Below are positions 1-42,117 of a DNA stretch of 42,117 bases, piece after piece. Position 1 is the stretch's first letter. Every line of letters starts with the position of its first letter. The DNA is from Aquiluna sp. (GTDB lineage Bacteria; Actinomycetota; Actinomycetes; Actinomycetales; Microbacteriaceae), in assembly GCA_017854485.1 (NCBI GenBank), contig JAFMHN010000010.1, positions 1-42,117 on the forward strand, in the 5' to 3' direction. The notes under the pieces are model-generated. The model did no database searches. It saw only the letters and a program-made list of their open reading frames with translations, and was not told the DNA's origin. A program made the position numbers and the translations under genes.

Positions 1-6
1 TAAACT
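1..6 (+). promoter_or_regulatory. -10 hexamer of a likely leaderless promoter (TAAACT)
   Basis: TAAACT ends 6 bases before the GTG at 13. No Shine-Dalgarno is present, so the mRNA probably begins at the start codon. The TAA at 1-3 is also an in-frame stop and may end an upstream gene; the left edge hides this and any -35 element. Confidence 0.5.
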
Positions 7-12
7 TACCCG

Positions 13-504
13 GTGCTACTCAAGAGAATTCTCAAAAGTAAGACCACCTATTTCTATCTGGTGCCGCTACTTGCGGTCACAGTCGGCTGGCTGGTGTTTA
101 GTAGTGACGAGACTCCCCCTGAAATTTCCAGCTTCGAGACATCTCCGACAAATTCAGTTCTGACAGAAGACGGTCTCGTCCTTAGCTACTCCGGGACCCT
201 TACCGATTCTCGAGGGATAACTGAGGCTCATTTCCTTTGCAAGCAGGCTCAGCAAGCGACTCTGCAGCTTTATTTGGGCTTCACTTCAGCCGAAGCCAAC
301 CTCGTCAGCTTTGGAGTGCTGCCAGGGTCGCCAAGTTGGCAGGGCGCCTGGGTGGGAACCAGTCAGGATCTGACTTTCCAGGGGACTGGTCGCGTTCCAG
401 CTGGATTCAGCGGAACCGATTGCAATTGGTCGGTGACCCTTACGGATCTGCTCGGAAATTCGATTGAGATCGAACTTCCGAACCGAACCGTGATTTCTAA
501 ATAG
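13..504 (+). CDS. Small membrane-anchored protein of unknown function
   Basis: Product of 163 residues that I do not recognise. A short basic N-terminus is followed by one hydrophobic segment at about residues 12-30, which acts as an uncleaved anchor or signal. The rest is a Ser/Thr-rich beta-type region of about 130 residues, likely outside the cell, with two cysteines (in the FLCKQ and TDCNW contexts) that could form a disulfide and suggest an Ig-like fold. GTG at 13 is the only start after the in-frame TAA at 1-3. It ends 4 bases before the convergent DsbA-like gene, whose enzyme could in principle oxidise that cysteine pair; this link is speculation. Confidence 0.7.
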   Translation: MLLKRILKSKTTYFYLVPLLAVTVGWLVFSSDETPPEISSFETSPTNSVLTEDGLVLSYSGTLTDSRGITEAHFLCKQAQQATLQLYLGFTSAEANLVSFGVLPGSPSWQGAWVGTSQDLTFQGTGRVPAGFSGTDCNWSVTLTDLLGNSIEIELPNRTVISK

Positions 505-508
505 CTTT

Positions 509-1357
509 CTATTCAGCTGTTGCCAGCTGAACGAACTGGGCGAAGCGTTCTGCAGAAACCAGGTCATCTCCTGTGGTCCAGGTGTACTGGATGCCATTTA
601 CCAGGATCGTTGGAGTTCCCGAAACACTGACGCCATCCTGAGGCGATGACAACACGGTCTGGGTGTGCTGTTCAATGTAATCTCCGAAGCTCTTAGCTTG
701 GATGCAACCCTTGACTTCCTCGGTGCCAGCGCGAGCCTCTTCAGCATATGCAAACAGTTCATCGTCGCTGAGCCCTTCAGTTCCCTCGGCAGGCTGGTTC
801 AGCATTAGTAGCTCGTGCAGGTCAAAGAAGGCGTCTGGCTCGAAGTTTGCAACACAGAGTGCAGCGTTATTTGCCCTTGATGAGTAGGCGTTTAGAGAAG
901 CCCGGTCCAGGAATGAAATAGGTCGAATCTCGACGGTGGCAGCTCCAATGTCGGCCCATGATCGAATCTGAGCGGAGTTTGGAACATCGAAGGCCTGACA
1001 GATTGGACACTGGTAGTCAACGTAGACAACAATTTCAGGAGTATCGCCGACGGCGTCCGGGGTTGGTGTGTTTGTCTCGGTAAACGCCTGGAGACCAACT
1101 CCAACCTTCAGTCCACCAAGCTCGGTCAGGTTGTTTGGTACTTCGCCAACAATCGGTGCATCCGCACGGTTAGCGGCATCAATCACCACGACAGCTGCGA
1201 CTCCACCAACGATGCCTAGAGCCACCAGCACAACAGCCACCTGAATCAACAGACGATTGCGCTTTTCTTTCTTGGCGCTCTCAGCTCTTAGTTCACGCGC
1301 CTTTTGTCTTGCGGCTTCGCGTTGCTCAGAGCGAGTTGGCTTTTCGTTGGAAGTCAT
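509..1357 (-). CDS. Membrane-anchored DsbA-like thioredoxin-fold oxidoreductase
   Basis: 282 residues. The N-terminal ~33 residues are highly charged and cytoplasmic, residues ~36-60 form one transmembrane anchor, and the remainder is an extracytoplasmic DsbA/Thioredoxin_4 domain. The active site is C117-P-I-C120, preceded by the strand VVYVDYQ. A cis-proline loop is visible at SGTPTILVNG (~residue 247). Such actinobacterial proteins form disulfides in exported proteins, often with VKOR as oxidant; no VKOR gene lies here. The ATG has a good Shine-Dalgarno (AAGGACATAA before it). Divergent from the sugar ATPase gene, with a 134-base shared upstream region. Confidence 0.88.
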   Translation of the reverse strand: MTSNEKPTRSEQREAARQKARELRAESAKKEKRNRLLIQVAVVLVALGIVGGVAAVVVIDAANRADAPIVGEVPNNLTELGGLKVGVGLQAFTETNTPTPDAVGDTPEIVVYVDYQCPICQAFDVPNSAQIRSWADIGAATVEIRPISFLDRASLNAYSSRANNAALCVANFEPDAFFDLHELLMLNQPAEGTEGLSDDELFAYAEEARAGTEEVKGCIQAKSFGDYIEQHTQTVLSSPQDGVSVSGTPTILVNGIQYTWTTGDDLVSAERFAQFVQLATAE

Positions 1358-1459
1358 TTATGTCCTTTTGGTATCACTTTGGTTTGCAGCCCTCTAATTC
1401 TAATTACAGTGCGATACTTATGGGGTTCGCTTCGGCAAACACCCATCACTACGGATCGT

Positions 1460-1477
1460 CCGGCACGTACCTGCCGG
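1460..1477 (+). promoter_or_regulatory. Hairpin immediately upstream of the ribosome-binding site
   Basis: CCGGCA-CGTACC-TGCCGG forms a 6-bp perfect stem with a 6-base loop. It ends two bases before the AAGGAG ribosome-binding site (1480-1485) of the sugar ATPase gene. It could modulate translation or be a protein-binding site; there is no U-run, so it is not a terminator. The rest of 1358-1491 shows no other clear element. Confidence 0.35.
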
Positions 1478-1491
1478 TGAAGGAGAAGATC

Positions 1492-2565
1492 ATGGCATCA
1501 GTGTCATTCAAAGACGCAACAAGGCTCTACCCTGGCGGAACCAAGCCAGCTGTGGACAAACTAAACCTAGAAGTCAAGGACGGCGAGTTCCTGGTTCTAG
1601 TTGGACCATCAGGTTGTGGTAAGTCAACCTCCCTGCGCATGCTTGCAGGACTTGAAGAAGTAAATGAGGGTGGAATCTACATCGGTGACAGAGAAGTCAC
1701 CGACGTTCCACCAAAGGACCGCGACATCGCAATGGTGTTCCAGAACTACGCCCTCTACCCACACATGACCGTGGCGGAAAACATGGGCTTTGCTCTTAAA
1801 ATTGCCGGTGTCAGCAAGGAAGAGCGCGCTGAGCGAGTGCTGGAGGCTGCAAAGCTTTTGGACCTTGAGCCATACCTAAACCGCAAGCCAAAGGCACTAT
1901 CGGGTGGACAGCGTCAGCGCGTTGCCATGGGTCGTGCCATTGTTCGTAAGCCTCAGGTGTTCCTAATGGATGAGCCGCTATCGAACCTGGATGCCAAGCT
2001 TCGTGTTCAGACCAGAACCCAAATCGCTTCATTGCAGCGACGACTTGGTGTGACCACCGTTTACGTGACTCACGACCAGGTTGAAGCCATGACCATGGGT
2101 GATCGCGTTGCGGTATTGAAGGACGGCTTGCTACAGCAGGTTGACACCCCAAGAAACCTTTACGACAGGCCGCAGAACGTATTTGTGGCTGGCTTCATTG
2201 GCTCACCAGCCATGAACCTGGTTCAGCTACCCATCATCGACGGCGGAGTTCAGTTCGGTGACGCAGTGCTACCGATTTCCAAGGAAGTTCTTGCTAAAGC
2301 AACTGGCTCCCGAGTTACAGTCGGTGTTCGTCCAGAAAAGATGAGCGTTGCCGCTCACGGGCTAGAAGTCGACGTGGACGTAGTTGAAGAGCTTGGTAGC
2401 GATGGTTACCTCTACGGTCGCGTTCAACTCGATGGCAACGAGCAAAACGTTGTGGTTCGCGTTGACCCGATTGATCACCCTAAGGCTGGAGACAAGATCC
2501 ACCTGCAGGCTGACCCTGAGGCGGTACACGTCTTCGACGGAGAGACCGGCGAGCGCCTTAACTAG
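1492..2565 (+). CDS. ugpC: Carbohydrate ABC importer ATPase, UgpC/MsmK/MalK type
   Basis: 357 residues from the ATG at 1492, which has AAGGAG 6 bases upstream; a longer reading from 1309 would overlap the divergent gene and lacks a ribosome-binding site. Walker [10 protein letters not shown] (38-46), Q-loop FQNYALYP, signature LSGGQ (136-140), Walker B FLMDE and switch H in YVTHDQ are intact. A C-terminal TOBE/MOI-type regulatory domain spans about 230-357. Proteins of this type energise several sugar or glycerol-phosphate importers. No permease or binding protein is adjacent, so it is probably a shared ATPase. The exact substrate cannot be told from sequence. The DUF4032 gene follows after 6 bases. 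Confidence 0.92.
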   Translation: MASVSFKDATRLYPGGTKPAVDKLNLEVKDGEFLVLVGPSGCGKSTSLRMLAGLEEVNEGGIYIGDREVTDVPPKDRDIAMVFQNYALYPHMTVAENMGFALKIAGVSKEERAERVLEAAKLLDLEPYLNRKPKALSGGQRQRVAMGRAIVRKPQVFLMDEPLSNLDAKLRVQTRTQIASLQRRLGVTTVYVTHDQVEAMTMGDRVAVLKDGLLQQVDTPRNLYDRPQNVFVAGFIGSPAMNLVQLPIIDGGVQFGDAVLPISKEVLAKATGSRVTVGVRPEKMSVAAHGLEVDVDVVEELGSDGYLYGRVQLDGNEQNVVVRVDPIDHPKAGDKIHLQADPEAVHVFDGETGERLN

Positions 2566-2571
2566 GCCTCA

Positions 2572-3885
2572 ATGCCCGCTTCGCTAAACATTACGGCTGC
2601 CGCGGCAGAGCCAGCACTGCTGGATCTGCCGTGGCATTTGCCGTTGGAGATCTGGCCGAAGGAAAGCATTGCTGCGCTGCCTAAGGGCCTGTCCCGGCAC
2701 ACGGTTCGATTTGCCCACTTGAACGACCACGTCATTGCCATCAAGGAAACCTTGTTTGAGTTGGCAAAGCGTGAATATGACATGCTTCGAAAGCTGGAAA
2801 AGCTAGACATTCCCTGTGTTGAAGCATTCGCGATCATCAACAACCGCGAGGACGCCGACGGTAATCCACTGCCAGCGGTTCTGATTACCCGGCACCTGAA
2901 GTTCTCATTGCCATATCGAGCGATGTGGTCACAGGGCCTGCGTGAACAAACCGCCAACCGACTGGTTGACGCACTTGCGCTATTGCTGGTGAGGCTTCAC
3001 CTAACCGGATTTTTCTGGGGCGATGTGTCACTCTCAAACACGCTGTTTCGAAGAGATGCCGGACAATTTGCTGCCTACCTGGTGGATGCTGAGACCGGGC
3101 ACCTCTATGAAACTCGGCTATCCAATGGACAGCGCGAGAATGACTTGGAAATCGGCCGCGTGAACATCGCTGGTGAGCTGATGGACCTAATCGCCTCCGG
3201 CAAGGCCACAGACATCGATCCAGCCATTGTTAGCCAGCGAATCGTAGATAAGTACCATGAGCTCTGGAAGGAGCTCACTCAGGTTGAAACTTTTGACTCC
3301 AATGAGCGCTGGAAGATCTCCAGAAGAGTTCAGCGCCTAAATGAGCTCGGTTTCGACATTCAAGAACTTGCCATGGTCAAAGACCACAATCAGGACACCG
3401 TCCGGATTCAACCGAAGGTGGTGGATGCCGGCCACCACGCAAGGCGGCTATTGCTGCTTACTGGATTAGATGTTGAGGAAAACCAAGCCCGCAGGCTTCT
3501 GAATGACATTGACCAATATGCATTGGCCCACGCCCACCTCGGAATCGACGAAGAAGTATTGGCCCACCAATGGCTAAGCGAAGTATTCGAACCGGTGGTT
3601 GGCGCAATACCTGAAGAGTTGATGGTTAAGTTGGAGCCGGCTGAGCTATTCCACGAGGTGATGGAGCACCGTTGGTACATGTCGGAAACTCAAGGTGAAG
3701 ACGTGTCGATGGTTGAGGCCGTCAGAAGCTACATTTCAAACGTGCTTGCACACAGACGCGACGAGTCAGCGGTACTCAATGGCAACCTTGCAACCGAATC
3801 AATTGAGCTCGCGGACTCAGTCCCAACCGGCCTGATTGTCGTGGCCGACGATGATGACGGCGGCGACTGGCGCGATAAGGTCTAG
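2572..3885 (+). CDS. DUF4032 protein with a kinase-like fold
   Basis: 437 residues. Residues ~35-215 carry a protein/lipopolysaccharide-kinase-like core: an ATP-lobe lysine candidate in VIAIKE, the catalytic-loop-like stretch GDVSLSNTL, and VDAETG in place of the usual DFG. The C-terminal half, starting near residue 200, corresponds to the DUF4032 region of actinobacterial proteins. An acidic tail (VVADDDDGGD) ends the protein. The substrate is unknown. It starts 6 bases after the sugar ATPase stop and has no Shine-Dalgarno, so it is coupled to that gene or uses TAACTA at 2559-2564 as a weak -10. Its stop overlaps the convergent rlmB stop by four bases. Confidence 0.8.
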   Translation: MPASLNITAAAAEPALLDLPWHLPLEIWPKESIAALPKGLSRHTVRFAHLNDHVIAIKETLFELAKREYDMLRKLEKLDIPCVEAFAIINNREDADGNPLPAVLITRHLKFSLPYRAMWSQGLREQTANRLVDALALLLVRLHLTGFFWGDVSLSNTLFRRDAGQFAAYLVDAETGHLYETRLSNGQRENDLEIGRVNIAGELMDLIASGKATDIDPAIVSQRIVDKYHELWKELTQVETFDSNERWKISRRVQRLNELGFDIQELAMVKDHNQDTVRIQPKVVDAGHHARRLLLLTGLDVEENQARRLLNDIDQYALAHAHLGIDEEVLAHQWLSEVFEPVVGAIPEELMVKLEPAELFHEVMEHRWYMSETQGEDVSMVEAVRSYISNVLAHRRDESAVLNGNLATESIELADSVPTGLIVVADDDDGGDWRDKV

Positions 3886-4850
3886 CTTCTCAGCGTGGAG
3901 ATTTGGTAAAGCGCGACGCTGGCCGCAATTCCCGCATTCAGAGACTCGGTAGCCTGAGAAATTGGAATCGAAATAATCTGATCGCAGTTTTCTTGAACCA
4001 GCCTTGAAAGACCCTTGCCCTCGGAACCAACGATAACCAGCAGTGGCTTGTCATGCAGATCAAACTTAGGCAGTGACACATCGCCGTCACCATCGAGGCC
4101 GACTACAAAGACACCGCGTCGCTTGTATTCCTTGATGGTTTGGTTCAGGTTCGCAGCAAGAGCAACCGGCATTCTGGCGGCGGCTCCCGCCGATGTTTTC
4201 CAGGCTGCTGCGGTAACGCCAACTGACCTGCGCTGCGGCAAGATCACGCCGTTTCCACCAAATGCAGCAACCGAACGAATGATTGCGCCCAAGTTTCTCG
4301 GGTCGGTGATGCCATCGAGTGCGACGATCAGCGGCAGCGTTGATGCCGATAGTGCCCTATCTAGCAGCTCGTTTGGATCCTTGTAGTTGTAGGGAGGGAC
4401 CTGGAGCGCGATGCCCTGGTGGACACTGTCGCCACCGGTCATCCGGTCAATCTCAACTCGAGTTACCTCATTGACGGAGATTCCGCGGTTGTTAGCAATG
4501 CTGATTGCGTCACGCACCCGGTCGTCATAATCAATTCGCTGAGCAATGTAGAGAGCGGTGGCTGGAATCTTTGCCCTGAGCGCCTCAACAACTGAATTCC
4601 TGCCGGATAGAACCTCAGTGGCATTGGCCTTTGAGCTCTTTCCAGTCTTTGACGCAACGAACTGTCCCTTTTTCGGGGCCTGCCTGGCCTCGGCCTTGGC
4701 CTTTTGAGTTCGATAGCTGTTGTGATACGGGCGGTCTTCAGCCTTTGGTGTGGGCCCCTTGCCCTCTAGTGCCTTGCGGCCGTGGCCGCCGGTGCCCTTA
4801 GTTGGACCCTTTTTGGCCTTGCTTGCGCCCGGTCTTCCAAGTTTTGCCAT
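3882..4850 (-). CDS. rlmB: 23S rRNA (guanosine-2'-O)-methyltransferase RlmB, SpoU family
   Basis: 322 residues. A basic Lys/Gly-rich extension of about 80 residues precedes the substrate-binding domain (from GRNSVVEALRA). The SPOUT methyltransferase domain follows with its three motifs: DPRNLGAIIRSVAAFG, VIVGSEGKGL and SLNAGIAASVALYQ. The family 2'-O-methylates G2251 (E. coli numbering) in the 23S rRNA P-loop. I chose ATG 4850, which overlaps the cysS TAA by one base (TAATG) and has GGAG 11 bases upstream, over an upstream ATG at 4865 lying inside cysS. Last gene of the carD-ispDF-cysS-rlmB operon, the order also found in M. tuberculosis. Confidence 0.92.
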   Translation of the reverse strand: MAKLGRPGASKAKKGPTKGTGGHGRKALEGKGPTPKAEDRPYHNSYRTQKAKAEARQAPKKGQFVASKTGKSSKANATEVLSGRNSVVEALRAKIPATALYIAQRIDYDDRVRDAISIANNRGISVNEVTRVEIDRMTGGDSVHQGIALQVPPYNYKDPNELLDRALSASTLPLIVALDGITDPRNLGAIIRSVAAFGGNGVILPQRRSVGVTAAAWKTSAGAAARMPVALAANLNQTIKEYKRRGVFVVGLDGDGDVSLPKFDLHDKPLLVIVGSEGKGLSRLVQENCDQIISIPISQATESLNAGIAASVALYQISTLRS

Positions 4851-6241
4851 TAGTTCAAACTCCAATGTGTTCCAGATGATGAGTCGGCAAGTTCAATGCC
4901 GATTTCTAGCAGCTGATCTCTAATCTGATCTGCTCGCTGATAGTTCTTTTCTTCTCTTGCTTTGTTCCGCTCCGAGATTAGAGCTCCAATTACCTTGTCT
5001 AAGGCTTGGTGTTGAAGATTCGAATCCTTTGAGCTCTCCGGTGCTAAGCCTAGGACATCAAGCATCGCAACTACTTCGCCCCAGCTTTGGTGCGCTTGAG
5101 CAAGACGCTGTTCATCCAGATCGGTGTTGCCAGATCTGGCAGTTTCGTGAATGACTGCCAGCGCCCCCGGCACATTCAGGTCATCATTCATGTGCTCTTG
5201 AAACTCAGCTGGCAATTGCGACTGCGCAACTTCGCTGAACCTGGTCTCCGCCAGCTCGCGCTCACAGCGTTCGACAAAACCGTGAAGCCGTGCCAGCGCT
5301 GCAGCTGACTCAATTGGTCCTTCTGGCTGATAATCCAAAACTGATCGATAGTGAGCGCTGGCCAGGTAATAGCGGACCGCTTTATCGCTGACACCAGCAA
5401 ATAGCTGCTCCGAGGAAACCGAATTGCCCAGTGACTTTGACATCTTTTGACCCTGGATGCTCACCAGGCCATTGTGGACCCAGTAGTTTGCAAAGGCATG
5501 ACCAGCGGCATTGGACTGAGCTAGCTCGTTTTCGTGGTGAGGGAACCGAAGATCCAAGCCACCGCCGTGAATGTCAAACTGCTGGCCCAGAAAGTGGGCG
5601 GCCATCGCTGAGCACTCAATGTGCCAACCAGGACGACCTCTACCAAACGGAGCATCCCAGCTCGCACTCTCGGGTTCGCTGTCTTTGGCCTGTTTCCAGA
5701 GTGCGAAGTCCTGTGGGTTGCGCTTTGACTTGTCGACCGATTCGCTTTCCATGTCTTCAAGTTTTTGATGAGTTAGTGCGCCATAGTCTGCCCACTTAGC
5801 GGTGTCGAAATAAACATTGCTGGATCCATCCAGTCCCTGATAGGCATGACCTGAGTTCATCAGCTGCTGGATCAGCTCAATCATCTGCGGAATGTGCCCG
5901 GTCGCACGAGGTTCAGCTGCAGGTGGAGCCAGGTCTAGTCGCCTGTAATCTGCTGCGAATTCTTGCTCATACTTATAGGCAAGCGCCCACCACTCAGTCC
6001 CGGTCTCGCTGGCATTTTCCAGAACTTTGTCATCGATGTCGGTGACATTGCGAATCATCTGAACCTTGAGACCCTGACTTTCAAACCACCTGGCCATCAA
6101 GTCATAGGCCAGCGCTGCACGAAGGTGGCCGATGTGCGGGCTTGATTGCACGGTCGGTCCGCACACATAGATAGAAACACGGCCGGGAACCAGCGGCTTG
6201 AAATCCCGCAGCTCGCCATCTTTAGTATCAAAGAGCTTCAT
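4850..6241 (-). CDS. cysS: Cysteinyl-tRNA synthetase
   Basis: 463 residues, close to the usual ~460-470. The zinc and cysteine-binding CGPT motif (C27), HIGH (36-39), the later zinc-site HHENE context and KMSKS in GQKMSKSLGN are all present. It charges tRNA-Cys in the cytoplasm. The ATG at 6241 gives the family-typical start MKLFDTKDGELRDF; a GTG at 6259 would add six residues and overlap the ispDF stop. The gap to ispDF is 10 bases, so transcription is shared. This is the canonical CysS rather than the shorter MshC ligase paralogue. Confidence 0.95.
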   Translation of the reverse strand: MKLFDTKDGELRDFKPLVPGRVSIYVCGPTVQSSPHIGHLRAALAYDLMARWFESQGLKVQMIRNVTDIDDKVLENASETGTEWWALAYKYEQEFAADYRRLDLAPPAAEPRATGHIPQMIELIQQLMNSGHAYQGLDGSSNVYFDTAKWADYGALTHQKLEDMESESVDKSKRNPQDFALWKQAKDSEPESASWDAPFGRGRPGWHIECSAMAAHFLGQQFDIHGGGLDLRFPHHENELAQSNAAGHAFANYWVHNGLVSIQGQKMSKSLGNSVSSEQLFAGVSDKAVRYYLASAHYRSVLDYQPEGPIESAAALARLHGFVERCERELAETRFSEVAQSQLPAEFQEHMNDDLNVPGALAVIHETARSGNTDLDEQRLAQAHQSWGEVVAMLDVLGLAPESSKDSNLQHQALDKVIGALISERNKAREEKNYQRADQIRDQLLEIGIELADSSSGTHWSLN

Positions 6242-6251
6242 ATTCAAAAGC

Positions 6252-7370
6252 CTAGCCACGCATTCTTACCAGAGAGGTAGCCACAGCGGCCACGCCTCGG
6301 GCGTCAGCCAGGAAACCTAGGCCATCGGTAGTGGTAGCGAGCACCGAAACCGGAGCCCCGACAATCTGGCTCAACCGAGCTTCCAGCTCGGCCCGACGGG
6401 GTCCAATTTTTGGCTTATCAGCCACAACTTGAACTGCCACGTTGGCCGGCTCAAATCCGGCAGCATTTAGAAGCTTCACGGTTTCAGTGAGGAATAGCTC
6501 TCCGCTGGCGCCTTGATATTCCTCGCGGTCCACGCCAAAAATAGATCCGATGTCACCAAGGCTTGCCGCAGCTAGCAGCGCATCGACTACCGCGTGAGCT
6601 ACCGCATCGCCGTCGCTGTGGCCGGAAAGGCTTGGGTATTCCGCCCACTCCAAGCAACCCAGCATTAGCTTTCCAGAGTCACCGAACTGGTGGGCATCAA
6701 CACCGATGCCACTTCTGACGTCCGCAAAAATTGCCCGTGCTCGTTCGAGATCCGAGGGTGTAGTGATTTTGAAGGCATGCTCGTGGCCCTCGACTGTGGC
6801 AGTTGGGACGCCGATCGATTCGAGCAGTCCGGCTTCATCAGTGAAGTCCTCAGTTGCAGCCGCCAGCCCGTCGCGCAGTGTCGAAACCCTGAACCCCTGC
6901 GGTGTTTGGACCAAGCGCAGCGAGTTCCTATCGACAGTCTTGTCGACCCAGTGGTCTGTTACTTGCTTGACAGTGTCCGCCGGCTTCATAGCTGGAACCA
7001 CGCAGTCGGCCCATTCCAGAGCCAGGTTCACGCGGTCGAATACCTCTTTGGGGGTGAATGCCCTAGCGGCATCATGAACCAAGACAAAGTCGGAGGTAAC
7101 CTCAGCCATTCCGGCCGCAACAGACTGCTGTCTAGTGTCGCCGCCGACCACCACCTTGAAATCAGAGAAAAATTTGGCAGTTAAACGCTCAAACTCGGGA
7201 ACAAGCCCATCGGGAGCGACAACAATCAGTTGATCGGGCTTGAATTCTGAGATGTGCATTAGGGAAAGCTCAAGCAGGGTTTTTCCAGCAACTGACACCA
7301 CTGCCTTTGGAACAGATGCCCCGAGTCTTGTGCCCTTACCGGCAGAGACCAGCACCACCGAAACGGTCAT
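6252..7370 (-). CDS. ispDF: Bifunctional IspD-IspF isoprenoid enzyme (MEP pathway)
   Basis: 372 residues in two fused domains. Residues 1-~215 are IspD, 2-C-methyl-D-erythritol 4-phosphate cytidylyltransferase, with the nucleotide loop SAGKGTRLG and VLVHDAARAF. Residues ~218-372 are IspF, 2-C-methyl-D-erythritol 2,4-cyclodiphosphate synthase, with the metal-binding GVDAH, LSGHSDGDAVAHA and the late TTTDGLGF. Together they perform steps 3 and 5 of the MEP pathway; IspE is not in the window. It begins 3 bases after the carD stop and has no clear Shine-Dalgarno, so translation is probably coupled to carD. The fusion is known in many actinobacteria and proteobacteria. Confidence 0.95.
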   Translation of the reverse strand: MTVSVVLVSAGKGTRLGASVPKAVVSVAGKTLLELSLMHISEFKPDQLIVVAPDGLVPEFERLTAKFFSDFKVVVGGDTRQQSVAAGMAEVTSDFVLVHDAARAFTPKEVFDRVNLALEWADCVVPAMKPADTVKQVTDHWVDKTVDRNSLRLVQTPQGFRVSTLRDGLAAATEDFTDEAGLLESIGVPTATVEGHEHAFKITTPSDLERARAIFADVRSGIGVDAHQFGDSGKLMLGCLEWAEYPSLSGHSDGDAVAHAVVDALLAAASLGDIGSIFGVDREEYQGASGELFLTETVKLLNAAGFEPANVAVQVVADKPKIGPRRAELEARLSQIVGAPVSVLATTTDGLGFLADARGVAAVATSLVRMRG

Positions 7371-7373
7371 TAG

Positions 7374-7856
7374 TTAGCTAGCCAATACCTTGTCGAGCTC
7401 AGCGGATGCCTTTTCCTCGTCCACCTTGCGGGCAAGGGCTAGCTCTGAGATCAGAATCTGCCTCGCCTTGGCCAGCATGCGCTTTTCACCAGCGCTCAAT
7501 CCACGATCCTGGTCACGGCGCCACAGGTCACGAACAACCTCAGAAACCTTCACAACATCGCCTGATGCAAGCTTTTCTAGGTTTGCCTTGTAGCGCCTGG
7601 ACCAGTTGGTTGGCTCTTCTACGAATTCTGCGCGAAGTACGTCAAAGACCTGCTTGACGCCCTTTTTGTCGATGACGTCGCGAACGCCGACCATCTCAAC
7701 GTTTGCCGCTGGCACCTCAATGATGAGGTCACCCTGGGCTACCTTGAGTTTCAGGTAAGACTGGGATTCCCCGCGAACAGTCTTCTTGGAAACCTTGATG
7801 ATTTCAGCTGCACCATGGTGCGGATAAACGACTGTTTCGCCAACTTCGAACTTCAT
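7374..7856 (-). CDS. carD: CarD-family RNA polymerase-binding transcription regulator
   Basis: 160 residues. The N-terminal ~60 residues are the RNAP beta-interacting domain (starting [15 protein letters not shown]) and the remainder is the helical DNA-binding domain, including the W in TNWSRRY expected to contact the upstream edge of the -10 bubble. CarD stabilises open complexes at most promoters, including rRNA promoters, in mycobacteria. First gene of the carD-ispDF-cysS-rlmB unit and divergent from the LpqE-like lipoprotein, as in M. tuberculosis. The Shine-Dalgarno is weak (GAAAGAAG). No convincing -35/-10 pair was found for this strand. Confidence 0.95.
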
Positions 7857-7885
7857 AGACTTCTTTCGGCTTCAAAAGGGCAATT

Positions 7886-7920
7886 TTACCACAGTTTGAG
7901 CCAATTACCTAGGCTAGACT
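7886..7920 (+). promoter_or_regulatory. Candidate promoter of the LpqE-like gene
   Basis: Two abutting -10-like hexamers, TAGGCT (7910-7915) and TAGACT (7915-7920), lie 28-33 bases before the TTG start. A possible -35, TTACCA (7886-7891), is 18 bases upstream of the first. The hexamers resemble the -10 elements of the leaderless genes in this window, but here a 5' leader with a Shine-Dalgarno follows. Confidence 0.4.
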
Positions 7921-7947
7921 TGGAGAGTTAGTTATCCCGGAGGACCC

Positions 7948-8421
7948 TTGAAAACCAAGAAAATTGCTGCTGTTTTGGCTTCAATCCTGACCGTTGTTGC
8001 ACTCAGCGGCTGCTCACTGTCTAGGGACGTTGCATCCCTTGAGCCATATGCCCCGAGCGATGGCGTTGTTAGTGACATCGGCGACCTAAAGGTCAGAAAC
8101 CTCCTGATCATCAAGGGTGAGGGTGACCAGGGTCTGTTGATTGGCTCGTTCGTAAACAGCTCTCAGACCGAGGTCTCCGGAAGCATTCAGCTGCTAGATG
8201 CTGACAATAACCGCACCACCTACGACTTCACAGTTGCTCCGCTGAGCAAGCTGGACCTGGGATATGGCGAAAACGCTCCGTTGCTGCTGGAAGTGCCTGA
8301 GATTCCAGGGTCAATGCACTCGCTTTACATCAGCGACGGGATGAACCCGCGCCAGCTGCTCGTGCCAGTGCTCGATGGCTCTCTAGCCGAGTACAGCGCA
8401 ATTGCTGAACTTTTGAACTAA
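7948..8421 (+). CDS. LpqE-like lipoprotein
   Basis: 157 residues. A lipoprotein signal peptide ends in the lipobox LSGC (Cys22), so the protein is anchored to the outer face of the membrane. The mature part is a small beta-rich domain (LLIIKGEGDQGLLIGSFVNSS, TTYDFTVAPLSKLDL) of the type seen in PCu(A)C/LpqE-like proteins. The LpqE assignment rests mainly on position: lpqE is the divergent neighbour of carD in M. tuberculosis. The start is TTG at 7948 with GGAGGA just upstream; no ATG or GTG fits the signal peptide. Its stop overlaps the convergent regX3 stop by four bases. Function not established. Confidence 0.8.
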   Translation: MKTKKIAAVLASILTVVALSGCSLSRDVASLEPYAPSDGVVSDIGDLKVRNLLIIKGEGDQGLLIGSFVNSSQTEVSGSIQLLDADNNRTTYDFTVAPLSKLDLGYGENAPLLLEVPEIPGSMHSLYISDGMNPRQLLVPVLDGSLAEYSAIAELLN

Positions 8422-9098
8422 GCCTCGAACTTGTAACCCAGGCCGCGCACGGTGGTCAAGTGCACCGGCCTAGCTGGGTCTTCTTCGATTTTTGATCGAA
8501 TTCTCTTTACGTGAACATCCAGGGTCTTAGTATCGCCAAAGTAGTTCGAGCCCCAGACCCGGTCAATGATTTGCCCTCGGGTTAGAACCCGATTCACGTT
8601 TTCCATGAGCAGTTCCAACAATTCAAATTCTTTCAGGGGCATCTGAATGCGCTCGCCGTTGACGCTGACGGTGTGCCGTTCCAAATCCATTTCAACCGGC
8701 CCGGCCTTAATTAGGTTGGTGCTTACGATGGCGACTTCGGTGCCTCGCCTAAGGACGGCCTTCATGCGCGCCAGCAGTTCCCTGGAGGAGTAGGGCTTGG
8801 TGACGTAGTCGTCGGCGCCAATTTCCAACCCAACAACTTTGTCAATCTCGGCTTCTTTTGCCGTGACCATAATGATCGGAACCTGGCTCTCGGCTCGAAT
8901 AGCTCTACACACCTCATTGCCGCTGATCCCAGGGAGCATCAAGTCCAGCAGCACCAGATCAGCGCCAAGAGTGAAGAAGCTGTCGATTGCGCTTTTGCCG
9001 TCGCCTGCCTCGATCACGTCATAGCCTTCTTTTTGCAAGAGGTAGACAAGTGGTTCTCTTAGGTTGATTTCGTCTTCAACTACCAACACTCTTGTCAC
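8418..9098 (-). CDS. regX3: OmpR-family response regulator RegX3 (phosphate starvation)
   Basis: 226 residues: a receiver domain (acidic pocket VVEDE, phospho-Asp in LVLLDLMLP, Thr in IIMVTAKE, Lys in YVTKPY) and a C-terminal winged helix (KTLDVHVKRIRSKI, VRGLGYKFEA). It is encoded downstream of the SenX3-like kinase with a 4-base ATGA overlap, so the two are co-translated. RegX3 activates phosphate-uptake genes in mycobacteria. The candidate operator motif before senX3, pstS and pstC supports that role here. PhoP of other systems is the alternative, but kinase partner and context favour RegX3. Confidence 0.92.
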   Translation of the reverse strand: MTRVLVVEDEINLREPLVYLLQKEGYDVIEAGDGKSAIDSFFTLGADLVLLDLMLPGISGNEVCRAIRAESQVPIIMVTAKEAEIDKVVGLEIGADDYVTKPYSSRELLARMKAVLRRGTEVAIVSTNLIKAGPVEMDLERHTVSVNGERIQMPLKEFELLELLMENVNRVLTRGQIIDRVWGSNYFGDTKTLDVHVKRIRSKIEEDPARPVHLTTVRGLGYKFEA

Positions 9099-10168
9099 TT
9101 TGTCTCCTTGGAATCAATTGGCAACCTCAGGGTGAAAGTGCTGCCGACACCCTCTTTGGAAAACAACCGGACGTCACCCTTGTGGTTGGAGGCAGCGTGC
9201 TTCACGATCGAGAGCCCCAGGCCAGTGCCACCGGTTTCCCTGGATCTAGAAGGATCAGCCCGGTAAAAGCGCTCAAAGATTCGCTCCTGCTCGTCCTCGG
9301 AAATACCAATCCCGGAGTCTGTAACAGAAATCTCAGCGATTCCGTCGAGAGTCTTTAGTCCGATGCCGACCTGGGACCCAGGATCCGAGTAGGCAATGGC
9401 GTTTTCGACCAGATTTCTTACCGCAGTGGTCAACATTTCATAGTCACCCTGCAGCGTGGCACCAGGCTCGGCGCTTGTCACCAACTTCACATTGCGCTTA
9501 TCCGCGAGGACTTGATTCCGGTCCACGGCATCTGCGATGACGGATGCCAGGTCTAGCTCCACCGCGGTGTCGGACAGCTTCGCACCCTGGACTCGTGACA
9601 GCTGCATCAACTCCTGCACCAGGTTGCCCAGTCGTTGGCTCTCCTTTTGGAGCGAAGCTGCGAACTTCTTTATGTTTTCCGGGTCATCCTGGGCACCTGC
9701 AATAGCCTCGGTCAGAAGGCTGATCGCTCCAATCGGAGTCTTCAGCTCATGGGAAACGTTGGCAACAAAATCGCGCCTAGTTACCTCGAGGCGTTTTGCC
9801 TCGGTGCGGTCATCAACCAACAACATGACGTATCGGTCACCAAACTTTGCGGCCTTGGCATGCACCCACAACTGCTCTCGCTGCAGTCCGGTTTCAATCT
9901 GCAGCTCCTGTTCAGCCGCTCCTGAGATTGTTCTGGCCTCTTCAACCAACTGCAGCAGCGAGGCATGAATCAGGTGTCGATTTTGAACCAGACCGAACTG
10001 AATGGCGCCGGGAGAGGCTCGGAGCACCAGGTTTCGCTCGTCTAACACCACGCCCGCGGTTGCCAGAACATCGACAACCTGAGCCGCCACGATTTCGAAG
10101 GCATCAACCTGCCTTGATGCGGCATTGCCGCTTCTTCGGTTACCTACGATGCCCAAAACCCGTTCCAA
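9095..10168 (-). CDS. senX3: SenX3-like sensor histidine kinase, apparently soluble
   Basis: 357 residues. A PAS-like region spans ~25-125, the H-box ANVSHELKTPIG has phospho-acceptor H140, and the ATPase domain shows NLVENAIAYS, DSGIGI and GTGLGLSIVKH. M. tuberculosis SenX3 begins with two membrane helices; none is found here. An in-frame TAA at 10178-10180 prevents extension and the other two frames upstream show no hydrophobic helix. The start is TTG with no Shine-Dalgarno; TAAACA (10180-10175) 6 bases upstream is a near-consensus leaderless -10. A Pho-box-like palindrome sits immediately upstream. PhoU is encoded divergently. Confidence 0.9.
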   Translation of the reverse strand: MERVLGIVGNRRSGNAASRQVDAFEIVAAQVVDVLATAGVVLDERNLVLRASPGAIQFGLVQNRHLIHASLLQLVEEARTISGAAEQELQIETGLQREQLWVHAKAAKFGDRYVMLLVDDRTEAKRLEVTRRDFVANVSHELKTPIGAISLLTEAIAGAQDDPENIKKFAASLQKESQRLGNLVQELMQLSRVQGAKLSDTAVELDLASVIADAVDRNQVLADKRNVKLVTSAEPGATLQGDYEMLTTAVRNLVENAIAYSDPGSQVGIGLKTLDGIAEISVTDSGIGISEDEQERIFERFYRADPSRSRETGGTGLGLSIVKHAASNHKGDVRLFSKEGVGSTFTLRLPIDSKETK

Positions 10169-10175
10169 TCGGTGT

Positions 10176-10190
10176 GTTTACCAAGTAAAC
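10176..10190 (-). promoter_or_regulatory. Candidate Pho operator upstream of senX3
   Basis: GTTTAC-CAA-GTAAAC is a 6-3-6 perfect inverted repeat. On the minus strand it reads TTTACTTGGTAAAC, sharing TTTACTTGGT with sites before pstS and pstC. It covers about -8 to -22 from the TTG start, so it overlaps the proposed -10. The rest of 10191-10330 holds no other element that I can name. Confidence 0.55.
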
Positions 10191-10330
10191 AGCTCACGAA
10201 AACAAGACTAGGTGTAAATTTGTTGAAAGTAGAGCTAGTTTTCCGCTGGTTTGTTCGAAGTTAACCTGAAATTTGATACTCGCTGGAAAACTGCACACCA
10301 AGAGTTGCAAGGCAATCGTTAGGGAAAATG

Positions 10331-10981
10331 ATGCGCGCAGTATTCCAGCAAGAACTAAGTGAAGTTCAATCACGGCTTGTAAGCCTGGCCCAGGAGGCCA
10401 GAGTTATCATGGACAAGGCTTCCACTGCCTTCTTGACCTCTGACGTGTCTTTGGCCGATGAGGCCCTGGCACTGACCGACGCCAACGAAGAGCGCGCATT
10501 AGACCTGGACGAGTTGGTCATCAAGGTTCTTGCCACTCAGTCCCCTGTCGCCAGAGACTTGAGAATCCTGGTTTCAGCACTGCGAATGAGCGCCTCGATT
10601 GAACGCATGGGGTCGCTTGCCTCGCACATAGCCGCGATTGCTCGCTACCGCTACCCAGGATCTGCAATTCCAGACTCCCTGCGCGGAACCTTCGAAGAGA
10701 TGGCAAGGCTGGACCTAAAGCTTGCCGACAAGGCAATCAATCTGCTACAGGACACAGATGTTGACTTGGCTCGTGAAATTCAGGCAGAGGACGAAAAGGT
10801 TGACCTCTTGCACCGTAAAGTTTTCGACACCGTGCTTGGACCAGAATGGTCCGAAAATGCGATGTTCACCGTTGACGTGACGCTAGCTTCTCGCTACTTC
10901 GAAAGATTTGCTGACCACGTTGTTGACATCTCTGCCAAGGTCAGCTTCCTACAAACCGGAGACTGGCAAGAACTTAGTTAG
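10331..10981 (+). CDS. phoU: Phosphate transport system regulator PhoU
   Basis: 216 residues, usual family length, all-helical with two PhoU repeats. The first metal-binding acidic motif lies around [15 protein letters not shown], and the second repeat has [31 protein letters not shown] is the conserved C-terminal metal site. PhoU transmits Pst status to the histidine kinase and represses the Pho response when phosphate is ample. I prefer ATG 10331 because AGGG (10321-10324) is then 6 bases upstream and the start MRAVFQQEL is typical; ATG 10328 adds one Met. Divergent from senX3 and convergent with gpmA, with a 4-base stop overlap. Confidence 0.93.
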
Positions 10982-11724
10982 TGCTTGCCCTGCGATGCAA
11001 CTGCCGCAGCTCCAGCTGCCGCCGCTTCCGGGTCCAGATACTCTCCACCCTTGACTACCGGCTTCAGGTTTTCATCTAGCTTGTAATGAAGAGGCACTCC
11101 GGTTGGAATGTTCAAAGCAGCAATGTCCTCGTCACTGATTCCATCCAGGTGCTTCACAAGTGCGCGCAAAGAGTTGCCGTGCGCGGTCACCAGAACAATC
11201 TTGTTTTCCTTGAGCGATGGAACGATGTCCGACTCCCAATAGGGAAGCATGCGAACAAGAACATCCTTCAGGCACTCGGTCTTTGGAAGCTGGTCTCCCA
11301 GATCGCTATAGCGCTCATCGTTGACCTGTGAGAACTCTGAAGAGTCTTCAATTGCAGGTGGTGGTGTGTCGTAGCTACGACGCCAAATCTGGAACTGTTC
11401 GTCACCGTACTTCTGTTGGGTCTCAGATTTGTCGAGCCCCTGCAGCGCGCCGTAGTGACGCTCGTTGAGCCTCCAGGACCGCTTGGTTTCAATCCAGTTT
11501 CGGTCCATCTGATCAAGCGCGATGTGGGCGGTGTTTATTGCACGCTTGAGCATCGATGTGTACAGGATGTGTGGAGCAAGTCCGGATGCTGCAATTAGCT
11601 CTCCGGCTCTGGCAGCTTCAAGCTTGCCCTGCTCGGTTAGGTCAACATCCACCCAGCCCGTGAATAGATTCTTTTCATTCCAGACGGAGTGTCCGTGTCG
11701 CAACAGAATTAGGTCGTAAGTCAT
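10978..11724 (-). CDS. gpmA: 2,3-bisphosphoglycerate-dependent phosphoglycerate mutase
   Basis: 248 residues, the normal length. The phospho-His motif [18 protein letters not shown] is at the N-terminus, with [11 protein letters not shown] in the middle and the second catalytic His in [10 protein letters not shown]. It interconverts 3- and 2-phosphoglycerate in glycolysis. It starts 10 bases after the stop of the FUSC gene. TAAGCT (11737-11732), which includes that stop codon, sits 7 bases before the ATG and could drive a leaderless transcript. A short AGG four bases upstream offers a weak alternative ribosome site. An Ala-rich C-terminal tail is common in actinobacterial GpmA. Confidence 0.95.
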
Positions 11725-11731
11725 GGCCTAA

Positions 11732-11737
11732 AGCTTA
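11732..11737 (-). promoter_or_regulatory. -10 hexamer (TAAGCT) overlapping a stop codon, before gpmA
   Basis: The TAA stop of the FUSC gene forms the first three bases of TAAGCT. The hexamer ends 7 bases before the gpmA ATG, the spacing expected for a leaderless mRNA. Confidence 0.4.
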
Positions 11738-12802
11738 GTCAACATAGGGCAGCAGTGCCCTTGCCTGACTTGGCTGAATCCCCGCGGCAATAGCAAGGTC
11801 AATAAAAAGTGGCCTGACCTGCATCAGTACCGCCGACTCTGAAGTCGTCAGCGGTGGATCAAAAGTTTTTGGATCCAGGGAGGCAGGGATTTTTCGGAGG
11901 TATTTTCTGGCTTTTTGCGTCACCGAAAAGTCATCGGAGGTTTGCTCGAGCAACTCTGTAGCGATGATTATTTTGCCAATAACTGCGGCCAGCTGCGGCC
12001 TCGGTTTCGAGTCCCGGACCAAGTAGTCAACCCGCCTGGTGAGCACCCGTAAGTTCCTGGTGGCATAGTCCATGCCGGCTGCAACTTGGAGCTGCTCCGA
12101 TATTTCCTTTTGTGCCCAGCGATAAAAAGGGGAAACTTTAGCAATTGCCGATGCGCTTTCCAGTGAGCTGGTCCAGTTGTCCAGTAGCGGCTGGGTTCTT
12201 CTAATTTCATCCAGGGCCTGATCGGCCAGCTCAACATTTGGTGCCCGAAGCACCGCTGCCACCGAACTCAAGGTTGCTCGAAAAACGGCAAACAGAGCCT
12301 TTGAATCCTGCCTGACAAGGCGAATCGGATTACGCGGCAGTAGTGAGACAAAAATAAGTGCGACAAGTCCGCCGATGAGGCCATCGATTGCGCGCGAGTA
12401 GATGCCGGTCACGGGGGTTTGTAACAGTTGAACCAAAACCGCCTGAATGGCAACGGTGATCGTGAAGGCCGGGTTCGAGGTGAAAAGCCTTGCGAGCAAC
12501 AGCGCGAGCAAAATTGCAAAGCCGAGCTGAATAACTCCCTTGCCAAAGACTTGCAGCAGGGTTTCGCTCAAAACAACGCCGGAGAACATGGCAATTGCTG
12601 TTGAGAGAACCTGCTTCGGTTTTGTGTCGCGACTAAAACCCAAGGAAGAGATTGCGACAGTGACCGCAAGCAGCGGAACCGCGTGACCCAAACCAAAGTG
12701 TGCAATCCAGTAGGCAGTCATTGCTGCCAAAACAATCTGACTGATTGTCCAGAGTGAGTCTCTGACCCTGGAAACCGAGAACCGGATTACAAAGCGGTTC
12801 AT
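11735..12802 (-). CDS. FUSC-family membrane protein (aromatic-acid-exporter-like)
   Basis: 355 residues. The N-terminal ~155 residues hold about five to six membrane helices in FUSC/ArAE pattern, ending in GLIGGLVALIFVSLLP. The C-terminal ~200 residues are soluble and helical, presumably cytoplasmic. Relatives include efflux proteins for aromatic acids and proteins of unknown role; substrate cannot be inferred. Its ATG overlaps the ygfZ stop in ATGA and has GGAAAG just upstream, so it is translated with ygfZ. Confidence 0.78.
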   Translation of the reverse strand: MNRFVIRFSVSRVRDSLWTISQIVLAAMTAYWIAHFGLGHAVPLLAVTVAISSLGFSRDTKPKQVLSTAIAMFSGVVLSETLLQVFGKGVIQLGFAILLALLLARLFTSNPAFTITVAIQAVLVQLLQTPVTGIYSRAIDGLIGGLVALIFVSLLPRNPIRLVRQDSKALFAVFRATLSSVAAVLRAPNVELADQALDEIRRTQPLLDNWTSSLESASAIAKVSPFYRWAQKEISEQLQVAAGMDYATRNLRVLTRRVDYLVRDSKPRPQLAAVIGKIIIATELLEQTSDDFSVTQKARKYLRKIPASLDPKTFDPPLTTSESAVLMQVRPLFIDLAIAAGIQPSQARALLPYVD

Positions 12803-13767
12803 TTCTTTCCGGTGAGCTTGAAAGCTGCAGGCCTCGGAAGGTTTGCGGCCTTGCCGGCATCATGCGGCACCAGCACCTGCTGCGTTGCCGAAATTCGTTG
12901 ACTTCCAATTTCAATTGAAAGGTCGAGATAAGGGGTGTTTCGATTCACCAGCGCAAGCGCAATTGACCCTTCCTCGTAATGCAGTGCACCAGCTCGGACG
13001 GTTCCGACTTCCTTGTCCTGATAAAAGACCTTGTCGTCCTTTGCGGCCAGCGAGTCGCCCTGTTCCAGGTGCAGAATGATGAGTCGCCTGGGTGGGTGTC
13101 CTAGGTTGTGAACTTTGGCAACAGCTTCCTGACCTCGATAGCAGCCCTTGCTCATGTGCACCGCAGATGACAACCAGTCAAATTCATGAGGCAGTGACCT
13201 GATGTCAATGTCGTCAATTTCAGGCCTACCAACTGCAATTCGGAGCGCCTGATAGGCAAGCAGTCCAGCCGGAGCCAGGTCCTTTGGCACCGAATCAGTC
13301 AAATACTCGCGATAGGCAAACTCTTCCCTGGATTCGGCATAGCGAACCGAGAATTTTGACTCCAGCGAAAATCCGTCAACCCAGCAGGGCGCGTCAAAAT
13401 CAAAAAAGCCACCAATGCAAACGAGGTCTTCCCTTTTAGAAACCTCAACCCTTGACCGAAAGATCATTTTTGTGAGCCAAGCAAGCATGGCTTCGAGTTT
13501 TGAAGCGGCGACAATCACCAGGACGCCCTGCTCGGTGGCGATTATCTTGAGCTGCTGCTCAACGTGTCCCTGCGGAGTCAGCAGTAACGCCTCAGTTGAC
13601 ATGCCGGATTCAAGATTCAAAATGTTTTGTGAAAGCAGTGAGTGAAGCCAGGACTTTGTGTCTGGTCCGACAATCTCGATGACGCCCTGGTCGCTTCTTT
13701 GGACGAATGCCCCGCCGGCAAGTAGCTTCCGCTGCTCCAGCAGCGGATTTCCAAAGTGGTCAGTCAT
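12799..13767 (-). CDS. ygfZ: YgfZ/GcvT-like folate-binding Fe-S cluster maintenance protein
   Basis: 322 residues. The signature K-G-C-Y-R-G-Q-E is present in HMSKGCYRGQEAVAKVH, with the essential Cys. The N-terminal GcvT-like folate-binding part is seen in FVQRSDQGVIEIVGPD and LHSLLSQNI. YgfZ supports repair or maturation of certain Fe-S enzymes with tetrahydrofolate. It overlaps the stop of the nitrobindin-like gene by eight bases and overlaps the FUSC gene by four, so the three are translationally coupled. YgfZ together with a nitrobindin-like barrel suggests an oxidative or nitrosative stress theme; that is inference. Confidence 0.9.
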   Translation of the reverse strand: MTDHFGNPLLEQRKLLAGGAFVQRSDQGVIEIVGPDTKSWLHSLLSQNILNLESGMSTEALLLTPQGHVEQQLKIIATEQGVLVIVAASKLEAMLAWLTKMIFRSRVEVSKREDLVCIGGFFDFDAPCWVDGFSLESKFSVRYAESREEFAYREYLTDSVPKDLAPAGLLAYQALRIAVGRPEIDDIDIRSLPHEFDWLSSAVHMSKGCYRGQEAVAKVHNLGHPPRRLIILHLEQGDSLAAKDDKVFYQDKEVGTVRAGALHYEEGSIALALVNRNTPYLDLSIEIGSQRISATQQVLVPHDAGKAANLPRPAAFKLTGKK

Positions 13768-14356
13768 TTTTCTTTTCCAAGCGAGCAGAAGCGTGTGAGC
13801 TAAGTGGTTTTCCTAGCGCCGCCATGTCCCAGGCCCAGAGCAGTGCTCCTTCCACTAGGCCATACATTCTTTGCCCTGCTGAATATTCTTTGGAGTGTGG
13901 AGAGCGCAGCACCGCATCTGTTGCAATGTCCACTCTTGCCGCTTTGATCTGACCGAAATAAAGCTCTGAAACCGCGTCAGAGTTTGTGATGATCGCCTCA
14001 ATGTCAAAGCCACCGGTGGCATTACGAAACTCTTCCAGCTGCTCGCGAGACTGGATAGTTGACTCAGCCTTGCCCGGCAATAGTCCGGGTCCTGGTTCGT
14101 GGTCGAGAGTGTTTTTCGCAAGCATCCAGAATCCGTGCTCTTGGCTAATAACCGACCCGTCGGCTTGCCTAGAGATTGCTTGGTATTCCAGCTTGCCATT
14201 TGGCAGCGGCAAAAATTGCATTTCTTGAAAGAATTCGACCTCTAGTGGGTCTTTGCCCTGCACTGGATAACTGACCACACCCGACCCGCTCCAGTGCCCG
14301 AGCAAAAATGTGAACGGGGTTAGCTCAATCGGGAGGTCGTCCGGAATTACGAACAA
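13760..14356 (-). CDS. Nitrobindin-like heme-binding beta-barrel (THAP4/FABP fold)
   Basis: 198 residues from a TTG at 14356, which gives the family-typical beginning MFVIPDDLPIEL then FLLGHWSGSG (the GxWxGxG motif). The C-terminus carries PLSSHASARL, matching the conserved region that supplies the proximal heme histidine in true nitrobindins. The family binds ferric heme and reacts with NO or peroxynitrite, although some members lack heme. The TTG lies one base after the stop of the 36-residue gene; a TTG at 14416 would run through that gene and has no support. A weak GAG is the only ribosome-site hint, so coupling is likely. Confidence 0.85.
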   Translation of the reverse strand: MFVIPDDLPIELTPFTFLLGHWSGSGVVSYPVQGKDPLEVEFFQEMQFLPLPNGKLEYQAISRQADGSVISQEHGFWMLAKNTLDHEPGPGLLPGKAESTIQSREQLEEFRNATGGFDIEAIITNSDAVSELYFGQIKAARVDIATDAVLRSPHSKEYSAGQRMYGLVEGALLWAWDMAALGKPLSSHASARLEKKND

Positions 14357-14357
14357 A

Positions 14358-14468
14358 TTAGCTCTGGCCCTTAAATAGCTTGTAGACAACCAGCGCGGAT
14401 ACTCCGGCGATTGCAACGGTAGCCAAGATAAGCAAGCCGGTAAACAGGATTTCTAGTGCCAACAACAT
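14358..14468 (-). CDS. 36-residue single-helix membrane protein
   Basis: An ORF of 37 codons from ATG 14468 to TAA, below usual size cut-offs. The product has a start MLLALEILF, one continuous hydrophobic helix of about 25 residues and a basic, polar end YKLFKGQS, so it should insert with its C-terminus in the cytoplasm. TAGACT lies 6 bases upstream of the ATG, with no Shine-Dalgarno. It fits exactly between the 84-residue gene (9-base gap) and the nitrobindin-like gene (1-base gap), which strongly supports its reality. Small helices ending in K-L-F-K-G-Q-x occur beside similar genes in actinobacteria to my recollection; function unknown. Confidence 0.75.
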   Translation of the reverse strand: MLLALEILFTGLLILATVAIAGVSALVVYKLFKGQS

Positions 14469-14474
14469 GGTCTA

Positions 14475-14480
14475 AGTCTA
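14475..14480 (-). promoter_or_regulatory. -10 hexamer (TAGACT) overlapping a stop codon, before the 36-residue gene
   Basis: The TAG stop of the 84-residue gene begins TAGACT, which ends 6 bases before the ATG at 14468. Candidate leaderless promoter. Confidence 0.4.
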
Positions 14481-14732
14481 ACTGCCCAAAGCAATAACTG
14501 TCATAACTCCAAGGATTGCAACCGTCCCGGCTGAGACATAAACCTGCTGCCTCACGGTGTCTTTCGCCTCCTTGGACAACAGGTGTCCGAGGCTCACAAC
14601 GGCAATCGCCGCACCCGCGATTGCAGCGAAAGCATTGTAGAGACGGTCATCGGAGGAGCTGGCCAGCGCCCATAGGCCAGCGATTAGGACCGCTGTCCAT
14701 ATCAAAGAAATCTGCAACCACTGCCTGCTCAC
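14478..14732 (-). CDS. 84-residue membrane protein of unknown function
   Basis: Predicted three-helix membrane protein (about residues 6-26, 31-52 and 62-84) with a short charged loop KEAKDTVRQQ between helices 2 and 3. Not recognised. The start is GTG at 14732, the only one after an in-frame TAA just upstream. There is no Shine-Dalgarno; TAGAGT lies 7 bases upstream. First gene of the minus-strand group that continues through the 36-residue protein, nitrobindin-like, ygfZ, FUSC and gpmA. Confidence 0.7.
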   Translation of the reverse strand: MSRQWLQISLIWTAVLIAGLWALASSSDDRLYNAFAAIAGAAIAVVSLGHLLSKEAKDTVRQQVYVSAGTVAILGVMTVIALGS

Positions 14733-14739
14733 GGCTTAA

Positions 14740-14745
14740 ACTCTA
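14740..14745 (-). promoter_or_regulatory. -10 hexamer (TAGAGT) of a likely leaderless promoter
   Basis: Ends 7 bases before the GTG of the 84-residue membrane protein gene. It may be the main promoter of the six-gene minus-strand group. The divergent GlnR-like gene begins 66 bases away. Confidence 0.4.
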
Positions 14746-14797
14746 CCCAACAGGGCTCGGCATCGGGCTATCATTTTGCTAAACGGAGGGCGGGCTG

Positions 14798-15466
14798 GTG
14801 GCAGTTGTATTGTGCATATCCCCCGGTGGGCAGACTCCGCTGAGCGCGCTGGAGGCCCTAGGCCACCAACTCATTCAAGTAACTTTTGATCCGCAGCAGC
14901 TTGCCGATGCCCCGAGGCACGATGTGGTGCTGCTTGATTGCCGACACAACTTAATGGGCGCAAAGGCTGTGGCACGAATTCTCAATGCTGCCGGCTGGAG
15001 TCGGCCCCTGATGCTGGTTGCAAACGAGAGTGTGCTGGCTGCAGTTAGCGCGGAATGGGGCCTCAAGGATTTTGTTTTGGAGGGCGCCTCACTGGCCGAG
15101 GTAGATGCCAGGGTTCGGATCCTGTTGGATGCCAAGCCCACGCAACAAAGTGAGGTCAAAAACTCAACCGGACTAACCATTGACCTTGCTAGCTACACAG
15201 CCAAAATTGCCGGCAAGGCACTGGATTTGACATTCAAGGAATTTGAATTGCTTCGCCACCTAAACGAGAACCCAGGCCGGGTGTTCTCAAGGGAACAGCT
15301 ACTGAGCGAAGTCTGGGGCTACGACTACTTTGGCGGAACCAGAACGGTCGATGTCCACATCCGTCGCCTGCGCGCAAAGCTCGGTGAGCACGAGTCGCTA
15401 ATTGGCACGGTTCGCAACGTTGGCTACCGCCTGAATCCAGATGGTCAACCGGAAGAAAATAGTTAA
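14798..15466 (+). CDS. glnR: GlnR-like orphan OmpR-family regulator
   Basis: 222 residues. The N-terminal receiver-like domain has one acidic residue in VVLLDCRHN but lacks the double-acid pocket and the switch lysine, as expected for actinobacterial GlnR, which works without a partner kinase. AAVSAEWGLKDFVLEGASLAEVDARV aligns well (by memory) with GlnR proteins; this stretch is split by no gap. The C-terminal winged helix has FKEFELLRHL, RTVDVHIRRLRAKL and VRNVGYRLNP. GlnR controls nitrogen assimilation and in some species interacts with phosphate control. GTG start with GGAGGG 7 bases upstream. ppk follows 35 bases later. Confidence 0.85.
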   Translation: MAVVLCISPGGQTPLSALEALGHQLIQVTFDPQQLADAPRHDVVLLDCRHNLMGAKAVARILNAAGWSRPLMLVANESVLAAVSAEWGLKDFVLEGASLAEVDARVRILLDAKPTQQSEVKNSTGLTIDLASYTAKIAGKALDLTFKEFELLRHLNENPGRVFSREQLLSEVWGYDYFGGTRTVDVHIRRLRAKLGEHESLIGTVRNVGYRLNPDGQPEENS

Positions 15467-15501
15467 CCCACTGCTAACTTGCAGATGCCAAGATTGGTCC
15501 T

Positions 15502-17613
15502 ATGTCAGAAGAGACGCAAATAATATTTCAGCCTGAATCGCAGCCTGATCTGCCTGCTGAGCGCTTCTTGGATCGTGAGCTGAGCTGGCTCGAATTCAAC
15601 CAGCGAGTGCTCGAGCTAGCCGAAGATCAGAACCTGCCGCTTCTTGAGAGGGTTCACTACCTGAGTATTTTTGCCTCTAACCTTGACGAGTTTTTCATGG
15701 TTCGGGTTGCGTCGCTAAAACGAAGAATCGCCACCGGTATCGCCGTCCAGTCAGCATCTGGCTTGAGCCCGCAAGATGTCCTGCAGCGAATCTCGGATCG
15801 AACTAGGGAGCTGCAAACCAGGCACGCTGAACTCTTTGCTCGCGTCGTGGCACCGGAGCTGAAGGCAAACGGGATTGACGTAGTTCATTGGTCCACGCTG
15901 TCCGACGAAGAAAAAACCGCGCTTCACGAGTACTTCTCGTCTCAGGTGTTTCCTGTACTGACGCCTTTGGCTGTTGACCCGGCTCACCCCTTCCCCTACA
16001 TCTCTGGGCTTTCGCTAAACCTTGCGGTGGTGCTGAAAAACCCGAAGGATCAAACCGAGCACTTTGCCAGAGTTAAGGTGCCGCCACTGTTGCCAAGATT
16101 TGTTTTGGTTCCAGGAGCTGAGTCGAGGTATGTTCCGCTCGAAGATGTCATGGGTGAATTCCTGGGCGAACTATTTCCTGGCATGGAGGTTTTGCAACAC
16201 CACATCTTCCGGGTCACCAGGAATGAGGACCTCGAGGTGGACGAGGATGAGGGCGAAAACCTGCTGATTCAACTCGAAAAAGAGCTGCTCAGGAGGCGAT
16301 TCGGGCCACCGGTACGCCTCGAGGTTGCCGAGGACGTTGACCCGCAGGTCCTGAGCCTGCTGCAGCGCGAGCTGGACATCGACCACACGGATGTCTACAA
16401 CCTGCCAGAGCCACTTGATCTTTCGAGCCTTAAGACTCTGGCTTTTCTTCCTAGGCCAGAACTGCAGTTTGAACCGCATGCCATCACCACCAACCGCTAC
16501 CTAGAGGCCGATGAGGACGAAGCTGCCGACATTTTCGCTTCGCTTCGAGAGCGCGAAGTCCTGGTTCATCACCCCTACGAAAGCTTTGCCACCAGCGTTC
16601 AAGCGTTCTTGGAGCAAGCCGCCGATGACCCACAGGTCCTGGCAATCAAGCAGACCCTTTATCGAACCTCCGGAGATTCACCAATTGTTGATGCCTTGAT
16701 TGACGCTGCTGAAGCCGGCAAACAGGTCCTGGCACTGGTTGAAATCAAGGCTCGGTTTGACGAGAAGAACAACATCGCCTGGGCCAGAAAACTTGAGGCA
16801 GCCGGAGTTCACGTTGTCTACGGGATCGTTGGGCTAAAAACTCACTGCAAACTCTCTCTTGTGATTCGTCAGGAAGGCAATCAGCTTCGCCGCTACTGCC
16901 ACATTGGAACCGGTAACTACAACCCAAAGACGGCTCGCTACTACGAAGACTTTGGCCTGCTGACTGCTCGGCCGGCTGTTGGAGAAGACCTGACTCAGCT
17001 GTTCAACCAGCTCTCTGGATTCTCGACCGAGCCCTCCTACTCTTCAATCCTGACTTCACCCGTTGGAGTCAGAGAGGGCCTAGTTGAGCGGATTCAGCGC
17101 GAGATAGACAACCACCAGGCTGGAAGACCAGCAAAGGTTAGGTTCAAGATCAATTCACTGGTTGACGAGCAGATCATTGACCAGCTCTACTTTGCCTCGA
17201 TGGCTGGAGTGCCCGTGGAAATCGTTGTGCGCGGAATGTGTGCGCTGAAGCCCGGTATCCCAGGGCTCAGTGAGAACATCACCGTGCACTCGGTTCTCGG
17301 TCGCTATTTGGAACACAGCCGGATCTTCTTCTTTGAAAATGCCGGCGACCCGGATGTCTTCATCGGTTCAGCTGACATGATGCATCGAAACTTGGACCGA
17401 AGAGTGGAGACCCTGGTGAAGATCACCCAGAGCGACCAAATCAAGGAACTAGATGACCTATTTGTTCTAGCTATGAGCAACCAGGTTTCAGTTTGGGAGC
17501 TCGAGTCTTCAGGAAATTGGCGCAGAGACGCCAAAGACGCGGACGGTCAACCGCTGCTTGACATGCAGGATGAAATCATGTCCAGAACACTTGTCAAGAA
17601 GCGGAGCAGGTAG
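15502..17613 (+). CDS. ppk: Polyphosphate kinase PPK1
   Basis: 703 residues, normal for PPK1. The N-domain begins with [20 protein letters not shown] and the head domain follows. The two PLD-like C-domains contain the catalytic His in [10 protein letters not shown] (about H448) and HIGTGNYN, then [16 protein letters not shown]. The enzyme reversibly transfers ATP gamma-phosphate to polyphosphate and works at the membrane as a homotetramer. The ATG has no good Shine-Dalgarno; AAGATT 6 bases upstream is only a partial -10 match. Its TAG overlaps the mutT1 GTG by one base. Adjacent to pst genes, so it likely stores imported phosphate. Confidence 0.95.
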
Positions 17614-18551
17614 TGATTGTCTATGCAGCCGGAGTTGTTTGTTGGCGACCGACCAAAACCAGTTTTGAGGTGGCGGTTGTCTATAGAGAAAAATACGATG
17701 ACTGGACCTTTCCGAAAGGAAAGGTAGACCCCGGAGAACTTCTCCCGGAAACAGCAGTCCGGGAAGTTGAAGAGGAAGCTGGCATTCGGGTCAGACTCGG
17801 TCGAAAACTTGCTGTTCTGAGTTACAAAATTGGTGCCGGAAACACCAAGGAGGTTCACTACTGGGTCTCCAAGGTAAAGGACAGTGCGATTGCAAAATCC
17901 AAGTTCAAGCCCAATAAGGAAATCGCCAAGGTTGAGTGGGTTGAGGCCAGCAAGGCCCTAAAAGTGCTGACCTACGACCACGATAAAGACCTGCTCAAGC
18001 AGACAATTCAGTGGTCAGAAAATTCCGAGCTGGAAACCCGTGGCCTGGTGATCTTGCGCCACACAACCGCCACCCCAAGAACTGAGTGGGTGGGCGAAGA
18101 GGCCAAGCGACCGCTACTGCCAGAGGGCAAGAAGCAAGCAAAGCGGCTAGTGACGCTGCTTGATGCCTATGGGCCAAAGCGCTTGGTTACCAGCCCCTGG
18201 ACTAGGTGTCAGCAGACTGTTGCTCCATACTCAAAAAAGACTCAGCGGACACTTATTGAAAGATCGCAACTGACAGAGCTTTCAAACCAGCGCGGTCCCA
18301 GAAAAACCAAGAACGTAATCGAAGACACTTTTGGTCAGAATAAGAACGCACTGATTTGCTCGCATCGCCCAGCTCTGCCAACAATCATCGAGACCTTTGC
18401 AAAGCATGCCACCAAACAGGTTTCCGCCAGCCTTGCTCAAGAGCACACGCTTGCACCGGGTGAATTTCTTGTGCTGCGAGTCTCAATGGCCCAGAAGCCA
18501 AAAGTTATTGCCTACGAACGCATCTACTTAGAGTCAAAACTTCGCCCGTAA
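17613..18551 (+). CDS. mutT1: MutT1-type Nudix hydrolase fused to a histidine phosphatase domain
   Basis: 312 residues in two domains. The Nudix domain has the complete box from G36 to I58 (GKVDPGE, then REVEEEAGI). The C-terminal SixA/phosphoglycerate-mutase-like domain has R149-H150 in VILRHTT and a second His in ICSHRPALP. Mycobacterial MutT1 hydrolyses 8-oxo-(d)GTP and diadenosine polyphosphates and, with the phosphatase domain, can dephosphorylate further. It starts with GTG inside the ppk stop (TAGTG), with GGAGCAGG upstream, so the two are co-translated. The ppk-mutT1 pairing also occurs in M. tuberculosis. Confidence 0.93.
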   Translation: MIVYAAGVVCWRPTKTSFEVAVVYREKYDDWTFPKGKVDPGELLPETAVREVEEEAGIRVRLGRKLAVLSYKIGAGNTKEVHYWVSKVKDSAIAKSKFKPNKEIAKVEWVEASKALKVLTYDHDKDLLKQTIQWSENSELETRGLVILRHTTATPRTEWVGEEAKRPLLPEGKKQAKRLVTLLDAYGPKRLVTSPWTRCQQTVAPYSKKTQRTLIERSQLTELSNQRGPRKTKNVIEDTFGQNKNALICSHRPALPTIIETFAKHATKQVSASLAQEHTLAPGEFLVLRVSMAQKPKVIAYERIYLESKLRP

Positions 18552-18561
18552 TTCATCAGCT

Positions 18562-18605
18562 GTTTACTTGGTTTACAAACGAAGTTTGTCTTGCCTTCCT
18601 AACTT
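18562..18605 (+). promoter_or_regulatory. Candidate Pho operator and promoter of pstS
   Basis: GTTTACTTGGTTTACAAAC starts at 18562. It contains GTTTAC twice at a 9-base period, then ACAAAC-GAA-GTTTGT (18576-18590), a second inverted repeat. TTTACTTGGTTTAC shares its core with the senX3 and pstC sites. TAACTT (18600-18605) is a possible -10, which would put the operator over the -35 region as expected for an OmpR-family activator. The pstS ATG, with AAGGAAAGG upstream, follows at 18642. Confidence 0.6.
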
Positions 18606-18641
18606 GACTCTCGCCTAATAAACCATAAGGAAAGGTAATTC

Positions 18642-19751
18642 ATGAACAACATTCTCAAGCTTGGTGCCCTGGCTGCTGCCAGCACTCTGGTTCTAGCTGG
18701 TTGTGCTGCTAACGAAGCAGCAGTAGAAGAAACAACCAGTGCTACAACCGACACAACCGAAACAGTTGTGGAACTAACAGGCACCCTAAACGGATCTGGC
18801 GCTTCATCGATGGCTGCCGGCCAAGAAGCTTGGATCGCTGCTTTCCAGACCGCCAACCCTGGTGTAACCGTGAACTACGACCCAACGGGTTCTGGAACCG
18901 GTCGCAAGCAGTTCATGGAGGGCGCAACCTCATTCACAGGCTCTGACTCTTACTGGAAAGAAGAAGAGCTAGGCGGAGAGTTCCCAAGCTGCGCAGCTGG
19001 CACCTTGCCATGGGAGTTCCCAATCTGGATTTCCCCAATCGCAGTGATCTTCAACCTCGATGGTGTTTCAAGCTTGAACATGGACGGCGCAACTGTTGCC
19101 GGCATTTTCGCTGGTGAGATCACCAAGTGGAACGATGCAGCAATTGCGGCCGCAAACCCAGGCGTTTCACTGCCTGACCTTACAATCACCGCTGTTCACC
19201 GCTCTGACGAGTCAGGCACCTCAAAGAACTTCACCGACTACCTAGGTGCTGTGGCTCCTGATGTATGGACTGTAGGCGCAATCGAAGCTTGGCCTGCAGA
19301 GTACGGCGGCGAGGGTGCGCAGGGTACCTCTGGTGTTGTGTCAGCAGTTTCAGGCGGAAACGGAACCATCGGTTACGCTGACGCTTCTCGTGCCGGTGAC
19401 CTAGGAACCGTTGCCGTAAAGGTCGGCTCTGACTACGTTGCTTACTCGGCAGAGGCTGCAGCAGCTGTTGTTGACGCATCGCCACTAGTTGAAGGACGCG
19501 AGTCATACGACTTGGCGACCAAGATCGACCGCAACACCACCGCATCTGGTGCCTACCCAATCGTTTTGGTTAGCTACCTAATGGGCTGCAACGACTACGC
19601 AGATGACGCTCAGGCTGAGCTAGTTCGCGCATGGGCATCGTTCCTAGTATCAGAAGAGGGCCAGCAGGCTGCTGCTGCCTCTGCAGGAAATGCTCCAATC
19701 TCTGCTGGTCTTCGTGCAAAGGCACAGGCCATCATTGATGCAATCAAGTAA
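18642..19751 (+). CDS. pstS: Phosphate-binding lipoprotein PstS
   Basis: 369 residues. Signal peptide with lipobox LAGC (Cys21), then a Thr/Glu-rich linker of about 20 residues. The PBP domain shows LNGSGASSM (phosphate-binding loop), YDPTGSGTGRKQF, HRSDESGTSKNF and GTIGYADAS. Cysteines in FPSCAAG and MGCND may pair. It captures phosphate outside the membrane for PstCAB. Codon choice looks biased (many GCA/GCT, AAC, GGC), suggesting high expression. A strong hairpin follows the stop, separating it from pstC. Confidence 0.96.
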   Translation: MNNILKLGALAAASTLVLAGCAANEAAVEETTSATTDTTETVVELTGTLNGSGASSMAAGQEAWIAAFQTANPGVTVNYDPTGSGTGRKQFMEGATSFTGSDSYWKEEELGGEFPSCAAGTLPWEFPIWISPIAVIFNLDGVSSLNMDGATVAGIFAGEITKWNDAAIAAANPGVSLPDLTITAVHRSDESGTSKNFTDYLGAVAPDVWTVGAIEAWPAEYGGEGAQGTSGVVSAVSGGNGTIGYADASRAGDLGTVAVKVGSDYVAYSAEAAAAVVDASPLVEGRESYDLATKIDRNTTASGAYPIVLVSYLMGCNDYADDAQAELVRAWASFLVSEEGQQAAAASAGNAPISAGLRAKAQAIIDAIK

Positions 19752-19769
19752 CTGAACATTAGGTGAATA

Positions 19770-19804
19770 ACACCCGGCCCGGGTCCCCTGGGCCGGGTGT
19801 TTTT
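19770..19804 (+). terminator. Rho-independent terminator/attenuator after pstS
   Basis: ACACCCGGCCC and GGGCCGGGTGT form a perfect 11-bp GC-rich stem with a 9-base loop, followed by five T. It lies 19 bases after the pstS stop. It should end most pstS transcripts and allow high PstS relative to PstCAB. Confidence 0.9.
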
Positions 19805-19808
19805 ACTA

Positions 19809-19826
19809 ACTTGGTAACCAAGTAAA
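19809..19826. promoter_or_regulatory. Candidate Pho operator upstream of pstC
   Basis: ACTTGGT-A-ACCAAGT is an inverted repeat with 7-bp arms. Read on the minus strand, 19826-19813 is TTTACTTGGTTACC, sharing TTTACTTGGT with the pstS and senX3 sites. It sits right after the terminator T-run and 15 bases before the pstC ATG, so it could control pstCAB separately. Confidence 0.5.
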
Positions 19827-19841
19827 TAAGTCAGGAAAAAA

Positions 19842-20768
19842 ATGACCGATGTGAAGCCAAAGGCAGTCAGACGCCTCGGTGATATCGTGTTCGCCAACCT
19901 GACCTTCCTGGCGGGTATCAGCATCCTGCTAACACTGGCAACTGTTGCCGCTTTCCTTTTTGCCCAGTCGGTTCCAGCCTTCACTGGAGAGCCGATTGAG
20001 GCTGCTGAGAATGGCTTCTGGGCTTACGTTTTCCCGTTCATCTTCGGAACTGTTTATGCCTCGGTGATTGCACTGGCAATCGCAACCCCACTGGCGATTG
20101 GAATCGCCCTTTACATCTCGCACTTTGCAAACCGCCGTTTCTCCCAAATCCTGGGTTATGCAGTTGACCTGCTAGCAGCAATCCCGTCGGTTGTTTACGG
20201 CCTCTGGGGCATTCTGGTGCTAGCTCCATTCTTGACACCGTCTTATCGGTGGCTGAACGAGAACCTCGGTTGGGTTCCAGTCTTTGGAGGCCAGGTTTCT
20301 GCCACCGGCCGAACAATGCTGACTGTGGGTATCGTGCTTGCGATCATGGTGCTTCCGATTATGGCTGCACTGATTCGTGAAGTTTTCCTGCAAACACCGA
20401 GACTCCACGAGGAAGCTGCCTTGGCTCTTGGTGCAACTAGGTGGGAAATGATCAAAATGGCAGTGCTGCCATTTGGTCGCCCGGGCATCATCTCCGCGGC
20501 AATGCTGGGACTGGGCCGTGCGCTCGGTGAAACGATGGCGGTTGCCATGGTGCTCTCCCCCGCCGCGGTGATTTCATTTGACATGCTTACCTCCACCAAC
20601 TCGAACACCATTGCTGCGAACATCGCATTGCAGTTCCCGGAGGCCGGCGGAAACTACACCAACCTCTTGATTGCAACTGGGCTCGTGCTGTTCGGCATCA
20701 CAATGGTCGTAAACATGATTGCCCGCTGGGTAATTAGCCGCAGGGCAGAATTCTCGGGGGCAAACTAA
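19842..20768 (+). CDS. pstC: Phosphate ABC transporter permease PstC
   Basis: 308 residues with about six membrane helices. The binding-protein-dependent permease EAA loop is seen as LHEEAALALGATRWEMIKM. AIPSVVYGLWGIL is a typical PstC segment. It forms the membrane channel with PstA. ATG 19842 has AGGA 7 bases upstream. Its TAA overlaps the pstA ATG by one base. No sign of damage; an A7 run just at the start codon is intact. Confidence 0.95.
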   Translation: MTDVKPKAVRRLGDIVFANLTFLAGISILLTLATVAAFLFAQSVPAFTGEPIEAAENGFWAYVFPFIFGTVYASVIALAIATPLAIGIALYISHFANRRFSQILGYAVDLLAAIPSVVYGLWGILVLAPFLTPSYRWLNENLGWVPVFGGQVSATGRTMLTVGIVLAIMVLPIMAALIREVFLQTPRLHEEAALALGATRWEMIKMAVLPFGRPGIISAAMLGLGRALGETMAVAMVLSPAAVISFDMLTSTNSNTIAANIALQFPEAGGNYTNLLIATGLVLFGITMVVNMIARWVISRRAEFSGAN

Positions 20769-21835
20769 TGGCCACCTCACAGCTGCAGTCAACTTTCCAG
20801 GGAACCAGAGACCTCCCGCGCTGGGTGTCGCCACTGATGCTGGTTGGTTTTTTCTTGACCTCGTTCTTCCTGCAGAGCGCTCTTGCATCGGGTGCGGATT
20901 CAGTTGAGATCAACCTGGTGCCGGTTGCGGTCTTTGGTTTACTCGGCTACGCCGTCACGCTTTATGTGCTGTCACGGATCGTTGAGGGAGTCAGGAAGGC
21001 AACTGACCGACTTGTTACAACGCTGGTTTCCACCGCCTTCGCGCTGGCCCTGATTCCACTTATTTCACTTGCCTACACAGTTGTCACCAATGGTGTTGCA
21101 CGGTTCGACATGGAGTTCTTCACCTTCTCGATGCGAAACGTGGTGGGCGAGGGCGGTGGAGCACTCCACGCGATCGTCGGGACCCTTGAAATCACTGGAA
21201 TTGCAACTTTGATTTCTGTTCCCGTTGGAATCCTGGCCGCCATTTACCTAATTGAATACGGCCGCGGAACAATCGCCCGGCTAGTTACCTTCTTTGTTGA
21301 TGTGATGACTGGCGTGCCGTCAATCGTCGCTGGTTTGTTTGCCTATGCGCTATTCGTTATTTTCTTTGGTCCTGGTGTGCGCATGGGACTTGGCGGCGCA
21401 ATCGCACTTAGCGTGCTGATGATTCCGGTTGTTATTCGTGCCACCGAGGAAATGCTCAAGATTGTCCCGAATGAACTTCGGGAAGCTGCCTATGCTCTCG
21501 GAGTTCCGAAGTGGCTTACGGTCTTGAAGGTGGTTCTGCCAACTGCCCTTGCCGGAATTGCTACCGGTGTCATGATTGCGATTGCTCGAGTGATCGGTGA
21601 GACTGCTCCGCTGCTTCTGATAGCAGGATTCACGGCCTCGATGAACTACAACCCATTTGATGAGCGCATGATGACCCTGCCGGTCTTCGTCTATACCTCC
21701 TATGCCAACCAAGGTGTTGACATGCAGGCCTATGTTGACCGCGCCTGGGCGGGCGCTCTGACTTTGATGATCATCGTGATGGTCCTAAACCTTGTTGCTC
21801 GTCTTATTAGTAAGTACTTTTCTCCGAAGGGATAA
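20768..21835 (+). CDS. pstA: Phosphate ABC transporter permease PstA
   Basis: 355 residues, longer than the common ~290 because of an N-terminal extension of about 90 residues holding extra membrane helices, a form known in actinobacteria. The transport domain carries the EAA loop LREAAYALGVPKWLTVLKVVLP and GVPSIVAGLFAYAL. Starts within the pstC stop (TAATG). Its stop is followed after 3 bases by pstB, for which GAAGG/AAGGG at the 3' end serves as ribosome site. Confidence 0.95.
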   Translation: MATSQLQSTFQGTRDLPRWVSPLMLVGFFLTSFFLQSALASGADSVEINLVPVAVFGLLGYAVTLYVLSRIVEGVRKATDRLVTTLVSTAFALALIPLISLAYTVVTNGVARFDMEFFTFSMRNVVGEGGGALHAIVGTLEITGIATLISVPVGILAAIYLIEYGRGTIARLVTFFVDVMTGVPSIVAGLFAYALFVIFFGPGVRMGLGGAIALSVLMIPVVIRATEEMLKIVPNELREAAYALGVPKWLTVLKVVLPTALAGIATGVMIAIARVIGETAPLLLIAGFTASMNYNPFDERMMTLPVFVYTSYANQGVDMQAYVDRAWAGALTLMIIVMVLNLVARLISKYFSPKG

Positions 21836-21838
21836 CCC

Positions 21839-22618
21839 ATGTCAAAGCGCATAGAACTGAAATCACTGGATGTCTACTACAGCAGCTTCCTGGCGGTTCA
21901 GGATGTGAACATGGTGATCGAACCAAAGGCCATCACTGCCTTCATCGGCCCTTCTGGCTGTGGAAAGTCCACCCTTATTCGAACCCTGAACAGGATGCAC
22001 GAGGTTATTCCAGGGGCCAGGGTCGAAGGCCAGCTGTTGATGGATGGCGAGGATGTCTATGGGCCGGATGTTGATCCGGTTCGAGTCCGGCGCCAGGTCG
22101 GAATGGTTTTCCAGCGCCCGAACCCATTCCCAACAATGTCCATCAAGGACAACGTTCTTTCCGGCTACAAACTGAACAACTCCAAGATGTCCAAGACCGA
22201 GGCCGAAGAGCTAACCGAGAAGGCACTTGTTGGCGCAAACCTTTGGAATGAAGTCAAGGACCGGCTCGACAAGCCAGGTTCTGGATTATCTGGCGGTCAG
22301 CAGCAACGTCTGTGTATTGCCCGAGCAATTGCGGTTGAGCCAGATGTGATTCTGATGGATGAGCCAACCAGCGCTCTGGATCCAATTTCGACGGCCGCGA
22401 TTGAAGACTTGGCTGTCGAGCTCAAGGAAAAGTTCACAGTCGTGATTGTTACTCACAACATGCAGCAAGCATCCAGAATCTCGGACATGACCGCATTTTT
22501 CAACATTGCCGGAACCGGCATGCCAGGAAAGCTCATCGAGTACGACAAAACTGAGAAGATTTTCTCGAACCCCGGACAGCAGCAAACCGAAGACTACGTT
22601 TCTGGTCGCTTCGGCTAG
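21839..22618 (+). CDS. pstB: Phosphate ABC transporter ATPase PstB
   Basis: 259 residues, the usual length. Walker [11 protein letters not shown]-loop [12 protein letters not shown] (diagnostic of PstB), signature LSGGQQQR, Walker [14 protein letters not shown] and the switch His in VTHNMQQA are intact. It powers PstCA and, in the accepted model, reports transport state to PhoU and the kinase. Last gene of the pst operon. No strong terminator follows, only a 12-base palindrome at 22630. Confidence 0.97.
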
Positions 22619-22629
22619 AAACAATATCG

Positions 22630-22641
22630 CCTGCTAGCAGG
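22630..22641. repeat. 12-bp perfect palindrome CCTGCTAGCAGG
   Basis: Self-complementary over all 12 bases, between the pstB stop and the DUF2867 gene start. As RNA it forms only a 5-bp stem with a 2-base loop at best and no U-run follows, so it is more likely a protein site, if functional at all. Confidence 0.35.
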
Positions 22642-22652
22642 TTGATGTTTCC

Positions 22653-24179
22653 ATGATTAAAACTGTCACCTCAGATTTACCGACCCTACGAAACTCGAAT
22701 GGGCAGCCGGCCACGGTTCTGGTTACCGGCGCGACTGGATATATTGGCGGCCGCCTGATTCGTGAGCTGCTGAGCCATGACTACAAAGTCCGAGTGCTGG
22801 TGCGAGATGCAGCCCGGCTAAACGACTACCCTTGGGTCCAAAACGTTGAGGTTATTGTGGGGGACGCGACAAACCCAGAAGCCTTGAAAAAGGCACTCAA
22901 AGGCGTTGATCTGGCGTATTACCTACTTCACGCTCTGATGGTTTCCAAAGATTTTGAATCCAAAGAGAGGGAACTGGCGGAAGTATTTGGTTCGGTCGCC
23001 AAGAAACAAAAGGTTTCGAGAATCGTCTACTTGGGGGGCATGATCTCAAACGATGACCAGCTTTCTCCTCACATGTCCGCAAGGGCAGAGACCGGGGAGA
23101 TTTTGCGTAACAGCGGCGTCCCAACAATTGAGCTGCGCGCAGGTGTCGTGATTGGCTCTGGTTCAGCATCATTTGAGATGCTGCGGCACCTCACTGAACG
23201 ACTGCCATTCATGGTCACGCCGAAGTGGTTGCTAAACAAGATTCAGCCGATTGCAATTAGGGACGTGCTGCGCTACTTGGTCGGCTCTGCCACAATCGAC
23301 AAAAAAGTGAATCGGGATTTCGACATTGCTGGCCCAGAGGTATTCACCTACCTAGAGATGATGCAGCTCTATGCGGAAGTTGCTGGCCTTAGAAGAAGGA
23401 TCATCATCCCGCTGCCGGTGTTGACCCCGCGGCTGGCCTCTGGCTGGATCGGACTGGTTACCCCAGTCCCGGTAACCCTTGCAAAGCGACTTGTTGCATC
23501 CCTGAAGCACGACGTTGTTGCCAGAGATAGCGACATTCGGGGTTTCATACCGGATGCAAAGGGTGGGATGACAGACTTTAGAAGCGCGGTTGGCCTGGCA
23601 CTGAGCCGAGTCAAGGACCTGGAAGTTGAAACCAGGTGGAGTAACGCTTCGGTTCCGGGCACTCCTTCAGAACCGCTGCCGACTGACCCCAGCTGGGCCG
23701 GAGGTTCACTTTATGTGGACCATCGTGAATACCTGTCCACTGACAGCGTGAGCGAGATTTGGTCCAGAGTGGAGGCCATCGGCGGAAAGAACGGTTATTC
23801 CACAGCCACCTGGGCATGGGAGCTTAGAGGGCTGATGGATCTAGTTGTTGGCGGGGTTGGCCTAAGGCGCGGCAGAAGAGACCCAAACACCCTCATGGAG
23901 GGTGAGGCACTGGATTTCTGGCGGGTTGAAAAGATTGACCGTCCTCACCTTTTGCGGCTGCGTGCGGAGATGAAGCTGCCGGGGCTTGCCTGGCTCGAAT
24001 TCCGGGTCACTCAGTTTGATGAGAGTCACTCACTTTTGGTTCAAAAAGCCTACTTTCACCCTCACGGCCTCTCCGGGCACGGCTACTGGTGGCTGGTTTC
24101 GTTTATGCATGGAATCGTTTTCCCTTCGATGGCAAAGAAGCTGGCCGGTAAGGGCTGCAAGAAGCACCCGACCAGCTAG
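22653..24179 (+). CDS. NAD(P)-binding epimerase-like protein with C-terminal DUF2867
   Basis: 508 residues. The N-terminal ~300 residues are an atypical SDR/NmrA-like Rossmann domain, with the dinucleotide loop VTGATGYIGG (~24-33) and YLLHALM and RIVYLGGM further on. The C-terminal ~170 residues are DUF2867, with SLYVDHREYL, EGEALDFWRVEKID and the end-motif HPHGLSGHGYWW. This two-domain architecture is widespread in actinobacteria without a proven reaction. No clear Shine-Dalgarno. Nothing in the neighbourhood defines its substrate; the EamA gene follows after 9 bases. Confidence 0.85.
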   Translation: MIKTVTSDLPTLRNSNGQPATVLVTGATGYIGGRLIRELLSHDYKVRVLVRDAARLNDYPWVQNVEVIVGDATNPEALKKALKGVDLAYYLLHALMVSKDFESKERELAEVFGSVAKKQKVSRIVYLGGMISNDDQLSPHMSARAETGEILRNSGVPTIELRAGVVIGSGSASFEMLRHLTERLPFMVTPKWLLNKIQPIAIRDVLRYLVGSATIDKKVNRDFDIAGPEVFTYLEMMQLYAEVAGLRRRIIIPLPVLTPRLASGWIGLVTPVPVTLAKRLVASLKHDVVARDSDIRGFIPDAKGGMTDFRSAVGLALSRVKDLEVETRWSNASVPGTPSEPLPTDPSWAGGSLYVDHREYLSTDSVSEIWSRVEAIGGKNGYSTATWAWELRGLMDLVVGGVGLRRGRRDPNTLMEGEALDFWRVEKIDRPHLLRLRAEMKLPGLAWLEFRVTQFDESHSLLVQKAYFHPHGLSGHGYWWLVSFMHGIVFPSMAKKLAGKGCKKHPTS

Positions 24180-24182
24180 GCT
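24177..24182 (+). promoter_or_regulatory. -10 hexamer (TAGGCT) overlapping a stop codon, before the EamA gene
   Basis: The TAG stop of the DUF2867 gene begins TAGGCT, which ends 6 bases before the GTG at 24189. Candidate leaderless promoter. Confidence 0.4.
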
Positions 24183-24188
24183 TCACCG

Positions 24189-25079
24189 GTGCAGAAAACT
24201 CGCCTGGCAGTGATCGCCCTGTTGGGCGTTGGTTTTGTTTGGGGTGCAGCCTTTGTTCTGATGAAGGACGCCATCGAACAACAGCCATACATGGATTTCC
24301 TTGCAACCAGATTCTCGATAGCAGCGCTGGCGATGGTGATCCTTCGACCAAGAGTTGCCCTGGCACTGAAGCCGGGAGACTTGAAATTTGGAGCCCTCAT
24401 CGGAGTCGTGCTCGCCTTTGGCTACATAACCCAGACAATAGGACTTGAGCTAACCACGGCCGCCACCAGTGGCTTCTTGACTGGTCTCTACGTTGTTTTC
24501 ACTCCCCTAATTGCTTGGCTTTTCACGAGAAGGCGCTTCGCAACCAGGGTGATTGTTGGCGTGGTTTTGGCAATGGTCGGACTTGCAATTTTTTCCGGAG
24601 CTGCAGCCAACATTGAATTCCAAATAGGCCAAATTTGGCTGGTCGTTTGTGCCGTTCTTTACGCCATTCACATCCTGCTTCTTGGAAAATATGGCATGGG
24701 CAGAACCCCCTACCGGATGGCAATGATTCAGATTGCCTTTGCGGCTGTTGTTTGTTGGGGCTTTGCGCTTTTGGATGGCTATCAAGCGCCGCCAAACTGG
24801 GAAGTTTGGTTTGCAATTCTGTTTACGGCACTACTGTCCACTGTGATCGCGTTCTGGGTGCAGACCTGGGCGCAAACACTGATTGACCCGGCCCGTGTTG
24901 CGCTGCTGATCACCAGCGAGGTCATCTTCACCGCCATTCTGGCAGTTGGACTGGGTCAAGAGCCTTTGACTGTTGCAATGATTGTGGGTGGCTCAACCAT
25001 GCTCACGGCCATGCTAATTGTTGAGTGGCCCACCAAAGCCGAACCCGAGGTTCCGCTAGAGCCCCAAATCCACGAGTAA
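24189..25079 (+). CDS. EamA-family drug/metabolite transporter (DMT superfamily)
   Basis: 296 residues with about ten membrane helices in two EamA repeats. The first repeat has GFVWGAAFVLMKDAIEQQ and the conserved TTAATSGFLTGLYVVFTPLIAW. The family exports amino acids, nucleobases or other metabolites; the substrate is not predictable. Starts with GTG and no clear Shine-Dalgarno. Its last 24 bases overlap the end of the convergent glpD. Confidence 0.87.
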   Translation: MQKTRLAVIALLGVGFVWGAAFVLMKDAIEQQPYMDFLATRFSIAALAMVILRPRVALALKPGDLKFGALIGVVLAFGYITQTIGLELTTAATSGFLTGLYVVFTPLIAWLFTRRRFATRVIVGVVLAMVGLAIFSGAAANIEFQIGQIWLVVCAVLYAIHILLLGKYGMGRTPYRMAMIQIAFAAVVCWGFALLDGYQAPPNWEVWFAILFTALLSTVIAFWVQTWAQTLIDPARVALLITSEVIFTAILAVGLGQEPLTVAMIVGGSTMLTAMLIVEWPTKAEPEVPLEPQIHE

Positions 25080-26573
25080 CTCCTGAAGCTTCTTGTTGTC
25101 GGCAAGCTCCTTGTCTGATCGCGCCATCTTTACCGGCAATCTCCTGCGCAGGAGGTCCTCTCTGGTGTGGACGAGCTCGTGCTCGGCAATGTGTCGAATC
25201 TCCTGCTCGGTAATACCAAGCCCGGGGACTATTTCTTCAAGTGGGCCGTCCCCAATAATCTCGAAGGCCGCCTCCCCATGTCGGCGCCAAATTGCCTCAG
25301 CGATTCTTGGTGCAGCATCCCTGTCTGACCTTGCTGCAACCAGGGCAGAGAAATCTTCTTGCCGAAGTTGAGAGCCCTCACCAAACCAGTTCACCGGCCG
25401 TTTGGTGATGTGACCAAGCCGGGTTAGCTCCTGCACAATTTCTTTTCCAACATTTAGGCAGTCAGTGAGCTTGCCGCCCAAAACGGTGACAACCGACAGC
25501 GCCTTATTGGCCTCCACTATGTGCTTACGGCTCAGCTGGTGCCAATCCGCGACATCACCAGACTGACCACCGTCAACAACAAGCGGACGCACTCCTGATC
25601 GCTCTGCAACAATGTCGCCTGGCGTGATTGGAACCTCGAGCTCAAGCTGCGCATTTACCTGCTTGATAACAAAGTCACGGTCTTCCTGAGTGACCTTGGT
25701 GTGAGGATCATCCACTCGAGTGTCAGTGGTTCCCACCATCGAACGGTCGCCCATTGGAAGCACGTAGAACAATCGCTCTTGCTCATCCCAAAGTGCTAGC
25801 ACTTGATTCAGTTCTGTGATCTTACGATTCAGCACCAAGTGGATGCCCTTTGAAAACACCAAACCGGCATTTGTCGGTGCCTGCAGTAGCTCTGAAACGT
25901 TTTTTGCAAAAGGTCCCGCGGTATTAATCACGCTGGTGGCGGTCACTGTGGTTTTTTCTTTGCCGCTGAGCTCGAGCTCCCAGCCATCGGTCCCGTGCTT
26001 AGCAGCAGTGAGCTCCGTGTAGTTTCTAACATCAGCACCCTGCTTCATGGCATGGCGAACAAAGTCAAAAACAAAGCGTGAATCGTTGTCTGGTAGCTCA
26101 GCGTCGTAGTACTTAATCGCGGCTCGTCCGGTGATGAGGTTGGGTTCAAGTTTTTTGGCTGTCTTTGCCGAATAGCTTGCCGGTGGCTTGGTTCCAAGGA
26201 GCCCAATTCCCCAATAAAAGAGCGTTCCAAAAGTTCCCAGCAATCTTCCGAAAGGCGCGGTTGGGCCAAGGGAGGCCAAAAAGCCAATCTGCCGAATCTG
26301 GTTCGGGTAATTTCGCATCAGGTGGTTTCTGGCCAGGCAAAGCTTAAACACCAAACCAAATTCGTAACCCTGAAGGTACTTGATCCCACCCCAAACTAGG
26401 TTGCTAGATTCCTGGGATGTGAAGTTGGCAATATCGCCCTTATCAACCAGCAGGACCCTCAGCCCGGCTGCGGAAGCAGCGGAGGCTGCGACAGCACCGT
26501 TGATTCCAGCACCGATCACGACAACGTCAAAATGAACGTTTTTGTTCGAATTCGTTTGATTTTGTTTGGCCAC
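25056..26573 (-). CDS. glpD: FAD-dependent glycerol-3-phosphate dehydrogenase (GlpD-like)
   Basis: 505 residues. The FAD-binding GAGINGAVAASAASAAG is at ~22-38, the DAO-type oxidoreductase core follows, and the C-terminal ~120 residues form the DAO_C helical domain (APRIAEAIWRRHG). The substrate-loop reads TSQESSNLVWGGIKYLQ rather than the common TSSRSSKLIHGGLRYLE, a divergent GlpD subgroup. It oxidises glycerol-3-phosphate to dihydroxyacetone phosphate at the membrane, passing electrons to quinone. GTG start with TATGCT 6 bases upstream and no Shine-Dalgarno. Divergent from glpK, with which it completes glycerol use. Confidence 0.88.
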   Translation of the reverse strand: MAKQNQTNSNKNVHFDVVVIGAGINGAVAASAASAAGLRVLLVDKGDIANFTSQESSNLVWGGIKYLQGYEFGLVFKLCLARNHLMRNYPNQIRQIGFLASLGPTAPFGRLLGTFGTLFYWGIGLLGTKPPASYSAKTAKKLEPNLITGRAAIKYYDAELPDNDSRFVFDFVRHAMKQGADVRNYTELTAAKHGTDGWELELSGKEKTTVTATSVINTAGPFAKNVSELLQAPTNAGLVFSKGIHLVLNRKITELNQVLALWDEQERLFYVLPMGDRSMVGTTDTRVDDPHTKVTQEDRDFVIKQVNAQLELEVPITPGDIVAERSGVRPLVVDGGQSGDVADWHQLSRKHIVEANKALSVVTVLGGKLTDCLNVGKEIVQELTRLGHITKRPVNWFGEGSQLRQEDFSALVAARSDRDAAPRIAEAIWRRHGEAAFEIIGDGPLEEIVPGLGITEQEIRHIAEHELVHTREDLLRRRLPVKMARSDKELADNKKLQELLVDLGL

Positions 26574-26579
26574 ACTGAA

Positions 26580-26593
26580 AGCATAGAAGCATA
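26580..26593 (-). promoter_or_regulatory. Tandem TATGCT elements before glpD
   Basis: AGCATAGA is repeated twice (plus strand 26580-26595), giving two TATGCT hexamers on the minus strand, 26585-26580 and 26593-26588. The nearer one ends 6 bases before the glpD GTG, as in other candidate leaderless promoters here. On the plus strand TAGAGT (26592-26597) is a possible glpK -10. Confidence 0.45.
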
Positions 26594-26604
26594 GAGTCTC
26601 AGAT

Positions 26605-26622
26605 GGAAGCTAATTAGCCTCC
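26605..26622. promoter_or_regulatory. Near-perfect palindrome in the glpD-glpK intergenic region
   Basis: GGAAGCTAATTAGCCTCC is an 18-base inverted repeat with one mismatched pair and core GCTAATTAGC. It overlaps the presumed -35 region of glpD and lies just downstream of a possible glpK start site. It ends directly before the glpK AAGGAGG. A good candidate operator for a GlpR-like repressor, which is not encoded in the window. Confidence 0.5.
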
Positions 26623-26635
26623 AAGGAGGAAATTA

Positions 26636-28111
26636 ATGTCTATTTTGGCCATTGATGCTGGCACCACCGGTGTCACAGCACTGATCGTGAGCGACCAGGG
26701 TGAAATTATTGCCCGCGGATACCAAGAGTTCCCGCAGTATTTTCCGCACCCCGGCTGGGTTGAGCACGAACCTGAGGAGATCTGGCAGGCAGCTTTGGTG
26801 GCATGCAAATTAGCAATTGGAGAGGCCGACTCCGAAATCAGCTGCATCGGAATAACTAACCAGCGTGAAACTGCAGTCATCTGGGACCGGACCGAACTTA
26901 GCTCCCCCACCAGGGCAATTGTTTGGCAGGACCGAAGAACCAGCATCTACAAAGACGAGCTCGATCAGAAAAACACTGACGACTGGATCAGGACTAAAAC
27001 TGGCCTCAACATTGACCCCTACTTCACCGCGAGCAAGTTCCTGTGGTGGGCAAGAAATGAAACAGAGATTTGGCAGGGTGTGGTTGATGGCACATACGCC
27101 CTCGGCACCATCGATAGCTACCTGATTGCCAGGCTAACCGGCGGGGCTGCGCACCTTACCGATGCCAGCAATGCATCCAGGACCCAACTAATGGACCTAG
27201 AAAGTGGCGAATGGGACCAGAGCCTGCTGGATGCATTCGAGATCCCAGGAACCGCCCTTCCCAAAATCACCTCAAGCTGGGGCGAGATAGCAACCACTGA
27301 CCCGGAGCATTTTCTGGGCGTGACCGCGCCAATCACAGGTGTTGCAGGAGATCAGCAGGCAGCACTATTTGGTCAACTCGCCTTCAAGGAAGGCGAATCA
27401 AAGGCAACGTATGGAACCGGAGCTTTCATCCTTACCAACACCGGGTCAAGGATTGTGAGCTCGCAGCATGGCCTGCTTGGAACAGTGGCGTGGAAAAGCC
27501 CTGAAGGTGAAATCAGCTACGCCCTTGAAGGGTCGGTCTTTGTCGCCGGTGCATCGGTCCAATGGTTGCGGGACGGTCTAAAAATTATTGATAAGGCCTC
27601 AGATGTTGAGGCACTTGCTGCAAGCGTTGCGGACTCGGACGGGGTGGTTTTCATGCCAGCTCTAACCGGCCTGGGTGCCCCATACTGGCAGCCAGATATC
27701 CGCGGTTCCATTTTCGGCATTACCCGTGGCACCACCGATGCTCACATCGCTTACGCAACCCTGGAGGCGATTGCCATCCAGGTGAAGGCTGTCTTGGATG
27801 CAATGGAGCTGGACATGCAGACCAGCATCCCTGCTCTTCGCGTTGATGGTGGGGCTGCTGCAAACAACCTATTGATGCAAATCCAAGCTGACCTTATTTC
27901 TAAGGATGTTGAGCGCGCCACAAACCTAGAATCAACCGGGCTCGGGGCGGCGCTCCTAGCTGGACTGGGTTCGGGCGTTTGGACTTCCCTCTCCGACCTG
28001 GATGCATTGAACCCAACGGAGCAGACTTTCAGCCAAAAATCGGATCGATCGAAGGTGTACGCGAGATGGCAACAGGCGCTTGGAGCAACGGAATGGTTCC
28101 ACAAAAACTAA
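26636..28111 (+). CDS. glpK: Glycerol kinase
   Basis: 491 residues, typical of FGGY glycerol kinases. The phosphate-binding loop AIDAGTTGVTALI is at the N-terminus and the substrate-loop GITNQRETAVIWD at ~80-92. VWQDRRT, GTIDSYLIARLTGG, GTGAFILTNTG and the C-terminal LRVDGGAAANN complete the signature set. It phosphorylates glycerol with ATP for GlpD. It has an unusually strong ribosome site, AAGGAGG 6 bases before the ATG. No glycerol facilitator gene (glpF) is adjacent. The orphan ATPase gene follows after 9 bases. Confidence 0.95.
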   Translation: MSILAIDAGTTGVTALIVSDQGEIIARGYQEFPQYFPHPGWVEHEPEEIWQAALVACKLAIGEADSEISCIGITNQRETAVIWDRTELSSPTRAIVWQDRRTSIYKDELDQKNTDDWIRTKTGLNIDPYFTASKFLWWARNETEIWQGVVDGTYALGTIDSYLIARLTGGAAHLTDASNASRTQLMDLESGEWDQSLLDAFEIPGTALPKITSSWGEIATTDPEHFLGVTAPITGVAGDQQAALFGQLAFKEGESKATYGTGAFILTNTGSRIVSSQHGLLGTVAWKSPEGEISYALEGSVFVAGASVQWLRDGLKIIDKASDVEALAASVADSDGVVFMPALTGLGAPYWQPDIRGSIFGITRGTTDAHIAYATLEAIAIQVKAVLDAMELDMQTSIPALRVDGGAAANNLLMQIQADLISKDVERATNLESTGLGAALLAGLGSGVWTSLSDLDALNPTEQTFSQKSDRSKVYARWQQALGATEWFHKN

Positions 28112-28114
28112 GCT
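28109..28114 (+). promoter_or_regulatory. -10 hexamer (TAAGCT) overlapping a stop codon, before the FecE-type gene
   Basis: The TAA stop of glpK begins TAAGCT, which ends 6 bases before the ATG at 28121. Candidate leaderless promoter. Confidence 0.4.
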
Positions 28115-28120
28115 AAGTAC

Positions 28121-28915
28121 ATGTATCAGCCGGAATCGAAGCTTGCCGCCCAGGCACTTAGCGCCGGCTACGCTGCCGATGAAGTCATCCGCAATCTAGA
28201 CCTCGAAATCGAGCGCGGGTCGGTCACAGCAATCATTGGAGCAAATGGTGCCGGAAAGACATCGCTACTCAAGGCGCTGGCTCGCAAAATTCCTGCCGCC
28301 AAGGGCACGGTATTGCTCGATGGGGTTTCTATTGCTTCCTTGAGTAAAACTGAGCTGTCAAAAACCTTTGGTTTTCTAGCCGCAATTCCGGCAGCCAAGA
28401 ACCTGGAAACCGTCTTCGAACTGGTTTCTAGATCAGCCATGGCTGCCAACCAAATTTCTCGTGTTTCTCCTCGGCTGCGGGAGGAAATTGACACCCTGCT
28501 TGAGAGAACCTCGCTGACGGCCGTCAAGGACAAAAGAATTGGTGAACTCTCCTCTGGTTACAAGCAGTGCGCTGTGATTGCAGCCGCTCTGGTGAAAAAC
28601 CCAGAAGTGCTGTTGCTCGATGAGCCAACTTCATCCCTTGACTACAGTCACCAGCTGCAGGTGATGAACCTGCTGTCCTCCCTAAAAAAAGAGCGCGGGA
28701 TGACCATCATTGCCGTGATTCACGACCTCAACCTGGCGGCCAGATTTGCCGACCAGATAGTTGTTTTGAAGCAAGGTTCCATTGTTGCCAAGGGTAATCC
28801 TCACGAGGTGATCACCCCCAACAACCTCGCTGAAGCCTTCAACATCCTGGCGCGGGTAATTGATGATCCGGTCGGTAAAACACCCCTAGTAATTCCAATT
28901 CGCCAGCTTGGCTAG
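28121..28915 (+). CDS. Orphan ABC ATPase of the FecE/BtuD (siderophore/cobalamin) type
   Basis: 264 residues. Walker A GANGAGKTS (40-48), Walker B VLLLDEPTSSLD and switch His in VIHDLNLAARF fit iron-siderophore/B12 importer ATPases. The signature motif is degenerate, LSSGYKQ in place of LSGGQxQ, and the Q-loop region reads FGFLAAIPAA without an obvious glutamine. No FecCD permease or binding protein lies nearby. It may serve a transporter encoded elsewhere, or its coupling may be altered. Starts without a Shine-Dalgarno 9 bases after glpK. Confidence 0.82.
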   Translation: MYQPESKLAAQALSAGYAADEVIRNLDLEIERGSVTAIIGANGAGKTSLLKALARKIPAAKGTVLLDGVSIASLSKTELSKTFGFLAAIPAAKNLETVFELVSRSAMAANQISRVSPRLREEIDTLLERTSLTAVKDKRIGELSSGYKQCAVIAAALVKNPEVLLLDEPTSSLDYSHQLQVMNLLSSLKKERGMTIIAVIHDLNLAARFADQIVVLKQGSIVAKGNPHEVITPNNLAEAFNILARVIDDPVGKTPLVIPIRQLG

Positions 28916-28954
28916 TAGCCAAAAGATAGCTAGCGGACCATAATGGGAGCGTAG

Positions 28955-28986
28955 TTCACTAGTGAAGGCGCGGTTACCAAAGTAAC
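28955..28986 (+). promoter_or_regulatory. Palindromes in the leader of the saccharopine-dehydrogenase-like gene
   Basis: TTCACTAGTGAA (28955-28966) is a perfect 12-base palindrome. Just downstream, GTTAC-CAAA-GTAAC (28973-28986) forms a short stem, extended by GGC/GCC pairing around a bulge. The latter resembles the senX3 operator (TTACCAA-GTAA core with one inserted A). The region 28916-29072 otherwise has no gene. I do not recognise a known riboswitch. Confidence 0.35.
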
Positions 28987-29072
28987 GCCAACGAGGCTTT
29001 GCGCATACTGGTGGATGAGGGCAAGGACTGGGCCCGTTCAAATAAATCGGTCATGTTTGGTTGTGAAAATCC

Positions 29073-30362
29073 ATGCGTATCTTGCTCATTGGGGCAGGTG
29101 GTGTTGGCGATGCAATCGTCAAAATCTCTGCCGATCGTAATTTCTTCGAAAAACTAGTAGTCGCTGACTATGACCTAGTCCGCGCTGAAAAGAGCGTTGC
29201 TTGGGTCAGCGAACACGCTCCTGAAGCATCCTCAAGGTTTGAGGCAGCTCAGATTGATGCCAGCGACCCTGACAACATTGCGGCGCTCGCTAAAAAGGTG
29301 GGCGCCACCCACATCATGAACGCAGTTGAGCCAAAGTTCGTGCAGAGCATCTTCCAAGGTGCTCTAGCAGCTGGCGCAAACTACATGGACATGGCGATGA
29401 GCCTGAGTCACGTGCATGAAACAGATCCATTCAACACTCCTGCTGAGAAGCTTGGTGACTGGCAGTATGACCACCACAAAGACTTTGAGGAAAAGGGTCT
29501 ATTGGCTCTTATTGGAACCGGTGCAGAGCCAGGAATCTCGAACATCTTTGCTCGCTATGCAGCCGACCACCTCTTCAGCGAAGTTGACGAGATAACAATC
29601 CTCGATGGTGGCAACTTGGTTGTGAAGAACGAAGACGGAGAAGAGATCTTCGCGCCTTCATTCTCAATTTGGACCGTAATCGAAGAGTGCTTGAACCCAC
29701 CTTTGATCTGGGAAAAAGAGCGCGGTTGGTATACAACCAAGCCTTTCAGCGAGCCTGCTCTATTTGAGTTCCCTGGCGGCATCGGACCAATCGAGTGCGT
29801 GAACGTGGAGCACGAAGAAGTGAACATGCTTCCTCGAACCATGGATGCCAAGAAGGTTGCGTTCAAGTACGGCCTTGGAACCGAATTCATCAGCGTTCTA
29901 AAGACTCTTCATGCGCTTGGGCTAGACAAGATCAACCCGGTTTGGGTCAGATCGAAGTCTGGTAAATCTCAGGTGGCACCTCGTGACCTAGTTGCCGCTG
30001 TGCTACCAGACCCAGCATCACTGGTTGATGTCATGACAGGCAAGACCTGCGCTGGAACACTGGTTACCGGCAAGGGCAAGGACGGCGAACCCAAGGCAAC
30101 CTACCTCTACCATGTTGCAGACACTCAGTGGACTGCCGAGAACTACGATGCACAGGCTGTTGTTTGGCAGACTGCGCTGGTTCCGGTAATCGCGCTAGAG
30201 CTGCTAGCAACCGGTCAGTGGGATGCAACCGGTGTTCGTGGGCCAGAAGAGTTTGACGCAAAGGTGTTCTTAGACCTAATGGCTGGCGAGTACGGCCAGG
30301 CCTGGGGCGCTCAGGGAAGAAACCCTGAGAACACAAGCGTTATTGACGCCAACTGGGAATAA
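29073..30362 (+). CDS. Saccharopine dehydrogenase-family oxidoreductase
   Basis: 429 residues. The NAD(P)-binding Rossmann domain starts with ILLIGAGGVGDAI; the middle has GTGAEPGISNIFARYAADH, the loop typical of glutamate-forming saccharopine reductases and related lysine 6-dehydrogenases. A C-terminal saccharopine-type domain follows (FEFPGGIGPIECVNVEHEE). Substrate unknown: lysine degradation, carboxyspermidine-type polyamine synthesis or another imine reduction are possible. No pathway neighbours. ATG 29073 has no Shine-Dalgarno and no -10 at 6-7 bases. The 157-base upstream region is structured. Codon use looks biased toward common codons, suggesting fair expression. Confidence 0.82.
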   Translation: MRILLIGAGGVGDAIVKISADRNFFEKLVVADYDLVRAEKSVAWVSEHAPEASSRFEAAQIDASDPDNIAALAKKVGATHIMNAVEPKFVQSIFQGALAAGANYMDMAMSLSHVHETDPFNTPAEKLGDWQYDHHKDFEEKGLLALIGTGAEPGISNIFARYAADHLFSEVDEITILDGGNLVVKNEDGEEIFAPSFSIWTVIEECLNPPLIWEKERGWYTTKPFSEPALFEFPGGIGPIECVNVEHEEVNMLPRTMDAKKVAFKYGLGTEFISVLKTLHALGLDKINPVWVRSKSGKSQVAPRDLVAAVLPDPASLVDVMTGKTCAGTLVTGKGKDGEPKATYLYHVADTQWTAENYDAQAVVWQTALVPVIALELLATGQWDATGVRGPEEFDAKVFLDLMAGEYGQAWGAQGRNPENTSVIDANWE

Positions 30363-30482
30363 ACAACTAAAACAACCTGCTTTATTAGACTGAGTGCAGT
30401 AAATAGTCTGGGAACACTCTCAGGCTTCTCCGAGTTGTATTACTTAGAGTAGAGACACTTAGAACTAACAGGGAGTTATAGA

Positions 30483-31670
30483 GTGCGAATTTCAAAGCGT
30501 TGGGTTCCTTCCATTGCAGTTCCAGCAGTGATCGCTGTTGGAGCCATTGCGGTTCCGCTGCAGGCTAATGCCATTGACCTACCGGACCTAAGTCCGCAGC
30601 AGGTCATGGTTTTGATGCAGGGTGCCGATGTCACTGAGTTCTCTGGAACAATTGTGAAATCAAGCAACCTAGGTTTGCCGACTCTGGAATTTAGCTCAAT
30701 GATGTCTGAGGACAGCATTGCGCAGATGGAAGAGAAGATGCCGGCCGAGATGGCGGACTTTGTTCCTGCAGTCATTGAGTCGAACACCTTGACCCAGGCA
30801 ATTGAATTGATTTCAGGCTCTCACACCATTCGCGTTTATGTTTCCGGCCAGGACAAACTGCGTGCACAGATTCTTGACCCAATGTCGCAGCGCGACCTGA
30901 TTGTGAACGGCAATGAGTTCTGGGTTTACGACGCCAAAATGGCAACTGCCCTGACCGGAACAATTGACATCGAGGCTGACCCTGCAAAGCAGGCAGAGGC
31001 CGAGCAAAAGGTTCTGGACTACGCCGACTCAATCGCGCTTGACCTTTCAAGCCCAGAAGCAATTGCCGACTACCTGGTGTCGATGGTCGACGAAACTTCA
31101 CAGATTGAGGTAGGCAAGGACCACAGTGTCGCTGGTCGAAGTGCCTACCAGCTAATAATTAGCCCAGATTCTCAAAACTCGCTGGTTGCCAGTGCTGCGG
31201 TCTCGGTTGACTCCGAGACTGGAATGCCTCTGAGAGTTGAGATCTTCTCAACCACCCAGGCAGAAGCGGCAATGACTGTTGGCTTTGAGAGCATCAGCTT
31301 TGACAGCGTCGACCAGGGTCTATTTAGCTTTACTCCTCCAGCAGGAACCAGCGTTGAAACATTTGATGCAGACGAGCTAATGGCGACACTGGATGGCTAC
31401 GAGAAGCCTGAAGGCTACGTCAGTGACTACGAAGTGCCAGCCGAGCCAGAGGTTTTGGGCTCTGATTGGGACAGCGTCGTGCACCTAGCTGCATTGCCTA
31501 CAGACATTCCTCAAGACTTGATGGCAACCGAATTGTTTGCTGACATGTTGACCGAGGTTCCAGGCGGCAAGGTTTTCTCAACGCCGCTGGTGAATGTTTT
31601 GCTGACTGATTCTGGTGAGGTCTACATGGGCGCAGTCACAATCGATTACCTTCTAAGCCTCGCTAACTAG
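30483..31670 (+). CDS. LolA-like exported protein
   Basis: 395 residues. A cleavable signal peptide ends at QANA (Ala30) with no lipobox cysteine, so the protein is secreted or periplasm-like. The domain of ~230 residues that follows resembles LolA/LppX-type lipid-binding half-barrels (GSHTIRVYVSGQDKLRAQIL, VAGRSAYQLIISP, GMPLRVEIFS, GLFSFTPPAGT). A further ~100 residues at the C-terminus are unassigned. GTG start with GGGAG 8 bases upstream. The ABC ATPase and permease follow after 6 bases, so a transport link is likely. The 120 bases before it show only weak inverted repeats. Confidence 0.78.
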   Translation: MRISKRWVPSIAVPAVIAVGAIAVPLQANAIDLPDLSPQQVMVLMQGADVTEFSGTIVKSSNLGLPTLEFSSMMSEDSIAQMEEKMPAEMADFVPAVIESNTLTQAIELISGSHTIRVYVSGQDKLRAQILDPMSQRDLIVNGNEFWVYDAKMATALTGTIDIEADPAKQAEAEQKVLDYADSIALDLSSPEAIADYLVSMVDETSQIEVGKDHSVAGRSAYQLIISPDSQNSLVASAAVSVDSETGMPLRVEIFSTTQAEAAMTVGFESISFDSVDQGLFSFTPPAGTSVETFDADELMATLDGYEKPEGYVSDYEVPAEPEVLGSDWDSVVHLAALPTDIPQDLMATELFADMLTEVPGGKVFSTPLVNVLLTDSGEVYMGAVTIDYLLSLAN

Positions 31671-31676
31671 CCCTCG

Positions 31677-32621
31677 ATGGACAACGCCATAGAGCTGGCG
31701 ATCAAAACCAGCTCGCTCACAAAGCAGTTTGGTTCACAAAAAGCCGTCAATAACATTGACCTGAGTGTCCCAAAGGGCTCAGTGTTTGGCTTTCTTGGAC
31801 CCAATGGCTCGGGCAAAACCACGTCCATCAGAATGATTCTGGGTTTGGCCGAAGCTAGCCAGGGGCAGATCGAGCTACTTGGCCACCCAATTCCTAAAGA
31901 ACTAGAGCTGGCGCTACCAAAGGTCGGAGCATTGGTTGAGGGACCTGCCTTCTATCCCTACATGTCGGGCCGGAACAACCTGATCAGAATCGACTCCGCA
32001 GATAGGTTTGCAAACAGCAAAACCAGAGCAGAGCGGGTGGATGCAGCACTGGAGCGAGTCGGTCTCACGAACGCCGCCAAGAAAAAAGTTCACGCGTACT
32101 CACTTGGCATGAAGCAGCGCCTTGGGCTAGCAAACGCTCTGCTAAAGCCCCGCGAAATCCTGATTCTGGATGAGCCGACAAACGGCCTTGACCCACAGGG
32201 AACGAGAGAGGTTCGAAACCTGATTCGCTCGCTTGCAAATGAGGGAATCACGATTTTTGTTTCCAGTCACCTACTGAGTGAGATTGAGCAGCTCTGCAGC
32301 CATCTGGCGGTTATGACCGCTGGAAAAATTGTGGCCCAGGGAAGCATCGAGGAGCTTAGAAAAGAATCGCAAACCAGGTTGATTCTGAAAAGCGATCGAA
32401 TTGACGAAGTAGTTGACCTGCTAAAGCAGCAGGGACTTAGCAAGCTTTCCCTAAAACCAGACCGAATCGTGGCACCGGTTCCGGGAGATTTTGATGTGGC
32501 GAGTTTGAACCAGCTACTAGTCAAAAAGAAGTTCATGATTAGCGAGATCCGGCTCGAGCAGCCAAGCCTCGAAGAGTACTTTGTCAACCTAACCGGAGAG
32601 GGGTTTGAAGTTGTTCGCTAA
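31677..32621 (+). CDS. ABC-2 type exporter ATPase (DrrA/BcrA/CcmA type)
   Basis: 314 residues. Walker A GPNGSGKTT, signature YSLGMKQRLGLA, Walker B ILILDEPTNGLDP and switch His in VSSHLLSEIEQL. A C-terminal regulatory extension ends with PSLEEYFVNLTGEG, typical of the DrrA subfamily. It pairs with the permease encoded next, whose start lies inside this gene. No Shine-Dalgarno: the junction TAACTAGCCCTCGATG is almost identical to that before the DUF4032 gene. Cargo unknown; lipid or lipoprotein handling is suggested by the LolA-like neighbour. Confidence 0.9.
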   Translation: MDNAIELAIKTSSLTKQFGSQKAVNNIDLSVPKGSVFGFLGPNGSGKTTSIRMILGLAEASQGQIELLGHPIPKELELALPKVGALVEGPAFYPYMSGRNNLIRIDSADRFANSKTRAERVDAALERVGLTNAAKKKVHAYSLGMKQRLGLANALLKPREILILDEPTNGLDPQGTREVRNLIRSLANEGITIFVSSHLLSEIEQLCSHLAVMTAGKIVAQGSIEELRKESQTRLILKSDRIDEVVDLLKQQGLSKLSLKPDRIVAPVPGDFDVASLNQLLVKKKFMISEIRLEQPSLEEYFVNLTGEGFEVVR

Positions 32622-33441
32622 ATCTCTCAGCCTGTCACTAATGGCATCTGAACTACGCGTGATGTTCACCCGTCGCCGCACCTGGGCCATGCTGGCAGCG
32701 ATCGCCCTGATTCCGATTTTGCTTGCCATCGCAGTTGCCCTTTCCAGCGAGCAACTTGCTCCAGGTGAGGGTCCGCCATTTCTTGATCGAGTTACCCAAA
32801 ACGGCCTGTTCACTGGCTTCACCGCAACCCTGCTTGCACTCCCACTGTTCTTACCTTTGACCATAGCCGTCGTTGCCGGAGACACAATCGCCGGTGAAGC
32901 TAGCCTGGGCACGCTTAGGTACCTGTTGATTGCCCCGGTTGGAAGACTGAGACTGTTGGTTGTGAAGTACCTGGGTACAGTCGTGTTCGCACTTGCCGGT
33001 ACTTTCACCCTGATGGTATTCGGTGGCATCATTGGGGCAATCTTGTTCCCAGTGGGACCAGTTACTCTGCTCTCTGGCGATCAGATCAGCCTCATGGAAT
33101 CCTTTGGACGCATGGCACTGGTTGCTCTTTACACAACCATTTCGATGACCGGCATGCTGGCACTTGGTTTGTTTATTTCAACACTCACAACTGTCCCTGT
33201 TGGAGCAATGGCGGCAACAGTGGTGCTTGCTGGGGTAAGTCAGATCCTGGACAACCTGCCACAGCTTTCCTGGTTGCACGAATGGCTCTTTACTCACTAC
33301 TGGCTGGATTTCGCGGACCTACTAAGACAGCCCATTGAGCTTGGTTCCATGTTTAGCAATGCACTGCTCCAGCTTGGATACATCGCCGTTTTTGGCGCTC
33401 TTGCCTACTCAAGGTTCACCACTAAAGACATCTTGAGCTAA
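32605..33441 (+). CDS. ABC-2 type exporter permease
   Basis: 278 residues with six membrane helices (starting ~25-45, with the pattern of ABC2_membrane_2 proteins). After helix 2 the segment VVAGDTIAGEASLGTLRYLL is diagnostic of this family. I chose TTG 32605, which overlaps the ATPase gene by 17 bases and has GGAGAGGGG upstream; ATG 32641 would give a product shorter by 12 residues with no ribosome site. Forms the membrane part of the exporter with the preceding ATPase. Confidence 0.88.
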   Translation: MKLFAKSLSLSLMASELRVMFTRRRTWAMLAAIALIPILLAIAVALSSEQLAPGEGPPFLDRVTQNGLFTGFTATLLALPLFLPLTIAVVAGDTIAGEASLGTLRYLLIAPVGRLRLLVVKYLGTVVFALAGTFTLMVFGGIIGAILFPVGPVTLLSGDQISLMESFGRMALVALYTTISMTGMLALGLFISTLTTVPVGAMAATVVLAGVSQILDNLPQLSWLHEWLFTHYWLDFADLLRQPIELGSMFSNALLQLGYIAVFGALAYSRFTTKDILS

Positions 33442-33449
33442 TCGGCTGT

Positions 33450-33455
33450 TACACT
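33450..33455 (+). promoter_or_regulatory. -10 hexamer (TACACT) upstream of tRNA-Lys
   Basis: Lies 12 bases before the mature tRNA 5' end, the distance expected for a promoter with a short 5' leader. No clear -35. Confidence 0.4.
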
Positions 33456-33467
33456 TGCAAGCTGCAC

Positions 33468-33541
33468 GGGCCTCTAGCTCAGTTGGTTAGAGCAACGGAC
33501 TTTTAATCCGTGGGTCGTGGGTTCGAATCCCACGGGGCCTA
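33468..33541 (+). tRNA. tRNA-Lys (anticodon UUU)
   Basis: Complete cloverleaf. The acceptor GGGCCTC pairs with GGGGCCT (with G-U at the first and sixth pairs). The D arm is GCTC/GAGC, the anticodon stem ACGGA/TCCGT has loop CTTTTAA giving anticodon TTT, and the T arm is GTGGG-TTCGAAT-CCCAC. The discriminator is A. The 3' CCA is not encoded. A terminator follows at once. Confidence 0.97.
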
Positions 33542-33543
33542 CT

Positions 33544-33574
33544 AGGACCCCATCCTCCACGGTGGGGTCCTTTC
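33544..33574 (+). terminator. Rho-independent terminator after tRNA-Lys
   Basis: AGGACCCCA and TGGGGTCCT form a perfect 9-bp stem around a 10-base loop, followed by a T-rich stretch (TTTCACTTTC). Two bases separate it from the tRNA discriminator. Confidence 0.85.
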
Positions 33575-33634
33575 ACTTTCTGTGGTCATCAACCAATCTG
33601 GAAGCTTTTTCTCGTTGCAGTGGTTTGCTTGTGA

Positions 33635-34024
33635 ATGAAGACCAATCAAAGACGCCTCATCGGCATCTATAAAGCTGATGGTGGACTGGTCGGCGAAGTC
33701 AGCTACTTTCTGGGTCATTTAGTTGGAGTTCGAAACTGCAGCCTTTGCGATGTCACTCACTCCCCGTTCAAGAAAAAGGCCGAGTTCAAACAGTTCCAAG
33801 CACGCCTTCTGGAGAATCACCAGCTTGAGGTGAGCCTGGTTCACATGAATGAGAGAAGTGAATCAGAACTGGCGGCATCTAAGGGTCGAGAGCCCTGTGT
33901 GCTGCTCGAGCATGAGGACGGGTCCATGTCTATGTTCCTTGATTATCAGGAGCTGGCTGCTGCCAACGGGAGCGTACGCTCATTTGAAAAATTAGTGGAT
34001 TCAAGGATTGCGATTTATCTCTAG
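33635..34024 (+). CDS. 129-residue conserved-looking protein with CxLCDxTH motif
   Basis: No named function. The N-terminus is IGIYKADGGLVGEVSYFLGHL, then the striking R-N-C-S-L-C-D-V-T-H motif at about residues 34-43. Later come a PCVLL strand, EHEDG and LDYQEL. The CSLC pair and nearby Asp/His could bind a metal or be redox-active; similar small proteins exist in other bacteria to my recollection. The fold resembles a thioredoxin-like alpha/beta protein only loosely. ATG 33635 lacks a Shine-Dalgarno and a well-placed -10, so the start is uncertain. The monooxygenase-like gene follows after 15 bases. Confidence 0.65.
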   Translation: MKTNQRRLIGIYKADGGLVGEVSYFLGHLVGVRNCSLCDVTHSPFKKKAEFKQFQARLLENHQLEVSLVHMNERSESELAASKGREPCVLLEHEDGSMSMFLDYQELAAANGSVRSFEKLVDSRIAIYL

Positions 34025-34027
34025 GTC

Positions 34028-34033
34028 TAAACT
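34028..34033 (+). promoter_or_regulatory. -10 hexamer (TAAACT) of a likely leaderless promoter
   Basis: Ends 6 bases before the ATG at 34040, which has no Shine-Dalgarno. Confidence 0.45.
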
Positions 34034-34039
34034 TCCCGC

Positions 34040-34339
34040 ATGACTACAAACAAGTGCCGCGTTATCGCGATCTTCACCCCAAAACCTGAGTTCTTTAGTG
34101 AGGTCAAGGATCTTCTAACGGTAATCACGCCTGAGGTCCACAAAGAGCCTGGTTGTGAGTTGTATCAGCTTCACGAGAGCGTTGATGGGCAATTGGTCTT
34201 TGTTGAAACCTGGACAACTAGAGAGGACTGGGTCTTTCACGGCACCCAAGATCCAGTTGCAAGAATTCAGGCTGGCATCGCCGGCAAGCTCGAGACCGAT
34301 GTTGTGGTCATGGAGATGTATGAAACGGACGCGGTCTAG
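34040..34339 (+). CDS. Antibiotic biosynthesis monooxygenase (ABM/YgiN)-like protein
   Basis: 99 residues, a full-length ABM domain of the ferredoxin-like dimeric alpha-beta barrel type. Family features are PEVHKEPGCELYQLHES, FVETWTTREDWVFHGTQDP and the final strand VVVMEMYE. Members act as quinol monooxygenases (YgiN), heme-degrading enzymes or polyketide oxygenases; those activities cannot be separated by sequence here. Convergent with the DUF998 gene, with stops overlapping by four bases (CTAG). Confidence 0.85.
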   Translation: MTTNKCRVIAIFTPKPEFFSEVKDLLTVITPEVHKEPGCELYQLHESVDGQLVFVETWTTREDWVFHGTQDPVARIQAGIAGKLETDVVVMEMYETDAV

Positions 34340-34944
34340 ACAGAGACTCTTGTTTGTCGCTGCTGATGCAGCCACTGCATCCAGATAGCAGCTGACAGCC
34401 AGAGCACCTGCATCACAGCAATGATTCGCTCGGACAAGCCTACGATTGGCTGGCCCGGTTCTAACCAGGTCAGCAAGAACCACAGCGTGGTGAGCCCCAT
34501 CACCAGGGACGCAGTAATCGCCCCGACCGGCCTGATGCTCCAGTGGTAGCGCTTATCAAAGCGCATTGCAAACAGCGGCCAGGCTGAAAACAGCACAAAA
34601 GCCACGGTCGCAAAAATTCGGTGCCAGTCCGAGAAGCTGTCTTGAGACGGGGTGGTGAAAAATGTATAGCCAAACCCAGCTACACCAGCTGCCGCAAGAG
34701 CTACTCTGCCGGGGATCGAGAACGCCTTGGCGTGCCAGGCACCGATGAGTGTCAGCAATGAGCCGAAGATGAAGAAGCTGGATTGAATCCATTGCACTGG
34801 TGAGTCGTCGGCCGCCAGATCGCTGATGGTTTTCGCAATCGGGTCGTAGCCCGGCCAGAGTGCAGCGGAAATTGTCCAGCCCAGAACATTTTGAATTGGG
34901 CCGAGTGTTGCTGCAACTACCGCCCAGATACCAATTAGCTGCAC
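34336..34944 (-). CDS. DUF998 membrane protein
   Basis: 202 residues with six predicted membrane helices. GYDPIAKTISDLAADDSPVQW after helix 1 is the conserved DUF998 loop. The final helix is followed by a short basic tail. Function unknown across the family. GTG start with AGGGG 5 bases upstream. It starts 24 bases after the lipoprotein gene stop, so the two could share a transcript. Confidence 0.82.
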   Translation of the reverse strand: MQLIGIWAVVAATLGPIQNVLGWTISAALWPGYDPIAKTISDLAADDSPVQWIQSSFFIFGSLLTLIGAWHAKAFSIPGRVALAAAGVAGFGYTFFTTPSQDSFSDWHRIFATVAFVLFSAWPLFAMRFDKRYHWSIRPVGAITASLVMGLTTLWFLLTWLEPGQPIVGLSERIIAVMQVLWLSAAIWMQWLHQQRQTRVSV

Positions 34945-34968
34945 GTAATCCCCTGCCTAGTTTGGGTT

Positions 34969-35460
34969 CTAGTCTGTAGGGCGAGCACTGTTTCCTGCAA
35001 CCGAAAACGCAAGGCCGATTGAATCGCCGGCTTCGACCTCAAAGTTGGCAATGCTGTCAGTGGCAAACGCCCAAGATTCTTGCCCTTGGCTCTTAGAGAA
35101 AAATCCCCAGTAGGCAAGAGCGGAAGGCATCTCATTGCAGTCCTCAACGTAGTCCGGCTCTCCGGCAATTGAGATGGTCTGGTTCTTGCCTGGAATATCG
35201 TTTACACGACAAACCACTTGGTCCCCATATGCCTTGGTGCCTTCGGTGCTGACGCCAACTGCGGCAAATAGATCTTTGGCTAGTGCGGTTTGCCCAGGCA
35301 TGGAAACGCAGCTGAGCACATCATTTCCAAAGCCGCTATAGTTCACCGCAACCACTACGCCTGAGCAGCCGCCGTCCTGGTCAAAGGCCACCTCGTTGAC
35401 GCTGGTGCATCCAGACAAAATCAGGGTTCCCAGTGCCACAAGTGGCAGAAATTTTCGCAT
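34969..35460 (-). CDS. Lipoprotein with a DUF4430-like C-terminal region
   Basis: 163 residues from ATG 35460, which has GAGGAG 5 bases upstream; longer readings lack any start signal. Lipoprotein signal with lipobox LSGC (Cys18). The mature part carries VVVAVNYSGFGND, then VVCRVNDIPG, a Cys-containing DCNEMPSALAYWGFFSKS and SWAFATDSIANFEVEAGDSIG. This last pattern recalls the small domain (DUF4430/transcobalamin-like) of exported proteins that accompany ECF vitamin transporters in actinobacteria; that resemblance is by memory. No ECF genes nearby. Confidence 0.75.
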   Translation of the reverse strand: MRKFLPLVALGTLILSGCTSVNEVAFDQDGGCSGVVVAVNYSGFGNDVLSCVSMPGQTALAKDLFAAVGVSTEGTKAYGDQVVCRVNDIPGKNQTISIAGEPDYVEDCNEMPSALAYWGFFSKSQGQESWAFATDSIANFEVEAGDSIGLAFSVAGNSARPTD

Positions 35461-35551
35461 GTTTACTCCTCGACAACGGCTAATTCTATGGTTGGGAGGC
35501 AATTTTCCCCTTTTCGAAATACCGCAAGCCTGTCCCCTGTTAGATAGCACC

Positions 35552-36241
35552 ATGGAACTTACAGGTAAGACGATTTTGGTTACTGGCGCCTCCGGAGCAC
35601 TTGGCTCGGAGCTATCGACGGCTTTGGCGCTAAAAGGCGCCAAGGTTCTGGGCACTGCCACCGCTAATGAATCAGCGGGAAAGATTCCAGCAAAGGCCGA
35701 GGTGAGGCTGCTGCTTGACTTCACCGAGCCAGAATCAATTCAGACATTGACCGATTACCTGGTTGCGGCAAGTCCGCTTGATGGAATCATCAACGCCTCT
35801 GGGCTAGTTGCCTTCGGGCCTGCTGGTGAACTCGAGGTTGAAACTATTGCAAGGCTGACCGCTGTGAACTCATCAGGCCCAATGCAATTGATCTCAAAGC
35901 TTTTTGGAAAACTGAAGGAGTCTGCCTCAGCTGGCAATGAACCTTTCGTCATGAACCTAACTGGAGTGGTTGCCGAAACTCCAATGCCGGGAATGGCAGC
36001 CTACTCGGGCTCCAAGACTGCAATCCACGGGTTCTTGACCGCGCTTGGCAAGGAATGGCGCAGGGAAGGCATCAGGGTTATCTCTGCAAGGCCTGGACAC
36101 ACCGAAACCGGCCTAGCAGGTAGGGCAATTGCTGGTCAGGCTCCCAATTTCCCAGCTGGAATGACCTCATCGCATGTTGTTGAGAGGTTGTTGGCCGCAA
36201 TTGAGGCTGACGAAAAGGATTTGCCGGCTACAGAATTCTGA
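35552..36241 (+). CDS. Short-chain dehydrogenase/reductase
   Basis: 229 residues from ATG 35552; an extension to 35396 would run through the lipoprotein gene. Cofactor loop VTGASGALGSEL at ~9-20, the NAG-like IINASG and active-site YSGSK. The usual catalytic Ser, 13 residues before the Tyr, is Gly (in NLTGVVAETPMPG), with Thr just before it. Substrate unknown. No Shine-Dalgarno; TTAGAT is 6 bases upstream (near-consensus -10). Its last 14 bases overlap the convergent galM-like gene. The 91 bases to the divergent lipoprotein gene hold no other evident element. Confidence 0.85.
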   Translation: MELTGKTILVTGASGALGSELSTALALKGAKVLGTATANESAGKIPAKAEVRLLLDFTEPESIQTLTDYLVAASPLDGIINASGLVAFGPAGELEVETIARLTAVNSSGPMQLISKLFGKLKESASAGNEPFVMNLTGVVAETPMPGMAAYSGSKTAIHGFLTALGKEWRREGIRVISARPGHTETGLAGRAIAGQAPNFPAGMTSSHVVERLLAAIEADEKDLPATEF

Positions 36242-37100
36242 TCTCGTAGCTAAAGACCCTGCTGTCACCTGCAGCAATCTCGGTTGAATCGATATCTTCC
36301 GCAAAGACATTGGCCCTGTGAGACATTGGCTCGATGGCTAACGCGGAACCTTCCTCAAAGATTTGCTCGTCGGGGCGATAGAGCATGAAGTAATCAAACC
36401 CCTGCAATGCTCTGATTTCAAAGCTGCAATCAGACCTTAGCACCGTGATCGCATCCGCCCCACAAAAGCAGGTGTCCAAGCCGGTTACCTCAGCGCTGTC
36501 TTGGTTTAGAGCTAGCCCTGATATCGCTTCATCTGAAACCGGCAACATTCTGGAATCTGTTAGGACCCGATTTGTGAATGGGGCCGACACTTCAAAGCTG
36601 TCACCGAGCAAGAAATACGGATGAAAGCCGATTGCAAAAGGCGCTGCTTGGCCGGAGTGGTTGGTGGCGGTGGCGCGAACCAGCAGCGAGTTCTCGTGAA
36701 GTTCGAACTCGAGCTGCAAATCCACTGCGAACGGGTACTGCGAATCCAATCCAAAACTGTAGCTAAGGGCCAGCTTGTCCTCATGCTGGCTCTCAATTTC
36801 CAGTTCCTGGTCTAGCAGCAGTCCGTGGTTGGCATTGCCATCAGCATCCAGATTTAGCGCCTGAAAATCGGATTCACGAAAGGTGTACTTGCCGTCTGCT
36901 AGACGATTTGGCCAGGGAGCCATGGTGTAGCCAAAGACTTTTGCGAGCTGATTGGCGCCAGAAAAATGTGGAATCAAGACCATTCCATTTAATGAAAGAT
37001 GCTGAATTTGACCCCCAACAGGGCCAATTCCTGCAATACTTAATCCACTTCCGCTTCGGCGGGAGATACTCAGTTGCTCACCATGGTCGTTTTCGCGCAC
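36228..37100 (-). CDS. galM: Aldose 1-epimerase (galactose mutarotase)-like protein
   Basis: 290 residues, a beta-sandwich epimerase. Visible are the sugar-binding NRLADGKY, His-containing NHGLLL, the GFHPYFLLG motif with the catalytic His, and IEPMSH with the likely base Glu. It would convert beta- to alpha-D-galactose (or another aldose) before GalK acts. It starts with GTG and no Shine-Dalgarno, with TAACAT 6 bases upstream. Divergent from galT-galK, with only 37 bases between the start codons; shared regulation is likely. Its specificity for galactose rests on this context. Confidence 0.87.
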   Translation of the reverse strand: MRENDHGEQLSISRRSGSGLSIAGIGPVGGQIQHLSLNGMVLIPHFSGANQLAKVFGYTMAPWPNRLADGKYTFRESDFQALNLDADGNANHGLLLDQELEIESQHEDKLALSYSFGLDSQYPFAVDLQLEFELHENSLLVRATATNHSGQAAPFAIGFHPYFLLGDSFEVSAPFTNRVLTDSRMLPVSDEAISGLALNQDSAEVTGLDTCFCGADAITVLRSDCSFEIRALQGFDYFMLYRPDEQIFEEGSALAIEPMSHRANVFAEDIDSTEIAAGDSRVFSYEIRIL

Positions 37101-37106
37101 CCGTTT

Positions 37107-37112
37107 ATGTTA
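37107..37112 (-). promoter_or_regulatory. -10 hexamer (TAACAT) of a likely leaderless galM promoter
   Basis: Ends 6 bases before the galM GTG. On the plus strand TATGTT (37106-37111) overlaps it and could be the galT -10, so the two divergent promoters may compete for the same 37 bases. Confidence 0.4.
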
Positions 37113-37137
37113 CAGATAGTGAGTAAGAGGAATCTGA

Positions 37138-38217
37138 GTGAATAAACCCAGAATTGATGCCAAGCTCTTTGATGGCCGAGACATCTTCTATTTTGATGAT
37201 GTAAATTCTCAGCTGCCCAGGCAAAGGCTTGCTGATCAGCGACCCAAAGATTCCAGGCCCACCACTGCTGAACTTAGGTATGACCCGCTGGTGTCGGAAT
37301 GGATAACTGTTGCCTCTCACAGGCAAGAGCGAGCCTTTTTGCCACCCAAGCACGCTTGTCCGCTGTGCCCCACTTCCGAATCAAACCCAAGTGAATTGCC
37401 TGACGTCTTTGACGTTGCGGTCTTCGAAAACAAGGGGCCTGCTTTTGGTCCTGCGCTGGGAAAGATTGAACACCCGAGTGCTTCTAGTCCGTTTGGATTC
37501 CAAACAACTGCCCACGGCAGGTGTGAGGTGGTGGTGTTCAGCCCGGAGCATCAGGGCAGCCTGGGCTCAATGCCAACGACCAGAATAGAAACCGTTATTA
37601 GTGCCTGGCAAAACCGTACTGCTGATCTTCAATCAACTAGCGGCGTGATGCAGGTCTTCCCATTCGAAAATCGCGGCCAGGACATCGGTGTCACGCTGCA
37701 CCACCCGCATGGTCAGATCTACGCTTACCCATTTGTTACCCCGAGAACTCAAAAACTAGTTCGAAGCGTTGATGCTCACGGTGGCGATTTCTTCGGTGAA
37801 CTAATCGCCTTTGAATCTGGTTCAACCCGCAAGGTCATGGAAACTGAAAACTTTGTGGCCTACGTTCCCTTTGCTGCCAGGTGGCCAATCGAACTGCACC
37901 TAACACCAAAGCGAGCCGTGTCAGATCTGAGTGAATTGGCTGACCACGAGGTGAGCGAACTGGCAGATGCCTACAAGCGATTGCTCCAGGGATTGGACAA
38001 CTTCTACGACCGAACCACTCCCTATATCTCTGCCTGGCACCAGGCACCAATGATTGAAAACCGCGAACGATTGCGTCTGATGCTTCAAATAACTTCCCCG
38101 CTGCGGGCTGTTGACAAGCTCAAGCACCTTGCTGGCTCAGAGAGCGCGATGGGCGCCTTTGTCGGTGACGTGGCTCCCGAGGTAACTGCTGCAAGACTCA
38201 AAGAGGTAATTCAATGA
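37138..38217 (+). CDS. galT: Galactose-1-phosphate uridylyltransferase
   Basis: 359 residues, HIT superfamily. Zinc-site cysteines C74 and C77 (CPLC), the catalytic H189-P-H-G-Q193 motif after GVTLHH, and ELHLTPKR near the C-terminus are present. It exchanges UMP between UDP-glucose and galactose-1-phosphate in the Leloir pathway. GTG start with AGAGGAAT upstream. Its TGA overlaps the galK ATG (ATGA), so the two enzymes are co-translated. GalE is not in the window. Confidence 0.96.
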   Translation: MNKPRIDAKLFDGRDIFYFDDVNSQLPRQRLADQRPKDSRPTTAELRYDPLVSEWITVASHRQERAFLPPKHACPLCPTSESNPSELPDVFDVAVFENKGPAFGPALGKIEHPSASSPFGFQTTAHGRCEVVVFSPEHQGSLGSMPTTRIETVISAWQNRTADLQSTSGVMQVFPFENRGQDIGVTLHHPHGQIYAYPFVTPRTQKLVRSVDAHGGDFFGELIAFESGSTRKVMETENFVAYVPFAARWPIELHLTPKRAVSDLSELADHEVSELADAYKRLLQGLDNFYDRTTPYISAWHQAPMIENRERLRLMLQITSPLRAVDKLKHLAGSESAMGAFVGDVAPEVTAARLKEVIQ

Positions 38218-39353
38218 GCCTTCTAGAATCAACAAATCAAGGGTTCGAGGAGCTCTTTGGCTATAAGCCGGCAGGTGTTTGGTCAGCCCCTGGCCGAGCG
38301 AACCTAATTGGCGAGCACACCGACTACAACAACGGTTTTGTATTTCCATTTGGAATTGACCGCCGAACCTATGCGGCCATGGCTCCAAGAGACGACAACC
38401 GATGTCGAGTGGGAACATCACTTGGTGGAGCGCTGGTGGAGATTGAGCTGTCCAATCAGAAGCCGGAAGGTCTGGACTGGGCCCTCTATCCGCTCGGAGT
38501 TGCTTGGGTAATGCGTCAGAAGATGACTGGGGGCTTTGACCTGTATCTGGATTCCGATGTGCCGGTTGGTGCGGGGCTGTCGTCTTCAGCGGCAGTTGAG
38601 TGCGCAGTGGCAATTGCGATTGATGAAATTTGGGAGCAGGGCAACTCGAAAAAGGAGCTGGCCTTGATCTGCCAGAAAGCAGAGAACGAAGTTGCTGGCG
38701 CACCAACCGGAATCATGGACCAGACCGCCTCAATGCTTGCAGAAACTGACGCGGCGGTTCTGATTGACTGCAAATCCTTGGACACCGAAGTAATCGAACT
38801 CGGACTGGGCAAGCGAGACCTGGTTGTTGCCGTTATCGACACACAGGTGTCTCACCGCCATTCAGATGGCGGCTATCGCTCCAGGCGTGATGCCTGTGAG
38901 CTTGGAGCTAAGACCATGGGAGTTGAATCCCTCAGAGAGCTGGCGGAGGCTGACCTGCCTAGCGCCAAGGAAAAACTTGATGATGTCACCTATCGAAGAG
39001 TTCGTCACATCATCACTGAAAACCAAAGAGTTCTCGACACCGTGGCCGCCTTGAAGGCCGGTGAGCTAGAGAAACTTGGGCCACTTTTTTCTGAATCACA
39101 CGCATCGATGCGCGATGACTTCGAGATCTCGGTGCCAGAACTTGATCTTGCGGTAGAGACAGCTATGGAAAATGGGGCGATTGCCTCAAGAATGACCGGT
39201 GGTGGTTTTGGTGGTGCTGCGATCGCACTGATTGCCAAAGATAGGCTTGCGAACCTCGAGCAAGCGGTGCTAGCGGCTTTTGAAGCAGCTGGTTTTGGTC
39301 AGCCAAGAGTTTTCGCAGTTTCAGCGAGCGCCGGAGCTAGGCGCGAGAGCTAG
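38214..39353 (+). CDS. galK: Galactokinase
   Basis: 379 residues, normal for GHMP galactokinases. The galactose signature GRANLIGEHTDYNNGFV spans ~27-43, the ATP loop VPVGAGLSSSAAVE follows at ~118, and the third GHMP motif is MTGGGFGGAAIAL. It phosphorylates alpha-D-galactose at C1 with ATP. Coupled to galT. Its stop overlaps the convergent pncA stop by four bases (CTAG). Confidence 0.97.
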   Translation: MSLLESTNQGFEELFGYKPAGVWSAPGRANLIGEHTDYNNGFVFPFGIDRRTYAAMAPRDDNRCRVGTSLGGALVEIELSNQKPEGLDWALYPLGVAWVMRQKMTGGFDLYLDSDVPVGAGLSSSAAVECAVAIAIDEIWEQGNSKKELALICQKAENEVAGAPTGIMDQTASMLAETDAAVLIDCKSLDTEVIELGLGKRDLVVAVIDTQVSHRHSDGGYRSRRDACELGAKTMGVESLRELAEADLPSAKEKLDDVTYRRVRHIITENQRVLDTVAALKAGELEKLGPLFSESHASMRDDFEISVPELDLAVETAMENGAIASRMTGGGFGGAAIALIAKDRLANLEQAVLAAFEAAGFGQPRVFAVSASAGARRES

Positions 39354-39934
39354 GCAACTGGTGAGACTTCGATGCCCTGATCAACCATTTCGTCAATGGC
39401 TTGCTCGGTGGACTCCTGAGCTACTCCGGCAGTCAGCCCGGTAATTACCCGCACTGAAAATCCGAGCCGGTTGGCGTCCAAGGCAGAAGCTCGCACACAG
39501 TAGTCGGTCGCAATACCCACCACGTCTACTTCAGTTATTTCAAGCTTTTGTAAAAGTGCCTGGAAATCTATTCCGGCCTCATCTACTCCCTCAAAGATTG
39601 AGTAGCCGTGTTGACCCTGTCCCTTCTTGATGTGGATATCAACAAGGCTGGTATCTAGGTTTGGGTGATACTGGCTACCCGCGGTGTCCGCGAGGCAGTG
39701 CAGCGGCCAGGTATTCACAAAATCTGGCTGATTCCCAGCGGGAGGAAAATGGCCACCGTTTTCGCTGTCTGGTGTGTGCCAGTCCCTGGATGCAATCACA
39801 AAATCGTAGTTTGACTTGTTTTGCTTTAGATGCGTGGTGATCCTGGCTGCCGCGGCAGCACCGCCTGTGCATGCCAGCGCTCCACCCTCACAGAAGTCGT
39901 TCTGAACATCGATTACCAAGAGAGCCTTGGCCAT
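39350..39934 (-). CDS. pncA: Nicotinamidase (isochorismatase-like)
   Basis: 194 residues, cysteine-hydrolase fold. The catalytic triad is visible: D9 in VIDVQNDFC, a Lys in HIKKGQG and Cys in GIATDYCVRAS. Metal-binding DWHTP and HFPP are also present. It hydrolyses nicotinamide to nicotinate for NAD salvage. ATG with AGGTG upstream, 8 bases after the dacB stop, so likely the second gene of a dacB-pncA transcript. Confidence 0.94.
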   Translation of the reverse strand: MAKALLVIDVQNDFCEGGALACTGGAAAAARITTHLKQNKSNYDFVIASRDWHTPDSENGGHFPPAGNQPDFVNTWPLHCLADTAGSQYHPNLDTSLVDIHIKKGQGQHGYSIFEGVDEAGIDFQALLQKLEITEVDVVGIATDYCVRASALDANRLGFSVRVITGLTAGVAQESTEQAIDEMVDQGIEVSPVA

Positions 39935-39942
39935 GCTGTCAC

Positions 39943-41319
39943 CTACCTATTCACCAAGTCAGCACCACAGGCATAAAAACCCATGACAAGATCGTCCATT
40001 GCTTCGCGGTTGTCTACCGTGACATCCCCCAGGTTATAAACGGTGAACCGCAGCCTGGTCTGATCCGGCGAAACCAAGAAACCAGCAAGGGTGTAACCGG
40101 TTCTGATCCAACCGGTCTTTGCGGTAATGCTGCCGACGGCATCCTCGAAGCGATAACTGAGAGAACCGGGGGTTCCGGAGACTGGCATGCCTTCTAGAAT
40201 CACCTCAAAGTCTCCGTAGCCCTCATCTATTAGCGCCAACAGCTCATTTACCTGGCTTGGAGCAACCTGGTTGTATTTGGATAGGCCAGAGCCATCCTCA
40301 ACTTTTAGACCAGTGAGATCTAGACCGGTGTTTTTCAGGGCAGTTGTGTAGGCCTTGGTTAGCGAATTAAACGAACCATCTAGCCCGGTGTCCAAAGAAA
40401 CTAGCCTTGCCAATGCTTCTGCCAGGGTGTTATCGCTCACCACCAGCATGTAGTCAATCCACTCGCTGATTGGCCGTGACTTCACGCTCGCGATTTGACT
40501 GGCATCCGGAGGGGTGATTCCCTTGCTAATAACCGCATCTAGAGCCGTGTCTCCAAGGGATTCCTGGAACCAGGTTCCCGCCTGCTGCACCGGGTCGGTG
40601 GAACGCGGTGAATCCTTTGCTGCCGGGTTTTCCCGGTCCCCGTCTACCTGCAGTGCCGAAACTGGAGACATATAGCCATTGGAGAGACCTCGCAAATCCC
40701 AAACGCTTTGATACTCACCCTTAGCGGTCCCATAGAGCGAACTGTCCAACACAATCTCAGAGACTGGAACATCCGCTAGGAAAGCGGTCGCCTGCTTGGC
40801 AAGGTCTGCCAACTTTGGTGCCCTTTTATAAACCGATTCCTTGTTTATCGCGGTCCTTGAAAGCGTCACGTCGCCTGCCCCAACCAAATAGATTTTTGAT
40901 GGGTCAGCTGCATCCTGATAGACCCTGGTTGTCACCTGGTAACCAGGCCCCAGTGTTTCAAGCGCAGCAGCGGCAGTGAACAGCTTCATGACAGAAGCCG
41001 CCCTAGCCGGAATATCGCTAGAACGATCAAAGAGCACCTGCTCAGTTTCGGCGTCAATCACCTGAGCCTGAAGCGACAAAATCCCTTCAGCTGCCTCAAG
41101 CTCAGCAACGGAGCACTCGATGACTTCGGGCTCCAAGGCGGTTTCAACAGCGCTGGGCTCTGGAGCGGCTGAGACGGTTGCATCTGGCAGTGGCGAGGCA
41201 GTTGCTGCAGTTTCTGCTTCTGCGCCGTTAGAACCGCTTAGGGGACCTAAAAACAGCAGGGTAAGCGCAAGGGAGCCTGCAACCAGACCGGAGCCGACTC
41301 CGATTAGCACTTGTTTCAT
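39943..41319 (-). CDS. dacB: D-alanyl-D-alanine carboxypeptidase/endopeptidase (PBP4 type)
   Basis: 458 residues. An N-terminal membrane anchor or signal (residues ~5-28) is followed by an Ala/Pro/Glu-rich linker to ~68. The penicillin-binding domain has S109-V-M-K112 (SxxK), S-D-N in VVSDNTLAEAL and K-T-G in ITAKTGW. A large insertion between the first two motifs is typical of class C PBP4. It trims peptidoglycan stem peptides outside the membrane. ATG with AGGCAGGTG upstream. Only 22 bases separate its start from the divergent CopC-like gene. Confidence 0.93.
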   Translation of the reverse strand: MKQVLIGVGSGLVAGSLALTLLFLGPLSGSNGAEAETAATASPLPDATVSAAPEPSAVETALEPEVIECSVAELEAAEGILSLQAQVIDAETEQVLFDRSSDIPARAASVMKLFTAAAALETLGPGYQVTTRVYQDAADPSKIYLVGAGDVTLSRTAINKESVYKRAPKLADLAKQATAFLADVPVSEIVLDSSLYGTAKGEYQSVWDLRGLSNGYMSPVSALQVDGDRENPAAKDSPRSTDPVQQAGTWFQESLGDTALDAVISKGITPPDASQIASVKSRPISEWIDYMLVVSDNTLAEALARLVSLDTGLDGSFNSLTKAYTTALKNTGLDLTGLKVEDGSGLSKYNQVAPSQVNELLALIDEGYGDFEVILEGMPVSGTPGSLSYRFEDAVGSITAKTGWIRTGYTLAGFLVSPDQTRLRFTVYNLGDVTVDNREAMDDLVMGFYACGADLVNR

Positions 41320-41329
41320 GACACCTGCC

Positions 41330-41335
41330 TATGCT
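41330..41335 (+). promoter_or_regulatory. -10 hexamer (TATGCT) of a likely leaderless promoter
   Basis: Ends 6 bases before the CopC-like ATG, in the 22-base gap to dacB. The hexamer is the same as before glpD. Confidence 0.45.
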
Positions 41336-41341
41336 TTACCC

Positions 41342-41908
41342 ATGAAGTTTAGATTGTTCGCGGCATCGGTGCTATGTGGGCTAGTTTTTGGCACTCCCGC
41401 AATTGCTCACGAGCAGCTCGTGGATCAGCAGCCAACCCCAGGTCAACAGCTTGAAGCCGGGGTTGTTGAAATCCTGCTTGATTTCAGCGACGACCTGATA
41501 GAACTTGAAGATGCGGCTGGTTCCGAAATCGTCATTCTGGATGCATCCGGCAACCCAGTCAATAACGGCTGCGCCGTTATTGATGGCCGCAGGGCAATCG
41601 CCAAAGCGGACATCGATCAAGCTGGCAGCTATCAGGTTGGCTGGCGGGTTGTCTCCGGAGACGGACACCCAATATCTGGAAGCTTCAGCTTTGAAGTGAC
41701 TAACGACTCCGGTTACGTGGCAGACCCGAACTACATTTTTGCCGATTGTGCCAATCCGTATGATCCGGAAACCACGTCAATTCCAGCCGAAAGCCCGCAG
41801 TATCTTTACTGGCTGCTGTGGGCGTCACTGCCAATTGCAGCGCTTGCAATGTTTCTAGTGCTTAGGCCCAGAAAATCGTCTCCCGATAAGGCTGAGAACC
41901 AAAAATAG
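41342..41908 (+). CDS. CopC-like copper-binding protein with C-terminal membrane helix
   Basis: 188 residues from ATG 41342; a reading from 41120 would lie within dacB. A signal peptide ends at AIA, leaving His23 as the first mature residue. With D107-G-H109 in GDGHPISG this makes the CopC histidine-brace Cu(II) site. The beta-sandwich domain is followed by a Pro/Ser linker and one helix at ~155-175, then a basic tail, the form usual in actinobacteria. It has a Cys pair (C77 and in FADCANP). No CopD gene adjoins on this strand. The last 54 bases overlap the convergent gene. Confidence 0.88.
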   Translation: MKFRLFAASVLCGLVFGTPAIAHEQLVDQQPTPGQQLEAGVVEILLDFSDDLIELEDAAGSEIVILDASGNPVNNGCAVIDGRRAIAKADIDQAGSYQVGWRVVSGDGHPISGSFSFEVTNDSGYVADPNYIFADCANPYDPETTSIPAESPQYLYWLLWASLPIAALAMFLVLRPRKSSPDKAENQK

Positions 41909-42117
41909 ACAGGCGAAGCCTAAAACTTCAACCACAAAGTCAAACCGATTGCCAAGCGGCGCACTGGTAATCGAATAGGCAACATCCAGAGCCTGAGAGT
42001 TCATCAGGGAAGCGATTAGAGACACCAGTAGCAACTTGACTGGAACGGCTGGCTTTGAAATCCTGCTGCCACTCCATGCCGTTAGCGCAGTAAGCAGCAA
42101 ACTAAGAACCCAACCAA
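41855..42117 (-). CDS. Membrane protein, cut by the right edge
   Basis: The reading frame is open to the window edge, so the true start lies beyond it; at least 86 residues are present. Two hydrophobic segments are visible, around PVKLLLVSLIASLMNSQ and VVEVLGFACLFLVLSLIG, with a short basic C-terminus. Family not recognised; a copper-related CopD-like role is conceivable from context only. It overlaps the CopC-like 3' end by 54 bases, more than any other convergent pair here, so one of the two ends could be mis-set or the ORF could be spurious. Confidence 0.5.
   Translation of the reverse strand, partial: GWVLSLLLTALTAWSGSRISKPAVPVKLLLVSLIASLMNSQALDVAYSITSAPLGNRFDFVVEVLGFACLFLVLSLIGRRFSGPKH

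Follow-up and report, generated by a model that had tools for sequence, protein, structure and literature searches.

Introduction

One-helix subunits are found in membrane enzymes, as exemplified by CydX and KdpF. In the type A succinate dehydrogenase 2 (Sdh2) of Mycobacterium smegmatis, the available part of one report lists five subunits, including SdhF (PMC12713383). In the accessible sections of the structural study of this enzyme, SdhF is described as one helix near helix I of SdhC that also touches helix V, SdhB and lipids; it fully blocks the proximal quinone (Qp) pocket, and menaquinone is located at distal sites (PMC7447783). The same sections state that SdhF homologues occur mainly in mycobacteria (Gong et al. 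2020, PMC7447783), and a review, in the portion available, refers to SdhF as an extra single-pass subunit of the class A enzymes (PMC10238741). A separate line of work on M. tuberculosis reported MTB_ORF_67572, a predicted transmembrane small ORF (smORF) in the 5′UTR of Rv0813c, the nitrobindin orthologue. According to the accessible text, this smORF is conserved in Gordonia, Rhodococcus and mycobacteria, and a role as an upstream ORF (uORF) was suggested for it (PMC11133741, 2024). No paper listed in the literature searches connects SdhF to Rv0813c or to nitrobindin; these searches covered neither preprints nor most subscription papers and do not imply absence from print. The available portions of three further papers contain nothing on the small gene (PMC13332983, where SdhF appears only in a reference, PMC10105947 and PMC4255298).

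Here we describe a 36-residue membrane protein of an actinobacterium that is most likely a further SdhF, a subunit known so far mainly from mycobacteria, and that is encoded far from the rest of its putative enzyme.

A conserved small gene upstream of a nitrobindin-like gene

The window, the whole stretch of 42,117 nucleotides that was analyzed, is located on contig C4 of a draft genome of 1.22 Mb. The features surrounding the small gene are as follows.

12799–13767, minus strand: YgfZ/CAF17-like gene (Fe-S cluster assembly/insertion family by model name); TIGR03317, E = 4.4e-23
13760–14356, minus strand: nitrobindin-like gene (THAP4-type heme-binding barrel) with a TTG start; Pfam PF08768, E = 2.8e-29
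14358–14468, minus strand: sdhF-like gene, 36 aa, ATG start and TAA stop
14475–14480, minus strand: −10 hexamer TAGACT, 6 bases before the ATG; transcription start predicted at the A of the ATG (14468)
14478–14732, minus strand: 84-residue three-helix ORF with a GTG start
14798–15466, plus strand: divergent GlnR-like winged-helix response regulator, a syntenic landmark; PF21695, E = 2e-26, and PF00486, E = 1.1e-28

The product of the ORF at 14358–14468 on the minus strand is MLLALEILFTGLLILATVAIAGVSALVVYKLFKGQS. As the first-pass annotation described, the ORF is complete and fits between two genes, with 9 bases (14469–14477) between it and the upstream 84-residue ORF and a single base between it and the TTG at 14356. 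That annotation recommended a tblastn search of relatives and named frameshifts or a lack of synonymous bias as contrary evidence. The search matched the small protein in 69 of 98 genomes at E ≤ 0.0013 and in 76 at E ≤ 10, the own genome included, and the match rows contain no stop codons. Within the genus, the gene is present in 19 of 22 genomes, and the three genomes without it are assemblies of 50–64% completeness. Across 20 close loci, of which 19 belong to the genus and one, L009, to a different genus, the mean pN/pS is 0.145, a rough value because synonymous differences are near saturation, and the variable columns fall on codon positions 1, 2 and 3 in the numbers 20, 7 and 33. The spread across genomes and the purifying selection rule out a chance ORF, and the ORF is a genuine conserved gene.

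The association extends to further relatives, in which 38 of 39 nitrobindin loci carry the small gene. It stands within 300 bases before the start of the nitrobindin match in 36 of these; the remaining two comprise one truncated contig and one partial nitrobindin match. The sole miss, L180, is a sequence that begins inside nitrobindin. A second copy of the small gene was observed in a same-family genome (L074, G046:C1:2175138-2175236), where nitrobindin, ygfZ and glnR were not found in the fetched stretch. In two loci from another class of the same phylum (L097 and L101), a similar ORF of 32 residues lies between glnR-like and ygfZ-like genes, which hints that the small gene predates the class. 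Three very distant matches (L099, L103 and L104), where nitrobindin, ygfZ and glnR were not found, were not counted as SdhF.

The AlphaFold2 single-sequence model predicts a helix over residues 2–35 with a mean pLDDT of 91.6. The 19-residue hydropathy reaches 2.48, an acidic residue (E6) is located near the N-terminus, and the C-terminus is basic (KLFKGQS). The protein is thus the single-helix membrane protein with a basic tail that had been noted at first reading, and its size and topology are those expected of SdhF (about 3–4 kDa, one transmembrane helix). Conservation among 32 sequences follows one face of the helix (permutation p = 0.0067), as expected for a helix that packs against a partner with one face and meets lipid with the opposite one. 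The window protein has no match at cut-off in Pfam or NCBIfam, the one Pfam match (E = 0.21) lying below its cut-off. Of the 30 aligned members, at most three match any one family (best E = 0.0036), so that membership in a known small-protein family of these collections was rejected. The putative role is reminiscent of that of CydX and KdpF, in which a tiny helix completes a large membrane enzyme; the window protein differs in having no Pfam or NCBIfam model at cut-off.

Relationship to SdhF

The window protein alone has no match in the PDB at E ≤ 10, and the link to SdhF therefore requires a profile. A profile from a 30-sequence alignment, in which the window protein is joined by 29 relatives from the same family and order, matches chain E of 6LUM (6lum_E), the SdhF of M. 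smegmatis succinate dehydrogenase 2, at E = 4e-5. This is the only PDB match below E = 0.2, the next being at 0.26. The connection is reinforced by family f22, which we take to be Mycobacteriaceae (f21 is taken to be Streptomycetaceae). The five f22 loci (L088, L094, L096, L100 and L102) all carry a small gene before nitrobindin, and the L102 product aligns with the full 32 residues of 6lum_E (E = 5.9e-13). Close homologues of the structurally defined SdhF are thus encoded in the same place as the window gene. Profile homology and the common position upstream of nitrobindin together make orthology with SdhF likely.

The two proteins are both single helices with an aligned core, of 36 residues in the window and 32 in 6lum_E, and they differ at the ends. 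The tail of the window group is basic, KGQ[RSK], in contrast to [TS]DES in f22, and the window group has a longer N-terminus with a conserved LE. The M. tuberculosis MTB_ORF_67572 resembles the window gene in being a transmembrane small ORF upstream of a nitrobindin orthologue; it differs in having been published as a possible uORF and not as SdhF. Its position and the f22 loci suggest that it is probably sdhF.

Profile homology, synteny, the presence of SdhA–SdhD in the host, co-occurrence, purifying selection and a conserved −10 element all point in the same direction. On this sequence-level basis, we consider it very probable that the window ORF encodes an SdhF orthologue. SdhF is a single-helix protein of 3 kDa that belongs to the diheme (type A) succinate:menaquinone oxidoreductase.

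Co-occurrence with succinate dehydrogenase

The host encodes an sdhC-sdhD-sdhA-sdhB cluster on contig C29, separate from the contig of the small gene. The best PDB matches of the host SdhC and SdhD are 6lum_C (E = 8.6e-47) and 6lum_D (E = 8.3e-37), respectively, and the genome therefore contains the two-subunit (SdhC and SdhD) type A membrane domain that an SdhF would join. Within the printed alignments, the histidines of the host SdhC and SdhD are common to 6lum_C and 6lum_D. The shared histidines presumably include the heme ligands. Directly downstream of the host sdhB (L107:4434-4880, G000:C29), an ORF resembling a Rieske-type iron-sulfur lipoprotein (CTHSGC...CGCHGA) was noted by eye.

Co-occurrence was examined in 246 genomes of the class, at least 95% complete and drawn evenly. 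SdhF was found at E ≤ 0.01 in 147 of them and PF01127 at E ≤ 0.01 in 174. A strong match to PF01127, which represents the SdhC/SdhD type, was defined as E ≤ 1e-15, a threshold set after the gap in the scores had been seen; 117 genomes in 22 families passed it. Every one of these 117 genomes has SdhF at E ≤ 1e-3 (116 at E ≤ 1e-4), as opposed to 27 of the 129 genomes without a strong match. The window gene thus co-occurs with the same SdhC/SdhD type as the SdhF of M. smegmatis. The phi coefficient between SdhF and strong PF01127 is 0.80, although genomes are related by descent and the test overstates their independence. The contrast is visible within family f18, where SdhF is present in the sole sampled genome with a strong succinate dehydrogenase signal (G075) and absent from the four that lack the signal. 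The published description of a mainly mycobacterial subunit differs from this distribution across 22 families.

The 27 exceptions, out of 144 genomes with the small gene at E ≤ 1e-3, count against the SdhF reading. They raise the alternative that the protein serves a different membrane complex, as a small subunit or a regulator, or that it has a further partner in addition to succinate dehydrogenase. They include 14 genomes with a weak PF01127 match in family f103, one in f96, and 12 without any PF01127 match. When the small gene is counted at E ≤ 0.01, 30 genomes lack a strong signal, and tblastn with the host SdhC gave one weak match among them at E ≤ 0.01. SdhA-family proteins occur in all 16 exception genomes examined, at 32–49% identity, which does not decide the class of these enzymes. 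The small protein was inspected in 16 of the 30 genomes. Its tail is altered and extended in some complete assemblies (G546 and G564), and such changes in genomes without a strong succinate dehydrogenase signal speak against the alternative. In G606, a fragmented assembly, the protein closely resembles that of a relative with the enzyme. Either the helix has another partner in the exception genomes, or succinate dehydrogenase was missed there. Reverse exceptions are absent among the 117 genomes with the strong signal, and cytochrome bd fares poorly as a different complex: its subunit I, used as a control and found at E ≤ 1e-20 in 199 of the 246 genomes, tracks the small gene with a phi of only 0.24 and was not found in the host draft genome at E ≤ 1e-20. 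Cytochrome bd was accordingly rejected as the partner, and we regard another complex or an additional partner as unlikely. From profile homology, the f22 synteny and co-occurrence, the partner of the window protein is most likely the succinate dehydrogenase encoded by sdhCDAB on contig C29.

Gene neighborhood

Synteny was evaluated in 71 loci, that is, 75 minus four without a tblastn match to the small protein (L070, L071, L072 and L075). Nitrobindin immediately follows the small gene in 64 of the 71, ygfZ lies downstream on the same strand in 67, and the GlnR-like regulator is divergently upstream in 55. A further 26 loci were compared, in 24 of which nitrobindin is next on the same strand, including 11 of 11 in f21 and 5 of 5 in f22; the other two are L097 and L101 from another class, with ygfZ in place of nitrobindin. 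Within the fetched stretches, ygfZ was found on that strand in none of the five f22 loci, and its link to the small gene is therefore not universal. As a genomic link, a neighborhood of nitrobindin and, in most loci, ygfZ would fit a function in the upkeep of heme- and Fe-S-containing respiratory enzymes.

The close spacing between the small gene and nitrobindin invites a different explanation, in which the ORF is a leader peptide or uORF whose translation sets the expression of nitrobindin one base downstream and whose peptide itself matters little. A TTG in the nitrobindin frame stands 0–2 bases after the small-gene stop in all 20 close loci. This arrangement would suit translational coupling, and it also supports the earlier suggestion that the small gene fixes the nitrobindin start at TTG 14356. 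The proposal made in 2024 for the smORF in the 5′UTR of Rv0813c, in the part of that paper available (PMC11133741), is of the same kind. However, selection acts at the amino-acid level and one helix face is conserved. Moreover, in seven of the 71 loci an adjacent nitrobindin was not found; ygfZ is next on the same strand in six of them, and the seventh is the second copy, L074. The nitrobindin family is also more widespread than the small gene, occurring somewhere in 245 of the 246 genomes compared with the 147 that carry the small gene at E ≤ 0.01. Given these observations, a purely regulatory uORF appears very unlikely.

The first-pass annotation had guessed that the small helix modulates a larger membrane partner, pointing to the neighboring 84-residue protein and a FUSC protein. 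The general idea is probably right; as for the partner, the evidence points to succinate dehydrogenase instead of the local proteins. Gene proximity favors the local candidates, and in many family-level loci a three-helix ORF of similar length stands upstream of the small gene. The 84-residue ORF is a real gene, but with a pN/pS of 0.414 (19 loci) it evolves faster than the small gene. Its tblastn matches at E ≤ 1e-3 are confined to the genus and L009; elsewhere the small gene persists, whereas the 84-residue protein is either missing or highly divergent. For the FUSC protein, whose place lies beyond the end of most fetched stretches, proximity was the evidence considered. We regard a function of the small protein in modulating the 84-residue or FUSC protein as exceedingly improbable. 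By eye, the three-helix ORFs of the family-level loci often carry a motif like QLA..K.GFV.R.

A conserved −10 element at a fixed distance from the start codon

The TAGACT hexamer, previously remarked on as a −10-like element belonging to the small gene, proved to be real by comparison. Promoters were counted in 69 loci, comprising the 71 minus L074 (the second copy) and L011 (with only 27 bases of upstream sequence). TANNNT occurs 6–7 bases before the start in 67 of the 69, at 6 bases in 62 and at 7 bases in five. When the 60 upstream bases were shuffled 200 times, the motif appeared at that spacing in 1.3 of the 69 loci on average and in 6 at most, and the background across the window is 23 of 2322 ATG/GTG codons. 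The two loci outside this spacing are L039, which has an 8-base spacer, and L058, which has an upstream ATG with the motif at 6 bases. Of the 62 loci with the 6-base spacer, 95% have a C at −1, and no −35 box was evident by eye in the regions upstream of the small genes. This placement is that of a leaderless actinobacterial gene, and a leaderless mRNA is therefore predicted. The small gene is probably translated from such an mRNA, as judged from the spacing.

The pattern was also inspected by eye in the more distant families. TANNNT lies 6–7 bases before a GTG in the five f22 loci, and one of L097 and L101 has TACGCT 7 bases before the ATG. The 11 f21 loci (L084-L087, L089-L093, L095 and L098) have a GTG start behind GGAG and no such hexamer at that distance. 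The natural reading of these sequences is an mRNA that is leaderless in most lineages seen and leadered in f21. In the window, the TAG stop of the 84-residue ORF (14478–14480, minus strand) forms the first three bases of the TAGACT hexamer, and most loci of the genus share this end point of the ORF, which lies 12 bases ahead of the small-gene ATG.

Proposed role and implications

In the proposed mechanism, transcription would start at the A of the small-gene ATG and continue into nitrobindin and probably ygfZ. The helix would insert with the N-terminus out and the basic tail in, an orientation taken only from the positive-inside rule, and would pack on helix I of SdhC, helix V and SdhB as in 6LUM. 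Once packed, it would close the proximal quinone pocket, and reduction of menaquinone would then occur at the distal sites, adjacent to heme bD. This role at the quinone site is likely, by analogy with the SdhF of M. smegmatis.

A wider proposal, which we hold tentatively and regard as possible rather than probable, concerns the class as a whole. SdhF may be a core component, the fifth subunit, of all type A succinate dehydrogenases in the class. The sdhF-nitrobindin unit stands apart from sdhCDAB, is followed by ygfZ in most of the lineages covered, f22 excepted, and would be expressed from an anciently conserved leaderless promoter; it may couple production of the quinone-site cap with the upkeep of NO/heme and Fe-S functions. 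Where succinate dehydrogenase has been lost, the helix may have been kept for a second partner.

If the identification as SdhF holds, the known range of this subunit widens greatly, correcting the published impression that it is mainly mycobacterial. A name and a testable role would be given to a gene that matches no Pfam or NCBIfam model at cut-off and that, judging by position, was called a possible uORF in M. tuberculosis. The locus is also the likely genomic address of the missing complex II subunit in Microbacteriaceae and in f21 (taken as Streptomycetaceae), an address needed by anyone solving or modeling complex II of those families. The fixed promoter-to-start spacing across families makes the small gene a clear example of deep conservation in a gene that is probably leaderless. 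When the starts within the first 30 codons of the 42 ORFs of at least 150 aa in the window were scanned, TANNNT was observed 6–7 bases upstream of seven, at 6241(−), 11724(−), 24189(+), 26573(−), 28121(+), 37100(−) and 13(+), so other genes in the window may be leaderless as well.
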